The notes under the pieces: generated by a model
Seen by the model: the letters and a program-made list of their open reading frames with translations, nothing else
Database searches by the model: none
Told to the model about the DNA's origin: nothing
Source of the DNA: Rhodococcus sp. SGAir0479
Lineage (GTDB): Bacteria > Actinomycetota > Actinomycetes > Mycobacteriales > Mycobacteriaceae
Direction of reading: 5' to 3'
Assembly (NCBI RefSeq): GCF_005484805.1
Contig: NZ_CP039432.1
Location: forward strand, 4,526,001 to 4,590,000
DNA length: 64,000 nucleotides
Shown: positions 1 through 64,000 of the stretch, piece by piece
Layout: each line of letters begins with the position of its first letter
Position numbering within the stretch: the stretch's first letter is position 1
Position numbers and translations under genes: made by a program

Positions 1-537
1 TGCGCGGGACTGCACGGCCGCGTGGTCGAGATCGGCTTCGGCTCGGGCCTCAACGTCCCGTTCTACCCGGACGCGGTCATGTCCGTCAGCGCGGTGGAAC
101 CGGCGGACGTGGCGTGGAGGCTGGCGCAGAAACGCGTCGCGCACAGCGATATTCCGGTGGAGCGGTCCGGTTTGGACGGTCAGGCGCTGCCCTTTCCCGA
201 CGACACGTTCGACACCGCGCTGTCCACGTGGACGATGTGCACCATTCCCGATGCCGGGGCCGCGCTGCGTGAGCTGCGGCGCGTTCTCACACCCGACGGA
301 ACGCTGCACTTCGTCGAACACGGGTTGGCGCCGCACGCGAACGTCCGTCGCTGGCAGCGACGATTCGAGCCGATCCAGAAGGCGGTCGCGGGCGGATGTC
401 ATCTCACCCGCGACATCCCCGCCCTGGTGCGGGCGGGCGGGTTCGAGATCGGCGAGCTCGACACCTTCTACGAGAAGGGCGCACCGAAGATCATGGGCGC
501 GCTCTCACTCGGGGTCGCCGAGCCCGCCGGTCGCTGA
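1..537 (+). CDS. Class I SAM-dependent methyltransferase (5' truncated)
   Basis: The frame is already open at base 1, so the N-terminus lies outside the window and the GTG at 22 is probably not the start. The first visible residues carry the SAM-binding glycine motif VEIGFGSG. A second-strand acidic residue (VEP) and the block DTALSTWTMCTIPD follow, as in UbiE/Coq5-type methyltransferases, then FVEHG before the last strand. It probably transfers methyl from SAM to a small molecule in the cytoplasm; the acceptor cannot be read from sequence. It ends 9 nt before the stop of the convergent SDR gene. Confidence 0.8.
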   Translation, partial: CAGLHGRVVEIGFGSGLNVPFYPDAVMSVSAVEPADVAWRLAQKRVAHSDIPVERSGLDGQALPFPDDTFDTALSTWTMCTIPDAGAALRELRRVLTPDGTLHFVEHGLAPHANVRRWQRRFEPIQKAVAGGCHLTRDIPALVRAGGFEIGELDTFYEKGAPKIMGALSLGVAEPAGR

Positions 538-546
538 ACCGTCCGG

Positions 547-1323
547 CTACCAGCTGCGGTCGCCGCGCAGCACGGCGTCGGCGCCGCCGTCGACGAAGAC
601 CACCTGACCGGTGACGTGGGTGTTCTCGGGCGAGGTGAGAAAGGCCAGCAGGGGAGCGACCTGCTCCGGACGGGCGTGGCCGTGCAGCGGCATCGGGACG
701 CTGTCGTCGATCGCCTTGCGTCCCATGTCGGTATCGAGCATCGCCTGGATCATCGGCGTCACGATCGTGCCCGGCGCGATGGCGTTGAGCGGAATCCCGG
801 CACCGGCCCACTCGGGGGTGATCGCGGTCCGTCGGACCCAGCGCGCGATCGCCGCCTTCGACGACGCGTAGACCTGGGCGCCGTCACCCTGGGCCACGGC
901 GGCGGCCGCGGCATCGACGGCGGCCGGCTCGTCACCGGCCAGCGCGGCGTCGACGATCGCCGGGTCGGACGGGTGCAGCGAGGCGACCGAGGAGATCACC
1001 ACGGCGCGGGGATCGGTGCCCGCCGCCAGCAGCGGCCGCAGCCCTTCCAGTGTCGCGACGGCGCCGAAGTAGTTGACCTTGATCGTCAGTGGGTCGAACA
1101 GAGCGACACCGGCGCACGCGACGACGCCGTCGAGCCGGCCGTCGGTGAGCTCGCGGGCCTGCTCGACCAGGGCGGAGCGCCCCGACTCGGAGGCGAGGTC
1201 CGCGGTGATGTCGGCGTCGCGCAGATCCGCGCCGATCACGCGGACGTCCCGCTCGCGCAGGTAGGCGGCGGTCGCGGCGCCGATTCCGGAGGCGCTGCCG
1301 GTGACGAGGAATGTGCGGGGCAT
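547..1323 (-). CDS. SDR family NAD(P)-dependent oxidoreductase
   Basis: A 258-residue classical short-chain dehydrogenase: TGSASGIG nucleotide-binding motif near residue 8, an acidic residue (GADLRD) after beta-2 suggesting NAD(H), a CAG core motif, and the YASSK active site followed by NAIAPGTIVTPM. It resembles 3-alpha-hydroxysteroid dehydrogenase/carbonyl reductase-like SDRs, but the substrate is unknown. I chose the ATG at 1323 because the fold begins at once (MPRTFLVTG) and AAAGGG lies upstream; the frame stays open to 1422 without SDR features. It is divergent from a TetR gene that probably controls it. Confidence 0.85.
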   Translation of the reverse strand: MPRTFLVTGSASGIGAATAAYLRERDVRVIGADLRDADITADLASESGRSALVEQARELTDGRLDGVVACAGVALFDPLTIKVNYFGAVATLEGLRPLLAAGTDPRAVVISSVASLHPSDPAIVDAALAGDEPAAVDAAAAAVAQGDGAQVYASSKAAIARWVRRTAITPEWAGAGIPLNAIAPGTIVTPMIQAMLDTDMGRKAIDDSVPMPLHGHARPEQVAPLLAFLTSPENTHVTGQVVFVDGGADAVLRGDRSW

Positions 1324-1414
1324 GTCCTGCCCTTTCGTCTCGAGAGGAGGCTCGGGATGATCGGCCGATGTGCCAATCTGTGCCATGTTGCCAGTTTGTG
1401 TCACGCTGTTAGTG

Positions 1415-1428
1415 TGTGTCAAGACACA
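1415..1428. promoter_or_regulatory. Palindrome in SDR-TetR intergenic region, candidate TetR operator
   Basis: TGTGTC-AA-GACACA is a perfect 6+2+6 inverted repeat lying 14 nt before the GTG of the TetR gene, between divergent genes. TetR proteins often bind such palindromes and repress both directions. Related TGTGCCA/TGTGTCA stretches lie just upstream (about 1370-1404). Assignment to this TetR is inferred from position. Confidence 0.5.
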
Positions 1429-1442
1429 TTCGGAGGTGGTTC

Positions 1443-2072
1443 GTGCAGGGCGAGCAGCGGGGATTGGCCGAGCGCCGACGTGACGCGACGCGTATGGAGA
1501 TCGCGGCGGCCGCGGCGAAGTTGTTCGCCGCCGCCGGTTTCGAGGCGACGTCCGTCGAGGACATCGCGGCCGCCGCCGGCATCTCCGTGCGCACCTTCTA
1601 CCGGCACTGTGAGGCCAAGGAGGACACGCTCACCCCGGTCCTGACCGCCGGTATCCGCGACTTCGCCGCGAACCTCGCAGCCCGCCCCGCGGCGGAATCG
1701 GCGGCGACCGCGGTCCACGAGGCCTTCGTCGAATGTCTGCGTCAGGACCGGTACTCCGACCTGGTCTCCACCCGAGAACTCTTCGTCATACTGGCGTCCG
1801 TGAGCGGGATCCGTGCCCGGTGGATGGTCGCGGCCCACGACCTCGCCGACGACATGCGCCCCCACCTCGCCGAACGGGCCGGACTCGACCCGGCCGGCAT
1901 CGAGTCGATGCTGTTGTCGCACATGGTGATCGGGGCGCTGACGGTCGCGCTCGAGTACTGGGTGACGTGCGACCCGGCCGACTCCGCAGCACCGGCCGAC
2001 GTCGGTGAACTCGCCGCGTCGGCGCTCTCGGTCCTGCGCCTCGAGTTCGATCGATCCCCCGGGAAGGCCTGA
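1443..2072 (+). CDS. TetR/AcrR family transcriptional regulator
   Basis: A 209-residue regulator. The N-terminal TetR DNA-binding domain is clear (AKLFAAAGFEATSVEDIAAAAGISVRTFYRHCEAKEDTL, split here: helix-turn-helix around AAAAGISVRTFYRH). The rest is a helical ligand/dimer domain. The GTG at 1443 is preceded by GGAGG at optimal distance; an upstream in-frame GTG at 1416 lacks one and would overlap the palindrome. It is divergent from the SDR gene and 45 nt upstream of an SRPBCC gene, either of which could be its target. Confidence 0.85.
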   Translation: MQGEQRGLAERRRDATRMEIAAAAAKLFAAAGFEATSVEDIAAAAGISVRTFYRHCEAKEDTLTPVLTAGIRDFAANLAARPAAESAATAVHEAFVECLRQDRYSDLVSTRELFVILASVSGIRARWMVAAHDLADDMRPHLAERAGLDPAGIESMLLSHMVIGALTVALEYWVTCDPADSAAPADVGELAASALSVLRLEFDRSPGKA

Positions 2073-2117
2073 CCCCCGTCACTTCGCAGAAGACCCACCA
2101 CAGAAACGGAGAAACGC

Positions 2118-2549
2118 ATGGCTCGCTCACTCGTACGCAGCATCGCCGTCCCGGCCGATGCGGACAGCGTCTGGTCCCACGTCGGCGACTTCGCCGGTCT
2201 CGGCTCGTGGCATCCCGGTGTCCCGCCGGCCGAACTCGAGGGCGACCCGAACCGGGTCGGCGCGATCCGCACGTTCTCGGTCGACGGCCGCGTCGTCGCC
2301 CGCGAAGAGTTGGTCGCGCGCGATCCCGGCGCGCGCACCTACAGCTATCAGGTGCTCGACCCGATGCTGCCGATCGAGAATTACGTCGCCACACTCACGG
2401 TGATCCCGCAAGGCGACGGCTCCGAACTGCGGTGGAGTGCCGAGTACGAGTCCGAGGACGACGCCGTGGCCACCGTCGAGCAGGTCTTCGGTGACGGCGT
2501 CTACGCCGCGGGCCTGGAGGCGGTGCGGAAGCACTTCGCGAACGCCTGA
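2118..2549 (+). CDS. SRPBCC (START/Bet v1-like) family protein
   Basis: A 143-residue protein beginning with the pattern of the polyketide cyclase/MxaD branch of the SRPBCC fold (RSIAVPADADSVWSHVGDF, then G..SWHPG and GAIRTFSVDG). The fold makes a deep hydrophobic pocket for small ligands. Function is unknown: members range from cyclases to lipid-binding proteins. CGGAGA precedes the ATG. It lies just downstream of TetR on the same strand and ends in front of a strong hairpin terminator. Confidence 0.75.
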   Translation: MARSLVRSIAVPADADSVWSHVGDFAGLGSWHPGVPPAELEGDPNRVGAIRTFSVDGRVVAREELVARDPGARTYSYQVLDPMLPIENYVATLTVIPQGDGSELRWSAEYESEDDAVATVEQVFGDGVYAAGLEAVRKHFANA

Positions 2550-2565
2550 TCGGTTTTCGACAAAG

Positions 2566-2616
2566 AGCTGAAGGGTCCTTTCGTGCGCTGACGGCGGACG
2601 AAGGGACCCTTCAGCT
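2566..2616 (+). terminator. Rho-independent terminator after SRPBCC gene
   Basis: Long inverted repeat with arms AGCTGAAGGGTCC and GGACCCTTCAGCT (the inner TTTCGT/ACGAAG nearly pairs as well), followed by TTTT. It separates the SRPBCC gene from the furA promoter. Confidence 0.8.
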
Positions 2617-2661
2617 TTTCCGGGGAGCCGCACGCGCGTTTATCTGGACTCACTCGTTCTC

Positions 2662-2689
2662 TTGACTTATTCCAGAAAAGCGGCATACT
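2662..2689 (+). promoter_or_regulatory. furA-katA promoter, probably giving a leaderless mRNA
   Basis: TTGACT (2662-2667) and CATACT (2684-2689) are separated by 16 nt, and only 6 nt separate the -10 from the furA ATG. No Shine-Dalgarno precedes that ATG, so transcription probably starts at or next to the start codon. The region is AT-richer than its surroundings, as expected for a FurA autoregulatory site; no consensus operator was confirmed. Confidence 0.5.
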
Positions 2690-2695
2690 GGTGTC

Positions 2696-3250
2696 ATGCA
2701 ACAAGGAGAGCACGACATCGACCCCCGCACCCGGCTGCGGGATGCGGGTCTGCGGGTCACGGCTCCACGCGTTGCGGTCCTGAACACCGTTGCCGCCAAT
2801 CCGCATTCGGATGCGGAGCAGATCGCCACCGAGGTGCGACGCCAGCTCGGGTCGGTCTCGACCCAGGCGGTCTACGACGTGCTCGGGGCTTGCGTCCGGG
2901 TGGGGTTGCTGCGCCGCATCGAGCCCGCGGGCTCGCCGGCGCGGTACGAGGCCCGTACCGCGGACAACCATCACCACCTGGTGTGCCGCTCGTGCGGCAC
3001 GGTCGTCGACGTCGACTGCGTCGTCGGCCACGCTCCCTGCCTGGAGCCCTCGGATCATCACGGATTCGAGATCGACGAGGCCGAGGTGGTGTTCTGGGGC
3101 GTGTGCGCCGATTGCCGAAGGGATTCGGCGAAAACCGAGGCGCAGCATGCCGGCAGCTCACAGAATCAAGACGATGTGCCCGGATCGGGTGGGTCGATCA
3201 CCTCGAAGACAGCCACAGCCCATCAGCGCCAAGGAGGCTTCGCACAATGA
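2696..3250 (+). CDS. furA: Fur-family redox/metal regulator FurA
   Basis: A 184-residue Fur-family repressor. The winged-helix domain ([20 protein letters not shown], then [17 protein letters not shown]) is followed by the metal segment [10 protein letters not shown] and a second CxxC (CADC) for structural zinc. It probably represses its own operon and senses peroxide or metal, as FurA does next to catalase or KatG genes in actinobacteria. About 45 residues follow the last CxxC, rich in Q/S/G; this tail contains the katA ribosome binding site AAGGAGG and ends in a 4-bp ATGA overlap with katA. Confidence 0.92.
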
Positions 3251-4713
3251 CGTCCATTCAGCCACGTCCGACGACGAACGACTTCGGGATCCCGGTCAAC
3301 AGCGACAACGAGTCCCTCACCGCCGGTACGCAGGGGCCCATCCTCCTGCACGACCACTACCTGATCGAGAAGCTCGCCCACTTCAACCGGGAGCGGGTGC
3401 CCGAGCGTGTGGTGCACGCCAAGGGCGGCGGCGCCTTCGGTGAGCTGGTCATCACCGGAGATGTCAGCAAGTACACCAAGGCGAAGTTCCTGCAGCCGGG
3501 CAAGAAGACCGAGTCGCTGGTGCGGTTCTCCACCGTCGCCGGTGAGCAGGGCAGCCCCGACACGTGGCGCGACCCGCGCGGTTTCGCGATGAAGTTCTAC
3601 ACCGAGGACGGCAACTACGACCTCGTCGGCAACAACACGCCGGTCTTCTTCATCAAGGACCCGATCAAGTTCCCGGACTTCATCCACTCCCAGAAGCGGC
3701 TGCCCGGTTCCGGGCTGCGCGACCACAACATGCAGTGGGACTTCTGGACGCTGCGTCCGGAGTCCGCGCACCAGGTGACCTGGCTCATGGGCGATCGCGG
3801 TATCCCGAAGACGTGGCGCCACATGGACGGGTTCGGGTCGCACACCTACCAGTGGGTGAACGAGGCCGGCGAGCGCTTCTGGGTCAAGTACCACTTCAAG
3901 ACCGACCAGGGCATCGAGTTCCTCACCCAGGCCGAGGCCGACCAGCTGGCCGGCTCGGACCCGGACTTCCACCGCGCCGACCTGTACGACGCGATCGAGC
4001 GCGGCGAGTTCCCGAGCTGGACGCTGAAGGTGCAGATCATGCCGGTCGCGGAGGCCGAGGGCTACCGCTTCAATCCGTTCGACCTGACGAAGGTGTGGTC
4101 CCAGAAGGACTACCCGCTCATCGAGGTCGGCAAGTGGACGCTCAACCGCAATCCGGAGAACTTCTTCGCGCAGATCGAGCAGGCCTCGTTCGAACCGTCG
4201 AACGTGGTGCCCGGCATCGGGTTCAGCCCCGACAAGATGCTGCTGGGCCGCGTCTTCTCGTACGCGGACGCGCACCGCTACCGGATCGGCGCCAACTACG
4301 CCGAACTGCCGGTCAACCGCCCCAAGAACGAGGTGAACTCGTACTCGCAGGACGGCTCCATGCGGTACTCGTTCAACGCGCCGAACACCCCGGTGTACGC
4401 GCCCAACTCGTTCGGCGGTCCGCACGCCGATCCGACGGTGGCCGGCGACGAGGGCATGTGGGGATTCGACGGTGAGGCCGTGCGCGCCGGGTACATCGAC
4501 CACCCGGAGGACGGCGACTTCACCCAGGCCGGGACGCTGGTCCGCGAGGTGCTCGACGACGCCGCCCGCGAGCGGCTCGTCGGCAACGTCGTCGGACACG
4601 TGCTCGGCGGTGTGAAGGAGCCCGTGCTCTCCCGGGTCTTCGACTACTGGAAGAGCGTGGACGCCGAACTCGGCAAGAAGATCGAGGAAGGTGTGCGCGC
4701 CGGTCTGAAGTGA
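3247..4713 (+). CDS. katA: Monofunctional heme catalase
   Basis: A 488-residue small-subunit catalase that converts H2O2 to O2 and water in the cytoplasm. Visible hallmarks are the catalytic His region ([18 protein letters not shown]), the substrate-channel Asn ([10 protein letters not shown]), NADPH/heme surroundings ([15 protein letters not shown]) and the proximal heme Tyr motif [12 protein letters not shown]. The start is the ATG overlapping furA, with AAGGAGG 8 nt upstream; the frame continues upstream but overlaps furA. Control is expected by FurA from the shared promoter. Confidence 0.97.
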
Positions 4714-4721
4714 CCGATCGA

Positions 4722-4768
4722 CGAGGAAGGACCCGCCGCCGGAGCGTTCCGGGGCGGGTCCTTCCTCG
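4722..4768. terminator. Bidirectional hairpin terminator between katA and small ORF
   Basis: Arms CGAGGAAGGACCCGCC (4722-4737) and GGCGGGTCCTTCCTCG (4753-4768) pair perfectly over 16 bp. The hairpin follows katA by 9 nt and also lies just downstream of the minus-strand candidate peptide gene, so it may serve both. Confidence 0.8.
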
Positions 4769-4780
4769 TTCACTCGTCCG

Positions 4781-4843
4781 TCAGGGGAGCAGACCCCACC
4801 AATAGATGAGTGTCGCCGCCAGCCACAGAAGCAGAGTGTCCAT
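4781..4843 (-). CDS. Candidate 20-residue membrane peptide
   Basis: Translation gives MDTLLLWLAATLIYWWGLLP: an almost wholly hydrophobic, Trp-rich single transmembrane span. The ATG is preceded by GGGAGG at 5-nt spacing, a strong Shine-Dalgarno, and the stop falls 13 nt before the shared hairpin terminator. It lies 75 nt downstream of the RibD-like gene on the same strand. No family is recognised. It could be a regulatory subunit of a membrane protein or a toxin-like peptide, or simply a chance ORF. The support is the combination of ribosome binding site, composition and terminator. Confidence 0.45.
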   Translation of the reverse strand: MDTLLLWLAATLIYWWGLLP

Positions 4844-4918
4844 AACCGCCTCCCGAGTACTCGAGCGCTGCCTCCATCATGCTCCCGCGCGTCGGGTGCG
4901 GACAATGCACGGGGTGGG

Positions 4919-5563
4919 TCACACGTCGTGCCCGACGCCGCGGTCCGGGGCGCTCATGTCCCCGGTCCGGGGCGTGCCGTCGCCGCGCCCGTACTGCAGG
5001 TGCACGACGCCCGTCGGGCCGGCGACCGGCGGTTCCAGGAGGACGAGGTCGGTGGGCACGGCGCCGCCGTCGAACACCTTCTTTCCCACCCCGAGCACGA
5101 TCGGGTGAACCCACAGCTCGAGGCGGTCGAAGAGCTTCTCCCGGAGCAGGGTCTGTACCAGGTTCAGGCTTCCGACGACCTTGACGTTGCGGTGGCGCTC
5201 CCGCAGCGCACGGACGGCACCGGGGAGATCCGGACCGAGCAGCGTGGATCCGGACCACGCGAGGTCGGGCCGGCCGCGCGATGCCACGTACTTGGGGACG
5301 CGGTTGAACAGCGTCGCGATCCCATCGTCCTCCCCGCCCTGCTGGTGCGGCCAGTAGGCGGCGAAGATGTCGTAGGTCCGTCGTCCGAGCAGCAGCGCGT
5401 CCGTGCCGTCGTACGCGGCGCCCACCTGCGCCGCCGTGACGTCGTCGAGCAGCGGCGCCTGCCAGCCGCCGAACGGGAACCCGACCGGGTCCTCGTCGGG
5501 ACCCCCGGGCGCCTGCCCGACGAGGTCGAGGGTCGCGAACAGTTCGATGTGGATGAGGCCCAT
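4919..5563 (-). CDS. Dihydrofolate reductase / RibD C-terminal domain family protein
   Basis: A 214-residue protein with the RibD C-terminal (DHFR-like) fold: HIELFATLDLVG at the N-terminus, the GRRTYDIFAAYWP block and VVGSLNLVQTLL before the dinucleotide site. Such proteins reduce a substrate with NADPH. The stand-alone actinobacterial members have no assigned substrate. It is transcribed toward the katA terminator and away from the YdjM-like gene. The last 15 or so residues are disordered. Confidence 0.8.
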   Translation of the reverse strand: MGLIHIELFATLDLVGQAPGGPDEDPVGFPFGGWQAPLLDDVTAAQVGAAYDGTDALLLGRRTYDIFAAYWPHQQGGEDDGIATLFNRVPKYVASRGRPDLAWSGSTLLGPDLPGAVRALRERHRNVKVVGSLNLVQTLLREKLFDRLELWVHPIVLGVGKKVFDGGAVPTDLVLLEPPVAGPTGVVHLQYGRGDGTPRTGDMSAPDRGVGHDV

Positions 5564-5809
5564 CCCGTCCTCCCGGCGATCGTGATCGTGTCCGTCGGTG
5601 AGACAGACCCGTCGGCGCCGGCAGATTCATCGCGACATCGTGCGCGGGCGGCCGGGCGGCTGTCCAGGTCGGTGCCGCGGCCGAACCGCCTGTCCGAACG
5701 GCGTGTCGGGGGTCGTTGCTAGCGTCAGTGCCGAGGGGTCCGAGGCCGGAGCGTCGGACCCCTCCGTTGTCGCTGTTCCGTTGTTGGTGCTCGAAAGGTG
5801 CTGTCCCAC

Positions 5810-6625
5810 ATGGTGATGGGTGCTACCCACGCAATGTCCGGTGCTGTCGTCGGCCTCGCCGTCGCAGACCTCCTCCCGACCGACTGGGGTGGGCCCACCT
5901 CCACCGCCGAGACCTTCGCGTTCGCGGGGGTCTGCGCCGGGGCCGCGCTGTTACCGGATCTGGACACCACCCAGTCCACGGTGGCGCGGTCGTTCGGGCC
6001 GATCTCGAAGACCCTGGCAGCCGGGATCGACACGCTGTCGCTCGCGGTGTACCGGATGACGAAGGGCCGCAAGGACACCAATCGGCGCGGCGGCCACCGC
6101 ACCTTCACGCACACCGCCCTGTTCGCCGTCGGACTGGGCGCCGGGATCTCCGCGCTGGTGGGGCAGTTCGGGCGCCCGGCCATCATCGTCACGCTCTTCT
6201 TCACCCTCGGCCTCGCGTTGCGGGGGCTGTTCGGGAACTGGGCGCGGGACAAGGGGTGGCTGGTCGTCACCGCCGCATCGGCGTTCCTGTCGATCCTCAC
6301 GTGGCAGTGGTTCCCGGACCAGGTGGGGTCCACCGGGCTCGGGGTCGCGGTCGCCCTGGGCTGCGCGGTGCACTGTCTGGGCGACATGATCACCAAGGAA
6401 GGCGTTCCCTTCCTCGCGCCGTTCGTGCCGTTCGGGGGTCGACGCTGGTGGGAGCTGCGGTTGCCGGCCTTCCTCGCGATCCGTGCGGGCGGAGGCTTCG
6501 AACGCGCCATCCTGGGCCCGCTGCTGACGCTCGCCGCCGTCGGACTGGCCCTGTGGACGGTGAACGGAGCACCCGAGGCGATCGCCGACGCCCTGCGGAA
6601 TTCGGTGCCGACCAGCGGCGGGTAG
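5810..6625 (+). CDS. YdjM-like membrane-bound metal-dependent hydrolase
   Basis: A 271-residue integral membrane protein of the LexA-binding/inner-membrane metal-dependent hydrolase (YdjM) family. Metal motifs are visible: GATHAMSG near the start, the acidic LLPDLDTTQS, and GHRTFTHT. Several hydrophobic spans follow. Substrates are not established; the family is thought to hydrolyse membrane lipids. GAAAGG precedes; ATG 5810 is preferred, but ATG 5816 and GTG 5798 are also in frame. Confidence 0.8.
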   Translation: MVMGATHAMSGAVVGLAVADLLPTDWGGPTSTAETFAFAGVCAGAALLPDLDTTQSTVARSFGPISKTLAAGIDTLSLAVYRMTKGRKDTNRRGGHRTFTHTALFAVGLGAGISALVGQFGRPAIIVTLFFTLGLALRGLFGNWARDKGWLVVTAASAFLSILTWQWFPDQVGSTGLGVAVALGCAVHCLGDMITKEGVPFLAPFVPFGGRRWWELRLPAFLAIRAGGGFERAILGPLLTLAAVGLALWTVNGAPEAIADALRNSVPTSGG

Positions 6626-6806
6626 AACCGCACCGGCGATGCAACCCTCATGCAACGGTGCGCGTGCGAACCTCCCTGCGAGGTGTTCCCACGCGTCGGG
6701 GGTGGGAAGACCGGTCGCAGCGGTGCCCGGGCCTCGTCGGGGTCAGGCTCGGGCGCCGCGCGCAACCGCCGCCGCGTGCGGACGTGCTCCCGCTCCCGGT
6801 ATCGCC

Positions 6807-7181
6807 CTAGATCGGGCTGGCGAGCTTCCCCTCGGTGCGCAACCCCAGGGCGCTGTCGGGTTCGGACCAGTTCCCGGCACTGCGGAGCGCGTCGACGGCG
6901 TCGTCGAACGCGTCCACGAGCCACTGGGCGCGGGATTCGTGGACGGGGGTGATCTCGTCGGGCAGGTCGAAGAAGCGGACCATCCACCATGCAATGGCAT
7001 CGGGGTCGTCGCTGAGACCGGCCTCGGTGTTGGTGGCCAGCAGGTATCGGCCGAAGGCGAACTCGACGCGGATGGCGTAGTCGTCGCCGTAGTTCACAAC
7101 GTTGGTGGGGCGATGGGTCGCGGCGGCCAGAGTGGCCAACGCATCCGCGTACCGCTCGCTGTGCTCTCGTTTGCGGGGCAT
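6807..7181 (-). CDS. Hypothetical protein, 124 aa
   Basis: No family recognised. The protein is soluble and mixed alpha/beta, with a basic N-terminus (MPRKREHSERYADALATL), a motif VVNYGDDYAIRVEF, an aromatic-rich segment IAWWMVRFFDLPDE and a helix WLVDAFDDAVDAL. No signal peptide or membrane span. The start has only a weak GAGACGAG upstream. It lies downstream of a MerR/HspR-like gene on the same strand with a 132-nt gap. Confidence 0.6.
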   Translation of the reverse strand: MPRKREHSERYADALATLAAATHRPTNVVNYGDDYAIRVEFAFGRYLLATNTEAGLSDDPDAIAWWMVRFFDLPDEITPVHESRAQWLVDAFDDAVDALRSAGNWSEPDSALGLRTEGKLASPI

Positions 7182-7313
7182 GGCGCTCGTCTCAAGTATG
7201 TGCCACTGACCCGACGCCGCGCCGTATCAGCAGCACGGTGTTCGGCTGTCCCCCCACGCTACAGCGCACAGGCGATATCACAACTCGAATCGGTCCCGAG
7301 GGGTCTGTCGCGC

Positions 7314-7646
7314 TCACCCGGTACGGCCGAGCTGGAGACGGTCGGCGAGCGCGGCATTCTCCGCGCGCAGCTCGCGATTGGCGTGCTCGAGGAACAGGAT
7401 CTGTTTGATGCCGGTGAGGTTCACGCCCGCCTCCACCAGTTCGGTGATCCGAGCGAGGACCTCGAGGTCGGCGTGGCTGTAGCGGCGGGTCCCGCCGGAG
7501 GTCCGCGCCGGGGTGATCAGCCCACGCTGCTCGTACAGCCGCAGAGTTTGCGGGCCGAGCCCGGTCAACTCCGAGGTGACCGAGATTCCGAACACGCCGC
7601 GCGAGCGATCCGACGACTGCGCTCGCCACTGCACGACTGACTCCAT
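7314..7646 (-). CDS. MerR family regulator, HspR-like
   Basis: A 110-residue regulator with the HspR arrangement: helix-turn-helix (FGISVTSELTGLGPQTLRLYEQRGLITPARTSGG, the core being LGPQTLRLYEQRGL), wing GTRRYSHADLEVL, then a short leucine-rich coiled coil (ANRELRAENAALADRL). HspR represses chaperone operons, but no dnaK operon is nearby, so the target is unknown. ATG 7646 is chosen: TATTTT lies 6 nt upstream and no Shine-Dalgarno is present, suggesting leaderless expression. An ATG seven codons upstream is the alternative. Confidence 0.75.
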   Translation of the reverse strand: MESVVQWRAQSSDRSRGVFGISVTSELTGLGPQTLRLYEQRGLITPARTSGGTRRYSHADLEVLARITELVEAGVNLTGIKQILFLEHANRELRAENAALADRLQLGRTG

Positions 7647-7731
7647 GAAGCGAAAATACCAGTACAAACTTGAACGATCGGGTCAGAACCCCGGAATCCA
7701 CGTCAGGTGCTGCGGCCGCCCGCTCCCACGG

Positions 7732-7929
7732 CTACGACGGGTCCGACTCGCGCCAGTACGTGAAGGTGTACGTGCGCGCATGCGGGTCGTCGTGCGTCAG
7801 CCGCGTCTGCAGGCTGAGGTCCGTCCAGTCGCGGACCCTCTGCTCGGCCAGGTGGGCGGCAGCGGCTTCGACCGCGGCCGTGTCGGACAGGTCCGAGGGG
7901 AGGTCCAAACTCAGTCGCACGATGCCCAT
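7732..7929 (-). CDS. Small hypothetical protein, 65 aa
   Basis: A 65-residue polypeptide starting MGIVRLSLDLPSDLSD with AAGGTGG 5 nt upstream, a good ribosome binding site. A predicted strand (IVRLSLDL), a helix (AAVEAAAAHLAEQRVRDW) and an aromatic strand (ARTYTFTYWRE) suggest a small ferredoxin-like or dimeric fold. No family recognised. It lies upstream of the HspR-like gene on the same strand. Confidence 0.55.
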   Translation of the reverse strand: MGIVRLSLDLPSDLSDTAAVEAAAAHLAEQRVRDWTDLSLQTRLTHDDPHARTYTFTYWRESDPS

Positions 7930-8043
7930 ACCGCCACCTTAGGAGGCGGACGGCTCCACGGCTGGGAACTGCGGTCACCGCGTCGGCGCCCGGTGTCGTT
8001 TCGACCCGGCCGAATCAGAAATACGGAACCACTGGCATCGGAA

Positions 8044-8057
8044 GCGAACTTGTTCTA
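8044..8057. promoter_or_regulatory. KstR-like operator upstream of cholesterol oxidase
   Basis: GCGAACTTGTTCTA matches the published KstR consensus TnnAACnnGTTnnA at every fixed position except the first. KstR is the TetR repressor of cholesterol-catabolism genes in Mycobacteriales. The site lies about 70 nt upstream of the chosen oxidase start, beside a possible -10 (TAGTTT), where repression is plausible. Confidence 0.5.
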
Positions 8058-8128
8058 GTTTGACTCGACAGTCATGCGCGGCAGCGCTCCACGTGCCGCT
8101 TCCCGACGAGGCGATCGGAGTCGATCAG

Positions 8129-9925
8129 GTGGATGCGGACGAGCGCACCGGCAGCGAGACGCGTAACGGAGTGTCGCGCAGAGGCTTTCTCGGGAAGGCC
8201 GCGGCCGCTGCGGCGGGCGCCGCGGCGCTGACCGGCATGGGATGGGCGCCGGCGTTCGCGCTCCCGGCGCCGGGATCGACAGGGTCCGGCGGCGGACCGG
8301 TCTCGAACCTCCCACTACCTCCTGACTTCCCGCAGGACATCCCGCTGGCGCAGCAGGGGTACGTCAACTGGGCCAAGGACATCCGCTTCGACGCCGTCTG
8401 GACCGCGACCGCGCGCACCCCCGACGATGTGGTGCGGATCGCGAACTGGGCCAAGGACAACGGGTTCCGGGTGCGCGCCAAGGGCACGATGCACGGGTGG
8501 AGCCCGTTCACGGTCGTTCCCGGCGAGAACGTCGAGCGGACGCTGCTGGTCGACACGATGACACACCTGAACACGGTGTCGGTCGACGCGAACGCTGCCC
8601 CCGCCCGTGTGACGGCCGGTGCGGGCGCCTCGATCGAGGCGGTGCTCACCGCACTCGAACACGAGGGCCTCGGCTGGGCCAACGCGCCCGCGATCGGAGA
8701 GCTGTCGATCGCCGGTGCCCTCGCGATCGGTGCCCACGGCGCGACCTACCCGGCATCGGGAGAGACGGTGACCCCCGGGCAGTCCTTCGGGTCGCTGTCC
8801 AATCTCATCCTCGCCATGACCGTGGTGACATGGGATGCGGCCGCCGAGCGGTACGTCCTGCGGGAGATCACCCGGGCCGAGCCCGAGATCACCGCGCTGC
8901 TGACACATCTGGGACGCACCTTCGTGACGTCGGTGACGCTGCAGGCGGGCGCGAACGCCCGCGTCCGGTGCCAGACATTCCTCGACATCCCGTGGCAGGA
9001 GATGTTCGCACCTGCGGGCTCCCCGGGACGCACCTACGAAAGCTACGTCGCCCGGTCCGGGCGCGTCGAGGCCATCTGGTTCCCGTTCACCGACAAGCCG
9101 TGGCTCAAGATCTGGACGCCGACGCCGGTCAAGCCGCGGGAATCACGGGAAGTGTTCGGGCCCTACAACTATTTCTTCTCCGACAACCTCCCCGAGCCGG
9201 TCACCGACCTGCTCGGCCAGGTCGCGGCAGGAATCCAGGGCGCCACGCCCGCGTTCGGTGTCGTGCAGCTGGCGGCCGTCCAGGCCGGCATCACGCTCAC
9301 GAACACCGGCGATTTGTGGGGTTGGTCGAAGGACGTGCTGTTCTACCTGCGGCACACGACGCTTCGGGTGATCGCCGGTGGCGGCGTGGTCCTCACCAAG
9401 CGGGCCAACATTCAGCGTGCCGTCAACGAGGTCACCACGTGGCACCACAACCGCATGACCGAGCTCGCGGCGCGGGGTGAGTACCCGATCAACTGTGCGT
9501 TCGAAGTCCGCATGTGCGGGGTCGACGACCAGGCCGAGGTGCTGGTGGAATCGGCCGGCCCGCCCAACCTCTCGGCCGTGCGGCCGCGTCCGGACCATCC
9601 GGAGTGGGACACCTGCATCTGGATGAACGTCACCACACTGCCGGGCACCGCCGGAGCCACCGAGTACCTGCGCGAGTTGGAGCGCTTCATGGCCGGGAAC
9701 TTCTCGGGGGAATACGCCACCTTCCGGTCCGAGTGGGCCAAGGGCTGGGCCTTCACCGACCAGGGCGGCTACCGCGACACCGAATGGCTGGACGAGGTGC
9801 TGCCGGCGGCCTACACGGCCGGCGTCCCGGCGAACGGGAACTGGTCCGCGGCCTGGGCCTCCTTCGACGCCCACGACCCGCACCGCGTGTTCGCCAACTC
9901 CTTCCACGAGCGGTGGATGCCGTAG
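8129..9925 (+). CDS. Tat-exported cholesterol oxidase, covalent-FAD (class II) type
   Basis: A 598-residue flavoprotein of the vanillyl-alcohol oxidase fold. It resembles the Brevibacterium sterolicum class II cholesterol oxidase, which converts cholesterol and O2 to cholest-4-en-3-one and H2O2. Evidence: a twin-arginine signal (SRRGFLGK plus an Ala-rich stretch, cleavage near AFA-LPAPG), the FAD-domain segment TPDDVVRIANWAKDNGFRVR, and GTMHGWSPF, whose His (about 122) matches the covalent FAD attachment site. GTG 8129 is preferred because GGAG precedes it and the n-region length is right; TTG 8060 is in frame but overlaps the candidate promoter. Confidence 0.88.
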   Translation: MDADERTGSETRNGVSRRGFLGKAAAAAAGAAALTGMGWAPAFALPAPGSTGSGGGPVSNLPLPPDFPQDIPLAQQGYVNWAKDIRFDAVWTATARTPDDVVRIANWAKDNGFRVRAKGTMHGWSPFTVVPGENVERTLLVDTMTHLNTVSVDANAAPARVTAGAGASIEAVLTALEHEGLGWANAPAIGELSIAGALAIGAHGATYPASGETVTPGQSFGSLSNLILAMTVVTWDAAAERYVLREITRAEPEITALLTHLGRTFVTSVTLQAGANARVRCQTFLDIPWQEMFAPAGSPGRTYESYVARSGRVEAIWFPFTDKPWLKIWTPTPVKPRESREVFGPYNYFFSDNLPEPVTDLLGQVAAGIQGATPAFGVVQLAAVQAGITLTNTGDLWGWSKDVLFYLRHTTLRVIAGGGVVLTKRANIQRAVNEVTTWHHNRMTELAARGEYPINCAFEVRMCGVDDQAEVLVESAGPPNLSAVRPRPDHPEWDTCIWMNVTTLPGTAGATEYLRELERFMAGNFSGEYATFRSEWAKGWAFTDQGGYRDTEWLDEVLPAAYTAGVPANGNWSAAWASFDAHDPHRVFANSFHERWMP

Positions 9926-10134
9926 CGGCCGCGGTAGGCGGCAGAATCCTGCGGGAGCTGGCGGTCGTGCTGAACCGGCTGGCCGACGCCGCGGACCGCG
10001 TCGGCGCCGCGCACGAGACGTTCGACCGTTACGGTGTCCACCTCGACACCGAGCGCAGCGCCGCCGACGGCGACGGATGGCGAGGGGCGGGAGCAGCCGG
10101 CTCGCACCGACCGACCGAGAGGACCACCACGTGA
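9913..10134 (+). CDS. Small coupled ORF, 73 aa, helical
   Basis: This GTG-started frame overlaps the end of the oxidase by 13 nt and ends in a 4-bp GTGA overlap with the hydrolase start, the coupling pattern used elsewhere here. The product begins with an amphipathic helix (GRILRELAVVLNRLADAADRV) and ends in a polar tail. GGGAG inside it could instead drive a GTG about 50 nt further in. No family; it may be a real small protein or a translational bridge. Confidence 0.4.
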   Translation: MDAVAAAVGGRILRELAVVLNRLADAADRVGAAHETFDRYGVHLDTERSAADGDGWRGAGAAGSHRPTERTTT

Positions 10135-10964
10135 GCGACTGGCCGCTGACCGAGACCTTCCGCAGTACCCACGGGGACGTCCGCTGGGGCAACCTCGGGC
10201 AACCGGGGGAGGTGCCGGTCGTCCTGCTGCACGGCACACCGTTCTCGTCGTACGTCTGGCGCGCCGTGGCTCGCTCGCTCGCGCGCCGTCACCACGTGTT
10301 CGTCTGGGACATGCCGGGTTACGGCGAGTCGGAGAAACATGTCGGCCAGGACGTCTCGCTGGCCGCACAGGGCCGGGTCTTCACCGAGCTTCTCGCGCAC
10401 TGGGGCCTCGAGGAGCCGCTGGTGATCAGCCACGACTTCGGCGGCGCCGTCGCGTTGCGGGCGCACCTGCTGCACGGTGCCCGTTATCGTGCGCTCGCGC
10501 TGGTCGACGTGGTTGCGCTGGCGCCGTGGGGAAGTCCGTTCTTCCGGCTCGTCGGCGAGCACTCCGACGTCTTCGAACGCCTGCCGCCCGCACTGCACGG
10601 CGCCCTGGTCCGCGAGTACGTGAGTTCGGCCAGCAGCCCAGGGTTGCACCCCGCGGTCCTGGACCGGCTGGTGCAGCCGTGGCTCGACGACTGTGGCCAG
10701 GCGGCCTTCTACCGGCAGATCGCCCAGGCGGACCAGGCCTACACCGACGAGGTGCAGAACCGCTACGGCGACATCGGAATCCCGACGCTGGTGTGCTGGG
10801 GCGAGGACGACAGCTGGATTCCCGAGGCCAAGGGACGAGAACTCGCGGAACGGATTCCCGGTGCCCGATTCGAGGTGATCCCGGGCGCGGGCCACCTCGT
10901 CCAGGAGGACGCCCCTGCCGAACTCACGGCCACGCTCCTGGCCTTTCTCGGGGAGCAGTGCTGA
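10131..10964 (+). CDS. Alpha/beta hydrolase with aspartate nucleophile
   Basis: A 277-residue alpha/beta-hydrolase. The oxyanion motif HGTPFSSYVW precedes the nucleophile elbow SHDFGG, so the nucleophile is Asp (about residue 102) rather than Ser. That is the arrangement of haloalkane/fluoroacetate dehalogenases and epoxide hydrolases. The acid is in WGEDDSWIP and the His in GAGHLVQEDAP. Start GTG 10131 overlaps the small ORF and has AGAGGA upstream. Placement behind the cholesterol oxidase could mean a linked role, but this is inference. Confidence 0.85.
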   Translation: MSDWPLTETFRSTHGDVRWGNLGQPGEVPVVLLHGTPFSSYVWRAVARSLARRHHVFVWDMPGYGESEKHVGQDVSLAAQGRVFTELLAHWGLEEPLVISHDFGGAVALRAHLLHGARYRALALVDVVALAPWGSPFFRLVGEHSDVFERLPPALHGALVREYVSSASSPGLHPAVLDRLVQPWLDDCGQAAFYRQIAQADQAYTDEVQNRYGDIGIPTLVCWGEDDSWIPEAKGRELAERIPGARFEVIPGAGHLVQEDAPAELTATLLAFLGEQC

Positions 10965-11003
10965 GCGACCACGACCGCTGCGGGTGTAACAGCACGAAAG
11001 AAG

Positions 11004-11288
11004 ATGCCTACCAGAAGGTATGAAACTTTCCCGGATCGTCATGTCGTCGACGTGTCGGTGCTGCCGGGGCTGAGCACCGGTCCGGCCGGTGTCTACGGCG
11101 CCGGGTGCACGTATGTGGTGGTGCCCAGAACCCCGGTGATGTTCGGGCACGCCGTCACGCTGTGGACGCCGACGGCTCCCGGTGAGCACTCGATCATGGC
11201 GTACCAGACGTCGGCGGGCGGCCCCGAGGAAACGGTGACGGTCGACGCGGCGACGCCGCTCGGTCCGCTCTGTCTCGTCGCGCCCTGA
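11004..11288 (+). CDS. Hypothetical beta-rich protein or remnant of an exported protein
   Basis: The 94-residue frame is beta-rich (GAGCTYVVVPRTPV, GHAVTLWTPTAPGEHSIMAYQT), like the Ig-like exported proteins of Nocardia/Rhodococcus, but it has no signal peptide. An out-of-frame ATG at about 11020 (MKLSRIVMSS) looks like the beginning of a signal peptide whose hydrophobic core is missing. The locus may therefore be a deleted, frameshifted gene; a short intact gene is the alternative. No convincing ribosome binding site. Confidence 0.4.
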   Translation: MPTRRYETFPDRHVVDVSVLPGLSTGPAGVYGAGCTYVVVPRTPVMFGHAVTLWTPTAPGEHSIMAYQTSAGGPEETVTVDAATPLGPLCLVAP

Positions 11289-11338
11289 CCGCGGGCTCCC
11301 CGCCGTGTCGGCCCGGTGCCTGCGGGCGCTCGACAAAG

Positions 11339-11376
11339 GACGAGGCCCGGCACCGAAGTCGGTGCCGGGCCTCGTC
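11339..11376. terminator. Hairpin terminator between convergent genes
   Basis: GACGAGGCCCGGCACCG and CGGTGCCGGGCCTCGTC pair perfectly over 17 bp with a 4-nt loop. The hairpin lies 13 nt beyond the stop of the siderophore-binding protein gene, which it should terminate. Confidence 0.8.
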
Positions 11377-11389
11377 GCGGGCGCACGGG

Positions 11390-12430
11390 TTACTGCTTGC
11401 CGCCCAACAGGTTCTGCAGGTCGTCGAGCACGATCATCGCGCCCGTGGGGCCCAGCGCCAGGAACCAGGTCTCGTCGGACACCGGAACCGCCTTGCCGTT
11501 CTTGACGGCGTTCATGCTCGCCCACAGCGGGCCGCCGAGCACCTCGCCCTCGGCGGTGGTGTCGGGCTTGCCGTAGGTGGAGTAGAAGATCCAGTCGCCG
11601 TCGGCCTGCGTGATGGTCTCCGGGCTCACCTCGACGGCCAGCTCCTCGATGTTCTGGACGTCGGGGCGGCGCAAGCCCACGTCCTGCAGGATCACGCCGA
11701 TGAACGACAGGTTGCCGTACAGGCGGGTCTTGCCGGACATGAAGCGCACCAGCGAGATCGACGGATCGCCCTGGATGCCCTGACGGACCTCGTCGGCGCG
11801 CGCCTGGTAGTCGTTGAGCACCGTCTCGGCCTTCTTCTCCTCGCCGAGCGTGTCGGCGACGAGCAGGAAGTTCTCCTTCCACGGGAAGCCGGGGCGGATG
11901 CTGAAGACCGTGGGTGCGATCTCCGACAGCCGCGGGTACGTCTTGTCTGCGCGCAGCTTGCTGCCCAGGATCAGATCCGGCTGCAGCGCGGTGATGGCCT
12001 CGAGGTTGAGGTTGTTGGTGGTGCCCACGTCGGGCACACCCGCGAGCTTGTCGGCCAGGTACGACGGCTGACCCGCGGCGCCCTCCGGGCTCGCGATGCC
12101 GACCGGCGTGATGCCGAGCGACAGCACGTCGTCGAGTTCGCCGCCGTCGAGCACGACCACGCGCTCGGGCTTCTTCTCCAGCACGGTCTCGCCGAGCGCG
12201 TGCTTGACGGTGCGCGGGAACTGGCCCGGCTGCGCGTCGCTGCCCAGTTCCGCGGTGGCGGTGTCGGCCGTCGCGAACAGGCGACCGCCGGTCGCGACGT
12301 CGCCGTTGCCGGCCGGGTTGTCGGTGGCGTTGTCGGACGAGCCGCACGCGGTGGCGGCGAAGACGGTCGCCAGTGCGACCAGCGCGACGCGGACCGAGGT
12401 GCGCCGACGAAGAGGGGTTCGAGCGAACAT
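11390..12430 (-). CDS. Iron-siderophore ABC transporter substrate-binding lipoprotein
   Basis: A 346-residue FecB/FhuD-type binding protein. The signal peptide ends in a lipobox (FAATACGS), so it should be anchored to the outer face of the membrane. The periplasmic-binding core follows: ERVVVLDGGELDDVLSLGITPVGIAS, then EAITALQPDLILGSK and EIAPTVF. It should hand ferric siderophore to a FecCD-type permease, but none is in the window, so the gene is an orphan binding protein. An IdeR-type box touches its start codon, predicting repression in iron-replete cells. Confidence 0.9.
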   Translation of the reverse strand: MFARTPLRRRTSVRVALVALATVFAATACGSSDNATDNPAGNGDVATGGRLFATADTATAELGSDAQPGQFPRTVKHALGETVLEKKPERVVVLDGGELDDVLSLGITPVGIASPEGAAGQPSYLADKLAGVPDVGTTNNLNLEAITALQPDLILGSKLRADKTYPRLSEIAPTVFSIRPGFPWKENFLLVADTLGEEKKAETVLNDYQARADEVRQGIQGDPSISLVRFMSGKTRLYGNLSFIGVILQDVGLRRPDVQNIEELAVEVSPETITQADGDWIFYSTYGKPDTTAEGEVLGGPLWASMNAVKNGKAVPVSDETWFLALGPTGAMIVLDDLQNLLGGKQ

Positions 12431-12448
12431 TAGGTCAGGCTAGCCTGC
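12430..12448. promoter_or_regulatory. IdeR/DtxR iron box at the siderophore-binding protein start
   Basis: TTAGGTCAGGCTAGCCTGC matches the 19-bp IdeR consensus TTAGGTTAGGCTAACCTAA at 15 positions. It abuts the ATG on the minus strand and covers a possible -10 (TAGCCT) 6 nt from the start, so bound IdeR-Fe would block a leaderless promoter. Confidence 0.75.
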
Positions 12449-12496
12449 GGCTGGACCGGATCCCGCGGCGGGATCCGCGTGTCGGTTCCGCTTCGT

Positions 12497-12520
12497 GGCG
12501 CAACGACCGGCGCAATGACC
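12497..12520. repeat. Tandem 12-bp direct repeat upstream of the ClgR/PopR-like gene
   Basis: GGCGCAACGACC is followed directly by GGCGCAATGACC (11 of 12 identical), then a degenerate GTCGCGGCCA. The pair lies 36 nt upstream of the regulator start and could be an operator or activator site. No known binding protein is assigned. Confidence 0.45.
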
Positions 12521-12555
12521 GTCGCGGCCACCGCCCGTCCCGGTAGCCTGCTGCC

Positions 12556-12867
12556 ATGGGCGAAACGGACCGGCTGTGGCGAGAGGTCGTCGGTGAGCAG
12601 ATTCGGCGCATCCGCACCGATCGCGCCGAGCGGCTGACGGACGTGGCGGAGCGGTCCGGGGTGTCGCCGCAGTACCTGTCGGAGATCGAACGCGGACTCA
12701 AGGACCCGTCCTCCGAGTTGCTGGCCGCCGTCGCCGGCGCGCTGGGAACGAACATCGAGGGCCTGGTGCGGCGCGCGTACCCGCTCGCGCCCGTGGTGCG
12801 GCTCGCCGCCCCGGCCCCGCCGAGCGTTCGACGCGTGCCGCCCGGCCCGGTGTGCCTGGCGGCCTGA
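12556..12867 (+). CDS. XRE-family regulator, ClgR/PopR type, with C-terminal LAA
   Basis: A 103-residue protein with one Cro/CI helix-turn-helix (RLTDVAERSGVSPQYLSEIERG) followed by SSELLAAVAGALG, the conserved pattern of ClgR and PopR, which activate clp genes in actinobacteria. It ends in CLAA. In Streptomyces, PopR is degraded by ClpP through its two C-terminal alanines, so the ending here is a likely degron. The gene faces the two-gene clpP operon and is the obvious candidate to control it. The Pro-rich tail after residue 75 lacks recognisable structure. Confidence 0.85.
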   Translation: MGETDRLWREVVGEQIRRIRTDRAERLTDVAERSGVSPQYLSEIERGLKDPSSELLAAVAGALGTNIEGLVRRAYPLAPVVRLAAPAPPSVRRVPPGPVCLAA

Positions 12868-12892
12868 CGGCCGACCGGGGCACGCCGGGACG

Positions 12893-13492
12893 TCAGGGGT
12901 GGGCGCGGTTCGCGACCACCGTGTCGACGATTCCGTAGTCGATCGCCGCGTCGGGCGCGAGGACCAGCTGCCGCTCGATGTCGGTGCGGACCTGGTGGGC
13001 GCTGCGGCCGGTGCGGTCGGCCAGAATCTGTTCCTGGAGCCGGCGGACCCGCTCGATCTCCTCGGCCTCGAGCACGAGATCCGGGATGGCGGCCCGCCCA
13101 CCCTCGGTGACCGGTGGATGCAGCACCACGCGTCCGTGCCGCAGAATCGACCGCCGTCCGGGAGTGCCCCCCGCCAGCAGCAGGGCCGCGCTGCCGACCG
13201 CCTCGCCCACGCAGGTCGTCTCGATGGGGGCCTGGACGAACTGCATCGCGTCGTACACCGCCAGCACCGACGCCAGGGCGCCGCCGGGTGAGTTGATGTA
13301 CAGGGAGATGGGCCGCTCCGGCCCCTCGCTCTCGAGGTGCAGCAACTGGGCGATGACGGCGTTCGCGACGCCCTGGTCCACTGCGGTGCCGAGGTACACG
13401 ATGCGCTCGGCCAACAATCGGCTGTAGATGTCGACCGTCCGTTCGCCGCTGGAGGTCGACAGGGTGACGTAGGGGATCGTGTACGTGCTCAC
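12893..13492 (-). CDS. ClpP-like subunit lacking catalytic Ser and Asp (ClpR-like)
   Basis: A 199-residue ClpP fold ([39 protein letters not shown]). The active-site segment reads [13 protein letters not shown] where active ClpP has CMGQAASMGAFLL, so the serine position is Gly100 with a Ser one place later. His125 is kept (VVLHPP). The third residue, Asp in ERDRFLSAPEA, is Gln175 ([11 protein letters not shown]). It is therefore probably inactive and may pair with the active ClpP encoded just upstream, with which it shares a 4-bp ATGA overlap, as ClpR does in cyanobacteria and plastids. Confidence 0.85.
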
Positions 13493-14112
13493 CGCGCCAC
13501 CCCCAGTCCGAACGTGCGGGAGAGGCGGCGGGGAATCACGTCGTCGAGCGTCGTGACGATCCCGTCGACGAAGCCGTACTCGCGCGCCTCGTCCGCGGTG
13601 AACCAGCGGTCGCGCACCGAGTCCTCGGTGATCTGGTCGACCGGTCTTCCGGTGTCCTCGGCGATACAGGCGAGGACGGTGTCCCGGGTGTGACGGATGT
13701 CGTCGGCCTGGATCGCGACGTCCGGCGCCGAACCGCCCACCCCGCCGGAGCCCTGGTGCAGCAGCACCTTCGAGTGCGGCAGCGCCAGGCGCTTCCCTCG
13801 GGTCCCGGCCGACAGCAGGAACTGGCCCGCGCTGTAGGCCATCCCCAGATTCACCGTCGCGACATCGTTGGGCACCGCGCGCATGCAGTCGCGAATCGCG
13901 AGCATGCCGGGCACCGATCCGCCGGGCGAATTGATCAGCAACGCGATGTCCGACTCCGGGTCCTCGGCGGCCAGGACGAGCAGCGCGGTGCAGATGCGGT
14001 TGGTGTTGGCCTGCTCGAGCGCGTCACCGAGCAGGATCATCCGCTGCGCGAACAGGCGTTGATTGAGATCGCGGTCGAGTACCGCGGTGGGATCGATCGT
14101 GTTTTCCGACAT
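13489..14112 (-). CDS. clpP: ATP-dependent Clp protease proteolytic subunit, triad intact
   Basis: A 207-residue ClpP. Ser94 lies in [13 protein letters not shown], His119 in SKVLLHQG and Asp168 in [11 protein letters not shown], so the triad is complete. With a Clp ATPase it degrades unfolded or tagged proteins in the cytoplasm. It is the first gene of a two-gene operon with the degenerate ClpP. The essential clpP1P2 pair normally sits beside tig/clpX, so this is probably an accessory pair comparable to Streptomyces clpP3clpP4. ATG 14112 starts the homologous sequence; the frame is open further upstream but overlaps the tRNA terminator. Confidence 0.9.
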
Positions 14113-14228
14113 GCGCTCGACTCTGCGGCGCGGGGATCCGGCGGACAATGCCACGCTGCTGTGAGCGGATCCGCCCACGGCGAACGGCGCCCGGCCCGCC
14201 GTGGCGGCACCCGGCCCCGAACGAGAAA

Positions 14229-14257
14229 GACCCCGTCCGAACGTGTCGGACGGGGTC
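14229..14257 (-). terminator. Terminator downstream of tRNA-Pro
   Basis: GACCCCGTCCGA and TCGGACGGGGTC form a 12-bp stem with a 5-nt loop. On the minus strand it is followed by a T-rich run (TTTCT). It separates the tRNA from the clpP operon. Confidence 0.8.
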
Positions 14258-14271
14258 TTGCTGTTCTTCAC

Positions 14272-14348
<77 letters not shown>

Positions 14349-14403
14349 GTGTTGAACCTCGGTTAGCTTACATTACCGATCTCGTCGGGGTTAAATCGGC
14401 TGG

Positions 14404-15384
14404 TCAGCGACCCAAAACCGCGTCCTCCGCGGCGACGGCGGCGCGGGTGGCGGCGGTGTCCTCGCGGGGCGCCGGCACCAGCGTGAGCAGCGTCGCCTCG
14501 GGGCGGCAGCAGAACCGGGCCGGGGCGTACGGCGACGTGCCGACGCCCGCCGACACGTGCAGCCGCATGTGCGCGCCCCACCGGGACGGGCCCTTCACCC
14601 GGGAGCGATCCAGCTGGCAGTTGGTCACGAGCGCACCGTAGAACGGCAGGCACAGCTGGCCGCCGTGCGTGTGGCCGGCCAGCACCAGGTCGTAGCCGTC
14701 GCCGGCGAAGCGGTCCAGGACCCGGGGCTCGGGGGAGTGGGTGATCCCCAACTTGAGCTGCGCGAGCGGGTTGGGCGGGCCCGCGATGGTGTCGTAGCGA
14801 TCGCGCTTCAGGTGCGGATCGTCGACACCGGCCGCGGCGATGCGCACGCCCGCGACCTCGAGCTCGCGGTGCACGTGGGTGACGTCGAGCCAGCCCCGCT
14901 CGGTGAACGCGGCACGCAGATCGGCCCACGGCAGCGGCGCGCCGAGCACCCGGCGGTGCTCCTTCTTGAAGTAGTTGAGGGGGTTCTTCGGCTTGGGCGC
15001 GAAGTAGTCGTTGCTGCCGAACACGAACAGGCCGGGGCGCGCCAACAGCCCGCCCATGGCCTGCACGACGGCCGGCACCGACCTGGCGTGCGAGAGGTTG
15101 TCACCGGTGTTGACCACCAGATCGGGTTCCAGCCGATCGAGCTCGCGCAGCCAGTTCTGCTTGAGCTTCTGGTTGGGCATCATGTGCAGATCGCTGATGT
15201 GCAGCACCCGGAGGGTCGCCGAACCCGGCTCGAGGACCGGCATCGTCGCCTCCCGGAGCGCGAACGCGTTGCGCTCGATCAGCGAGGCGTAACCGACGCC
15301 CAGTGCGGCGGCGCCCGCGGTGGCGAGCGCGGTGCGGCTCAGGACGCTACGGCCGGGGATGCGGTGCGACAGATCAGACACCAT
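14404..15384 (-). CDS. Membrane-anchored metallophosphoesterase
   Basis: A 326-residue calcineurin-like phosphoesterase. The five metal motifs are visible: HISDLHMM, VNTGDNL, FGSNDYF (the GNHE position, here GSND), GITHSP and LAGHTHGGQ. A hydrophobic N-terminus (LSRTALATAGAAALGVGYASL) suggests a membrane anchor with the enzyme outside. Homologues sit near ponA2 in mycobacteria and may act on cell-envelope phosphodiesters; the substrate is unknown. It is divergent from the YqeY gene. ATG 15384 fits the family start. Confidence 0.85.
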   Translation of the reverse strand: MVSDLSHRIPGRSVLSRTALATAGAAALGVGYASLIERNAFALREATMPVLEPGSATLRVLHISDLHMMPNQKLKQNWLRELDRLEPDLVVNTGDNLSHARSVPAVVQAMGGLLARPGLFVFGSNDYFAPKPKNPLNYFKKEHRRVLGAPLPWADLRAAFTERGWLDVTHVHRELEVAGVRIAAAGVDDPHLKRDRYDTIAGPPNPLAQLKLGITHSPEPRVLDRFAGDGYDLVLAGHTHGGQLCLPFYGALVTNCQLDRSRVKGPSRWGAHMRLHVSAGVGTSPYAPARFCCRPEATLLTLVPAPREDTAATRAAVAAEDAVLGR

Positions 15385-15448
15385 TTCAGAATACGGGTGT
15401 CGGCAATGAAGATGCAGGACGTGGCGCGGGGCGCGTACCGTTCGGCGC

Positions 15449-15925
15449 ATGGCCGATACCGCTCCCACGCTCAAGTCCCAGCTCCGTGCCGACCTCACGA
15501 CCGCGATGAAGGCCAAGGATCAACTGCGGCTGTCCACGCTGCGCATGATCCTCGCCGCGGTGCAGAAGGAGGAAACCGCCGGCAAGGAGGCGCGCGAGCT
15601 GACCGACGACGAGGTGCTCAAGGTCCTGGCGAAGGAGTCGAAGAAGCGTGGCGAGGCCGCGGAGGTCTACACCGAGGCCGGTCGCGGGGAACTCGCCGCG
15701 AACGAGCGCGCCGAGGCGCAGGTGATCGACTCGTACCTGCCCACCCCGCTCACCGACGCCGAACTGGCCGATGTCGCCGACACGGCCATCGCGCAGGTCG
15801 CCGAGGAGATCGGCGAACGACCCGGGATGCGCCAGATGGGGCAGGTCATGAAGGCCGCCACCGCGATCGCGGCGGGCAAGGCCGACGGTTCGCGCATCTC
15901 CAAGGCGGTCAAGGACCGCCTCTAG
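15449..15925 (+). CDS. GatB/YqeY domain-containing protein
   Basis: A 158-residue all-alpha YqeY protein with the typical start LKSQLRADLTTAMKAKD, then RLSTLRMILAAVQKEE, IDSYLPTPLTDAEL and the C-terminal MGQVMKAATA with GSRISKAVKDRL. The domain is shared with the tail of GatB and is suspected to contact tRNA or an amidotransferase; no activity is established. Divergent from the phosphoesterase with a 64-nt promoter region. Confidence 0.9.
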   Translation: MADTAPTLKSQLRADLTTAMKAKDQLRLSTLRMILAAVQKEETAGKEARELTDDEVLKVLAKESKKRGEAAEVYTEAGRGELAANERAEAQVIDSYLPTPLTDAELADVADTAIAQVAEEIGERPGMRQMGQVMKAATAIAAGKADGSRISKAVKDRL

Positions 15926-16008
15926 GGTGCGAGCGGCTCCCGCGGATCCGATCCACCCGCCCCGCCTGTCCCGCCCTTTCGGTCCGTAACGACCGCCTCC
16001 CCGAACAA

Positions 16009-16024
16009 GATCACACGAGTGATC
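16009..16024. promoter_or_regulatory. Inverted repeat upstream of exported protein gene
   Basis: GATCAC-ACGA-GTGATC is a perfect 6-bp inverted repeat with a 4-nt centre, 41 nt before the ATG. It could be an operator or an mRNA leader hairpin; no regulator is assigned. Confidence 0.35.
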
Positions 16025-16065
16025 GAGGCGCAGCAGCGTTCCGGCGTTCAGGGGAGGAAATCGGT

Positions 16066-16854
16066 ATGGGGTGGGTCGGATCGAGAGCTGTGCGTTCGTT
16101 CGTCGCGGCGTGCGGAGCGGCCGCGGCCGTCGCAGTGGTCGCACCGGCGACAGCGACGGCGGCGGTGGTCCCGGGTGAACTCGTCCAGATCGACTGGCTG
16201 GCCACCAATGGCGGATCGAAAGGCATCTCGGAATTCGCGTTTCCGGTCACCGTCGAGGAGATCGGGGTGACCGGACCGGGGCAGACCTTCTCGGTCGGGC
16301 AGCATTTCGGCTTCCAGAACGGGCAGGGCGGCTACGTCGGCATCGAGATCGAGCGTCCCGCAGCGGATGCGCCGCTCGTCGCGCGCACCGTCTTCAGCTA
16401 CTTCGGACCCGACGTCCAGCAGGCCGGGTGCGGGCCCCTCGTCCCCGGGCCGGGCGGGATGACGTGCCGCGGCGACTTCTTCGACTTCGTGTTGGGCAAG
16501 ACCTATTCGTTGAAGGTCGAGCAGATGGGGTCCAACTACTGGCAGGCGTCCGTCGACGACGGCGCGATGCGTTATCCGAGGGCGCTCAGCGGCGTCCAGA
16601 TCTGGAACGAACTGCGCCGGCTCACGCCGTTGGGCTATCAGTCCGTCGGCTACTACACCCCCGCCGACTCGTGCTCGGACGTCGCCCGGGCCAGCGTGCG
16701 CCTCGGGACCCCGAGGGCCTACGCGACACCGGTCGACTACGTGGGGACACCGGTCCTCGTCGCTCCCCGCCGCCCGAACCTCACGTGTCTCGGCGCGGTC
16801 GCGAACGACGTCGTGCCGGTCGACGGTGGGGTCCGGGTGACGGTGGGGCGGTAG
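16066..16854 (+). CDS. Exported protein of unknown function
   Basis: A 262-residue protein with a classical signal peptide (SRAVRSFVAACGAAAAVAVV, cleavage near ATA-AVVPG). The mature part is beta-rich with four cysteines (AGCGP, MTCRG, DSCSD, LTCLG) that could form two disulfides outside the cell. GGGGAGG sits 8 nt before the ATG. No family recognised; a cell-wall or surface role is inferred only from export. Confidence 0.75.
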   Translation: MGWVGSRAVRSFVAACGAAAAVAVVAPATATAAVVPGELVQIDWLATNGGSKGISEFAFPVTVEEIGVTGPGQTFSVGQHFGFQNGQGGYVGIEIERPAADAPLVARTVFSYFGPDVQQAGCGPLVPGPGGMTCRGDFFDFVLGKTYSLKVEQMGSNYWQASVDDGAMRYPRALSGVQIWNELRRLTPLGYQSVGYYTPADSCSDVARASVRLGTPRAYATPVDYVGTPVLVAPRRPNLTCLGAVANDVVPVDGGVRVTVGR

Positions 16855-16857
16855 CGG

Positions 16858-17415
16858 TCAGACCTGGGACTTCGCCTTCGTGAAGACGTCGACGATGGCG
16901 TCGCAGAACGCGGGCAGGTCGTCGGGATTGCGGCTGGAAACCCACGAACCGTCGATGACGACCTCCTTGTCGACGACGGTGCCGCCGGCGTTGCGGATGT
17001 CCGTCCGCACGCTCGGGTACGACGTCAGCGTCCGCCCGCGCACGACGTCGGCTTCCACCAGCGTCCACGGGCCGTGGCAGATCACGCCGACGGGCTTGCC
17101 GGTACCGACGAAGTCCCGGACGAAGGCGACGGCGTCGGCGTCCATCCGCAGATGGTCGGGATTGGTCGTGCCGCCCGGGAGCAGAAGTGCGTCGTAGTCG
17201 TCGATCGAGGCGTCGCCGACCACGACGTCGACGTCGTACGTGCCGGCGGCGTTGACGTCGCCGTTCATCGCCTGGATCTGCCCGCTCGACAGCGACACCA
17301 GTTTCGTGGTCGCGCCTGCCTCCTCGACCGCCTTGCGCGGTTCGACGAGTTCGACCTCCTCGACCCCGTCGGTGGCGAGAATGGCGATGGTGCGGCCTGC
17401 GAGTGCGTCGGTCAT
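16858..17415 (-). CDS. DJ-1/PfpI family protein (deglycase/protease-like)
   Basis: A 185-residue DJ-1/PfpI fold of the YhbO/PfpI type: GVEEVELVEPRKAVEEAG at the N-terminus, LLLPGGTTNPDHL, and the nucleophile elbow VICHGPWTLVEA with catalytic Cys-His. Family members repair glycated proteins or act as stress hydrolases; which applies is unknown. AGGAAGGA precedes the ATG. The gene is coupled by a 4-bp ATGA overlap to an upstream DUF2231 membrane protein. Confidence 0.88.
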   Translation of the reverse strand: MTDALAGRTIAILATDGVEEVELVEPRKAVEEAGATTKLVSLSSGQIQAMNGDVNAAGTYDVDVVVGDASIDDYDALLLPGGTTNPDHLRMDADAVAFVRDFVGTGKPVGVICHGPWTLVEADVVRGRTLTSYPSVRTDIRNAGGTVVDKEVVIDGSWVSSRNPDDLPAFCDAIVDVFTKAKSQV

Positions 17416-18041
17416 GAGTGTCCTTCCTGGCTGAGAGCGTGGTGCCGGTGGCCGTCGCCGGGATGGGCCTCCGGTTCGGATTCGACGTCGGCGAGGACCG
17501 GGTCGAAGGCAGGGCCGTCGTTGGGCGTGCCCATGTCGAGCCCGGCACCCTGCCCGTAGACGAGGTGGCCGCCGAGTGCGCCGCCCGCGCCGACCGCGGC
17601 CATCCCGAGCACGTTGAGCGCCGTCGCGCCGAGGCCGGGGCGGCGCTTGTGCCGACGGAACGACGCGACCATGAAGGCGATGCCGGCGCCGTTGCTCGCG
17701 GCATGGATCAACCCCACCCGGCGCTGCCGGACGTCGCGTTCGCTCCAGTCCGCCCAGCCCGTGGCCAGGGCCGGTGGCACCGTGGCCAGGCCCAGGCCGA
17801 TCAGCCGCCGGGCGCTGCGCGAATCGCGCAACACGAGGTCGAAGACGAGTGAACTGGTCCACGCCCCGATGGGGATGGTGACCAGCACCGGATGCACGGG
17901 GTGGCCGAGCCAGTCGCCGCGGAGGCGGTCACCGATCGGGGTGCGACCCAGCCCCGACTGGAGGCGGTGCTGCAGTGCCGCACTGACCCCGTCGAGGAAC
18001 GACGCGGACTCGGCCCGGGTGTAGAGGTGACGGAGGTTCAT
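17412..18041 (-). CDS. DUF2231 membrane protein
   Basis: A 209-residue membrane protein with the DUF2231 signature: GHPVHPVLVTIPIGAWTSSLVFDLV, then ATGWADW and a further span. The C-terminus is His-rich (GDGHRHHAL). The family often has conserved histidines in the membrane and may bind heme or metals; function is not established. It is co-transcribed with the DJ-1-like gene, pointing to a stress role. Confidence 0.8.
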   Translation of the reverse strand: MNLRHLYTRAESASFLDGVSAALQHRLQSGLGRTPIGDRLRGDWLGHPVHPVLVTIPIGAWTSSLVFDLVLRDSRSARRLIGLGLATVPPALATGWADWSERDVRQRRVGLIHAASNGAGIAFMVASFRRHKRRPGLGATALNVLGMAAVGAGGALGGHLVYGQGAGLDMGTPNDGPAFDPVLADVESEPEAHPGDGHRHHALSQEGHS

Positions 18042-18087
18042 CCACCACGACTACCCGGGACCGGCACGCGTGAAACCAGCGCGAACC

Positions 18088-18175
18088 GGGCGGCTCAGCC
18101 GCTCCCGGACTGGGCGGCTCAGCCGCTCCCCGGACCGGGCGGCTCAGCCGCTGCCGGACCGGGCGGCTCAGCCGC
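18088..18175. repeat. 24-25-bp tandem repeat overlapping the ponA2 stop codon
   Basis: The unit GGGCGGCTCAGCCGCTCCCG plus GACT/GACC recurs at 18088-18111, 18112-18136 (one extra C) and 18137-18160, with a partial copy from 18161 that holds the ponA2 stop. Each unit contains GCGGCT-C-AGCCGC, so the array can form serial hairpins. Read in a shifted minus-strand frame the unit encodes AEPPGPAA, like the Pro-rich PBP tail. Confidence 0.8.
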
Positions 18176-20492
18176 CGGGCGAAGGCGTCGGCCGGTTGGA
18201 AGCGGTGCCGGGCGGGGCGGGTTTGACGGACCCGTCACTGACGTAGATCGTGATCGGCGAACCCGGAACCGCCAGCCCCGACGGCGCGGTGCCGGTGACC
18301 TGACCCTTGGGGGCGTCCGACTTGGTGGTCGCCGGGTTCACCGTGAAACCGGCGTTCTGCAGTGCGGCCGTGGCGGCACCCTGCGTCAGTCCCACCACGT
18401 CGGGAACCTGGGCGTTCTGCGAGCCCTTGACGTACTTCTCGTTGACCGCCGGCAGTGCGACGGGACCGAAGTTGCCGACCACCGGCGTCATCGCCTGGAA
18501 CCACGTGCGGGCCGGTTCGGTGCCGCCGTAGAGGTTGCCGTCCGAGCACGGACGCAGGGGCGCCGAACAGATCTCGCCCGGGGTGGTCGAGTCGCCGTAG
18601 ACCAGCACGCTGGCGGCGAGGTTGTTGGTGAATCCGAGGAACCCGGACGACATGTGCGACTCGGTGGTGCCGGTCTTACCGGACATGGGCAGCTTCCAGC
18701 CGGCGGCGTTGGCGGCCGCGAAGGACGTGCCGCCCGGCTGGTCGTCCTTGCTGAGGGCCACCGACAGCGTGTCCGCCAGGCCCGGGTCGACCACCTGTTC
18801 GCAGGCCTCCTGCGTGATGGAGACGGGCTTGCCCTCCCGGTCGGTGATCGAGTCGATCGGGGTGGGCGGGCACCACTTGCCGTGGGACGCGAGGGTCGCC
18901 GCGACGTTGGACAGCTCGAGCGGGTTGACCCACGTGGGGCCGAGCGTGAACGAACCCAGGTTCTGCTGCTTCTGCATGTCGGCCATGCTCTGGTCGCCGA
19001 ACCCGGACGACCCCGTCGCGGTGTACGACCGCAGGCCCAGCCGCACCGCCATGTCGACGGTCGGGGTGACGCCGGTGGATTCGATGAGCTTGACGAACGC
19101 GGTGTTCGGGGACTGCGCCAGCGCGTCCGTCACGGACAGCTTCGCCGCGTAGTTGGGGCTGGCGTTCTCGACGCAGTACGTGGCCGCCGGGCAGCCCCGC
19201 GCGCCGCCGTTGCCCATGCCGCGTGCCTCGAAGCGGCGCGGCACGTCGAGCACCGCGCTGGTGCCGAGACCCTTCTCCATCGCGGCGGCCGTGGTGAAGA
19301 TCTTGAAGATCGACCCGGCGCCGTGCCCGACGAGGGTGTAGGGCTGCGGTTGCACGGTCTGTTCCGCGTCGGTGTCGAGGCCGTACGCGCGACTCGAACC
19401 CATCGCCAGCACCCGGTGCTGGTCCTGGCCGGGCTGGACCACGTTCATCACGTTCGCGATGCCGTCGAGTTGGGGGTCGGCGTTGGCGACCAGCGCCGCC
19501 TTCACCGACTTCTGCACGGACGGGTCCAGCGTGGTCTTGATCGTGTAACCGCCGCGGTTGATCTGATCGCGGCTCAGGCCGGACGCGGCCAGGTACTGCA
19601 GCGCGTAGTCGCAGAAGAAGCCCTGGTCGCCGGCGGCGATGCAGCCCCGGGGCAGCGCCTTCGGTTCGGGGAGCACGCCCAGCGGCGCCGTCTTCGCGGC
19701 CCGGATCTCGGTAGCCCGATCCGGGATGTTGGTGATCATGGTGTCGAGCACGGTGTTGCGACGCTCGAGCACGCCGTCGGGGTTGGTGTACGGGTTCAGT
19801 GCGGAGCTGGACTGCACCATGCCGGCGAGCATCGCGGCCTGCGGCACGTTCAGGTCCTTGGCATCGATGCCGAAGTACGTCTGGGCGGCGTCCTGGACGC
19901 CGAAGGAGCCGTTGCCGAACGGCACGAGGTTGAGATACCGGGTGAGGATCTCGTCCTTGGTGAGTTTCTTGTCGAGCGTGAGCGCCATCCGGATCTCCCG
20001 GATCTTGCGGGCGGGTGTCGTCTCGATCGCGGCCCGGCGTTCGGCGTCGTTCTTGGCGACCACGAGCAGTTGGTAATTCTTGACGTACTGCTGGTCGATC
20101 GTGGAGGCGCCCTGCTGTACCTCGCCGCTCGTGGTGTTGGTCATGAACGCGCGCAGGGTGCCCTGCCAGTCGACGCCGTGGTGATCGGCGAACCGCTTGT
20201 CCTCGATCGAGACGATCGCCAGCTTCATCTCGTTGGAGATCTTCTCGCTCGGCACCTCGAACCGGCGTTGCTCGTAGAGCCACGCGATGGGGTTGCCGGT
20301 CACGTCGGTCATCGTGGTGACCGCCGGGACGGTGCCCTCCACCAGCTCGGCCGAGACGTTGTCGACGGCATCGGTGGCGCGGTTGGAGGCGAATCCGAAG
20401 CCGCCTGCCAGCGGAAACATCACTCCGGCGAAAAGAACACCGGCAAGTGCGCTGCAGCCCGCGAGCTTGGCGATCGTTTTGGCTCTCGACAC
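18168..20492 (-). CDS. ponA2: Bifunctional class A penicillin-binding protein with PASTA domain
   Basis: A 774-residue peptidoglycan synthase anchored by one N-terminal span. The glycosyltransferase domain has its catalytic Glu97 in EDKRFADHHG and QGASTIDQQYVKN. The transpeptidase has SIFK (Ser394), SPN (461-463) and KTGT (606-609). A C-terminal PASTA domain (VPDVVGLTQGAATAALQNAGF) and a Pro-rich tail follow. It builds and crosslinks glycan outside the membrane. Divergent from whiB4, as in mycobacteria. The stop lies inside a tandem repeat, so tail length may vary between strains. Confidence 0.93.
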   Translation of the reverse strand: MSRAKTIAKLAGCSALAGVLFAGVMFPLAGGFGFASNRATDAVDNVSAELVEGTVPAVTTMTDVTGNPIAWLYEQRRFEVPSEKISNEMKLAIVSIEDKRFADHHGVDWQGTLRAFMTNTTSGEVQQGASTIDQQYVKNYQLLVVAKNDAERRAAIETTPARKIREIRMALTLDKKLTKDEILTRYLNLVPFGNGSFGVQDAAQTYFGIDAKDLNVPQAAMLAGMVQSSSALNPYTNPDGVLERRNTVLDTMITNIPDRATEIRAAKTAPLGVLPEPKALPRGCIAAGDQGFFCDYALQYLAASGLSRDQINRGGYTIKTTLDPSVQKSVKAALVANADPQLDGIANVMNVVQPGQDQHRVLAMGSSRAYGLDTDAEQTVQPQPYTLVGHGAGSIFKIFTTAAAMEKGLGTSAVLDVPRRFEARGMGNGGARGCPAATYCVENASPNYAAKLSVTDALAQSPNTAFVKLIESTGVTPTVDMAVRLGLRSYTATGSSGFGDQSMADMQKQQNLGSFTLGPTWVNPLELSNVAATLASHGKWCPPTPIDSITDREGKPVSITQEACEQVVDPGLADTLSVALSKDDQPGGTSFAAANAAGWKLPMSGKTGTTESHMSSGFLGFTNNLAASVLVYGDSTTPGEICSAPLRPCSDGNLYGGTEPARTWFQAMTPVVGNFGPVALPAVNEKYVKGSQNAQVPDVVGLTQGAATAALQNAGFTVNPATTKSDAPKGQVTGTAPSGLAVPGSPITIYVSDGSVKPAPPGTASNRPTPSPGG

Positions 20493-20658
20493 GGAGTACA
20501 GAGTACGTCGAACGAACCGGGCGGCCCGGTGCGCGACGCGGACCGGACGTCCGTTCGGCGAGGAAACGGCCGTTCCGAGCCGGTCATTTGCGACGAAGTA
20601 TGACGGCCGTACCAGAATCTGCGCCCCTGATCTTGCGCGCCGCTCGTTCTTTACCTAA

Positions 20659-20736
20659 GTTAGCTGTCACCGGTGTGATACAGCTAACACTGGATTAGGA
20701 ATGTGTTGCAGTTCCCACGTGATAGCGGGGAACTGC
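20659..20736 (+). promoter_or_regulatory. Two perfect inverted repeats upstream of whiB4
   Basis: GTTAGCTGT (20659-20667) pairs with ACAGCTAAC (20680-20688) across 12 nt that include CACCGGTG. Then GCAGTTCCC (20708-20716) pairs with GGGAACTGC (20728-20736) across 11 nt. The 295-nt ponA2-whiB4 region holds no other gene. The first could be an operator for either promoter. The second may be a hairpin in the whiB4 leader, 51 nt before the start. Confidence 0.55.
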
Positions 20737-20787
20737 GTGAGCATCCTGAGCGCCGTGGGGAACGGCGTTCGGACGAAGGGGAACCGA

Positions 20788-21111
20788 ATGCACATGACCA
20801 GCCCCGCCACGCGTCTCGACCACGAGCAGGCAGAAGCTCGCATCCAGTGGGTCGCGCAGGCACGATGCCGTGAAGTGGATCCCGACCAGCTCTTCGTACG
20901 GGGAGCCGCGCAGCGCAAGGCCGCGACCATCTGCCGGCACTGCCCGGTGCTGATGCAGTGCGGTGCCGACGCGCTCGACAACCGGGTCGAGTTCGGCGTC
21001 TGGGGTGGGATGACGGAACGGCAGCGTCGAGCGCTGCTCAAGCAGCATCCGGAGGTCGAGTCCTGGGCCGATTTCTTCGAAGCACAGCGCCAGCACCAGT
21101 CCGCAGTCTGA
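20788..21111 (+). CDS. whiB4: WhiB-family iron-sulfur regulator, WhiB4 type
   Basis: A 107-residue Wbl protein. Four cluster cysteines are visible (ARCRE, ICRHC, QCGAD) as well as the signature GVWGGMTERQRRALL. It binds a [4Fe-4S] cluster and works as a redox-sensitive DNA-binding regulator. The FVRGAAQRKAA segment and position opposite ponA2 and next to the Get3-like ATPases identify it as WhiB4. The start is ATG 20788 with AAGGGG 7 nt upstream; the frame is open to an ATG at 20701, but that lies in the inverted repeats. Confidence 0.93.
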   Translation: MHMTSPATRLDHEQAEARIQWVAQARCREVDPDQLFVRGAAQRKAATICRHCPVLMQCGADALDNRVEFGVWGGMTERQRRALLKQHPEVESWADFFEAQRQHQSAV

Positions 21112-21211
21112 TCGCCGGGTCGGTCCTCGTCGGGGAGTAGGTCCGACCGTAGCCACGGGCGAAGTTCCGTCGCGGCGGCGTGCGCTCACGCCGCCGCGAC
21201 AACCACCCGGG

Positions 21212-22369
21212 TCAGCCCTCGTGGGTCAGCTGGTCGGCCACCGCGCGCAGCGCCTCGAGATTCGAGACCTCGAACGGCAGGGACGGGACGCCCACGATCG
21301 GCACGTGCGGATGTGATGCGGTGAAGCGGCTCAGTAGGCGCACCTCCCGCTTCGCCATGACCGCGCGGTGCGCGTGCACGCGCAGCACCGCCGACGTCAG
21401 CTCGTTCGCCGCCGTGGCCGGTTCCGCCTCGTCCAGTTGATCGGCGCCGGTGCGGGCGTGATCGGCGGACAGCGAGCACAGCGTGGGATGGGTGCGGTTG
21501 AGGACCAGACCCGCCAACGGCATGCGGTCGCCCGACAGCCGGTCGACGAAGAACGCGGCCTCGCGCAGCGCGTCGGGCTCGGCGGCCGCGATCACCACGA
21601 ACTGGGTGCCCTCCTTGCGCAGCAGTTCGTAGGTGCGCATCGCGCGCTCGCGGAATCCGCCGAACATCGAATCCAGGGACTGCACGAACGCGGAGGCGTC
21701 GGACAGCATCTGGCTGCCCACGACCGTCGAGACGCCCTTGAGGGCCAGGCCCATCGCACCCGTCACCAGCCGGCCGATGCCGCGTCCGGGGGCGGTGAGC
21801 AGGCGGATCATCCGGCCGTCGAGGAAGGCGCCGAGCCGCTGCGGGGCGTCGAGGAAGTCGAGCGCGTTGCGCGACGGCGGGGTGTCGACGACGACGAGAT
21901 CCCACCGGTCGTCGGCCGCGAGCTGCCCCAGCTTCTCCATCGCCATGTACTCCTGCGTGCCGGAGAACGACGTGGCGACCGTTTGATAGAAGGGGTTCGC
22001 GAGGATCTGTTCGGCCTTCTCCGGTGTCGAGTGTTCGAGCACCATCTGGTCGAACGTGCGACGCATGTTGAGCATCATCGCGTGCAGTTCCCCGGAGGAA
22101 CCGGGTGCCAACTGCACCAACTGCGGCTCGTTGTCGAGGTCTTGGACACCCAGCGCCTGCGCCAGGCGCCGCGCCGGATCGATCGTCAGCACCGCGACGC
22201 GCCGGCCCTGCTCGGCCGCGCGCAGGGCCATCGCCGCGGCCGTCGTCGTCTTGCCGACGCCGCCGGCCCCGCAGCACACGACGATCCGGGTGTCGGGGTC
22301 GACGAGGATGCCGCCCAGGTCGAGGGCCGGGGCGGTGCGCGGCGCGGCGGTGCTGCCGGGCGCGCTCAT
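21212..22369 (-). CDS. ArsA/Get3-like ATPase, second of pair
   Basis: A 385-residue P-loop ATPase of the anion-transporting (ArsA/Get3) family. The deviant Walker [17 protein letters not shown] lies near residue 35 and a switch region [17 protein letters not shown] further on. It is the equivalent of mycobacterial Rv3680, which with Rv3679 forms a Get3-like heterodimer linked to redox/nitric-oxide and glycerol stress. It probably acts with the upstream gene product, with which it overlaps by 4 bp (ATGA). Confidence 0.88.
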
Positions 22370-23400
22370 CGGACGCCCTGCTCGGTCAGCCGCTCGGCCA
22401 GCTCGTAGAGCCCGCCGAGATCCATCCCGTCGTCCAGCGCCGGTAGGTACATCCGCGCCACCTTCACCTCGTCCAGTTGGGCTGCACTCTCGTCCTGCGC
22501 GGCCAACGTGGCCGCATGCTCGATCGTCTCGGTCAGCAGCCCGGCGAAGTCGTCGTCCGCCAGCGTGATGCCTGCGGTCGCCAGCCCCTTCCGGATCGCG
22601 TCGGCGTCGAGGCGTCCCTGCGCGGCTTCCGCGAGCGCGTCGTGGGGCAGGTAGGCGGCGTCGGTCCGGTTCACGATCACGGTGCCCAGGTGCAGGTCGG
22701 CGGCCTCGAGCTCGGCGACGGCGTCCGCCGTCTCCTGCACCGGCAGCGCCTCGAGCAACGTCACCAGGTGCACCACGGTCTCGTCGGAATGCAGCAGCCG
22801 CACCACGCCCTGGCTCTGCGAGTGGATCGGCCCGCCCTTGGCGAGGTCCGACATGGCCCGGGTGACGTCGAGGAACTTGCCGATCCGTCCGGTCGGCGGC
22901 GCGTCCACCACGACGGCGTCGTACACGCGACGACCGGCCTTGTCGGTGCGCACCGTGCACTCCTTGATCTTGCCGGTGAGCAGGACGTCCCGCAGGCCCG
23001 GCGCGAGCGTGGTCGCGAACTCGACGGCCCCGATCTTCTTCATCGCGCGACCCGCGAAACCGAGGTTGTAGAACATGTCGAGGTATTCGAGGAACGCGGT
23101 CTCGAGGTCGACCGCGAGCGCGAACACCTCGCCCCCGCCCTCGGCGGCCGCGACCTTGGTCTCCTGGGGTGGGAGCGGGGGCACGTCGAACAGTTGCGCT
23201 ATGCCCTGGCGTCCCTCGACCTCCACGAGCAGTACGCGTCGTCCGCCGGCCGCGAGCGCGAGCGCCAGCGCGGCGGCCACGGTGGACTTGCCGGTGCCGC
23301 CCTTCCCGGAGACGAAGTGCAGCCGCGCTGCATCGGCGATGGGGGGCCAGCCCGGCTGGGCGGGGTCCGGCCGCGAATCTCTCGGAGCTGCCACGGGCAC
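22366..23400 (-). CDS. ArsA/Get3-like ATPase, first of pair
   Basis: A 344-residue ATPase with deviant Walker [20 protein letters not shown] and the switch motif [15 protein letters not shown]. It corresponds to mycobacterial Rv3679, partner of Rv3680. Starts GTG 23400 and GTG 23394 are both possible; no Shine-Dalgarno is present and TATAGG lies 3 or 9 nt upstream, so a leaderless mRNA beginning at 23394 is plausible. Divergent from the DUF4177 gene. Confidence 0.86.
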
Positions 23401-23449
23401 GAGCCTATAAGCCGAAGCGCCCGAACGTGTGGGGGATAGGCTCAGCCGC

Positions 23450-23614
23450 ATGAGTGAAATGACTACCTGGGAGTACGCGACCGTGCCGCTGCTCACGCAC
23501 GCGACCAAGGCCATCCTGGACCAGTGGGGCGGCGACGGATGGGAACTCGTCACCGTGCTCCCCGGTCCGACCGGCGAGCAGCACGTGGCCTACCTCAAGC
23601 GTCCGAAGGGCTGA
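23450..23614 (+). CDS. DUF4177 small protein
   Basis: A 54-residue protein with the DUF4177 pattern: MTTWEYATVPLLTHATKAILDQ, then WGGDGWELVTVLPG. It is the counterpart of mycobacterial Rv3678A. Function unknown; the strand-helix-strand layout suggests a small binding domain. TAGGCT lies 7 nt before the ATG with no Shine-Dalgarno, suggesting leaderless translation. It is co-transcribed with the RidA-like gene 4 nt downstream. Confidence 0.8.
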   Translation: MSEMTTWEYATVPLLTHATKAILDQWGGDGWELVTVLPGPTGEQHVAYLKRPKG

Positions 23615-23618
23615 GGCC

Positions 23619-24089
23619 GTGGCAGAGACCGCACAGTCCTGGACCGCGCGGCTGGCCGAGCTCGGTGTGGAGTTGCCGCCGGTGGCCGCGCCGGTCGCGG
23701 CGTACGTGCCTGCCGTGCGGACCGGGAACCTCGTCCACACGTCCGGTCAGTTGCCGTTCGTCGCCGGCGAGCTGCCGCTCACGGGCAAGGTCGGCGGGGC
23801 CGTCTCCGAGGGCGACGCCAAGGATGCCGCCCGCCAGTGCGCGCTGAACGCGCTCGCGGCGGTGGACGCGCTGGTCGGTCTGGATTCGATCGTGCGCATC
23901 GTCAAGGTCGTCGGTTTCGTGGCCTCGGCGGAGGGTTTCACCGGGCAGCCCGGCGTGATCAACGGCGCGTCCGAGTTCCTCGGTGAGGTGTTCGGCGACG
24001 CCGGCATCCACGCCCGTTCGGCAGTGGGGGTCGCCGAGTTGCCGCTGGGCTCGCCCGTCGAGGTCGAACTGGTCGCCGAGGTGCGCTGA
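23619..24089 (+). CDS. RidA/YjgF family protein
   Basis: A 156-residue RidA-like protein of the longer YjgF branch: AAPVAAYVPAVRTGNLVHTSGQLPF at the N-terminus, CALNALAAVDALVGLDSIVRIVKVVGFVAS split across the central helix and strand, and ARSAVGVAELPLGSPVEVELVAEV at the end. RidA proteins hydrolyse reactive enamine/imine intermediates; the Arg in HARSAVGV matches the ligand-binding position. It is the Rv3678 equivalent. GTG start. Confidence 0.88.
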   Translation: MAETAQSWTARLAELGVELPPVAAPVAAYVPAVRTGNLVHTSGQLPFVAGELPLTGKVGGAVSEGDAKDAARQCALNALAAVDALVGLDSIVRIVKVVGFVASAEGFTGQPGVINGASEFLGEVFGDAGIHARSAVGVAELPLGSPVEVELVAEVR

Positions 24090-24118
24090 GAAGTACACGC
24101 GCCCCCACTACGTCCACG

Positions 24119-24152
24119 CTGAGCCGCATCCCCGTAAGGGAATGCGGCTCAG
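24119..24152. terminator. Hairpin terminator between RidA and TetR genes
   Basis: CTGAGCCGCAT (24119-24129) pairs with ATGCGGCTCAG (24142-24152), flanked by CCCC/GGG and followed by TTGTTTTC. It ends the DUF4177-RidA unit and overlaps the stop of the convergent TetR gene. Confidence 0.75.
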
Positions 24153-24796
24153 TTGTTTTCGGTGTCCCGGGAAGCGGCGTGCTCGACCAGGCGGCGCATG
24201 CAGTCCACCGCCAGTTCCGCCGGGCCGTCGGGGCCGGTGGTGGGAGCGTCGGTGGCGGCCCAGGTTTCGACCGCGATGCGCATCGCCGCGTTCGCGGACG
24301 CCGCGACCAGGCGGACGGTCAGCGGATCGACGCCGGGGCCCAGCAGGGGTGCGATGGCCTGTACCAGGCCGTCCTCCGAGTCGTGCTGCACGCGCAGCCA
24401 CACCGCGTGCAGCCCCGGCTCGTCCCGCACGGTCCGCAGCAGCCCCCGCGTCCACTGGAGCATCTCCTCGGTGACGTCCTCCGACGGTGTCAGTGCTCGC
24501 CGGGTGGCCCGCTCCAGGACCTCCTCGACCCGCGCGCCGTCCCGCGTCTCCTCGGTGACGTAGGTGATCCAGCTGGTCACCCCACCGGCGAGCAGGGGCG
24601 CGACGGCCTCCTCCTTGGTGCGGAAGTAGCGGTAGAACGTGCGTAGCCCGATCCCGGCCGCCGACGCGATCTCCTCGGCGGTGACCGCCGACGCCCCACG
24701 CGCGGAGAACATCTCGGCCGCGCGCCGGGAGATCTCGAGTTGCGTCTCCGCCTTCCGTCGTTCGGTCAGTGACGTGACGGGCTGTGCGCCGGGCAT
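24149..24796 (-). CDS. TetR/AcrR family transcriptional regulator
   Basis: A 215-residue TetR regulator with HTH ASAVTAEEIASAAGIGLRTF followed by YRYFRTKEEAVAPLL. The C-terminal ligand domain is of the common MftR-like actinobacterial type. It is divergent from an SDR gene, which is its likely target. This TetR-SDR pair interrupts the conserved order between the RidA gene and the metallo-hydrolase gene. Confidence 0.87.
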   Translation of the reverse strand: MPGAQPVTSLTERRKAETQLEISRRAAEMFSARGASAVTAEEIASAAGIGLRTFYRYFRTKEEAVAPLLAGGVTSWITYVTEETRDGARVEEVLERATRRALTPSEDVTEEMLQWTRGLLRTVRDEPGLHAVWLRVQHDSEDGLVQAIAPLLGPGVDPLTVRLVAASANAAMRIAVETWAATDAPTTGPDGPAELAVDCMRRLVEHAASRDTENN

Positions 24797-24893
24797 GTTC
24801 TGGGCTCCTCGCTGGTGTCGGTCCGCAGACTACCGGTCCGGTTCCGAAGAAATGCGTGACACGACGTGCCACTTCGGCTTAGTGTGCCAGGAA

Positions 24894-24909
24894 GGTCCGG
24901 TACCGGACC
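24894..24909. promoter_or_regulatory. 16-bp perfect palindrome, candidate operator of TetR/SDR
   Basis: GGTCCGGTACCGGACC is its own reverse complement and lies 21 nt before the SDR start. A partial copy, CCGGTCCGGT, lies near 24832-24841 close to the TetR start, and CCGCAGAC occurs beside both. Two sites in a divergent region fit TetR control of both genes. Confidence 0.55.
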
Positions 24910-24930
24910 GCAGACGACCCAGGAGAGATC

Positions 24931-25695
24931 ATGAAGCGATTCGAAGGACGTCGTGTCCTCGTCACCGGCGCCGGATCCGGCATCGGCCAGGCCGTCGTGG
25001 CCCGCATCCTCGAGGAGGGCGGCCTCGTCACCGGCGCCGACGTCGTCGAGGCCGGCCTGACGGTGACGCGTGAGCGCGCCGAGGAGGCCGGGGTCGCCGA
25101 CCGGCTGCGGACCGTCGTCGCCGACATCTCCGACGAGAACTCCGTCCGGGAGAACCTCGGCGGCGCGATCGCCGACCTCGGCGGGCTCGACGTACTGGTC
25201 AACGCCGCCGGCATCCTGCGCGCGTCGCACACCCACGAGACCGAGCTCGAGTTCTGGAACAAGGTCGTCGGCACCAACCTCACCGGCACGTTCCTCGTCA
25301 CCCGCCAGGCGCTGCCCGCGCTGCTCGAGACGGGCAAGGGCGTGGTGGTGAACTTCAGTTCCACCTCGGCGCAGTTCGCGCACCCCTACATGGCGGCCTA
25401 CGCGGCGTCGAAGGGCGGCATCCAGGCGTTCACCCACGCCGTCGCGCTCGAGTACGCCAAGCAGGGGCTGCGCGCCGTCGCGGTCGCGCCCGGCAGCATC
25501 GCGTCCGGCATGACCAGCAACCCCGGCTTCCCCGAGGGTGTCGACGCCAGCCTCATCGGCAAGCTCTACCCGTGGATCGGTGAGGGGTTCGCCGGCCCCG
25601 AGACCGTCGCCGGCGTGGTGGCGATGCTGGCGTCCGACGACGGCGCGTTCGTCACCGGCACCGAGATCCGGATCGACGGCGGCACCCACATGTGA
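24931..25695 (+). CDS. SDR family oxidoreductase
   Basis: A 254-residue classical SDR: TGAGSGIG near residue 12, acidic residue after beta-2 (TGADVVEAG), NAAG, the active-site YAASKGG and VAPGSIASGM. The GGTHM ending is normal for the family. It resembles 3-oxoacyl-ACP reductase-like dehydrogenases, with no visible substrate clue. AGGAGA precedes the ATG. Confidence 0.88.
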   Translation: MKRFEGRRVLVTGAGSGIGQAVVARILEEGGLVTGADVVEAGLTVTRERAEEAGVADRLRTVVADISDENSVRENLGGAIADLGGLDVLVNAAGILRASHTHETELEFWNKVVGTNLTGTFLVTRQALPALLETGKGVVVNFSSTSAQFAHPYMAAYAASKGGIQAFTHAVALEYAKQGLRAVAVAPGSIASGMTSNPGFPEGVDASLIGKLYPWIGEGFAGPETVAGVVAMLASDDGAFVTGTEIRIDGGTHM

Positions 25696-25821
25696 GTGCG
25701 GTTGCGGCGCACCAGGTGTCGGGTCGTTCGGGCGTCGGGCCGGTGGGGTCGTACAGTGAGGACCGGATTCGGTCCCGGATCCCACCGGCCAGGCCGCCGA
25801 CCCGTCAGGAAAGGTGCGTCG

Positions 25822-26607
25822 ATGACGCTTCAGCACCCCGCGTACGCCCAGTTGCGCCAGGTCACGCCGATCGCGGCGGTGATCCTGGAGAACAACCCGA
25901 GCATGTACTCGCTCGAGGGCACCAACACCTGGATCCTGCGGGTGCCGGGCAGTGACGAGTGCGTCGTCGTCGACCCCGGTGACGACGACCCCGACCATCT
26001 CGCGCGCGTCGCCGGTGCCGGCACCGTGGTGCTGACGCTCGTCTCGCACCGGCACCACGACCACACCGGCGGCATCGACCGGTTCTTCGCACTGACCGGC
26101 GCCCCGGTGCGTGCCGTGCGTGAGGAGTTCCGGCGCGGGGGCGGCGGCGGACTCGAGCACGACGAGCTGATCGAGGCGGCCGGGCTGACCCTGCGGGTGC
26201 TCCGGACTCCCGGTCACACCGCCGACTCGGTGTCGTTCGTGATCGAGGAGGAGGGATCGGTGCTCACCGCCGACACCATCCTCGGCCGCGGCACCACCGT
26301 GCTGGACGCGTCGGACGGCAATCTGCGGGACTACCTCGATTCGATGCGGCTGCTCATCGACCTCGGTCCGGGCCGGACGGTCCTGCCCGGACACGGCCCG
26401 GACCTGCCCGATCTCGAGGCGGTCGCCAAGTTCTATCTCGCGCACCGCGAGGAGCGGCTCGACCAGGTGCGCGGCGCGCTCGACGCGCTGGGCGCCGACG
26501 CCGACGTGCGCGCGGTGGTGGAGCACGTCTACACCGACGTCGACGAGACGCTGTGGCCGGCCGCCGAGCAGTCGGTGCGGGTGCAGCTCGAGTACCTGCG
26601 CACCTGA
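25822..26607 (+). CDS. MBL-fold metallo-hydrolase (beta-lactamase-like)
   Basis: A 261-residue metallo-beta-lactamase-fold hydrolase resembling the LACTB2/glyoxalase II branch. Zinc motif HRHHDHTGG, later TPGHTADS, ADTILGRGT and LPGHGPDL. NTWIL near the N-terminus is typical. It is the Rv3677 counterpart in the conserved locus next to crp, although here a 9-kb insertion separates it from crp. AGGAAAGG precedes ATG 25822; the frame is open upstream without family residues. Confidence 0.88.
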   Translation: MTLQHPAYAQLRQVTPIAAVILENNPSMYSLEGTNTWILRVPGSDECVVVDPGDDDPDHLARVAGAGTVVLTLVSHRHHDHTGGIDRFFALTGAPVRAVREEFRRGGGGGLEHDELIEAAGLTLRVLRTPGHTADSVSFVIEEEGSVLTADTILGRGTTVLDASDGNLRDYLDSMRLLIDLGPGRTVLPGHGPDLPDLEAVAKFYLAHREERLDQVRGALDALGADADVRAVVEHVYTDVDETLWPAAEQSVRVQLEYLRT

Positions 26608-26614
26608 CCGAGGG

Positions 26615-27415
26615 CTAGCGGGAGTACGCGTCGAACCCGCCGTCGACGTAGAGGATCGACCCCGTCACGAAGGACGCGGCGTCGCTCGCCAGGAACAGCG
26701 CGGCGGCCGCGATCTCCTCGGGTCTGCCGAAGCGGCCCAACGGGGTTCGGGCGACGATGTCGTTGCGGGCGGTGTCGTCGCTGCGGGTGGCGGCGGTCAT
26801 GGGGGTCTCGGTGAAGCCCGGCCCCACCGCGTTGACGCGGATGCCGTGTGCCGCGAACTCGATCGACAGTGCCTTGGTCAGCATCCAGGCGCCCGCCTTC
26901 GAGACCGAGTAGGCCGATGCGTTGCCACTGGTCCACGCGGCCGAGATGGAGGCGATGTTGACGATGGACCCGCCGTCGCCGGCCGCGATCAGGTGGCGGG
27001 CGACCGCGCGATCGCAGTACATGAGGCCGTCGAGGTTGACGTCGAGGACGCGGCGCCAGACGTCGGTCGACCAGTCCAGTCCGGCCGCCGACCCGTCGTG
27101 CTCCGCGGGATCGCCGGGCAGGGCCGCCGCACTGATCCCGGCCGCGGCGATCAGTCCGTCGACACCGCCGAGTGTCTCGGCGGCCCGATCGGCCATCTGT
27201 TCGCACCGCTCCGCGTCCGTGACGTCCACCGCGAACGCCTCGGCACGCCCGCCGTCGGCGCGGATCGACTCTGCCACGTCTCGTGCGGCGTCCAGGTGAC
27301 GGTCGGCGACCAGCACGGCCGCCCCGGCACGCGCGGCCTCGACGGCGCACGCGCGTCCGATCCCGCTCGCGCCGCCGGTCACGACCAGTCGCTTGCCGTC
27401 CAGGCGAGTGTTCAT
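26615..27415 (-). CDS. SDR family oxidoreductase at the edge of the catabolic island
   Basis: A 266-residue classical SDR: TGGASGIG, VADRHLD after beta-2 (NAD-preferring Asp), AAAG in place of NNAG, YSVSKAG active site and VGPGFTETPM. GGAGAGG precedes the ATG. It is divergent from the 2-aminomuconate semialdehyde dehydrogenase gene and shares its promoter region, so it may process a precursor or by-product of that pathway. The 3-hydroxyanthranilate route itself has no step needing an SDR. Confidence 0.85.
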   Translation of the reverse strand: MNTRLDGKRLVVTGGASGIGRACAVEAARAGAAVLVADRHLDAARDVAESIRADGGRAEAFAVDVTDAERCEQMADRAAETLGGVDGLIAAAGISAAALPGDPAEHDGSAAGLDWSTDVWRRVLDVNLDGLMYCDRAVARHLIAAGDGGSIVNIASISAAWTSGNASAYSVSKAGAWMLTKALSIEFAAHGIRVNAVGPGFTETPMTAATRSDDTARNDIVARTPLGRFGRPEEIAAAALFLASDAASFVTGSILYVDGGFDAYSR

Positions 27416-27530
27416 GTGTGCCGTCCTCTCCGTGGTCCGTGCGGCCGGTCCCAGGTAAGCGGAGGCAGCCGGGAAAGTTGTGATCGTCTCCCGCTCAGAG
27501 GGAGAAGGCCGCTGTGCGGCAGGTATGCCG

Positions 27531-27572
27531 TTTCGGGTATGAGCAGAAGCAGTTTCGGTATTTGTTCGGTAT
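27531..27572. promoter_or_regulatory. Repeated TTCGG-TAT motif upstream of the catabolic operon
   Basis: TTTCGGGTAT (27531-27540), TTCGGTAT (27554-27561, extending to TTCGGTATTTGT) and TTCGGTAT again (27565-27572) lie in the 181-nt gap before the dehydrogenase gene. Related copies stand before the MHS transporter, the LysR gene and the hydrolase, so they probably bind one island-specific regulator. Confidence 0.5.
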
Positions 27573-27596
27573 GGATCGGGGCTCGACCATTGATCC

Positions 27597-29072
27597 ATGA
27601 CTGCAACCCTCGACGGCTGGATCCGTAACTTCGTCGACGGCACCTTCGTCGATCCCGACCTTCGGCGCGGCTTCGACCGGGTCGATCCGGCGACCGGGCG
27701 CGTGCTCGCCCAGGTGCACGAGGCCGACCAGGCGCTCGTCGACCGGGCCGTCGCGTCGGCCCGCCGCGCCCTCGCGGACGGCTGGGCCGACACCCCCGTC
27801 CGGGAGCGCGCCGCGCTGCTGCGGCGGGCCGCGGACCGGATCGAGGAGCGGTTCGAGGAGTTCGTCGCCGCCGAGATGGCCGACACCGGCAAGCCGATCA
27901 CGCAGGCGCGGGAACTCGACGTCGCCCGCGCGCTCACCAACTTCCGCACCTTCGCCGACATCGTCTCCGCGGCGGGCCAGGAATCGTTCATGACCGATCT
28001 GGCCGGCGGTCGGCAGGCGCTCAACTACGCGGTCCGCAAGCCGCTGGGCGTCGTCGCGGTGATCGTGCCGTGGAACCTGCCGCTGCTGCTGCTCACGTGG
28101 AAGGTGGCGCCCGCACTCGCGTGCGGCAACGCGGTGGTCGTCAAGCCCAGCGAGGAGACCCCGGCGACCGCGACCCTGCTCGCCGAGGTGCTCGCCGAGG
28201 TGGGGCTGCCCGCCGGTGTGTACAACGTGGTGCACGGCTTCGGCGGAAACTCCGCCGGGGAGTACCTCACGACACATCCCGGCATCGACGGCGTCACCTT
28301 CACGGGCTCGTCCGCGACCGGCTCGCACGTGATGAAGACCGTGGCGCCGCGGGTGCGTCCGGTCTCCTTCGAGCTGGGTGGCAAGAACGCCGCGATCGTC
28401 TTCGACGACGTCGACCTCGACGAGGCGCTGACCGGACTCACCAAGTCGGTGTTCACCAACACCGGTCAGGTGTGCCTGTGCACCGAGCGGGTGTACGTGC
28501 ACCGCTCGATCTTCGACGACGTCGCGACCGGCCTGGCCGAACGCGCCGAGCGGCTGCGGCTGGGCGACCCCGCGGACGACGCGACCACCACCGGCCCGCT
28601 GATCTCGCAGGGCCACCGCGACAAGGTGCTGAGTTTCTTCCGGATGGCCGAGCAGTCGGGCGCGAAGGTGCTCACCGGTGGCGGGATCCCGGACGTGGGC
28701 GAGAAGTTCGCGTTCGGGTCGTGGATCCAGCCGACGCTGTGGACCGGCCTGACCAACCAGGACCCGGTCCTGCGCGAGGAGATCTTCGGCCCCGTCGCCG
28801 CGCTGGTGCCGTTCGGCACCGAGGAGGAGGCGGTGGCGCTGGCGAACGACACCAAGTACGGCCTCGCGGCCGCGGTGTGGACCGACGACCTGCGTCGCGG
28901 GCACCGCGTGGCCCAGAAGATGAACGTCGGAATCTCCTGGGTCAACACGTGGTTCACCCGCGAGCTGCGATCGCCGTTCGGCGGTGTCGGGCTCTCCGGG
29001 ATCGGGCGGGAGGGCGGCGAGTCGTCGCTGCACTTCTACACCGAGCCCACCAACGTGTGCGTGGCGTTGTGA
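27597..29072 (+). CDS. nbaE: 2-Aminomuconate 6-semialdehyde dehydrogenase
   Basis: A 491-residue NAD-dependent aldehyde dehydrogenase. IVPWNLPLLLLTWK and FTGSSATG belong to the cofactor site, ELGGKN carries the general base Glu, and NTGQVCLCTERVYV the catalytic Cys; PFGGVGLSG is at the end. It is closest in pattern to 2-hydroxy/2-aminomuconic semialdehyde dehydrogenases. Gene context (3-hydroxyanthranilate dioxygenase and ACMS decarboxylase downstream) supports oxidation of 2-aminomuconate semialdehyde to 2-aminomuconate. No clear Shine-Dalgarno before ATG 27597. Confidence 0.88.
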   Translation: MTATLDGWIRNFVDGTFVDPDLRRGFDRVDPATGRVLAQVHEADQALVDRAVASARRALADGWADTPVRERAALLRRAADRIEERFEEFVAAEMADTGKPITQARELDVARALTNFRTFADIVSAAGQESFMTDLAGGRQALNYAVRKPLGVVAVIVPWNLPLLLLTWKVAPALACGNAVVVKPSEETPATATLLAEVLAEVGLPAGVYNVVHGFGGNSAGEYLTTHPGIDGVTFTGSSATGSHVMKTVAPRVRPVSFELGGKNAAIVFDDVDLDEALTGLTKSVFTNTGQVCLCTERVYVHRSIFDDVATGLAERAERLRLGDPADDATTTGPLISQGHRDKVLSFFRMAEQSGAKVLTGGGIPDVGEKFAFGSWIQPTLWTGLTNQDPVLREEIFGPVAALVPFGTEEEAVALANDTKYGLAAAVWTDDLRRGHRVAQKMNVGISWVNTWFTRELRSPFGGVGLSGIGREGGESSLHFYTEPTNVCVAL

Positions 29073-29109
29073 CCGGACCGAGGATCGACCACGTGGAAAG
29101 CGAAGACCG

Positions 29110-29880
29110 ATGACACTGAACAGCAACGAGATCGCGGCGCTGGCCGCGCGGCTGGACGACGCGCAGACCGGCGTCCACGACACCCTCAGCCTGGCCGACG
29201 ACAACGCCGTCGACATCGACGACGCGTACCGCATCCAGGAGGCGCTCGTCGCGCGCCGCCTCGGCCGCGGGGAACGGATCGTGGGCGTCAAACTCGGATT
29301 CACCAGCAAGGCCAAGATGGCGCAGATGGGCGTCTCCGACGTCATCGTGGGCCGGCTCACCGACGCGATGCAGGTCGAGGACGGCGCGGACGTGGACCTG
29401 CACCGCCTCATCCATCCCAAGATCGAACCCGAGGTGGCGTACCGGATCGCGTGCGACGTCGACCTGGACGACCCCGACGCCGACATCGTCGCGTGCGTCG
29501 ACGCCGTCGCCCCGGCCATGGAGATCATCGACTCCCGCTACCGGGACTTCCGGTTCACGTACACCGACGTGGTCGCCGACAACACCTCGGCCGCGGCGTA
29601 CGTGATCGGGCCGTGGGCCGGGCTCCGGGACGTCGCCGACCTCGAGGTACGGATGACCGTCGGCGAGACCACGGTCACCGGGTCCACCGCCGCCATTTTC
29701 GACGACCCAGTCAACGCGCTGCACGCCCTGCTGGACATGTGCCGTCGACGCCGCATCCCGCTGGGGGCCGGGGACGTCGTGCTCGCGGGAGCCGCCACGG
29801 CCGCCGCACCGTTGACCGCGGGCGCCGCCCGCTGCGAGATCGCCGGCCTGGGCGCCGTGACCGTGAAGGGAATCGCATGA
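29110..29880 (+). CDS. nbaG: 4-Oxalocrotonate decarboxylase / 2-oxopent-4-enoate hydratase family
   Basis: A 256-residue member of the fumarylacetoacetase-like vinylpyruvate hydratase/decarboxylase family: [29 protein letters not shown] (metal-binding Glu pair) and [11 protein letters not shown] with a later acid. Position directly before the 2-aminomuconate deaminase, in the same G-F-C-D order as the Pseudomonas nba cluster, favours the decarboxylase: 4-oxalocrotonate to 2-oxopent-4-enoate. The hydratase is homologous and cannot be excluded. It ends in an ATGA overlap with the next gene. Confidence 0.8.
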
Positions 29881-30335
29881 GCGACAACGCCGCCAAGGTG
29901 ATCGGCCGTCTGGCCACGCCCCGCGGGCGCTTCCCGCACGTGAAGGTGGCCGGGGACTTCGTGTACGTCTCCGGGACCAGCTCCCGACGCCCGGACAACA
30001 CCTTCGTCGGTGTCGAGGTGGACGAGATGGGTACGACCAACCTCGACATCAGGGCCCAGACCCGCGCCGTCATCGAGAACATCCGGTCGATCCTGGCCGA
30101 GGTCGGCGCCGATCTGCACGATCTCGTGCAGGTCACGTCGTACCTGGTCTCGATGAACGACTTCGGTGGATACAACGAGGTGTACGCCGAGTACTTCGAC
30201 GAGACCGGGCCGACCCGCACCACTGTTGCGGTGCACCAACTTCCCCACCCACACCTGTTGATCGAGATCCAGGGCGTGGCCTACCTGCCCGCCCACCGAC
30301 GCACCGACGTCATCGACCCGGAGGACCGCTCATGA
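29877..30335 (+). CDS. nbaF: 2-Aminomuconate deaminase (RidA superfamily)
   Basis: A 152-residue RidA-superfamily enzyme: [20 protein letters not shown], then [42 protein letters not shown] and a C-terminal [10 protein letters not shown]. In 3-hydroxyanthranilate and 2-aminophenol clusters such proteins convert 2-aminomuconate to 4-oxalocrotonate and ammonia. The assignment rests on context: 4-bp overlaps on both sides with pathway genes. It is distinct from the house-keeping RidA-like gene at 23.6 kb. Confidence 0.86.
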
Positions 30336-30853
30336 CCGTCATCCCGCCCGTCATCGACTTCCAGAAGTGGATCGCCGAGAACCGGCACCTGCTCGCCCCG
30401 CCGGTGAACAACCAGACGATGGCGCTCGGAGACGACTTCATCGTCCAGGTCGTCGGTGGCCCCAACGAGCGGACCGACTACCACCTCGACCCGTACGAGG
30501 AGTGGTTCTACCAGCTCGAGGGCGACATCCACGTCGACGTGATGACCGAGGACGGACCGCAGCGCGTGCACATCCGCGAGGGCGAGACCTGGCTGCTCCC
30601 CGGGAATCTGCCGCACTCGCCGCAGCGCCCGACCGCCGGCTCGATCGGTTTGGTCATCGAGCGGGTGCGCCGCGAGGGGACGCTCGAGAAGTTCCAGTGG
30701 TACTGCCTCGAATGCAACCACCTCATCCACGAGATCGAGCTCCAGGTGCGTGACATCGTCGCGGATCTGCCGCCGGTGTTCGTGCAGTTCTACGAGGACG
30801 AGCAGGCGCGCACGTGCCGCGAGTGCGGCGCCCTCCACCCCGGGAAGGGCTGA
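30332..30853 (+). CDS. nbaC: 3-Hydroxyanthranilate 3,4-dioxygenase
   Basis: A 173-residue cupin dioxygenase that opens 3-hydroxyanthranilate to 2-amino-3-carboxymuconate semialdehyde. The catalytic iron ligands His51, Glu57 and His95 and the substrate arginines Arg47 and Arg99 are all present. A second, rubredoxin-like iron site is formed by Cys125/Cys128 (CLEC) and Cys162/Cys165 (CREC), as in the bacterial enzyme from Cupriavidus. Cytoplasmic. Overlaps the deaminase gene by 4 bp. Confidence 0.95.
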
Positions 30854-30854
30854 C

Positions 30855-31853
30855 GTGAGCATCATCGACGTCCACACCCACTACGTCCCGAAGGGCTGGC
30901 CGGACCTCACCGCCGACGCCGGGCCCGACGCGCCGTGGCTCCGGGTGGAGAGCGAGGCGGAGGCCGTCATCATGATGGGCTCCAAGGAATTCCGTCGAAT
31001 CCAGGCGGACGCGTGGGACGCGGAGACGCGACTGCGGGACATGGACGCCGACGGCGTCCGGACCCAGGTGGTGTCCCCGACGCCCGCCTTCTTCAACTAC
31101 GGCCGCACCGGTGCGCAGGCCGAGCGCATCTCGCGCATCTTCAACGATCTCGCACTCGACATCGTCGCGCCGGCGTCCGACCGCCTGATCCCGTTCTGCC
31201 AGGTTCCGTTGCAGGACGCCGACGCCGCCTGCCGTGAGGTGGAGCGCTGCGTGGCCAACGGGCACCGCGGCGTCGAGATCGGCAACCACGTCGGCGACCG
31301 CGACCTCGACAGCGAAGGGGTCGTCACCTTCCTGCAGCACTGCGCGTCTCTGGACATCCCGGTGTTCGTCCATCCCTGGGACATGGACTCGTCGCCACGG
31401 TTGAACCGCTGGATGGCGCAGTGGCTCACGGCGATGCCGGCCGAGACCCACCTGTCGATCCTGGCGCTGATCCTCGGTGGCGTGTTCGACCGGATCGACG
31501 AACGTCTGAAGATCGGATTCGCGCACGGCGGTGGATCTTTCGCGTTCTGGCTGGGGCGGATGGAGAACGCCTGGCACCGGCGCCACGACATCATCGGGAC
31601 GTCCGAGATGCCGCCGTCGCACTACCTGGGCCGCTTCTACGTGGATTCGGTGGTGTTCGACGATCGCGCGCTGCGTCTGCTGGTGGACACCGTGGGCGCC
31701 GAGCGGGTGATGGTGGGCAGCGACTACCCGTATCCGCTGGGCGAACGCCCGGTCGGGGAGGTGGTGCGCAAGAGCGAGTTCCTCGACGAGAGCACCCGCG
31801 ACCTGATCCAGCGCGGTAACGCTATGCGGTTCCTGGGGCTGTCGGACGCCTGA
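30855..31853 (+). CDS. nbaD: 2-Amino-3-carboxymuconate-6-semialdehyde decarboxylase (ACMSD)
   Basis: A 332-residue amidohydrolase-fold decarboxylase. Zinc ligands are in DVHTHYVP at the N-terminus, the His of VFVHPWDMD, and the Asp of VGSDYPYP near the end. FNDLALDIV and AHGGGSFAFWLGRMENAW are typical of ACMSD. It removes CO2 from the dioxygenase product, diverting it from spontaneous quinolinate formation toward 2-aminomuconate. GTG start one base after the dioxygenase stop, with AAGGG upstream. Confidence 0.93.
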   Translation: MSIIDVHTHYVPKGWPDLTADAGPDAPWLRVESEAEAVIMMGSKEFRRIQADAWDAETRLRDMDADGVRTQVVSPTPAFFNYGRTGAQAERISRIFNDLALDIVAPASDRLIPFCQVPLQDADAACREVERCVANGHRGVEIGNHVGDRDLDSEGVVTFLQHCASLDIPVFVHPWDMDSSPRLNRWMAQWLTAMPAETHLSILALILGGVFDRIDERLKIGFAHGGGSFAFWLGRMENAWHRRHDIIGTSEMPPSHYLGRFYVDSVVFDDRALRLLVDTVGAERVMVGSDYPYPLGERPVGEVVRKSEFLDESTRDLIQRGNAMRFLGLSDA

Positions 31854-31856
31854 GCC

Positions 31857-31911
31857 ATACCCGAAATGAGATAGCCGGCGGCCGATTCGGCATTTGTGAG
31901 CCAGATCTCAC
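31857..31911. promoter_or_regulatory. Operator-like elements upstream of the MHS transporter gene
   Basis: ATACCCGAAA (31857-31866) is the exact reverse complement of TTTCGGGTAT found before the dehydrogenase gene. TTCGGCATTTGT (31886-31897) differs by one base from TTCGGTATTTGT there. GTGAG-N6-CTCAC (31896-31911) is a perfect inverted repeat. Together they suggest that transporter and catabolic operon are co-regulated. Confidence 0.5.
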
Positions 31912-32021
31912 GCGTGCACAATCTTTCGATACGGGGCCGAAGAGGCCGCCGGAATATCAAGGCGAAGAACAGAACTCACCCCGATTCTCGTCCGCCGTCC
32001 CGACACCGATAGGCACCTGTG

Positions 32022-33359
32022 ATGACCGACAGCACGACACGAGGCGAGGCCGCTCCCGCGGCACGTAGCCGCGTCGCCCTGGCCACCCTGGCCGGCACCA
32101 CACTCGAGTGGTACGACTTCTTCCTCTACGGCACCGCCGCCGCGCTCATCTTCAACAAGCAGTTCTTCCCGGGCCTGAGCCCGGCGGCGGGCACCCTGGC
32201 GGCCTTCAGTACCTTCGCGGTGGGGTTCATCGCCCGGCCGCTCGGCGGGCTGGTGTTCGGGCACTTCGGCGACCGCATCGGCCGCAAGGCCACGCTCGTG
32301 GTCTCGCTCGTGATGATGGGCGTGGGATCGACCCTCATCGGCCTCATCCCCAACTACGACGCCATCGGTGTGTGGGCGCCCATTCTGCTGGTGGCGATGC
32401 GCATCGTGCAGGGAATCGGCCTCGGCGGCGAGGGCGCGGGAGCCACGCTGATGTCGATGGAACACGCGCCCGCCGGCAAGAAGAACCTCTATGCCGGCTT
32501 CCCTCAGATGGGCACTCCCGCCGGTCTCGTGCTCGCCAACGGCATCTTCCTGACGGCCGGCTCGCTCATGTCGGAGAGCTCGTTCACGTCGTGGGGCTGG
32601 CGAATCCCGTTCCTGCTCAGCATCGTTCTCGTCGCCATCGGCCTGGTGATCCGGCTGCGGGTGACCGAGTCGCCGTCGTTCGCCGGCGTGGTCGCCGACA
32701 ACGGAGTCTCGCGTTTTCCGCTCCGGGACGCGCTGCGGGTGGGGTTCCCTCGCCTGGCGCTCACCCTGCTGGCGGTTCTGGCCAACTCGGCGGTCGCCTA
32801 CGCGTTCATGGTCTTCTCGCTCTCGTACGGAACCCAGCACCTCGGCTTCGAGAAGCAGTTCCTGGTGCTCAGTGTGACCGCCGCGGCGGTCCTGTGGTTC
32901 GCCTCCATCCCGATCTGGACCCGGGTCGCCGACAGGCACGGTCGCCGCACGATGTTCATCGCCGGGTCGGCCGCGATCCTCGTGTGGTGCGTGGTCTTCT
33001 TCCCGCTGTTGAACACGGGCAACGGCGTGGTGGCCGTCGTCGCGTTCCTGGGGATGGGGCTCATCGTGCCGGTGACGCACTGCGTGCAGGGCAGCATCAT
33101 CGCCGACACGTTCCCGGTGGAGGTCCGGTACTCGGGGTCGTCGCTGATCCTGCAGACGGGAGCGATTCTCGGCGGCGGTCTGGCCCCGATGATCGCGACC
33201 GCGCTGCTCAACGCGACAGGTTCGTCGACCGGCGTCACGTGGTATCTCGTCGGCATGTGTGCACTGAGTCTGTTCGGCGCCGTCGCGCTGTTCCGGGTGG
33301 TGCCGGACTCGTCGCGGGGCGAGATGCACGACAGGGCGCCCGTCGCCACCGGGGCCTGA
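32022..33359 (+). CDS. MFS transporter, metabolite:H+ symporter (MHS) family
   Basis: A 445-residue 12-TM transporter of the MHS branch (ShiA/ProP/KgtP-like). Typical are TLEWYDFFLYGTAAALIF in TM1, the loop motif GHFGDRIGRKATL, GIGLGGEGAGA and PVEVRYSGSSL. It probably imports an aromatic or dicarboxylic acid with protons. Its position after the 3-hydroxyanthranilate genes and shared upstream motifs point to a substrate of that pathway. GTG 32019 precedes ATG 32022 in frame. Confidence 0.87.
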   Translation: MTDSTTRGEAAPAARSRVALATLAGTTLEWYDFFLYGTAAALIFNKQFFPGLSPAAGTLAAFSTFAVGFIARPLGGLVFGHFGDRIGRKATLVVSLVMMGVGSTLIGLIPNYDAIGVWAPILLVAMRIVQGIGLGGEGAGATLMSMEHAPAGKKNLYAGFPQMGTPAGLVLANGIFLTAGSLMSESSFTSWGWRIPFLLSIVLVAIGLVIRLRVTESPSFAGVVADNGVSRFPLRDALRVGFPRLALTLLAVLANSAVAYAFMVFSLSYGTQHLGFEKQFLVLSVTAAAVLWFASIPIWTRVADRHGRRTMFIAGSAAILVWCVVFFPLLNTGNGVVAVVAFLGMGLIVPVTHCVQGSIIADTFPVEVRYSGSSLILQTGAILGGGLAPMIATALLNATGSSTGVTWYLVGMCALSLFGAVALFRVVPDSSRGEMHDRAPVATGA

Positions 33360-33376
33360 AGCCCGTCGGGGGAATT

Positions 33377-33412
33377 CGGAGCCGTCGTCCGCGTCAGCGG
33401 GGGGCGGCTCCG
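33377..33412. terminator. Hairpin between convergent transporter and LysR genes
   Basis: CGGAGCCG (33377-33384) pairs with CGGCTCCG (33405-33412) across a G/C-rich loop. It lies between convergent stops and may terminate both; there is no long T-run, so termination strength is uncertain. Confidence 0.5.
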
Positions 33413-33436
33413 AGTCGTGTGCGGACCTCGTGTCGA

Positions 33437-34369
33437 TCAGGTTCGGGAGGTGGCGATCTCGGATGCGAAGTCCGACAGGAAGTCGACCAACGCCGACGCC
33501 GCCGGGCTCAGTGTACGACCGGCCGAGAGCGTGACGCCGACGCTGTGCCCGATCGGATCGAGCCGCACCGGCAGCGTCGTCAGCCGTGCGTCGTCCCGGG
33601 CGATGAGGCTCGGCAGGGCCGCGACCATGTCGGTCTCGAGCAGGAGTTGGCGCACCGTCAGGAACGACGTCGCCTCCACCCGGTTCTCGGGCAGCGCGAG
33701 GCTGTGCCGGGCGAAGAACTCTTCGAGCTCGCGCCGCAGCGCGGTCTCCACTCCCGGCAGGATCCACGGGAAGTCCGTGAGGTCGTCCAGACGGATCTCG
33801 GCCCGGTCCGCCAGCGGGTGTTCACGTCGGGTCACCAGTTCGACCGACTCCGCGTAGAGGGTGCGGCGGACCGCGGACTCGTCGGTGGGGGAGGTCAGTC
33901 GGCCGACGACGAGATCGATTCGGCCGGACTGCAGTTCGGTCATCAGCATCTCGGGCGTACCTTCGCGTACCACGACGGTGAGCAGCGGCCGTTCGTTCTT
34001 CAATCGGGCGATCGCGCCCGGCAACAGGACGTTGGAGCCCGCCAGATGGGTGCCCACGACCACGGTTCCCCGGTCGGCGTCGGCCAGCTCCACGACGTGT
34101 CGGCCGGCCTGGGTCAGCTGCGCGATGACCGCCCGGGCGTGGGTGGTGAACGCGTCACCGAAGACCGTGGGCGTGATCCCGCGCGGACCCCGGTCGTACA
34201 GCGACACCCCGAGAATGGATTCGAGCTCGTGCAGACTGCGGGTGGCGACCGGCTGCGTCACGTGCAGCGCGGCGGCCGCGGCGACCACACTGCCCTGGCT
34301 GGTGAGAGCGTCGACGAGCAGCAGGTGGCGGAGCTTGAGGCGCCCGTCCAGCAGTTTGGGCATGTCCAT
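33437..34369 (-). CDS. LysR family transcriptional regulator
   Basis: A 310-residue LysR-type regulator. The HTH is LRHLLLVDALTSQGSVVAAA continuing AALHVTQPVATRSLHELE, followed by a type-2 periplasmic-binding effector domain (GTVVVGTHLAGSNVLLPG, LTSPTDESAVRRTLY). It resembles the GbpR/PcaQ group that controls sugar-acid and aromatic-acid catabolism. It is the only regulator inside the island and the likely activator, with a pathway intermediate as inducer. It lies downstream of the hydrolase gene on the same strand. Confidence 0.87.
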   Translation of the reverse strand: MDMPKLLDGRLKLRHLLLVDALTSQGSVVAAAAALHVTQPVATRSLHELESILGVSLYDRGPRGITPTVFGDAFTTHARAVIAQLTQAGRHVVELADADRGTVVVGTHLAGSNVLLPGAIARLKNERPLLTVVVREGTPEMLMTELQSGRIDLVVGRLTSPTDESAVRRTLYAESVELVTRREHPLADRAEIRLDDLTDFPWILPGVETALRRELEEFFARHSLALPENRVEATSFLTVRQLLLETDMVAALPSLIARDDARLTTLPVRLDPIGHSVGVTLSAGRTLSPAASALVDFLSDFASEIATSRT

Positions 34370-34499
34370 GGGGGGATCCTACCGACGTACCGAATGCGCG
34401 TATACCGTCAGCGAATTGGTGGTTGCACGGCGCAACCATGCTGCGGCCGACCAGGTTTCGGCTGGACCGCCGAGTGGTGGACGGCGCCCGTCCACCGGC

Positions 34500-35348
34500 T
34501 CACGTCAGATCGGCGAAGAGACCGAGCAGGGCTGCGCCGAGCGCGGAATCCGGGTCGGCCAGGTCGAGGAAGACGTCGTAGTGATTGCGGTCCGGCACGA
34601 CGATCAACTCGCTGGGCGCCCGACGACTCCAGGCGTCGTGGAATCTGCGGCTCTGGGCGAGGAAGCCGACGCCGTCGTGCTCGGCCACCGCCACCACGGC
34701 GCGCGGTCCGCCGTCGCCGACGCACAGCAGCGGGCTCAGTGCGCTCGCGCGCGCGTCGTCGAGGTGGAGCCACTCGTTGGCGAACGAGCGTACGAGCGGG
34801 CGGATGTCGAACAGGCCGCTGATCGGCATGGCCGCGCGGACGACGTCGTCGGGCAGCCCGAACCCGGCCTGCCACCCGGACGTCATGGTGGCGGCGGTCA
34901 GGTGCCCACCGGCCGAACTGCCGCCCACGATGATCCGGTTCCGGTCCAGCCCGTGCTCGGCGCCGTGGTGATACACCCAGGCGACCGCCGCGCGGACCTG
35001 GCGGACGATCTCCTCGAGCGGGGTGTGGGGTGCCAGGCCGTAGTCGACCGCGACCGTGGCGACACCGGCGTCGTCGAGCATGCGGGCCATGAAGGCCGTG
35101 TGGTGTCGCGAGAGCGCGCGCCAGTACCCGCCGTGGATCGCGACGAACGCCGGACGCAACGCCCGCCCCGTGCCCCAGACGTCGAGGCGCTCGGCGCTGT
35201 CGGGGTCGAACCGCACCTCGGCGAATCCGTCGAGGCCGTCGACCGCCTCCCGAGAGCGACGCCGGTACTCGTCGATGGTGGCGTCGAACAGTTCGGGCGA
35301 GACGGTGTTGCGGACGTTGTAGTCCACGTCGATCTGCGGGTCGGTCAC
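34500..35348 (-). CDS. Alpha/beta hydrolase, arylformamidase (kynurenine formamidase)-like
   Basis: A 282-residue serine hydrolase with the HGGYW oxyanion motif (72-76) typical of AFMID-type kynurenine formamidases, nucleophile elbow GGSSAGGHL (Ser145), a probable acid in VAEHDGVGF and His in DRNHYDVF. In this context it may release an anthranilate- or kynurenine-type substrate from an N-formyl or ester precursor. No kynureninase or kynurenine monooxygenase is in the window, so the true substrate is open. GTG start with GAGGA upstream. Confidence 0.8.
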   Translation of the reverse strand: MTDPQIDVDYNVRNTVSPELFDATIDEYRRRSREAVDGLDGFAEVRFDPDSAERLDVWGTGRALRPAFVAIHGGYWRALSRHHTAFMARMLDDAGVATVAVDYGLAPHTPLEEIVRQVRAAVAWVYHHGAEHGLDRNRIIVGGSSAGGHLTAATMTSGWQAGFGLPDDVVRAAMPISGLFDIRPLVRSFANEWLHLDDARASALSPLLCVGDGGPRAVVAVAEHDGVGFLAQSRRFHDAWSRRAPSELIVVPDRNHYDVFLDLADPDSALGAALLGLFADLT

Positions 35349-35465
35349 GGTCCCATCCTCTGGCGCGGACCGAATGCCTGTCGAATGCGAAATTCGGCCC
35401 GAGATATACCGGTTCTGCTATTCCTGTCGGGTGCCGAGCACGCGGCGCCCGGGCACGAGACGCAG

Positions 35466-35500
35466 CGAAGCCGCCCACCCCTGTGGGATGGACGGCTTCG
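35466..35500 (-). terminator. Hairpin terminator downstream of crp
   Basis: CGAAGCCG (35466-35473) pairs with CGGCTTCG (35493-35500), and inside it CCCAC-CCCT-GTGGG forms a continuing stem. It lies 33 nt beyond the crp stop. Confidence 0.65.
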
Positions 35501-35532
35501 GACGGTCTGCTGGGTCGCCGACCCGGCCGGGG

Positions 35533-36207
35533 TCAGCGGGCGCGGCGCGCCAGCCGCTCCGAGTCGGAGATCAGCACGCTCTTGCCCTCGAGGCGCAGCC
35601 AGCCGCGGTGCGCGAAGTCGGCCAGGGCCTTGTTGACGGTCTCACGCGACGCGCCGACGAGCTGCGCGATCTCCTCCTGCGTGAGGTCGTGCGTCACGCG
35701 CAGCGAGCCGGCCTCCTGGGTGCCGAAACGCTGCGCGAGCTGCAGCAGCGCCTTCGCGACGCGACCCGGGACGTCCGTGAAGATCAGGTCGGCCAGGTTG
35801 TTGTTGGTGCGGCGCAGGCGACGCGCGAGGACGCGCAGGAGCTGCTCCGCGATCTCCGGGCGCTGGTCGATCCACGACTTGAGAGCGTCGCGGTCCATGC
35901 TCACGGCGCGCACCTCGGTGACCGTGGTGGCGGTCGACGTGCGGGGGCCGGGATCGAAGATGGAGAGCTCGCCGAACATGTCCGACGGGCCCATGATCGT
36001 CAGCAGGTTCTCGCGACCGTCGGGCGAGCGGCGGCCGAGCTTCACCTTGCCGGAGACGATGATGTACAGGCGGTCGCCGGGCTCACCCTCGTTGAAGATG
36101 ACGTGCCCGCGGGGGAAATCGACGGGCTGAAGCTGCTTGACCAGCGCAGCCACCGCCGAGGGCTCGACTCCTTGGAAGATGCCGGCTCTGGCCAGGACCT
36201 CGTCCAC
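35533..36207 (-). CDS. crp: Crp/Fnr global regulator (Crp/GlxR)
   Basis: A 224-residue cAMP-receptor-type regulator. The cyclic-nucleotide domain carries the phosphate-binding cassette [18 protein letters not shown], then the dimer helix and a winged HTH with recognition helix [17 protein letters not shown]. It matches mycobacterial Rv3676 and corynebacterial GlxR, which bind TGTGA-N6-TCACA and control carbon metabolism and respiration. AAGGAG precedes GTG 36207. One consensus site for it lies upstream of acs in this window. Confidence 0.95.
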
Positions 36208-36307
36208 GTGCGCTCCTTTAAAAACTGATTCATCGATGCAAGTTGCTGCACGGCGACTCGGGTCACATGCAACTAGTACGAGAACAAAGTCTACTTGCCG
36301 CGGCTGT

Positions 36308-36319
36308 GTGACGAGTCAC
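36308..36319. promoter_or_regulatory. Inverted repeat upstream of crp
   Basis: GTGAC-GA-GTCAC is a perfect 5-bp inverted repeat in the crp upstream region, about 100 nt before the start. It resembles a Crp site, but its TGTGA and TCAC halves are 4 rather than 6 nt apart, so autoregulation is only a possibility. Confidence 0.35.
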
Positions 36320-36416
36320 GGACACCGCGTAGAGTTTCACGTCTTCGAAAATCGGGGGTGCCGACCGCCGGCCCGGCGCGGCCTCCCGCACCGCTTCGTG
36401 GACGACCGGGGCGGCG

Positions 36417-37493
36417 TCATTCCTCCGGGGCATCCGACGTGGTGGCGGTGTCCCGCAGTTGGCGTCCCACCATCTCGCGCCGTTCCACCTCCCGGCGCCC
36501 GTAGGTGGCCCGCAGGATCTCGGTCTTGTCGGCGGCCGACGATCCGACGGCGCCCGCCACGATGCCCAGGGAGGCGGCCAACCACGCCAGCCGGATGTAC
36601 GTGGCCGCGGAGACCGTGCTCTCGAGCTGCGCCGCCAGATAGTTCTCGGGCACCACCACGAACGCGGTCACCAGCACGGCGACCAGGAGCAGCGCGTACA
36701 TGCACAACACGCCGGCGACCACGGTCCCCACCGTCGCGGAGTTGTAGAGCACCCGGTCCGAGCGGGCGCTGCGGAACACCCGACGCTCCCAGAGACCGTT
36801 GGGGAGGATGAGCCACAGACTCATCGCGACCGTGGCGGCGAGGGAGACGAGCACCAGCCGGAAGACGCTCATCGCGACGGCCATCTGCCAGATGCTGGCG
36901 TAGAAGATGCCGAACGCGGACGCGGCGCTGGCGGCGCCGAACGCCCCCGAGAGGGTCGGCACGAGCCGCCACGGCCGGTTCCCGCGGATCATGCCGGCGA
37001 GGAGCCGGGGACGGGCGAACGGGGCCACGTAGAGCAAGCGGCGCCGGGCACCGCTGTCGTCGGCGGCCCACACCAGACGGCGCTGCGGCGGGGTCCGGCC
37101 GTGCTCGCTCTCACCGAGCAGTTCGACCAGGGTGTGCTCGACGATCTCCTGCGCGCGGCGGCCGGCGCGGAGGACACCGAGGGCGGGGGTGTAGAAGACG
37201 GCGACGTCGGAACCGACGATCTCGGCGACCAGCACCCGCCCCTTCTCCGAGCGGGGCATCTCCGAGAACACCAGCACGATGTCGAAGCGACCGTCGACGG
37301 CCGCGGCGGTGTACCAGTCGTCGACCGCGGGCAACCCGTCCGGTCCGGGCGGCAGCGGCAGCGCGATGTCCTCGACGGCGACGTCGTCGGGATCGCAGCC
37401 CGCCACGTCGGCGACCCACGCCGGAATGCGGCGCGAGACCGCTTCCGCGAGTCGTGAGGAAAAGCCCGAGTCAGTGGCGACGCCGACAATCAA
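36417..37493 (-). CDS. Membrane protein of unknown function, 358 aa
   Basis: The first 180 or so residues are soluble: [20 protein letters not shown], then [21 protein letters not shown], which may form a Rossmann-like sheet. Four hydrophobic spans follow (around [45 protein letters not shown] and [15 protein letters not shown]) and a charged tail. The TTG start has GGAG upstream. No family recognised; the layout suggests a membrane sensor or regulator with a cytosolic domain. It sits between crp and nth, where mycobacteria have only a short membrane-protein gene. Confidence 0.7.
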
Positions 37494-37538
37494 CGCGGCG
37501 ACTCCGGCGCAGGGAGGGGGTGATCGGTGTGACGCATA

Positions 37539-37811
37539 TCAGCTGGCGCGGCGCGCGCTCCCGGTGTCGGGGGCGACGATGCCCGGGTCGGCGCGGACGC
37601 CACGCTTGCGACGACGGTGGAACCGGGCGAGCGCGTGCGGGAATCCCTCCGACGCGAGCGTCGCCACCTCGTCCTGGCTGGCCTGGTCGAGGAACTCCTC
37701 GACCTCCTGCTCCCGGACCGTCAGTCGGCGCAGCCGGAACTCGACGCGCTCCATGGCCAGTGCGAACAGCATGAGGAGCGCTGGAAACAGCACGACAGCC
37801 AGACCTTGCAT
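37539..37811 (-). CDS. Small membrane protein, 90 aa
   Basis: One N-terminal transmembrane span ([17 protein letters not shown]) is followed by a highly charged cytosolic helix ([23 protein letters not shown]) and a basic tail. It resembles mycobacterial Rv3675, the small membrane protein beside crp, in position and size. ATG 37811 is favoured: TTTACT lies 7 nt upstream with no ribosome binding site, consistent with leaderless mRNA. Divergent from nth. Confidence 0.65.
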
Positions 37812-37893
37812 AGAGCGAAGTAAACACTGCGAAGGTCTCAGAATCGACACGGCCCGGAATCCGACCGGCACGCCTGTCCGTAGAGTTGTCGGG

Positions 37894-38667
37894 GTGCAGG
37901 CGACCTCAGCAGACGACCGCAATCCGGGCGCGGCGAACCCCGCCACGGGCGAGTCCCGGCTCGCGCTCGTGCGGCGGGCGCGCCGGATGAACCGCCGGTT
38001 GAAGGAGGCGTTTCCGCACGTCTACTGCGAGCTCGACTTCACCACGCCGCTCGAGCTGACGGTCGCGACGATCCTGTCGGCGCAGTGCACGGATGTCCGC
38101 GTCAACCAGGTGACTCCCGCGCTGTTCGCGCGTTATCGCGACGCCCGCGACTACGCCGAGGCGGACCGGACGGAGCTCGAGGAGTACATCCGCACCACCG
38201 GGTTCTATCGCAACAAGGCGAACTCGCTCATCGGTCTGGGCCAGGCGCTCCTCGAGCGTTACGACGGTGAAGTTCCGGACAAGCTGAAGGACCTCGTGAC
38301 ACTTCCCGGTATCGGTCGCAAGACTGCGAACGTCGTCCTCGGAAACGCGTTCGGCGTGCCGGGAATCACAGTGGACACGCACTTCGGTCGCCTCGTCCGG
38401 CGGTGGCAGTGGACCGAGGAGACGGACCCGGTCAAGGTCGAGCACGCGGTCGGAGCGCTCATCGAGCGCAAGGAGTGGACCGACCTGTCCCACCGCGTGA
38501 TCTTCCACGGCCGCCGGGTGTGCCATGCGCGCAAGCCGGCGTGCGGGGTCTGTGTGCTCGCGAAGGACTGCCCGTCGTACGGCACCGGCCCGACCGACAA
38601 GGTGGCGGCGGCCAAGCTGGTGAAGGGCCCGGAGACCGAGCATCTTCTCGAGTTGGCGGGTATGTGA
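37894..38667 (+). CDS. nth: Endonuclease III (DNA glycosylase/AP lyase)
   Basis: A 257-residue base-excision repair enzyme that removes oxidised pyrimidines and nicks abasic sites. The helix-hairpin-helix [13 protein letters not shown] carries the catalytic Lys, TVDTHFGRL the catalytic Asp, and C-x6-C-x2-C-x5-C ([17 protein letters not shown]) the [4Fe-4S] cluster. GTG 37894 follows TAGAGT by 7 nt without a Shine-Dalgarno, so it is probably leaderless. First gene of an operon with the thioredoxin-like, Nudix and marP genes. Confidence 0.95.
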
Positions 38668-39344
38668 GAGGTATGCGTGTTTCGAGTGCGGCGCGATGGA
38701 GCCTGGTCGCGTTCGTCGTGGTGGTGGCGCTGATCGTGGCCATCTGGCCACGGGACAAGGGCGACGACGACGCCGAGGTGGCCGATTACCCGGGCGCGGG
38801 GCGGTCTACGTCGCAGCAGGAGCGGCGCGGCGACGACACCCCCGAGGCGCTGGCGGCGCTGCGCACCGACGCCGCACTCGCGGCCTGCCCCGCGCCTGCG
38901 GCGCCGGTCCCGGACGGTGCGGTCCTGAAGGGCATCACGCTCGAGTGCATCGGCGACGGCAGCCGCGTCGACCTGGCCGCGGCGCTGGCGGGCAAGCCCG
39001 TGCTGCTCAACATCTGGGCCTATTGGTGCGGGCCGTGCCGCGAGGAACTGCCGTATCTGCAGCAGTACGCGGCTCAGGCGGGTGACGCGGTTACCGTTCT
39101 GACGGTGCACACCGATTCCAACGAGGCCAACGGGCTCGCGCGCCTGGCGGAGTACGACGTCCACCTGCCGGGCGTGCAGGACGGGTCCGCGCGCGTCCAG
39201 GCCGCGGTCGGCTCCCCGGCCGTGCTGCCGGTGTCGGTGCTGATCCGCCCGGACGGCACGGTCGCCAAGGTCCTGCCGCAGCAGTTCCGCAGCGTCGACG
39301 AGATCGCCGACGCCGTTCAGCAGTACCTCGGCGTCGCCGCATGA
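38664..39344 (+). CDS. Membrane-anchored TlpA/ResA-like thiol-disulfide protein
   Basis: A roughly 226-residue thioredoxin-fold protein: N-terminal anchor [17 protein letters not shown], then an extracytoplasmic domain with WCGPC redox motif ([17 protein letters not shown]) and cis-Pro region [14 protein letters not shown]. An extra Cys pair ([10 protein letters not shown] and LECIGDG) could form a second disulfide. It should reduce or form disulfides outside the membrane; MarP, two genes downstream, has such a disulfide. GTG 38664 overlaps the nth stop (GTGA); ATG 38673 is the alternative. Counterpart of Rv3673. Confidence 0.85.
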
Positions 39345-40126
39345 GCCGTCACCAGCAGCGCGCGCTGAATCCCGACGCCGCACCCGAGTGGTTGCGGGCG
39401 GTCACGACCGTTCCGCCGGCCGACCCCGATCGCGTCAATCCAGTGCTCGAGCGCCGGTCCCCGAAGGGGGCGAAGGTGCGCGCGGCCGCGGTTCTGGTGC
39501 TGTTCGGCGGGTCGGCGCGGCCCGACCCGTTGGCGATCGGCGGCCTGCCCGCGGACGCCGACGTGCTGCTGACGCAGCGGGCGTCGACGATGCGGCAGCA
39601 CAGTGGTCAGGTCGCGTTTCCCGGTGGCGCCGCCGATCCCGAGGACGACGGTCCGGTCGACACCGCTCTCCGCGAGGCCGAGGAGGAGACCGGGCTGGTC
39701 CGGGCCGGCGTCCAGCCGCTCGCGACGCTGCCCGAGATCTTCATTCCGCCGTCGGGGTTCGACGTCACTCCGGTGCTGGCGTACTGGCGCGACCCCAGCC
39801 CCGTCCGGGTCGTCGACGTCGCGGAGGCCGAACGGGTCGTGCGGGTGTCGCTGCACGATCTGATCGACCCCGACAACCGGTTCCAGGTGCGGCACCGTGC
39901 CGGATATCAGGGGCCGGCGTTCGAGGTGGACGGGATGCTCGTGTGGGGGTTCACCGCCGGGGTGCTCGCGGGGCTGCTCGCGGTGTCCGGCTGGGAACTT
40001 CCCTGGGACCACCACGACGTACGCGACCTCGACGTGACACTCACGCGGGTCGCGACCGGTGTGGACGACAAGGACGGCGCCGGAGAATTCGGCCACCACC
40101 CGACCGGAAGGATGGGGGAGCGTTGA
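39341..40126 (+). CDS. Nudix hydrolase, CoA pyrophosphatase (NudL)-like
   Basis: A 261-residue Nudix protein. The CoA-pyrophosphatase signature LLTQRASTMRQHSGQVAFPG is followed by the Nudix box ending in LREAEEETGL, and by PEIFIPPSGFDVTPVLAYW. It probably hydrolyses CoA or its oxidised/acyl forms to phosphopantetheine and 3',5'-ADP. Counterpart of Rv3672. It overlaps the genes on both sides by 4 bp, so the nth-to-marP unit is tightly coupled. Confidence 0.9.
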   Translation: MSRHQQRALNPDAAPEWLRAVTTVPPADPDRVNPVLERRSPKGAKVRAAAVLVLFGGSARPDPLAIGGLPADADVLLTQRASTMRQHSGQVAFPGGAADPEDDGPVDTALREAEEETGLVRAGVQPLATLPEIFIPPSGFDVTPVLAYWRDPSPVRVVDVAEAERVVRVSLHDLIDPDNRFQVRHRAGYQGPAFEVDGMLVWGFTAGVLAGLLAVSGWELPWDHHDVRDLDVTLTRVATGVDDKDGAGEFGHHPTGRMGER

Positions 40127-41313
40127 GCGGATCCGGATGGATCGACCTGGCGATCGTCCTCGTTGCGTTGCTGGCCGCGTCGTCGGGCTGGCGGCAGGGG
40201 GCGGTGGCGTCCGCGCTGGCGTTCCTGGGCGTCGTGCTCGGCGCGGTCGCCGGCATCCTGATCGCCCCGCACGTGCTTGTCCACGTCGAAGAGGGCCGCA
40301 CGCGGGTACTCGCCGGCATCGCGCTGATCGTGGTGCTGGTGGTGATCGGTGAAGTCGCCGGCATGGTGCTGGGCCGGGCCGCGCGCAGCGGCATGCACAG
40401 CCCGGTGGCGCGTGGTGTCGACAGTTTCGTCGGCGCCGGCCTGCAACTCGTCGCGGTGCTGGTCGCCGCGTGGCTGCTCGCCATCCCGCTGACCACCTCC
40501 ACGCAGGCCGACGTCGCGACCGCGGTCCGCGGGTCCAAGGTGCTCAGCACCGTCGACGACGTGGCGCCCGACTGGCTGCGGGAGGTGCCGAGCGAATTCT
40601 CGGCACTCCTCGACACCTCCGGGCTGCCGGACGTCATCGGTCCGTTCGGCCGCACACCCATCACCAGCGTGGATCCGCCGGATGCGAGCGTCCTCGCCAG
40701 CCCGGTCGCCCAGCAGGTGCAGTCGAGCGTGCTGCGGATCCGGGGCGCCGCCCCGAGCTGCCAGAAAGCCCTCGAGGGGTCCGGATTCGTCGTCGGGCCC
40801 GAGCGGGTGATGACGAACGCGCACGTCGTCGCCGGTACGTCCTCGGTCACCGTCGACACCGCCAACGGGCCGCTCGACGCCCGAGTCGTGGTGTTCGATC
40901 CCGCCGTCGACGTCGCCGTGCTGGACGTGCCCGGGCTCACCGCCAGGACGCTGGCCTTCGCGCCGGAACAGGCCCGCACCGGAGACAACGCGATCGTCCT
41001 CGGATATCCGGGCGGCGGACCGTACACGGCCAGCGCCGCCCGCATCCGCGAGGTCCTCGACCTCCGCGGCCCGGACATCTACCGGTCGGGGACGGTCGAG
41101 CGCGAGGTGTACACGGTCCGGGGGTCGATCCGGCAGGGCAACTCCGGGGGCCCGCTGGTGGACGATCAGGGCCGCGTGCTCGGTGTCGTGTTCGGCGCCG
41201 CCGTGGACGACAGCGACACCGGCTTCGTGCTCACCGCCGACGAGGTGTCCAAGCAGCTTCAGCAGGCCGACGGATCGACCGCCGCGGTCGGTACCGGGGT
41301 GTGCATCGTCTGA
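40123..41313 (+). CDS. marP: Membrane serine protease MarP (acid/oxidative stress)
   Basis: A 396-residue protein: four N-terminal transmembrane spans of the CvpA type, then an extracytoplasmic chymotrypsin-like protease with triad His (TNAHVV), Asp (DVAVLD) and Ser (RQGNSGGPL). Two cysteines (APSCQKAL and the C-terminal GVCIV) match the disulfide that stabilises M. tuberculosis MarP (Rv3671), a protease needed for acid survival that processes a cell-wall hydrolase. The start is probably TTG 40123, overlapping the Nudix stop. Confidence 0.93.
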   Translation: MSGSGWIDLAIVLVALLAASSGWRQGAVASALAFLGVVLGAVAGILIAPHVLVHVEEGRTRVLAGIALIVVLVVIGEVAGMVLGRAARSGMHSPVARGVDSFVGAGLQLVAVLVAAWLLAIPLTTSTQADVATAVRGSKVLSTVDDVAPDWLREVPSEFSALLDTSGLPDVIGPFGRTPITSVDPPDASVLASPVAQQVQSSVLRIRGAAPSCQKALEGSGFVVGPERVMTNAHVVAGTSSVTVDTANGPLDARVVVFDPAVDVAVLDVPGLTARTLAFAPEQARTGDNAIVLGYPGGGPYTASAARIREVLDLRGPDIYRSGTVEREVYTVRGSIRQGNSGGPLVDDQGRVLGVVFGAAVDDSDTGFVLTADEVSKQLQQADGSTAAVGTGVCIV

Positions 41314-41321
41314 CCTGCGGG

Positions 41322-42269
41322 TCAGCGGGAGGCGAGCGCGAAGCGGGTGAGCTCGGCCGTGACCTCGTCGGGCGCCTCCTGGTGAGCGAAGTGTCCGGCC
41401 CCGGCGACGCGGTGCAGCTGTCGTCCCGGCGCGTACTCCGCCGAGCGTTCGATGGTGCCGGCGAGCACGTAGGGGTCGAGATCGCCGTGCACCTGCAGCA
41501 CGGGGATCTGCAGCCGGGCGTCCATCGCGGTCATGAAGCGGCGCCCGTCGGGCCGGAACTGGCTGCGGAACGCCCACCGCTGGTACTCGAGCGCGGAGTG
41601 CGCCACGCCGGGAATCTGGATCGCCGACCGGAGCCGCCCGACGACCTCGGCGAACTCGGCGGACTTCGGCCAGGCCGGCCCGGACCGGGCACGCAACAGC
41701 CGCTCGACCTCGGCACCGCCGTCGCGGACCAGCCGGCGCTCGGGACGCCACGGCACCTGGTAATCGAGGAACGTCGGCAGCAGCGCCCGCCGCTGGCGGC
41801 GATCGCGCAGCACCGCCCGTTTGAGCGTGATGGGGTGCGGGGAGCTGATCAGGCCGATCGACGTCACGAGCCGCGGGTGCAGCAACGCGGTCGCCCAGCA
41901 GACGAGCCCGCCGTCGGCGTGCCCGATCAGCGTGGCGTCCGAATGTCCCATCGCCCGGATCAGGCCGGCGATGTCGCCCGCGAGGGTCCAGCCGTCGTAG
42001 CCGCGGGGCGGGGTGTCGGTGTCGCCGTACCCGCGCAGATCCACGGCGACGGTGCGGAAGCCTGCGTCCGCGAACGCGGGCAGCTGGTGGCGCCACGTCC
42101 ACCAGAAGTCCGCGAAGCCATGCAGCAGCACCACGAGCGGGGCGTCGGGCCGCGACGGTCCGGTCTCCGCGACATGGATCCGGATGCCGTTCGCGTGGAT
42201 GTCACGATGCGTCCACGGTCCGTCGAAACGGACCGTGGACGGGTCGGGTCTGGTCACTGGGGAGGCCAC
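41322..42269 (-). CDS. ephE: EphE-like alpha/beta hydrolase with altered nucleophile position
   Basis: A 315-residue epoxide-hydrolase-like alpha/beta protein: oxyanion motif LLHGFADFWWTWRHQLP, lid, acid region HGDLDPYV and His in GAGHFAHQEAP. The nucleophile elbow, GHDWGG in epoxide hydrolases, reads GHADGG (116-121), putting Ala118 where the Asp should be and an Asp one place later. Activity may be lost, altered or use Asp119. Position opposite marP makes it the Rv3670 (EphE) counterpart. Confidence 0.85.
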   Translation of the reverse strand: MASPVTRPDPSTVRFDGPWTHRDIHANGIRIHVAETGPSRPDAPLVVLLHGFADFWWTWRHQLPAFADAGFRTVAVDLRGYGDTDTPPRGYDGWTLAGDIAGLIRAMGHSDATLIGHADGGLVCWATALLHPRLVTSIGLISSPHPITLKRAVLRDRRQRRALLPTFLDYQVPWRPERRLVRDGGAEVERLLRARSGPAWPKSAEFAEVVGRLRSAIQIPGVAHSALEYQRWAFRSQFRPDGRRFMTAMDARLQIPVLQVHGDLDPYVLAGTIERSAEYAPGRQLHRVAGAGHFAHQEAPDEVTAELTRFALASR

Positions 42270-42276
42270 GCCTGCG

Positions 42277-42801
42277 TCAGCCGGCGGTGCCCGTTCCCGA
42301 GCCCAGCGGCGACACGGTGGCCGGGTGCTGGCCCGGGAGCACGGTCGCGGTCTGCTTGAGCGAGTCGATCGTCTTGTTGGGCGCCCGCAACTTGCGGACG
42401 CGCAGGTAGCCGAGCAGCGCCAGTACGCCCGTGACGACGAGCATGATGGCGAACACGATCAGGAACGACGCCCAGCGGTCGAGCCACACGCTCAGCAGTT
42501 CGGCCAGGAAGAAGAAGAAGAAGAACGCGCTGAACACCAGCACGGACAGCGCGAGCAGGAAGAACATGCTGCCCTGCAGGCCCTTCTTCACCTCGCTGGT
42601 GATCTCGGACTTCGCGAGTTCCACCTCCGCGCGGAACAGCGTCGAAACCTGTGCGGTCGCATCGCGGACCAGGGTGCCGATCGATGCCGTCTGCGGATCG
42701 TGGAGGTCCGTGAGGGGAATCGAGGAAACCGTCGTCGGAACCCCGTCACCGGTGACCCGGCTGCCGTCTGCCTTGACTCCGTTGCCGTTGGTGAAGCTCA
42801 C
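42277..42801 (-). CDS. Phage holin-like (DUF1469) membrane protein
   Basis: A 174-residue protein: soluble N-terminus, a helix typical of the family (IGTLVRDATAQVSTLFRAEVELAKSEI, here split by the domain boundary), then two long spans (MFFLLALSVLVFSAFFFFFFLA and FLIVFAIMLVVTGVLALLGYL in part) and a polar tail. The family is named for holins but is chromosomal; function unknown. GTG 42801 has GGAGGGG upstream. An alternative GTG at 42861 forms a GTGA overlap with nhaA and would add 20 basic residues. Rv3669 counterpart. Confidence 0.8.
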   Translation of the reverse strand: MSFTNGNGVKADGSRVTGDGVPTTVSSIPLTDLHDPQTASIGTLVRDATAQVSTLFRAEVELAKSEITSEVKKGLQGSMFFLLALSVLVFSAFFFFFFLAELLSVWLDRWASFLIVFAIMLVVTGVLALLGYLRVRKLRAPNKTIDSLKQTATVLPGQHPATVSPLGSGTGTAG

Positions 42802-42857
42802 TTCTCGACCCCTCCAGGTTCTTCTCACGCGCTGGTAGATCCGACGCGCGAGGGTCC

Positions 42858-44066
42858 TCACGTATCGGTGGCAGCGGCGCGGGCCTGATGAACCCGTCCG
42901 CGACGCAACAGTAACGCGGATCCGATCAGTGACGCAGTCAACGACGTTACGAGCACCGCGGCCTTCGCAATGTCCGCTTCGCTGCCGTCGCCGATACCCG
43001 CGAGAGCAAGATCGGCCACCAGAAGGCTAACGGTGAACCCGATCGCGCCGAGAACCGACAGGGCGAACATGTCGCGGAAGCCGAGCAGCCGCGGTTTGGT
43101 GGCGATACCGAACCGGATCGCGAGCCACGAGACACCGAAGATCCCCACCGTCTTGCCGATGAGCAGACCGAGGATGACGGCGAGGGCGATGCGGTCGGTC
43201 AGCAGCGATCCCAGGACGTCCCCGTTGATGGGCACGCCCGACGCGAACAGCGCGAACAACGGCACACACACGCCCGCCGACCACGGTTGCAGGCGATGCT
43301 CGAGCCGGGCGGCGGGGGCGTATTCCTCGTCCGGATCGGTGCGGACCCGGGTGAGCAGGCCCAGCGCGACACCCGCGAGTGTCGCGTGGATCCCGGCCTC
43401 GTGGACGCTGTACCAGGTGAGCAGCACCAACGGCACGTACAGGAACGGTGTGGTGATCCGTCGGCGCTGCGCGTACCAGTAGCCGGCCAGGCAGGCGACC
43501 GCGGTCGACACCCACAGCATCGCGATCGACCCGGTGAACAACACCGCGATGAGAATGATCGCGAGCAGGTCGTCGACGACGGCGAGGCTCAGCAGGAACA
43601 CGCGCGCGCTCGCCGGGATGCGGGAGCCGGTGAGGGCGAGCACGCCGAGCGCGAACGCGATGTCGGTGGCGACCGGGATGGCCCAGCCGCGGTCCATGCC
43701 GGCGGCGCCGGCGCCCACGACGGAGGCGATGACGGCGGGCACGATCACGCCGCCACACGCAGCGATGATCGGGAGCAGCGCCTTCTTCCGATCGGCCAGT
43801 TCGCCGACCACGAGTTCGCGTTTGAGTTCGAGGCCGGCGACGAAGAAGAAGATCGCGAGCAGCCCGTCCTGGGCCCACGTGCCGAGCGTGAGATCCAGGT
43901 GGATCGCGCTCGGTCCGATCTGCCGGTCGCGCAGCGATTCGTACGCGCCGGACAGGGGAGAGTTTGCCCACAGAACGGCCAGTGCGGCGGCAATCAACAG
44001 AATGGATCCGCCCACCGTCTCGATGCGCAGGTAACGGGCCAGCTCGGAGCGTGCGGCGGAAATCAA
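42858..44066 (-). CDS. nhaA: Na+/H+ antiporter NhaA
   Basis: A 402-residue NhaA antiporter with about 12 spans. Hallmarks: FFVAGLELKRELVVGEL, ATDIAFALGVLAL and the paired aspartates in VVDDLLAI that bind Na+/H+. It exports Na+ in exchange for protons at the cell membrane, giving pH and salt tolerance. The TTG start is supported by GAGAGG 8 nt upstream. It precedes the holin-like gene on the same strand. This gene is not part of the mycobacterial version of the locus that I recall. Confidence 0.93.
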   Translation of the reverse strand: MISAARSELARYLRIETVGGSILLIAAALAVLWANSPLSGAYESLRDRQIGPSAIHLDLTLGTWAQDGLLAIFFFVAGLELKRELVVGELADRKKALLPIIAACGGVIVPAVIASVVGAGAAGMDRGWAIPVATDIAFALGVLALTGSRIPASARVFLLSLAVVDDLLAIILIAVLFTGSIAMLWVSTAVACLAGYWYAQRRRITTPFLYVPLVLLTWYSVHEAGIHATLAGVALGLLTRVRTDPDEEYAPAARLEHRLQPWSAGVCVPLFALFASGVPINGDVLGSLLTDRIALAVILGLLIGKTVGIFGVSWLAIRFGIATKPRLLGFRDMFALSVLGAIGFTVSLLVADLALAGIGDGSEADIAKAAVLVTSLTASLIGSALLLRRGRVHQARAAATDT

Positions 44067-44295
44067 GGACAGCCTCTCACCAGGATCTTCTTCGGGTACG
44101 GCAGAACATCGCCGACCAGACTTCCCGGCACACCTGCCTCGATCTTAACGTGTTCTTTGCGACCAATCGGTCGGGTACCGGCTGCTTGCGGCGCGTACGC
44201 GCGAAGTGTTCAATTCCTACGGTTCGGGACGCAGTTCCACCTAGTGGAATCGCCTCGTCGGGATGTCGGACGACGACAGTGCAGGAGATGGCCAC

Positions 44296-45696
44296 GTGAC
44301 AAAGGGTGTGCAGTCCGCTGAGCGCGGACACGACGAGACGTCGGCGCCGAACGACGACGGGACCGTGGCCGGGGTGCCCCGCAGCCGGATCGTCGTCGCG
44401 AGCATGGTCGGCACGTCGATCGAGTTCTACGACTTCTACATCTATGCGACGGCCGCGGTCTCGGTCTTCCCGCACCTGTTCTTCCCCAAGGGCAACGACA
44501 CGACGGCGCTGCTCGCGTCGTTCGCGACGTTCGGCCTGGCCTTCGTCGCCCGCCCGCTGGGCTCGATCCTCTTCGGCCACTTCGGTGACCGCATCGGCCG
44601 CAAGGCCACGCTCGTGGGCTCGCTGCTCACGATGGGCATCGCGACGTTCCTCATCGGCCTGCTGCCCACGTACCACGCGGTGGGGCTGTGGGCGCCGGCG
44701 CTGCTGGCGCTGATGCGCTTCTGCCAGGGCTTGGGTCTCGGTGGTGAATGGTCGGGTGCGGCGCTGCTCGCGACCGAGACCGCCAAGAGCGGCAAACGGG
44801 CCTGGGCGGCGATGTGGCCGCAGCTCGGTGCCCCGATCGGCTTCTTCTTCGCGAACGGCCTGTTCCTGCTGATCACGCTGGCACTCGGTTACACCAGCAG
44901 CTCGTCCCCCGATCTCGACAGCGCGTTCCTCACGTGGGGCTGGCGGATCCCGTTCCTGCTCAGTGCCCTCATGGTGATGATCGGCCTGTACGTGCGCCTC
45001 AAGCTCGAGGAGACCCCGGTGTTCGCGCGCGCCGTCGCGAACGGTGAGAAGGTCAAGACCCCGCTCAAGCAGGTGTTCAAGACCAGCTGGCGCCAGTTGA
45101 TCATCGGCACGTTCGTCATGCTGGCGACGTACACGCTCTTCTACATCATGACGACCTGGGTGCTCAGCTACGGCACCGGGAAGACCGCCGCCGACGGTGG
45201 TTACGGTGCGGGCTTCCAGTACCGGGACTTCCTGGTACTGCAGTTGGTCGCCGTGCTGTTCTTCGCCGCGACCATTCCGGTCGCCGGCTGGCTCGCGGAC
45301 CGCTTCGGCCGCCGCATCACGCTGCTCGTCATCACCGCGACGATGATGGTCTTCGGTCTGACGTTCGGGCTGCTGCTCGCGGCCGAGGGCATGACCGACG
45401 CCCGGATGCTGATCTTCCTGGTCATCGGCATGGTGCTGATGGGCCTCACCTTCGGCCCGATGAGTGCGGTGTTGCCGGAACTGTTCCCCACCAACGTCCG
45501 CTACACCGGGTCGGGAATCGCCTACAACACCGCGAGCATCCTCGGGGCAGCGGTCGCGCCGTTCATCGCGACGTGGCTGGCCGAGACCTACGGAGTGGGC
45601 TGGGTCGGCATCTACCTGCTGATCGCGTCCGCGTTGACGTTCGTCGCCTTGCTGGCGATGCGCGAGACCAAGGACGAGTCGCTCGACGGCGTGTGA
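44296..45696 (+). CDS. MFS transporter, MHS family (ShiA-like)
   Basis: A 466-residue 12-TM symporter of the MHS branch: IEFYDFYIYATAAVSVFP in TM1, GHFGDRIGRKATL, GLGLGGEWSGAALLATE, and PTNVRYTGSGIAYN. Substrates of this group include shikimate, proline/betaine and dicarboxylates; none can be chosen here. GTG 44296 has AGGAG 9 nt upstream and is preferred to ATG 44263. Divergent from nhaA with a 229-nt promoter region. The protein is paralogous to the MHS transporter at 32 kb but lacks island motifs upstream. Confidence 0.87.
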   Translation: MTKGVQSAERGHDETSAPNDDGTVAGVPRSRIVVASMVGTSIEFYDFYIYATAAVSVFPHLFFPKGNDTTALLASFATFGLAFVARPLGSILFGHFGDRIGRKATLVGSLLTMGIATFLIGLLPTYHAVGLWAPALLALMRFCQGLGLGGEWSGAALLATETAKSGKRAWAAMWPQLGAPIGFFFANGLFLLITLALGYTSSSSPDLDSAFLTWGWRIPFLLSALMVMIGLYVRLKLEETPVFARAVANGEKVKTPLKQVFKTSWRQLIIGTFVMLATYTLFYIMTTWVLSYGTGKTAADGGYGAGFQYRDFLVLQLVAVLFFAATIPVAGWLADRFGRRITLLVITATMMVFGLTFGLLLAAEGMTDARMLIFLVIGMVLMGLTFGPMSAVLPELFPTNVRYTGSGIAYNTASILGAAVAPFIATWLAETYGVGWVGIYLLIASALTFVALLAMRETKDESLDGV

Positions 45697-45845
45697 CGTA
45701 TCGGGCGAAATCCGCAAACGCACCTGTCGGTTCGATTCGCACGTTCTCGACGGCAAATATCCAGTATCTTCCGAAACGGTTGTAAAGCGCGGCACCTGAG
45801 TTAGAACCCGTTTTGTCCTGTGTGTGACGAAAAGGAGTTTCCAGC

Positions 45846-46628
45846 GTGCGAAGATTCGATACAGCTTTTCGAAGGCTGGCCGTCGCGGTGCCGGTGAGTC
45901 TGGTAGCCCTGACGACCGTCGGCCCCGCTGCCTTCGCCCAGCCGGCGGGAGGCGCGCTGGGGCTCACGAAGTCGGCCTCGCCGTTGGTGGACCTGCAGTC
46001 GGGAGACACCGTCTCCTACACGTTCGTGGTGACCAATCTCGGTACCACGCCGGTCTCCGACATCGAGGTGGCGGAGACCGCTTTCTCGGGTTCGGGCGGG
46101 GCACCCGGGATCACGTGCCCGTCGAAGTCGCTCCAGCCCGGGGGGTCGATGACCTGCAGTGCCACGTACGAGATCACCGACGCGGACCAGGAGGCGTGTC
46201 TCGTCGACAACACCGCCGTCGCGACGGGCACGGACCCGCAGAGCATGTCCGTGACGTCGCCTCCGGCGGCCGCTCGCGTCGTCACCGACTGCGGCGCCGG
46301 CGGGGGATCGGCGGAGCTGCCGGGAATGGGATCTCTGGAACCGGGAGAGCCCGGGGAACCGGGGGAACCGGGGGAGTTCGGATCGGCCGATCTGGCACCG
46401 TTGTTGGGATCGGCGGCGCTGGACGGTTCGGCCCTGGGCTCGCCGGCCCTGGGTTCACTGGTGCTCGGCGCCCTCGGCACGGGCTCGCTGGGGGCCGGAA
46501 CGCTGGCCGCGCTGGGCGCGCTCTACGCCTGGGCGCTCGGGACCCCGTACCAGCCGGGTCCGGGCGCACCCCCTCCGCCGCCGCCCCTGCCGCTGCCACC
46601 CGGATCGGTGGCTCCGCCGCCGGCGTGA
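45846..46628 (+). CDS. Exported DUF11-domain protein with collagen-like and Pro-rich segments
   Basis: A 260-residue exported protein: signal peptide (RRLAVAVPVSLVALTTVGPAA, cleavage after AFA), one DUF11-type Ig-like domain (LTKSASPLVDLQSGDTVSYT, VVTNLGTTPVSDIEV) with two probable disulfides, a short GEPGEPGEPGE run, a Gly/Leu/Ala region and a Pro-rich C-terminus. DUF11 domains are found in surface and adhesive proteins; a wall-associated role is inferred. AAGGAG precedes GTG 45846. Confidence 0.8.
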   Translation: MRRFDTAFRRLAVAVPVSLVALTTVGPAAFAQPAGGALGLTKSASPLVDLQSGDTVSYTFVVTNLGTTPVSDIEVAETAFSGSGGAPGITCPSKSLQPGGSMTCSATYEITDADQEACLVDNTAVATGTDPQSMSVTSPPAAARVVTDCGAGGGSAELPGMGSLEPGEPGEPGEPGEFGSADLAPLLGSAALDGSALGSPALGSLVLGALGTGSLGAGTLAALGALYAWALGTPYQPGPGAPPPPPPLPLPPGSVAPPPA

Positions 46629-46647
46629 TCGGGACGACGCGGTCGTG

Positions 46648-47034
46648 CTACTGCAGTACGAACAGCGGATACGGCTCGCCGGGGATCATCCGGTCGTACC
46701 GGACTTGGATGCGCCCCGTCGAATCGCTCGCCCGCTCACTGGGCGCGCCCTCGATCCACGCGTAGGTCCACGGTCCTTCGTCGAGTGCGACGATCGCGAT
46801 CGTGTACGGCGTGAAGTCGGTGCACGTCCGGCTGGGCGAGACTTCGACGACGGTCCACGAGACGATCGATCCGGTCCCGGGGGACGGTGTCCGGGTGATG
46901 TCCGTACCGCGGCACGCCGAACAGGCCGACGCCTCGGGGGCGAGCAGGGTGCCGCAGACGTCGCAGCGGCCGATGGTGAAGCGTTCCGTGGCCGTGGCCG
47001 TGGATGTGGTGATGCGCTGGAGTTGGTCGTGCAT
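46648..47034 (-). CDS. Zn-ribbon/OB-fold (DUF35) protein, orphan
   Basis: A 128-residue DUF35 protein: a rubredoxin-like zinc ribbon (CDVCGTLLAPEASACSAC) followed by an OB-fold (GSIVSWTVVEVSPS, YTIAIVALDEGPW). Such proteins normally partner a thiolase or acyl-CoA hydratase (as ChsH2 does) and bind CoA substrates. No thiolase is adjacent, so the partner must be elsewhere. Basal start signals are weak; a palindrome lies 74 nt upstream. Confidence 0.8.
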   Translation of the reverse strand: MHDQLQRITTSTATATERFTIGRCDVCGTLLAPEASACSACRGTDITRTPSPGTGSIVSWTVVEVSPSRTCTDFTPYTIAIVALDEGPWTYAWIEGAPSERASDSTGRIQVRYDRMIPGEPYPLFVLQ

Positions 47035-47107
47035 CGGGGAGACCTCGACTTCGTGGAGCGTGGGTGTGTCCTGCTCTCACAGTTCCAATCGGAACGCCAC
47101 CCCACGA

Positions 47108-47121
47108 CGGTAGAACTACCG
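47108..47121. promoter_or_regulatory. Palindrome upstream of the DUF35 gene
   Basis: CGGTAG-AA-CTACCG is a perfect inverted repeat, followed by GGTGCACC (self-complementary) and GGTACC within 50 nt. The cluster lies in the 142-nt gap between the LuxR stop and the DUF35 start and may bind a regulator of the DUF35 gene. Confidence 0.45.
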
Positions 47122-47176
47122 GTGCACCTACCTGTTTCCCGAACCGGGTACCTACCCGCGGCGGTGAAGTGCCAGG

Positions 47177-49504
47177 TCAGCCGTCGTTGTCGTCGCCTCG
47201 TCCCTGCTCGACGATCCACGCCGCGATCTGGGTCCGCGAGTTGAACCCGAGCTTGGCGAGGACGTGTTCGACGTGCCCCTGGGCGGTGCGTTGCGAAATC
47301 ACGAGTTTGTCGGCGATCGCCTTGTTCGTCAGCCCCTGGGCCACCAGTTGTGCCACTTGCTGCTCGCGCGGAGTCAGGTCGGTGGCACTGCGCTCGGGTG
47401 GGGCCGTCTGCGGGAGTCGGTCCTCGACCGCGAAGATCGCGATCTCGTCGAGTGCCAGCCCGGCTCCCTGCCGGACCGCGGCGTCGAACGCGCGGTCTCC
47501 CAGCGCGGTGCGGACGCGTTCCCGGGCCTGCTCGTGGTTCCGCCGCAGCGCGGGGATGACCACACCCCGGTTTCCGACCGACATCCACAGGGAGTCGACG
47601 GCGCCCAGCAGCACTGCGGATCGGTACGCCTGGCCGGTGGTCGCGGCCGTCCACGCGAGTGCCTCGACGCAGATCGCCGCACCCAGGTTGTCGTCGACGC
47701 CGGCGCTGAGCTGCAGGGCTTCGCGGAACAAGCGCTGCGCGGTGTCCGGATCGTCCCGCCATTCGGAGAGTCCGCGCGAGCACAGCGCGTAGGAGCGGTA
47801 GATCGACTCGCCGCGGGCCGCCGTGATGGTGAGGACCTCGTCGGTGTACTCGGTCGCCTCGCGGCGTTCGCCCAGCACCGCGGAGGCCATGGCGAGGCCG
47901 AGGAGCGTCGAGATCTGTCGGAGGCGGTTGTTCCCGCCGCGGACGGTGGGAAGGATCTCGCCGAGGAGTTCCTTCGCTCGCGGCATGTTGCCGGCGTAGA
48001 TCTCGAGGTGGCCCGCCGCATGCGTGACCACGACGTCGGTCTCCGGGTCGTCGTTCGCCGCGGCGACCGCCCCCGCCGCGGCGACCAGCCGGGCACCGGT
48101 CCGGATGTCGCCCTGGTTGGCGGCGAGGATCGCCGACGACGCGAGCGACATCGCCCGCGGCCGGGTCGGTTCGCCGCCGTGCGCGGCCAGGACTCGCCCG
48201 AGCCACAGACGGCCCTCGGTCAGCAGGCCCCGGGACACCCAGAAGATGTACAGGACGTTCGCGATCCGCAGCCCGTTCTCGGCCTCGCCCGGCTCGCTCA
48301 TGCAGTACTCGAGCGCGTCACGCAGGTTCGCCCGTTCGCGCTCGAGCCGCGCGATCCACGCCGGCTGGTTCGGACTGATCCACTCCTCCTCGGCCCGGCG
48401 CGTCAGGGCCTGGTACCAGTCGCGGTGCTGCCGCCGCAGTGTCGAATACTCGCCGGCCTCCTGGAGGCGTTCGAGTCCGTAGTCGCGCAGGGTCTCGAGC
48501 AGCCGGTACCGTCCGACGCCGGCGTGCTCCTCGCGGACGAGAATCGACTTGTCGACGAGAGCGGCCACCACGTCGAGCAGTTCGTAGGTGGACAGGTCAC
48601 CGGCGGCGATGGCCTCGGCGGCGTCCAGTTCGAATCCCCCGGGAAAGATCGACAGCCGGCGCCACAGCTGCTGCTCGGTGGGCGTGCACAGCTCGTGGCT
48701 CCAGTCGATGCTCATGCGGAGGGTCTGCTGTCGATCGGGCGCCGACCGGCTGCCGCCCGTCAGGAGCCGGAACCGGTCGGTCAGCCGTGCCAGCACCTGG
48801 TCGACCGACATCGCGCGCAGACGGGCCGCGGCCAACTCGATGGGCAGCGGAAGTCCGTCGAGGGCGGCGCAGATCGCGACGATCGCCTCCTTGTTGTCCT
48901 CGGTCAGTTCGAATCCGGGGTCGGCGGTGGCCGCCCGGTCGACGAACAGGTTCACGGCCTCGTACTGCGCCAGCGCGCGCAGCGGCGTGGACTCGTCGGG
49001 GGCGGGCAATGTCAGCGGCGGTACCCGAACCACGGTTTCGCCACCGATCGCGAGGGGTTCGCGGCTCGTTGCCAGGATGCGTAGTTCCGGGGCGGCGCGC
49101 AGCAGGGTCTCGGCGAGCTTGGCGACGGTGTCGATCAGGTGCTCGCAGTTGTCGAGAACGAGCAGCAGCTTCCGGGACGCGAGAAAGTCGGTGAGCACCT
49201 GGGTGGTCGGCACCGCGGCCTGTTCCCGGAGTCCCAGCGTCGCGGCCACCGTCTCGGCCGCCAGTTGCGGGTCACGACGCTCCCCGAACTCGACCAGCCA
49301 GACGCCGTCGTCGAAGGAACGTTGGGAGTCCGCCGCGACGCGGAGCGCGAGGCGGGTCTTGCCGACACCGCCCATTCCCGTCAGGGTCACCAGCCGCGAC
49401 GTACCGAGCAGTCGCCTCGTCTCGGTCACCTCGCGGCGCCGGCCGACGAAACTGGTCAAGTCGAGGGGCAGGTTCCCGACCCTGCCGCGCGCGCCGGGTG
49501 CCAT
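47177..49504 (-). CDS. NB-ARC/AAA ATPase-TPR-LuxR transcriptional regulator
   Basis: A 775-residue STAND-type regulator. LTSFVGRRREVTETRRLL opens the ATPase with Walker A TGMGGVGKTRLAL and Walker B LLLVLDNCEHL; a winged-helix arm (LWRRLSIFPGGFELDAAE), a TPR-like helical region and a C-terminal LuxR HTH (LTPREQQVAQLVAQGLTNKA, then ISQRTAQGHVEHVLAKLG) follow. Ligand-dependent ATP binding probably controls DNA binding. AGAAGG precedes the ATG. It lies 93 nt downstream of amiB on the same strand, so it might share the amidase operon or its control. Confidence 0.9.
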   Translation of the reverse strand: MAPGARGRVGNLPLDLTSFVGRRREVTETRRLLGTSRLVTLTGMGGVGKTRLALRVAADSQRSFDDGVWLVEFGERRDPQLAAETVAATLGLREQAAVPTTQVLTDFLASRKLLLVLDNCEHLIDTVAKLAETLLRAAPELRILATSREPLAIGGETVVRVPPLTLPAPDESTPLRALAQYEAVNLFVDRAATADPGFELTEDNKEAIVAICAALDGLPLPIELAAARLRAMSVDQVLARLTDRFRLLTGGSRSAPDRQQTLRMSIDWSHELCTPTEQQLWRRLSIFPGGFELDAAEAIAAGDLSTYELLDVVAALVDKSILVREEHAGVGRYRLLETLRDYGLERLQEAGEYSTLRRQHRDWYQALTRRAEEEWISPNQPAWIARLERERANLRDALEYCMSEPGEAENGLRIANVLYIFWVSRGLLTEGRLWLGRVLAAHGGEPTRPRAMSLASSAILAANQGDIRTGARLVAAAGAVAAANDDPETDVVVTHAAGHLEIYAGNMPRAKELLGEILPTVRGGNNRLRQISTLLGLAMASAVLGERREATEYTDEVLTITAARGESIYRSYALCSRGLSEWRDDPDTAQRLFREALQLSAGVDDNLGAAICVEALAWTAATTGQAYRSAVLLGAVDSLWMSVGNRGVVIPALRRNHEQARERVRTALGDRAFDAAVRQGAGLALDEIAIFAVEDRLPQTAPPERSATDLTPREQQVAQLVAQGLTNKAIADKLVISQRTAQGHVEHVLAKLGFNSRTQIAAWIVEQGRGDDNDG

Positions 49505-49597
49505 CCGTGACCTTCTTTCGGACTCCTGCGGTCACGGTACGCCTGTGTGCGACGGCGCGTCCCGGACTCGGGCCGTCGCGCACAGGCGTGCGAGCGG

Positions 49598-50647
49598 TCA
49601 GACGCGGCTGACTCGGATCCGCCCGTCGACCACTCGCGCGGCCAGGGCGAGCGGTTCGGTTCCCACGGGCCGGTGCTGCAGCACCGCCGCCGCGAGCGGA
49701 TCGGCCAGTGCCGTACGGACTGTGCGCCGCAGGCCGCGGGCTCCGTACACGGGGTCGAAGCCCCGCCTTCGGAGGAACTCGACGACGTCCGGGCCGACGT
49801 GGACGGTGACCGACCGGCGGGCCAGGCGGCGGGTGACGACATCGATCTCGAGACCCGTCACCTCGTGGGCGGTCCGGTCGTCGAAACCGTTCATCACCAC
49901 CGTTTCGTCCAGCCGGTTGAAGAACTCGGGATCGAAGAATCGTTCGATCGCGCGCCGCACGACCGCGTCGTCCGCCCGAGGGCCCGTCCGGTTGCGCCGG
50001 CGGGCCACCCACGCCCGCGGCGTTCGGCGCCGCGCCGCCAGTTCGGCCGATCCGAGGTTCGAGGTCATGAACACGTAGCAATTGCGGAACGAGATGGACT
50101 GCTGACCGTTGGCCAGTCGCAGTTCCCCGTGGTCGAGGATCTGCAGCAGCGCCCGCAGGACCGTCGTGTCGGCCTTCTCCACCTCGTCGAACAGGACGAC
50201 GCCCGGTGTGTACGGATCACCCTCGACGGCACCGCGGTCGAAGAGGGTGAACGATTCCTTGCTGCCGGCGTAGCCCGGGGGAGCGCCGGAGAAGGACGCC
50301 GCGTAGTGCTCCTGCGCCAGCGCGTTCATGTCGATGCGGCACATGTCGTCCGGGCCGGATCGCAGTTCGGCGGCGACCTGCCGCACCAACTCGGTCTTGC
50401 CGACTCCGGTCGGCCCGGCCAGCAGGACGTTGGCAAGCGGACGGGACGGATCGTTCGCGCCGACCGAGGCCAACGACACCGCGCGCACGACCGCGTCGAT
50501 GGCGTTGCGTTGCCCCACGATCCGGGTGTTCAGCCGGTCGGCGAGGACGTCCGGGTCGAACGCGCCCGCCGGCCGCGGGGCCGGCGCGGCAGTCGGCACC
50601 GGCTGCGCCCGGTTCTGGTCGTGGAACATGTCCGTGAGATAGGGCAC
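49598..50647 (-). CDS. amiB: AmiB-like ClpB/ClpA-type AAA+ ATPase (single module)
   Basis: A 349-residue protein containing a single AAA+ module equivalent to the second ClpA/ClpB ATPase domain: Walker A GPTGVGKTEL, pore loop GYAG, Walker B VVLFDEVEKAD, sensor 1 FMTSNLGS, arginine finger FFNRLDETVV and sensor 2 YGARGLRR. It lacks the ClpA/B N-domain and first ATPase. AmiB in the Pseudomonas amidase operon has this layout and is thought to be a chaperone for amidase or transporter. GTG start 13 nt after amiE, with GGGAGG. Confidence 0.87.
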   Translation of the reverse strand: MPYLTDMFHDQNRAQPVPTAAPAPRPAGAFDPDVLADRLNTRIVGQRNAIDAVVRAVSLASVGANDPSRPLANVLLAGPTGVGKTELVRQVAAELRSGPDDMCRIDMNALAQEHYAASFSGAPPGYAGSKESFTLFDRGAVEGDPYTPGVVLFDEVEKADTTVLRALLQILDHGELRLANGQQSISFRNCYVFMTSNLGSAELAARRRTPRAWVARRRNRTGPRADDAVVRRAIERFFDPEFFNRLDETVVMNGFDDRTAHEVTGLEIDVVTRRLARRSVTVHVGPDVVEFLRRRGFDPVYGARGLRRTVRTALADPLAAAVLQHRPVGTEPLALAARVVDGRIRVSRV

Positions 50648-50660
50648 GGTGGGCCTCCCG

Positions 50661-51698
50661 TCAGGCCTCGGAGGTCCGCTCGACGGGCAGGGACCCTACC
50701 CGACAATCGGCAACGCCCACAGTGTCTCTCGTGATCGATTCGACGCGTTCCCGGGCCTTCTCGGCGTCGGTGACCCACAGCTTGTAGAACTCGAACGGGC
50801 AGTCGGCGACGCCCTTGTCGCCGTCGCCGGCGGCGTGGACTCCCGAGTAGCCGCGGTGGAGGAGCTTGAACAGGTGGTTCTGCGACTGGTCGTTCTCGCG
50901 GGCGTCACGGATCGCGGAGACCGACAACTGGGCGTACTGGATTCCGTACTCTTCCTCGCCGGTCTCGCCCAGGGTCCGTCCGTCGAAGCCGATGATCGCC
51001 GAGTGGCCGAAATACGAGTAGACGCCGTCGAATCCGGCGGCGTTCGCCACGGCGACGTAGCAGTTGTTCGCCCATGCCATTGCCTTGGACATGAGGACCT
51101 GCTGGTCCTTCGACGGGTACATGTAGCCCTGGCAGCGCACGATCAGTTCGGCGCCCTTCATTGCGCAGTCCCGCCAGATCTCGGGGTAGTTGCCGTCGTC
51201 GCACACGATGAGCGAGATCTTCAGCCCCTTCGGTCCCTCCGTGACGTACGTCGTGTCGCCCGGGTACCAGCCCTCGATCGGGCACCACGGCAGGATCTTG
51301 CGGTACTTCTGGACGATCTCACCGCGGTTGTTGACGAGGATCAACGTGTTGTACGGCGGCTTGTTCGGGTGATCCTCGTGTTGTTCACCGGTGATCGAGA
51401 AGACGCCCCACGTGTCGGCCTCGCGGCACGCGGCCGAAAATATCGCGGTCTCGTCGCCGGGGATCGTGGCGGCCGTGTCGTACATCTCCTGCTCGTCGTA
51501 CATGATTCCCTGCGTGGAGTACTCGGGGAACACCACCAGATCGAGTCCGGGCAGACCCGACTTCATGCCGATCATCATGTCGGCGATCCGGCGAGCGTTC
51601 TCGAGGACGCCGGCCCGGTCGTGCAGTCGGGGCATCTTGTAGTTGACCACCGCGACTCCGACGGTGTCCTTGCTCGAGGAGATGTCTCCGTGTCGCAT
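50661..51698 (-). CDS. amiE: Aliphatic amidase
   Basis: A 345-residue nitrilase-superfamily amidase that hydrolyses short aliphatic amides such as acetamide to acid and ammonia and can transfer acyl groups. The catalytic residues fall at the canonical positions Glu59 (FPEYS), Lys134 (YRKI) and Cys166 ([10 protein letters not shown]). Length and C-terminal extension match the hexameric Rhodococcus/Pseudomonas enzyme. AGAGGAA precedes the ATG. It is in the order amiS-amiE-amiB. Confidence 0.96.
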
Positions 51699-51738
51699 GT
51701 CGTTCGTTCCTCTCGTGAATACGGTTGGGGGACTGGAA

Positions 51739-52374
51739 TCAACGGGTAGTGGCGGTGAGTCCGCGATGGAACGGCGACCGACGTCCGGCTGCCGGCAGGC
51801 CCAGGACGGCGGCGATCGCGACCAGTAGCGCCAGCCCTACGGCCCAGAGTGCGGCGAGCCCGGGTGAGGTCGGGGCATGGCCGGTGAGGGCCAGGAAGGC
51901 CGGCAGTGTGCAGGTGGGCTGGCTGAGCAGCAGTGCCGTCCAGCCGGTGAAACGGGCGAGGTCGTCACGGCCGGTGCCGAGGACCAGGAAGAACAGGGTC
52001 CACAGGCCCGCCCAGGCGAGCCAGATGACGCCGAATACGGGATCGTGGACCACGGTGAACGACACGAGGCTGTAGACGACCGCGGCGGCGGCGACGAACG
52101 CCGAGAACCAGCCGACGCCGCGCGGGTCGAGGTCCGCGAGGTTCCCGATCCCGACGTAGAGGTACGTGAAGCCGAAGAGGTACAGGCCGGACGCCGCGAG
52201 GACGACGCCGGTGTCCGTCCCGGCCTGGAGAAGCATCGCGGTGGGGATCACGCACTGGAGCGCGCCGACGAAGAGGTTCAGGATCGCCGCCGACCTGGGC
52301 GGTACCGCCCCGAGCAACATCAGCCCGTTCAGGAACAGGACCGCACCCACGTAGAGCAGACCGACACTGCCCAT
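51739..52374 (-). CDS. amiS: AmiS/UreI family amide transporter
   Basis: A 211-residue membrane protein with six spans and the AmiS/UreI pattern: [57 protein letters not shown] split across TM4, and [17 protein letters not shown]. It should form a proton-gated or passive channel bringing amides or urea to the cytoplasmic amidase. GAGGTG precedes ATG 52374. Its upstream gap carries two TTTCA-N2-TGAAA palindromes, so the amiS-amiE-amiB unit may have its own promoter. Confidence 0.92.
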
Positions 52375-52391
52375 CGGACACCTCAAATCGC

Positions 52392-52418
52392 TTTCATATG
52401 GAATGATTTCAAATGAAA
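52392..52418. promoter_or_regulatory. Two MarR-type palindromes upstream of amiS
   Basis: TTTCATATGGAA (52392-52403, one mismatch) and TTTCAAATGAAA (52407-52418, perfect) follow the pattern TTTCA-N2-TGAAA with centres 15 bp apart. The same palindrome occurs between amiC and the MarR gene, so this is probably a repressor site for the amidase operon. Confidence 0.7.
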
Positions 52419-52454
52419 GTAAGTGGCGGACGCCACAGTGTCAAGAGGGGGCGG

Positions 52455-53528
52455 TCAGAAAGTGGTGACGACGTCGAAGTCGAACCCGTTCGCCACGGCA
52501 AGATGAATTCGCTGCCGCGCCACCCGGTTTCGGAACTCCACGGTTCCCCGAGGTCCGTCGTAGGCGGCCCCGTCCACCACGACGTCGAGTGCGTCCGGTG
52601 ACAGTCCGCCCGCACGGTGGATGAGGCTGGCGAGGGTCTGGATGCCCTCGTAGCACGACTCTGCAGCGTTGTTGAGCGGTGGTGCGGCCGCACCGTGCAG
52701 CGCCACGTACCGTCCCACGAGGTCCATGGAGTCGGCGTCGACGAGCGAGCGGAAGTAGGCGGCCGCCACGAACAGGTCCCGCGTGGCCCGCGGCCCACTC
52801 GCGAGGAGCATGTTCTCCTCCATGAGTGGACTGAAGCGCACGATGTGCTCGTCGAGCCCGCGTCGCGCGAAGGCGCGGTTGAAGTCGACGGCGTCCTGCC
52901 CCACCAACAGCATCAGGACTCCGTCGCACTGCGATGCCGCGACCGATTCGACCACCCGGCTCATGTTGCCGCGCCCGAGGTCGACGAACGATTCGCCCAC
53001 GATCTGCAGGTCGAGTTCGTGCGCGTAGGCGCGCACCGCGCCCAGTGATCCGTGTGGCCACACGTAGTCGTCGCCGACGACGAACCAGTGGCGTGCACCG
53101 ACATTGTCCCGCAACCACTTCAGGGCGGGAGCAATCTGTTGGCGCGGTGTCTCCCCGCAACAGAAGATGCCGCCGCGCGTCTCACCGCCCTCGTAGAGGG
53201 AGGTGTAGGAATACGGGACGCGGCCGGCCACGACGGGCGCGAGAGCGTGGCGCACCGACGAGATGTGCCACCCGCTGACCGCATCGATCGCCCCCGCCGA
53301 CACCAGGCTGTCCACCTCGGCAGCGATCACCTCGGGACGGGTGCCGCCGTCCACGACGTGAATGGACGCCTCGCGTCCGAGCACTCCGCCCGCGCTGTTG
53401 ATGTCGCGCGCGGCGAGCTCGCCGATCGCCTCGCACGACGGTCCGAAGAGCCCCGCCGGACCCTGGAGGGGTACCACCATCGCAACCCGCCACTGCTCGG
53501 CGCGGGCGCGGCCCAGTGCGACGCTCAC
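52455..53528 (-). CDS. amiC: AmiC-like cytoplasmic amide sensor (Peripla_BP_6 fold)
   Basis: A 357-residue type-1 periplasmic-binding-fold protein: RVAMVVPLQGPAGLFGPSCE, LAARDINSAGGVLGREASIH, VSGWHISSVRHALAP and CDGVLMLLVGQDAVDF. It starts almost directly with the fold and has no signal peptide or lipobox, so it should be cytoplasmic like Pseudomonas AmiC, which binds amides and controls the antiterminator AmiR. No AmiR is encoded here. It may instead sense amides for the MarR protein, or have become a transporter-type sensor. GTG start. Confidence 0.88.
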   Translation of the reverse strand: MSVALGRARAEQWRVAMVVPLQGPAGLFGPSCEAIGELAARDINSAGGVLGREASIHVVDGGTRPEVIAAEVDSLVSAGAIDAVSGWHISSVRHALAPVVAGRVPYSYTSLYEGGETRGGIFCCGETPRQQIAPALKWLRDNVGARHWFVVGDDYVWPHGSLGAVRAYAHELDLQIVGESFVDLGRGNMSRVVESVAASQCDGVLMLLVGQDAVDFNRAFARRGLDEHIVRFSPLMEENMLLASGPRATRDLFVAAAYFRSLVDADSMDLVGRYVALHGAAAPPLNNAAESCYEGIQTLASLIHRAGGLSPDALDVVVDGAAYDGPRGTVEFRNRVARQRIHLAVANGFDFDVVTTF

Positions 53529-53580
53529 GTCGACGTCTCCGCGGCGGCGTCGCAGGTGGTGGGCTGCGCGTGGGCTATCA

Positions 53581-53592
53581 TTTCATCTGAAA
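53581..53592. promoter_or_regulatory. MarR-type palindrome between amiC and marR genes
   Basis: TTTCATCTGAAA fits TTTCA-N2-TGAAA exactly, as upstream of amiS. It lies 52 nt before the amiC start and 46 nt before the MarR start, in a position to control both divergent genes. Confidence 0.7.
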
Positions 53593-53638
53593 GTATTGCC
53601 CGTGGAGTGTGAAGCGTGCAACAGCTCGGGAGTGGGTC

Positions 53639-54079
53639 GTGTCGGACAAGGGTGTCATCGTGGCGGACGAGGTGTCCGTGACGGTTGCGCTCCTGCGTGC
53701 TGCGCGGGTCGCGGCCCAGGCGGCGGACGAGGCACTCGCTGCGGACGATGTGACCGCGGACCACTACCTGGCGCTCGACACGCTGATCGACCGCCCCGGC
53801 GCGACGATGGCCGAACTTCGCGACCGCACCCGCATTCCGGCCCCGACGCTCACCCGCGTCGTCGACCGGCTGGTGTCGATCGCGGCCGTCTACCGTGAGG
53901 TCGACGCCGACGACCGGCGCCGGGTGCGGGTTCATCCCAGCACGCGTGGCCGGCAGCTGCACGCCCGCCTGTCGGCCGCCATCCGTGACGTCGAGAGGGA
54001 CTGGCTGGCCGAGCTGTCCGACGCACGTTCCGCCGATCTGGTCCGCAGCCTGGTGGCCCTGGGGCGTACCGACATCTGA
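53639..54079 (+). CDS. MarR family transcriptional regulator
   Basis: A 146-residue winged-helix MarR protein: DHYLALDTLIDRPGATMAEL, recognition helix IPAPTLTRVVDRLVS, and the wing VDADDRRRVRVHPSTRG. It is divergent from amiC and flanked by a TTTCA-N2-TGAAA site that recurs before amiS, so it is the likely repressor of the amidase genes, taking the place of AmiR. GTG 53639 with GGGAG upstream is preferred to GTG 53609. Confidence 0.82.
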   Translation: MSDKGVIVADEVSVTVALLRAARVAAQAADEALAADDVTADHYLALDTLIDRPGATMAELRDRTRIPAPTLTRVVDRLVSIAAVYREVDADDRRRVRVHPSTRGRQLHARLSAAIRDVERDWLAELSDARSADLVRSLVALGRTDI

Positions 54080-54133
54080 CGGAGCCGGAGGTGCAGACAT
54101 CCTGTGCCCGAGCCCGATTCGGCGCGGTTCGGA

Positions 54134-54757
54134 TCAGGGTTCGTCGTGCGGCGCGGTCAACGTCGACGTCGCCATGGCGATCAGATTGCGCTGGAAGGTC
54201 GAGAGGGGAAGCGGCGGACGACGTCGACTCGACATGTCCCGCGCACGGATGGCCAGCATCGCCGAGATGAGCAACAGGGTGCCCTGGATGCGCTCGTCGA
54301 CCACCCGGGGCGGCAGGGTGTCGATGCAGCCGCGCATCAGGTCTATCGTCGCCGACAGGCTGGGGTACTTGCCGACGCCCTTCATCTGATCCGGCGCCAA
54401 TTCGTACATCGTCTGTCCGAGGATGCGCAGATACCGTCGGCCGGCCTCGGTCGACAGGAGTTCGGCCAGCGGAACCACGGCGAGTTCGATCGCGTCCCGG
54501 GGCGTGCGGGGCCCCGGCGCGGGCCACGAGGCGAGAAGCTTCGCGCGCCGTTCCTCGATCCGGGTGAGGTGCTTCTCGAGAATCGCCTGCAGGACGCCGT
54601 CGCGTGAGCCGAAGTGGTACCGCAGCGCCGACGGATTGCGTTGTCCTGCACCCTGAACGATGTCACCGACGAGGGTTGCCTCCACGCCCCGGGATGCGAA
54701 CAGCTCCTCGGCCACATCGAGGAGCTTCTCTTTCGTCGAAAGCGGCTCCCGGTTCAT
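54134..54757 (-). CDS. TetR/AcrR family transcriptional regulator
   Basis: A 207-residue TetR regulator: STKEKLLDVAEELFASRGVE, then a longer than usual loop VGDIVQGAGQRNPSALRYHF with SRDGVLQAIL, typical of the group binding larger ligands. The C-terminal domain is helical. It is divergent from the exported beta-propeller gene, and an inverted repeat lies between them, so it probably regulates that gene. Confidence 0.85.
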   Translation of the reverse strand: MNREPLSTKEKLLDVAEELFASRGVEATLVGDIVQGAGQRNPSALRYHFGSRDGVLQAILEKHLTRIEERRAKLLASWPAPGPRTPRDAIELAVVPLAELLSTEAGRRYLRILGQTMYELAPDQMKGVGKYPSLSATIDLMRGCIDTLPPRVVDERIQGTLLLISAMLAIRARDMSSRRRPPLPLSTFQRNLIAMATSTLTAPHDEP

Positions 54758-54766
54758 GCGGTTCAG

Positions 54767-54783
54767 TGTAGCTTCCGGAGCTA
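54767..54783. promoter_or_regulatory. Inverted repeat between TetR and beta-propeller genes
   Basis: GTAGCT-N5-AGCTAC is a perfect 6-bp inverted repeat 9 nt from the TetR start and 19 nt before the beta-propeller start. Position between divergent genes makes it a candidate TetR operator. Confidence 0.45.
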
Positions 54784-54802
54784 CTACTAATAAGGAGTAT
54801 TA

Positions 54803-56455
54803 ATGAAATCATTCGAACCAGCTCGCGGTCGAAAGCTCGGCCGGGCCGGGCTCGCAGCGGTGATCCTGGCCGCGGCCGTCGGCTCGGGCGCCGGGGTGGC
54901 CGGTGCCGCCGGGAGCCTCGGCAGTCTCGGAGATTTCGGAAGCGGCAGCGCCGGGCCGGGAAACGCCGGAAACGATCTGTGGCCGTATGCGGACACCGGG
55001 TGGGTGACACTGCACGGCGACCCAGCCAACCGGAAGCAGCAACTGGGTGTGACGACGGCGGCGCAGTACACGCGTTGGACCGCGCTCGAGGGGTCGGCCG
55101 TACTCACCGCCCCGACACTGCTGCCCGACGGCAACCTCGCGGTGACCACCGGCAAGGCCGAGGGCAACGCCAATCTGCACGTGCTCGACCGCCTCGGCAA
55201 CATCGTCTGGGAGTCGCCGGCGTGGAACGGGAAGGACGGTGTCGATTCCGCCGCGATCATGTCGTCGCCGATCATCGACGTCGACGGCAACATCTACATC
55301 GCCGACGGCGACCAGTTCTGGTCGTACACCGGTCGCGGCGATCTGAGATGGGTGATCGACCTGCCGGCCGCGCCCACACCCAACCCGTTCGCCTCGGGAT
55401 CGCGCCCGATCAACCCGTTCGTCACCGCTGCGTTCACCGAGGACGGTGGTGTGCTGGGCACGACGGCGTTCGGTCAGGTGCTCGTCGTCGACCGCGCGAC
55501 CGGGGAACTGCGTGCCCCGATCCTGCAGTTGCCAGGCACGCTCGCGAAGCGGCACACCAAGACACCGATGTCGCCGAGTATGTGGTCCGACGGAATCATG
55601 GACCCCGCCATCAAGGACCCCATCTTCCAGATCGTCATGGGTGGAATCGTTCAGAGCGCCAACACTCCTGCCGTCGACGACCGGACCGGCCGTGTGTTCG
55701 TGGCCGCCACCGACGTCGAGCAGGACAAGGGGGCGTTGTACGGCCTCGACGTGACGCCGCCGCGGGGCGACGACCCGGGGGCGGTGTCGATCGGGTTCGC
55801 GGCACAGATGGGCCCGGGCAGCGGTTCCAGCCCGGTCCTCTCACCCGACGGGCGTCTGGTCTACACGTGCGACGACGAGGGTCTGCTGTACGCGTTCGAC
55901 ACCGCGACCGGGCAGCGGGTGTGGAGCGCCCCGTCCGACGCCGCCGCCGCAGCGGTGACGGTGGGCGCCGACGGGAGCATCTACGTCCTGACGAATCCCG
56001 GTGTCGCGTCGGCCTTCGACGAGGCCGGCAACAAGTTGTGGGACGCGGACCTGTCCGCGGTGACGGCTGCGGCGCTACCCGTCAGTGACGTCTACGGTGC
56101 GCCGGTCGTGCGGGGGAACGGCAATCCCACCGTGGTCGACGGCGCCGTGCTGATCGAGGTCTTCTACGGCTACGACGTTCCGGTACAGGGAAGTTCGGTG
56201 TCCGTGCCGGTGAAGGCGGCGATCGTCGAACTCGATCCGGCGACGGGAGTGGCGCGGCGCAACGTCGCGATCGCCAGCGACAGCACCGAGGGACTGCTCG
56301 CGGTTGCGCCCGACGGTCGCATGTTCTCGACGCTCGGGGCGATGACCTCGACTGCGGTCGCACCGCTCGCACCGATGGTGAATCCGAACCTGCCGGAGGG
56401 CCTCGAGGTCATGCGCGCCCAGGGCGGTCTGGACGGCTTCCTGCCCGTGCGCTGA
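54803..56455 (+). CDS. Exported PQQ-like beta-propeller protein
   Basis: A 550-residue exported protein: signal peptide (LGRAGLAAVILAAAVGSGAGVAG), a Gly/Ser linker, then beta-propeller blades with the PQQ/BamB repeat pattern, e.g. SSPIIDVDGNIYIADGDQF, GALYGLDVTPP, SSPVLSPDGRLVYTCDDEG and LLYAFDTATGQRVW. No catalytic PQQ residues were identified, so it is more likely a binding or scaffold protein outside the membrane. TAAGGAG precedes the ATG. Divergent from a TetR gene. Confidence 0.82.
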   Translation: MKSFEPARGRKLGRAGLAAVILAAAVGSGAGVAGAAGSLGSLGDFGSGSAGPGNAGNDLWPYADTGWVTLHGDPANRKQQLGVTTAAQYTRWTALEGSAVLTAPTLLPDGNLAVTTGKAEGNANLHVLDRLGNIVWESPAWNGKDGVDSAAIMSSPIIDVDGNIYIADGDQFWSYTGRGDLRWVIDLPAAPTPNPFASGSRPINPFVTAAFTEDGGVLGTTAFGQVLVVDRATGELRAPILQLPGTLAKRHTKTPMSPSMWSDGIMDPAIKDPIFQIVMGGIVQSANTPAVDDRTGRVFVAATDVEQDKGALYGLDVTPPRGDDPGAVSIGFAAQMGPGSGSSPVLSPDGRLVYTCDDEGLLYAFDTATGQRVWSAPSDAAAAAVTVGADGSIYVLTNPGVASAFDEAGNKLWDADLSAVTAAALPVSDVYGAPVVRGNGNPTVVDGAVLIEVFYGYDVPVQGSSVSVPVKAAIVELDPATGVARRNVAIASDSTEGLLAVAPDGRMFSTLGAMTSTAVAPLAPMVNPNLPEGLEVMRAQGGLDGFLPVR

Positions 56456-56470
56456 CACCCGGGCAATGCA

Positions 56471-56512
56471 GAACGGGTGTCCCGGACCCGCCGGATCCCG
56501 GGACACCCGTTC
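56471..56512. terminator. Bidirectional hairpin between beta-propeller and acs genes
   Basis: GAACGGGTGTCCCGG pairs with CCGGGACACCCGTTC over 15 bp around a 12-nt loop. It lies between the two convergent stops and can serve both. Confidence 0.8.
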
Positions 56513-56531
56513 AGGGCGTCGTACTACTTGC

Positions 56532-58460
<1,929 letters not shown>

Positions 58461-58533
58461 CTCGGCTTGCCTTCTTTCCGGGTCGAGCTCTCGGGCGGAG
58501 CGTCGGGAATGTCGCTGCGACGGTTCTCGCCTT

Positions 58534-58549
58534 TGTGAGGGTAGTCACA
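58534..58549. promoter_or_regulatory. Consensus Crp/GlxR site upstream of acs
   Basis: TGTGA-GGGTAG-TCACA is an exact match to the Crp/GlxR consensus. It is the main feature of the 340-nt gene-free stretch between acs and dppA (58461-58800); the remainder holds only the dppA ribosome binding site GGGAGGTGG. The crp gene is in the same window. Confidence 0.75.
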
Positions 58550-58800
58550 GGTCAGCGACCCTGCAGGGGTACCTCCCGCGGAGTGGCACCGAACTGCGAC
58601 GGCCGGTCGATTCTCTGCGACGGACGGTCCGGCCACCTGCGGTCGGGGCATACCGCCCGTGACGGAATTCATAGGGGCCGCCGTGTTGCGATCGGGACTC
58701 GAACCGGTGCCGATCCGGGCGGGGCGCCCGGCTCCACGACGCGCGGCGCACGCGATCTCTATCGTCGCTGGGACCAACCGATCAGTTCGGGAGGTGGGCG

Positions 58801-60420
58801 GTGGCCGGTCGTGGAGGCGTCGCGCGGGCAGTGGCGTCGACGGTGGCGGTGGGGCTCGTCGTGTCGGTGACGGCCGCGTGCACCGCCGGGACCGGGCCGG
58901 GTACCGGGATCGTCCTGGCGTGGAGCGGCGAGCCGCAGAATCCGCTGATCCCCACCGACACCAGCGACAACACCGGCGGGCGCGTGCTCGACGCGGTGTT
59001 CGCCGGCCTGGTCGCCTACACCGCCGACGGCGGTATCGAGAACGAGGTGGCCGAGTCGATCGTCACGCCGGACGCACAGCACTACACCGTGACGCTGGAA
59101 GGCGGTTGGACGTTCACCGACGGCAGCCCGGTCACCGCGGCGTCGTTCGTCGACGCGTGGAACTACGGCGCCCTCTCGACCAACGCGCAGTTGCAGGCGT
59201 CGTTCTTCGCCCCGATCGACGGCTACGACGAGGTGGCGGCGGCCGACCCGACGGCGCAGACGATGTCGGGGCTGCGGGTGCTCGACGACCGCACGTTCAC
59301 GATCACCCTGGAGCAGCCCGAGTCGGCGTTTCCGAAACGCTTGGGATTCGCGGCCTACTATCCTCTCCCGCAGTCCGCCTACGCGGACATGCCGGGATTC
59401 GGTCGTCATCCGATCGGTAACGGCCCCTACCGATTCGCGAACGACGACGCGTGGCAGCACAACGTGCGCATCGACCTCGTCGCCAATCCCGACTACCGCG
59501 GTGGTCGGGTGGCCCGCAACTACGGCGTCACGTTCGTGCTCTACAGCAACCTCGACACGGCCTACACCGACCTGGTGTCGAACAATCTCGACGTCGTCGA
59601 CGGCGTACCGGCCAGCGCGCTGGAGATCTACGAGGCCGACCTGCCGGGCCGCACCGTCAACCAGCCCTCCGCGACGATCGAGTCGTTCACCGTTCCGCAA
59701 CGGTTGCCGCATTTCGGCGGAGAGGAGGGGCGTCTGCGCCGGCAGGCGATCTCCCGCGCGATCGATCGCCCGCAGATCACCGCCCGCCTGTTCGCCGGAA
59801 CCCGTAGTCCGGCGCGAGACTTCACCAGTCCGGCGATCCAAGGCTGGACGCCGGATCTGCCAGGGTCCGAGAACCTCGACTTCGCGCCCGACCGGGCCCG
59901 CGCGGACTGGGCGCAGGCCGATGCCATCGCGCCGTGGACGGGGTCGTTCCGGATCGCCTACAACTCCGACGGCGGCCACCAGGACTGGGTCGATGCGGTG
60001 TGCAACAGCATTCGCAACACCCTCGGCATCGATGCGCACGGCGCGCCGTACCCGACGTTCGCGCAACTGCGCACCGAGGCGACGAACGGGACGATCGACA
60101 GCGCGTTCCGGTCCGGATGGCAGGCGGACTATCCGCAGCAGTACGGCTTCCTGGCCCAGAACTTCGAGACCGGGGGCAGCTCGAACGACGGCGGGTATTC
60201 GAATCCCCGGTTCGACGCGTTGCTGCGGGCTTCGGCCGGGGCCACCGATCCGGCGGCGGCGCAACGGGCGATCGACGACGCGCAGGAGATCCTGCTGCGG
60301 GACCTGCCCGCCGTCCCGAACTGGAACCGCAACACCACGGGCGGATGGTCCGAGTACGTCACGAACGTGCGGTTCGGCTGGGACGGAATTCCGTTGTACT
60401 ACCTCATCGAGAAGAAGTGA
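58801..60420 (+). CDS. dppA: Oligopeptide ABC transporter substrate-binding lipoprotein
   Basis: A 539-residue SBP_bac_5 protein. A signal peptide ending in the lipobox VTAAC (Cys about 27) anchors it outside. Family marks: LVAYTADGGIENEVAESI, HYTVTLEGGWTFTDGSPVTA(A)SF, split at the motif, RHPIGNGPYRF and late YGFLAQNF. It captures peptides for the downstream permeases; in M. tuberculosis the equivalent Dpp system is also needed for heme use. GGGAGG precedes GTG 58801. Confidence 0.92.
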   Translation: MAGRGGVARAVASTVAVGLVVSVTAACTAGTGPGTGIVLAWSGEPQNPLIPTDTSDNTGGRVLDAVFAGLVAYTADGGIENEVAESIVTPDAQHYTVTLEGGWTFTDGSPVTAASFVDAWNYGALSTNAQLQASFFAPIDGYDEVAAADPTAQTMSGLRVLDDRTFTITLEQPESAFPKRLGFAAYYPLPQSAYADMPGFGRHPIGNGPYRFANDDAWQHNVRIDLVANPDYRGGRVARNYGVTFVLYSNLDTAYTDLVSNNLDVVDGVPASALEIYEADLPGRTVNQPSATIESFTVPQRLPHFGGEEGRLRRQAISRAIDRPQITARLFAGTRSPARDFTSPAIQGWTPDLPGSENLDFAPDRARADWAQADAIAPWTGSFRIAYNSDGGHQDWVDAVCNSIRNTLGIDAHGAPYPTFAQLRTEATNGTIDSAFRSGWQADYPQQYGFLAQNFETGGSSNDGGYSNPRFDALLRASAGATDPAAAQRAIDDAQEILLRDLPAVPNWNRNTTGGWSEYVTNVRFGWDGIPLYYLIEKK

Positions 60421-60423
60421 GCC

Positions 60424-61350
60424 ATGCTGCGCTACACCGGACGCCGTGTGCTGCAGATGATCCCGGTGTTCCTCGGTGCCACGTTCCTGATCTACGCGCT
60501 GGTGTTCCTCCTGCCCGGCGACCCGGTCGCGGCCCTCGCGGGCGACCGGGCGCTCACGCCGGCCGTCACGGAGCAGTTGCGCGCCCGGTACCACCTCGAC
60601 CAGCCGTTCCTGGTGCAGTACCTGCAGTACCTGAAGGGGATCCTGACGCTCGACTTCGGCACGTCGTACTCGGGTCGACCCGTGGGAGAGGTCCTGGCGC
60701 AGGCGTTTCCGATCACGCTGAAGCTGGCGGTGACGGCCGTCGTCATCGAAACGGTGTTCGGGGTGGGGGCGGGACTGGTGGCGGGGCTGCGGCAGGGCGG
60801 AGTGTTCGACTCGACCGTGCTGGTCGTGAGTCTGGTGCTGCTCGCCGTGCCGGTGTTCGTGATCGGATTCCTCGCCCAGTTCTTCGTCGGAATCCGGTGG
60901 GGATGGGCCCCGCCCACGGTGGGCGCGGACACCAGCCTCGCACGAATGCTGTTGCCGGCGTGTGTGCTCGCCGCGGTGTCGTTCGCGTTCGTGCTCCGGC
61001 TCACCCGGACGTCGGTCGCCGTGACGCTGGTGTCCGACCACGTGCGCACCGCGACCGCGAAGGGGCTGTCGCGGCGGCGGGTCGTCGGAATGCACGTGCT
61101 GCGCAACTCGCTCATCCCGGTTGTCACGTTCCTCGGCGTCGACCTCGCGGCACTGATGGGCGGTGCCGTCGTCACCGAGGGAATCTTCAACATCAACGGC
61201 GTGGGCGGCACGATCTACCAGGCGGTGAGCCGCGGCGAGGCGCCCACCGTCGTCTCGTTCGTGAGCGTGCTCGTGGTCGTGTACCTCGTGGCCAACCTGC
61301 TGGTGGATCTCCTCTACGCAGTGCTGGACCCCAGGATCCGCTATGTCTGA
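60424..61350 (+). CDS. dppB: Oligopeptide ABC transporter permease, DppB type
   Basis: A 308-residue permease starting MLRYTGRRVLQMIPVFLGAT, with six spans and the binding-protein-dependent transport (EAA-like) loop RTATAKGLSRRRVVGMHVLRN, which contacts the ATPase. It starts 3 nt after dppA and overlaps dppC by 8 bp, so the four genes form one operon. Confidence 0.93.
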   Translation: MLRYTGRRVLQMIPVFLGATFLIYALVFLLPGDPVAALAGDRALTPAVTEQLRARYHLDQPFLVQYLQYLKGILTLDFGTSYSGRPVGEVLAQAFPITLKLAVTAVVIETVFGVGAGLVAGLRQGGVFDSTVLVVSLVLLAVPVFVIGFLAQFFVGIRWGWAPPTVGADTSLARMLLPACVLAAVSFAFVLRLTRTSVAVTLVSDHVRTATAKGLSRRRVVGMHVLRNSLIPVVTFLGVDLAALMGGAVVTEGIFNINGVGGTIYQAVSRGEAPTVVSFVSVLVVVYLVANLLVDLLYAVLDPRIRYV

Positions 61351-62212
61351 GAGCGACCGGGCACACGGTATGTGGGCGTCCGCGTGGCGACGACTGCGTC
61401 GGCGTCCCGGGTTCGTCGTCGCGTGCGTGATCCTGGTCGGCGTGGCGGCGGTGGCGCTGTTCCCGTCGCTGTTCACCGATCTCGATCCGCGGTACTGCAG
61501 CATCGCCGACAGCCTCGCGCCGCCGCGGTCGGGGCACTGGTTCGGGTTCGATCGCCAGGGGTGCGACATCTTCGCGCGGACGGTGTACGGGGCGCGGCCG
61601 TCGGTCACGGTGGGGGTGTGCGTGACGGGGGCCGTGCTCGTGATCGGCGTCGTGTCGGGGTCGCTGGCCGGGTACTACGGCGGCTGGGCGGACTCGCTGT
61701 TGTCGCGCGTGACCGACGTCTTCTTCGGAATCCCGTTGATCCTCGCGGCCATCGTGTTGATGCAGCTGTTTCCGCAACGGACCGTGTGGACGGTGGTCGT
61801 GGTGCTCGCCCTGTTCGGGTGGCCCCAGATGGCGAGAATCACTCGTGGAGCCGTCATCTCGGCCAAGAACAACGATTACGTGCCGGCCGCGCGGGCAGTC
61901 GGCATGTCGCATCCGTCGATCCTGGTGCGCCACGTGTTGCCGAACTCGCTCGCGCCGATCGTCGTCGTGACCACGATGTCGATCGGGACGTTCATCGTCG
62001 CGGAGGCGACGCTGTCGTTCCTGGGGATCGGTCTGCCGTCCACCACCGTCTCGTGGGGTGGCGACATCAGTACCGCTCAGGTGACGTTGCGGAGTGGTTC
62101 GGCGATCCTGTTCTACCCCGCCGGTGCGCTCGCCGTCACCGTGCTGGGTTTCGTGTTGTTGGGCGACGCCCTCCGCGACGCGCTCGATCCCGTCCGGGCG
62201 CGGCCGCGATGA
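61343..62212 (+). CDS. dppC: Oligopeptide ABC transporter permease, DppC type
   Basis: A 289-residue permease with six spans. The N-terminal SAWRRLRRRPGFVVACVILV is typical of DppC, as are HWFGFDRQGCDIFARTVYGAR and the EAA-loop YVPAARAVGMSHPSILVRHV. It pairs with DppB to form the membrane channel. It ends in an ATGA overlap with the ATPase gene. Confidence 0.93.
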   Translation: MSESDRAHGMWASAWRRLRRRPGFVVACVILVGVAAVALFPSLFTDLDPRYCSIADSLAPPRSGHWFGFDRQGCDIFARTVYGARPSVTVGVCVTGAVLVIGVVSGSLAGYYGGWADSLLSRVTDVFFGIPLILAAIVLMQLFPQRTVWTVVVVLALFGWPQMARITRGAVISAKNNDYVPAARAVGMSHPSILVRHVLPNSLAPIVVVTTMSIGTFIVAEATLSFLGIGLPSTTVSWGGDISTAQVTLRSGSAILFYPAGALAVTVLGFVLLGDALRDALDPVRARPR

Positions 62213-63834
62213 CCGCGCCGCTGCTCGAGGTGGACGCCCTCGACGTCGCGTTCGGATCGGGGCCGACGGCGGTGCGCGCCGTGCGGGAGGCCGGCCTGAC
62301 GGTGCATCCCGGCCAGACGGTCGCGGTGGTCGGCGAGTCCGGATCCGGCAAATCCACGCTCGCGCACGCGATTCTCGGTTTGCTGCCGACAGGCGGACGG
62401 ATCACCGGCGGGCGGATCCGGTTCGACGGCGCCGACCTGGTGGGGGCATCGGCACGGCAGCTCGTCCGAATCCGGGGCAGCGGGATCGGGTTCGTCCCGC
62501 AGGACCCCGCGACCAATCTCAATCCGGTGTGGCCGGTGGGATTCCAGGTGCGGGAGGCGCTGATGGCCAACGGTGTCGCGTCGGGCCGGGCGGCCCGGCG
62601 CCGCGCCGACGAACTGCTCGAGGAGGCCGGGCTCGAGGACGCCGCCGACCGCAGCGGGCACTATCCGCACGAGTTCTCCGGAGGCATGCGGCAGCGGGTC
62701 CTCATCGCGATCGGGCTCGCAGCGCGGCCGAGGCTGTTGATCGCGGACGAACCGACGTCGGCGCTCGACGTGACCGTGCAGCGGCGCGTGCTCGACCACC
62801 TGTCCGGGTTGACACGTGAGCTCGGCACCGCGGTCCTGCTCGTCACCCACGACCTCGGGGTCGCCGCCGAACGCGCCGAGCACGTGGTCGTGATGCACCG
62901 CGGGCGGATCGTGGAGGCGGGCCCGGCCGAGCGTCTACTCACCGATCCCCGGGACGCGTACACCCGCCGGCTCGTCGCGGCGGCGCCGTCGCTCGCGTCG
63001 GCTCGTGCGCGTCCGCGTGCGGCGGCCCCGGCCTCCGCGGCGCCCCCGCTGCTCGTCGTCGACGGCGTGCGCAAGGTGTTCCGGCGGAGGGGCTCGCGGA
63101 TCGGCCGCCGTCGGGCGGTCGTCGAGGTCACGGCGGCCGACGACGTCTCGTTCACCGTTGCCCGCGGCACGACGACCGCGATCGTCGGCGAATCCGGATC
63201 CGGCAAGTCCACCGTCGCCCGGATGGTGTCGGGGCTGCTGTCGCCGGATTCCGGGACGGTGATGTTCGACGGCACCGACCTCACCACCCTGCAGCGGCAG
63301 GCGCCGTTCCGGCGCCGGGTGCAACCCGTGTTCCAGGATCCGTACGGCAGCCTCGATCCCACGTACTCGGTGCAGCGGATCATCGAGGAACCACTACGGG
63401 TGCACCGCGTGGGCGACCGGCGCACGCGGGCCGGGCGGGTGCGCGAGCTGCTCGACCGGGTGGCGCTGCCGTCGGAGACCGCCGACCGATTCCCCGCCGA
63501 ACTGTCCGGAGGGCAACGGCAGCGGGTCGCGATCGCGCGTGCACTCGCGCTCGGCCCGGAGCTCGTCGTCTGCGACGAGGCGGTGTCCGCACTCGACGTC
63601 GTCGTGCAGGACCAGATCCTGCGACTGCTCGACGAGCTGCAACGCGAGCTGGGGCTGACGTACGTCTTCATCAGCCACGACCTCGCGGTGGTACGCGCGA
63701 TCGCGGACCGGGTGGTGGTGATGCACGGTGGTCGGGTGGTCGAGGCGGCCTCCGCGGCCGAGGTGTTCGAACATCCGACGCACGAGTACACGCGACGCCT
63801 GCTCGACGCGATCCCGCGCGGCCGGCGGCGTTGA
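62209..63834 (+). CDS. dppD: Oligopeptide ABC transporter ATPase, fused DppD-DppF
   Basis: A 541-residue protein with two complete ABC domains fused in tandem. The first has Walker A GESGSGKSTLAHA, signature FSGGMRQRV and Walker B LLIADEPTSALD. The second has GESGSGKSTVARM, LSGGQRQRV and LVVCDEAVSALD (Ala for the usual Pro or Thr). A linker of Ala/Pro/Arg joins them. It powers peptide import; the fusion replaces the separate DppD and DppF of other bacteria and is usual in mycobacteria. Confidence 0.93.
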   Translation: MTAPLLEVDALDVAFGSGPTAVRAVREAGLTVHPGQTVAVVGESGSGKSTLAHAILGLLPTGGRITGGRIRFDGADLVGASARQLVRIRGSGIGFVPQDPATNLNPVWPVGFQVREALMANGVASGRAARRRADELLEEAGLEDAADRSGHYPHEFSGGMRQRVLIAIGLAARPRLLIADEPTSALDVTVQRRVLDHLSGLTRELGTAVLLVTHDLGVAAERAEHVVVMHRGRIVEAGPAERLLTDPRDAYTRRLVAAAPSLASARARPRAAAPASAAPPLLVVDGVRKVFRRRGSRIGRRRAVVEVTAADDVSFTVARGTTTAIVGESGSGKSTVARMVSGLLSPDSGTVMFDGTDLTTLQRQAPFRRRVQPVFQDPYGSLDPTYSVQRIIEEPLRVHRVGDRRTRAGRVRELLDRVALPSETADRFPAELSGGQRQRVAIARALALGPELVVCDEAVSALDVVVQDQILRLLDELQRELGLTYVFISHDLAVVRAIADRVVVMHGGRVVEAASAAEVFEHPTHEYTRRLLDAIPRGRRR

Positions 63835-63885
63835 CCAGTCACACGGCGATCGGGGTGGCGACCACCGGCAGGTAGCGTCTGGGCT

Positions 63886-64000
63886 GTGAGTGTTCCCGTG
63901 ACTGATCCTCTGCGGCCGCTGTTGGACCTGCCCGGTGTGGTGGAGGCGGCCGACCGCGCCCGCGACGCGCTCGGCGAGGTGCATCGGCACAAGACCAACC
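63886..64000 (+). CDS. Hypothetical protein, 3' truncated by window end
   Basis: 38 residues are visible (VTDPLRPLLDLPGVVEAADR, ARDALGEVHRHKTN after a short lead). This pattern is that of a conserved mycobacterial protein downstream of dpp (Rv3662-like); no function can be assigned from the fragment. GTG 63886 follows TAGCGT by 7 nt and has no Shine-Dalgarno, suggesting leaderless mRNA; GTG 63898 is an alternative start. Confidence 0.6.
   Translation, partial: MSVPVTDPLRPLLDLPGVVEAADRARDALGEVHRHKTN

Follow-up and report, generated by a model that had tools for sequence, protein, structure and literature searches.

The stretch of Rhodococcus sp. SGAir0479 DNA analysed here (64,000 nucleotides; hereafter the window) carries two overlapping clpP genes, of which the downstream one encodes a subunit with an incomplete active site, and the question raised is what such a subunit contributes beside an intact partner. 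The first-pass annotation had described it as a ClpP that lost its catalytic Ser and Asp and kept its His, translated together with a partner bearing a full triad, and had likened it to ClpR. Its residue assignments hold: in alignments to solved ClpPs and to this genome's own ClpP1 and ClpP2, Gly100 falls on the catalytic Ser, His125 on the His and Gln175 on the Asp, and the partner has its complete triad and overlaps by 4 bp. The nearest likeness is a different one, namely the PopR-controlled clpP3-clpP4 backup protease of actinobacteria, and the two genes are named clpP3 and clpP4 below (Table 1). To the earlier observation we add that ClpP3 has lost its docking pocket, and that a PopR-like regulator and an operator belong to the locus.

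Table 1. Features at and beside the clpP3-clpP4 locus, in window coordinates.
Feature	Position	Strand	Remarks
clpP4	12893..13492	-	ClpP-fold subunit; triad positions Gly100-His125-Gln175; pocket Ser63/Tyr65/Phe85
clpP3	13489..14112	-	ClpP-fold; intact Ser94-His119-Asp168; pocket Ala57/Leu59/Ala79; stop overlaps clpP4 start by 4 bp
popR-like XRE-family regulator	12556..12867	+	convergent with clpP4; C-terminus ...PVCLAA
Predicted PopR-type operator	14156..14168	-	CCGC-TCACA-GCAG, one mismatch to CTGC-N5-GCAG; ends 43 bases before clpP3 ATG
Shared block (operator, clpP3, clpP4, popR)	12553..14184		left edge varies with the relative compared (12553, 12559 or 12566)
tRNA-Pro (cgg)	14272..14348	-	just upstream of the block edge; neighbour, outside the block

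The clpP4 reading frame starts with GTG and encodes 199 amino acids; its product scores 187 bits against Pfam CLP_protease (PF00574), above the curated cut-off, and matches the ClpP fold. Neither accessory protein reaches the cut-off of the equivalog ClpP model TIGR00493 (308.6), ClpP4 scoring 186.6 and ClpP3 176.9. The Ser-His-Asp triad of an active S14 peptidase is present in ClpP3 and is replaced by Gly-His-Gln in ClpP4. This genome encodes four ClpPs, the pair in the window and a clpP1-clpP2 pair near 2.32 Mb. Phage relatives amount to 126 records. The best start of clpP3 is the ATG at 14112 (207 amino acids), and a longer GTG-start frame is also open. The four bases shared by the two genes are GTGA, and in 124 of the 129 pairs surveyed below the tetranucleotide that closes with the clpP3 stop codon is ATGA, GTGA or TTGA. 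This conserved overlap supports coupled translation of the pair, as had been proposed for the window alone. Together with the conserved loss in ClpP4, coupling makes a ClpP3-ClpP4 hetero-oligomer likely, one in which the dead subunit would control partner choice. The structural models of the two proteins were of monomers.

We surveyed 129 non-redundant accessory pairs (20 from named records, three from the window and two genus members, and 106 from other genomes) and 76 housekeeping pairs, 59 of them from genomes that also gave accessory pairs and 17 from others. Loci came from four lists (at most 30 from each) and from 60 further regions, with one 10-base filler and some repeats among them; for the housekeeping control, 76 genomes were examined and 60 regions taken, of which 59 were left after identical pairs were dropped. 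Four pairs from genomes with only two or three ClpPs (L110, L116, L157 and L168) were counted as housekeeping and not as accessory, the pieces of the frame-broken locus L008 were left out of the final counts, and six single clpP loci (L056, L057, L059-L062) yielded no pair. The 129 pairs were chosen by similarity to the window ClpP4, so the triad frequencies given here describe this sample and do not measure those in nature. Likewise, although 188 of the 401 family genomes and 89 of the 394 class genomes contain a match at E up to 1e-58, these figures are not prevalences, since some of the weaker matches are housekeeping ClpP2.

Every ClpP3 has an intact triad (129/129), as do all 76 ClpP1 and all 76 ClpP2 proteins, and only 29 of the 129 ClpP4 proteins have one. 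After clustering at 80% identity, intact triads are found in 17 of 54 ClpP4, 54 of 54 ClpP3 and 20 of 20 housekeeping ClpP2 sequences. In one-letter code and the order Ser-His-Asp, the ClpP4 triads are AHD (49), SHD (29), GHD (12), GHE (6), SGD (6), SHT (5), GHQ, AHE, WHT and SHN (3 each), SHS and EHH (2 each), and AAQ, AQD, WHD, FHN, SDD and SGE (1 each); 17 of these versions are altered. By residue, Ser is lost in 82, Asp in 30 and His in 10 of the 129. Loss in ClpP4 is thus a conserved property, and two aspects of the earlier description need revising: the Gly/Gln combination is one altered version among 17, and loss is not one-sided, for ClpP3 has given up docking-pocket residues (see below). 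On trees built by three methods without the three catalytic columns, the ClpP4 triads require at least 24 changes (the same number on all three), and at least seven switches between intact and non-intact states; support is weak at many forks (in the first tree, 55 of 141 are open), so that these counts hold for the best trees.

The Streptomyces-like ClpP4 proteins have lost a different residue. The catalytic His is missing from all seven of the Streptomyces-like pairs classed as f21/g52 (SGD in six, SGE in one), and the S. fungicidicus triad is SGD. Streptomyces-type ClpP4 with Gly in place of the catalytic His was observed at L111, L117, L144, L171, L172, L176, L177 and L252. Five Ser-His-Thr proteins (L131, L136, L138, L178 and L179) form a clade within the Ala-His-Asp proteins, with the Asp changed to Thr and Ser present. 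The nearest tree neighbour of the window clade, on a long branch, is the ClpP4 of a 2.9-Mb genome in the same family (L065; G362, g3), in which the whole triad is lost (Ala-Ala-Gln).

A convergent PopR-like gene lies downstream in 126 of 129 pairs, and 111 of the 123 copies not cut by the end of a locus terminate in Ala-Ala. The window copy has 103 residues, and among NCBIfam models it matches ClgR best, at 56 bits (below the cut-off of 170), as would be expected of a paralogue. In the roughly 300 bases upstream of clpP3, the palindrome CTGC-N5-GCAG is present without mismatch in 97 of 129 loci, where shuffled sequences would give 1.6, and with at most one mismatch in 126, compared with about 31 of 129 shuffled regions. 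The half-sites of this sampled operator match the PopR site of S. lividans, given in a review as TCTGCC-3N-GGCGAATCTGCC-3N-GGCAGA (PMC9775585). The same review holds that ClpP1P2 substrates are probably marked for degradation by a pair of alanines at the C-terminus. For S. lividans, the breakdown of PopR is reported to depend on ClpP1 and ClpP2, clpP3clpP4 is silenced while these work, and viability requires either clpP1clpP2 or clpP3clpP4, which indicates that the accessory pair can serve as a protease (PMC9765437). In the window we find a tandem pair with a 4-bp overlap that is distinct from clpP1-clpP2, a regulator beside clpP4 with an Ala-Ala tail, and an upstream operator with one mismatch; by this anatomy, the locus can be assigned to the clpP3-clpP4-popR backup-protease module already known from Streptomyces. 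A terminator-like hairpin, read by eye, follows the neighbouring tRNA-Pro gene, the two together occupying 14226-14348(-).

The operator is the only exact match in this genome to the pattern searched, and no genome-wide enrichment indicative of a PopR regulon was seen (one exact site and eight with one mismatch, against 41 in the reversed control). Nor did we find a Clp ATPase dedicated to the pair among ten genus members: matches to PF10431 number five to six in each, both in the three genomes with the pair and in the seven without it. The window does encode a single-domain AAA+ protein with a ClpB_D2-small match at 49598-50647(-), next to an amidase-like gene at 50661-51698(-); the two resemble amiB-amiE pairs. 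This AAA+ gene was rejected as the pair's ATPase on account of its amidase-like neighbour and of similar short matches in two pair-less genomes (G004 and G006).

For S. hawaiiensis ClpP1P2 it is reported that ClpX, ClpC1 and ClpC2 dock only on ClpP2, as established by mutating three pocket residues, and that cutting needs only the Ser of ClpP1, the active Ser of ClpP2 being dispensable (PMC9765437). From the residue numbers in that report, the pocket positions lie 37, 35 and 15 residues before the active Ser, and we read the same positions in all surveyed proteins. The central Tyr is present in 129/129 ClpP4, 29/129 ClpP3, 65/76 ClpP1 and 76/76 ClpP2 proteins; in ClpP3 the position is occupied by Trp in 68 and by Leu in 22. 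At the third position an aromatic residue (Phe, Tyr or, counted with them, His) is found in 129/129 ClpP4 (His in 18), 5/129 ClpP3, 64/76 ClpP1 and 76/76 ClpP2. Both markers are kept in all 129 ClpP4 proteins, in 53 of 76 ClpP1 and in no ClpP3. Triad and pocket are thus retained oppositely, which suggests that catalysis is guarded on ClpP3 and the docking residues on ClpP4.

A scan of the 34 columns that are universal in housekeeping ClpP gives a similar picture. ClpP4 retains Ser100 in 36%, Asp175 in 77% and His125 in 92% of sequences, and is also eroded at columns 62, 68, 69, 72, 113 and 126, most of which lie near the active site in the ClpP structure. L26, R30, G70, G71, D81, T92, G96, R114, D171 and D190 are kept in 100%. 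ClpP3 shows losses at Gly35, Asn67, Pro127 and, in part, Asp138, and columns 99 and 174 vary in both proteins. The ClpP3 cutting site is itself unusual, with Ala after the active Ser in 93 of 129 (Met in ClpP1), Gly two residues after the His in 108 of 129 (Pro in ClpP1) and, in many copies, Tyr or Cys in place of Ala before the Ser.

We favor, at a probability of roughly 70%, a reading in which PopR controls a spare protease whose cutting ring is made of ClpP3 and whose docking ring is made of ClpP4. The two products of coupled translation would stack as two seven-membered rings, all active sites would lie on the ClpP3 ring, and the ClpP4 ring, with no working site of its own, would form the entrance at which the host's ordinary Clp ATPases dock. 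We infer that in this organism, too, PopR is normally destroyed by housekeeping ClpP1P2 through its -LAA tail; if ClpP1P2 fails or is inhibited, PopR would accumulate, bind the CTGC-N5-GCAG operator and switch the spare protease on. Reports that ClpP3P4 is insensitive to ADEP (PMC12607617) and that S. coelicolor without clpP3 and clpP4 is killed by beta-lactones (PMC9775585) fit this arrangement.

Several observations count against it. Full triads persist in 29 ClpP4 proteins, and those of three Serinicoccus loci (L036, L039 and L041) and one Kineosphaera locus (L063) are nested among decayed (Ala) proteins, possibly as a returned active site or through tree error. Trp fills 68 of the 100 Tyr-less ClpP3 pockets and may still permit ATPase binding, and 104 of 129 ClpP3 proteins have an aromatic residue at one or other of the two positions. 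Pocket erosion has also begun in housekeeping ClpP1, where 11 of 76 are without the Tyr and 12 of 76 without the third aromatic. The two losses show no association by branch in an independent-pairs test of ClpP4 triad against ClpP3 Tyr, a test without power at three to four usable pairs. The third ClpP3 position is lost in 25 of 29 pairs with an intact ClpP4 and in 99 of 100 with a decayed one, so ClpP3 pocket loss is independent of ClpP4 triad loss; it may have come before it, and the two need not be coupled.

The strongest competitor, though in our judgement an unlikely one, is a mixed ring of the ClpR type, in which ClpP4 would alternate with ClpP3 to thin out active sites or to shape the chamber. 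There is precedent in the plastid core, where one ring combines ClpP1 with four dead ClpR subunits (PMC7966870), and the conserved overlap of stop and start codons would be in keeping with ClpP3 and ClpP4 being made in similar quantity. Yet ClpP1P2 of Pseudomonas and of Chlamydia is reported to have one ring per paralogue (PMC9753991), and apicoplast ClpP and ClpR rings are described as homogeneous (PMC7966870). The opposite loss of pocket and triad also fits one duty per ring better. Mycobacterial ClpP1P2 likewise has one ring per paralogue, which we count against mixing.

It is more improbable still that ClpP4 acts on the housekeeping core, joining ClpP1 or ClpP2 and poisoning or retuning it as ClpP-ADEP does to ClpP1. 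A ClpP paralogue that disrupts ClpP1 complexes does exist in S. hawaiiensis (PMC12607617), and PopR connects the accessory and housekeeping systems; however, the invariably intact ClpP3 beside ClpP4 would be needless for a pure inhibitor, and an inhibitor is hard to square with the S. lividans viability requirement described above. We give very little credence to ClpP4 remaining a peptidase through other residues such as Ser101, which adjoins the lost nucleophile. The alignment is ungapped around positions 94-106 and 169-180 in all 129 rows, which rules out a shift of register, and the Asp is lost too. Column 101 varies (A, T, V, S, P or G) with Ser100 kept or lost, Ser or Thr being found there in 19 of 47 ClpP4 proteins with Ser100 and in 31 of 82 without it, so the Ser that follows the Ser-to-Gly change is not the oddity it had first seemed; in relatives, position 100 may be Trp, Phe or Glu. 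That clpP4 is a decaying pseudogene has hardly any likelihood, for although one relative has a frame-broken copy and clpP4 has a higher dN/dS than clpP1 and clpP2, its dN/dS values (given next) led us to reject the idea, the pocket Tyr and many structural columns are unchanged in 129/129, and the gene is retained as a pair with popR across genera.

By simple counting over three genome pairs, dN/dS is 0.09-0.19 for clpP4, 0.05-0.09 for clpP3 and 0.02-0.04 for housekeeping clpP1 and clpP2. clpP4 is a kept gene under purifying selection, with weaker constraint than its housekeeping relatives. The pair is present in four of 14 genomes of the genus, and a block of about 1.6 kb recurs, with differing flanks, in four other Prescottella/Rhodococcus records, one of them a plasmid. 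Gly-His-Gln is shared by the plasmid copy and by two of the other three chromosomal ones, which excludes a single-strain mutation. The plasmid is p1-WH99 (432 kb) of a Prescottella equi soil strain and contains the whole block (L253; NZ_CP121764.1, 295934-297551). The remaining chromosomal copy, that of P. defluvii (CP121458.1; L055, 4869-5596), is the frame-broken one, its Gly lying in one fragment and its His and Gln in the second; the break is either a sequencing error or decay, the assembly being 79% complete.

The block has about 80% identity to three other genus members and ends at nearly the same places in each, and the 6-8 kb on either side differ between genus members apart from small scattered matches. 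A somewhat longer block, of about 2.0-2.1 kb, is common to the copies of Rhodococcus sp. OK519, P. defluvii and the P. equi plasmid. The window ClpP4 has a mean identity of 64% to Nocardioidaceae and 65% to Intrasporangiaceae, compared with 55% to the coded members of its own family (best 60%), and is 63% identical to that of Millisia, of the same order; the housekeeping ClpP2 of this genome is 81% identical to its counterparts in the family and 64% identical to those in the class. The simplest reading is that the clpP3-clpP4-popR block has passed between lineages, and the window copy looks acquired and relocated. A record named plasmid 10 of Tsukamurella (L254; NZ_LR134452.1) has proB next to the pair, and could be a chromosomal fragment.

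A further idea, which we put forward tentatively and consider doubtful, is that the block is a portable emergency protease of about 1.6 kb, spread among actinobacteria, hardened against Clp-directed natural products and induced when the normal protease fails. Split rings would escape activators acting through the catalytic ring's pocket, and the altered cutting site (Met to Ala after the Ser, Pro to Gly at His+2, Ala to Tyr or Cys before the Ser) would escape inhibitors fitted to the normal one.

Comparison with known systems places the window locus closest to the S. lividans clpP3-clpP4 operon, with which it shares an overlapping tandem pair, a convergent HTH regulator with an Ala-Ala end, and CTGC half-sites, as far as the sources cited describe that operon. 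The two types differ in that Streptomyces-like ClpP4 proteins lose the His whereas the window ClpP4 loses Ser and Asp (S. lividans itself lying outside the sequences compared), and the ClpP3 pocket is Ala/Leu/Ala in the window and Ser/Tyr/Leu in S. fungicidicus. Actinobacterial ClpP1P2 is likewise a core of two paralogues encoded by adjacent genes, with cutting by ClpP1 and ATPase docking by ClpP2 in S. hawaiiensis (PMC9765437); both of its subunits have the triad in 76/76 pairs, however, so that the split there is functional and not fixed in the active-site sequence. ClpP-ADEP of S. hawaiiensis also is an accessory paralogue that changes the make-up of the Clp core, but it is ClpP1-like, is encoded near an antibiotic gene cluster, is proteolytically active with ClpP2 and, in the account given by PMC12607617, is not described within a clpP-popR pair.

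ClpR proteins of cyanobacteria, plastids and apicoplasts resemble ClpP4 in having the ClpP fold without a working triad and in forming a core with active ClpPs (PMC7966870). ClpP4 also lacks triad residues and is encoded with an active ClpP, as is characteristic of ClpR. It scores 143 against NF009204 (cut-off 263), a cyanobacterial ClpR-like model. Our trees compared ClpP4 only with actinobacterial ClpP2-type proteins, and among these the loss recurs many times, through different residues. Inactive homologues of serine proteases are known more widely, a 2008 survey listing 42 among 966 proteins, in five families including Clp (PMC2605481).

Recurrent loss of the ClpP4 active site with opposite loss of the ClpP3 pocket was not found in the parts of the open-licence literature that were searched, the original PopR papers being beyond that scope. 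The pairs constitute a natural experiment on the division of labor in a multi-subunit protease: cutting and motor docking have come to lie on opposite subunits, and the active site has been taken apart along many separate routes. Why bacteria maintain two ClpPs thereby becomes a directly testable question. The comparison also implies that the Streptomyces ClpP4, in print since 2000, is probably without its catalytic His, and that, in some bacteria, a current antibiotic target has a spare that can be transferred.
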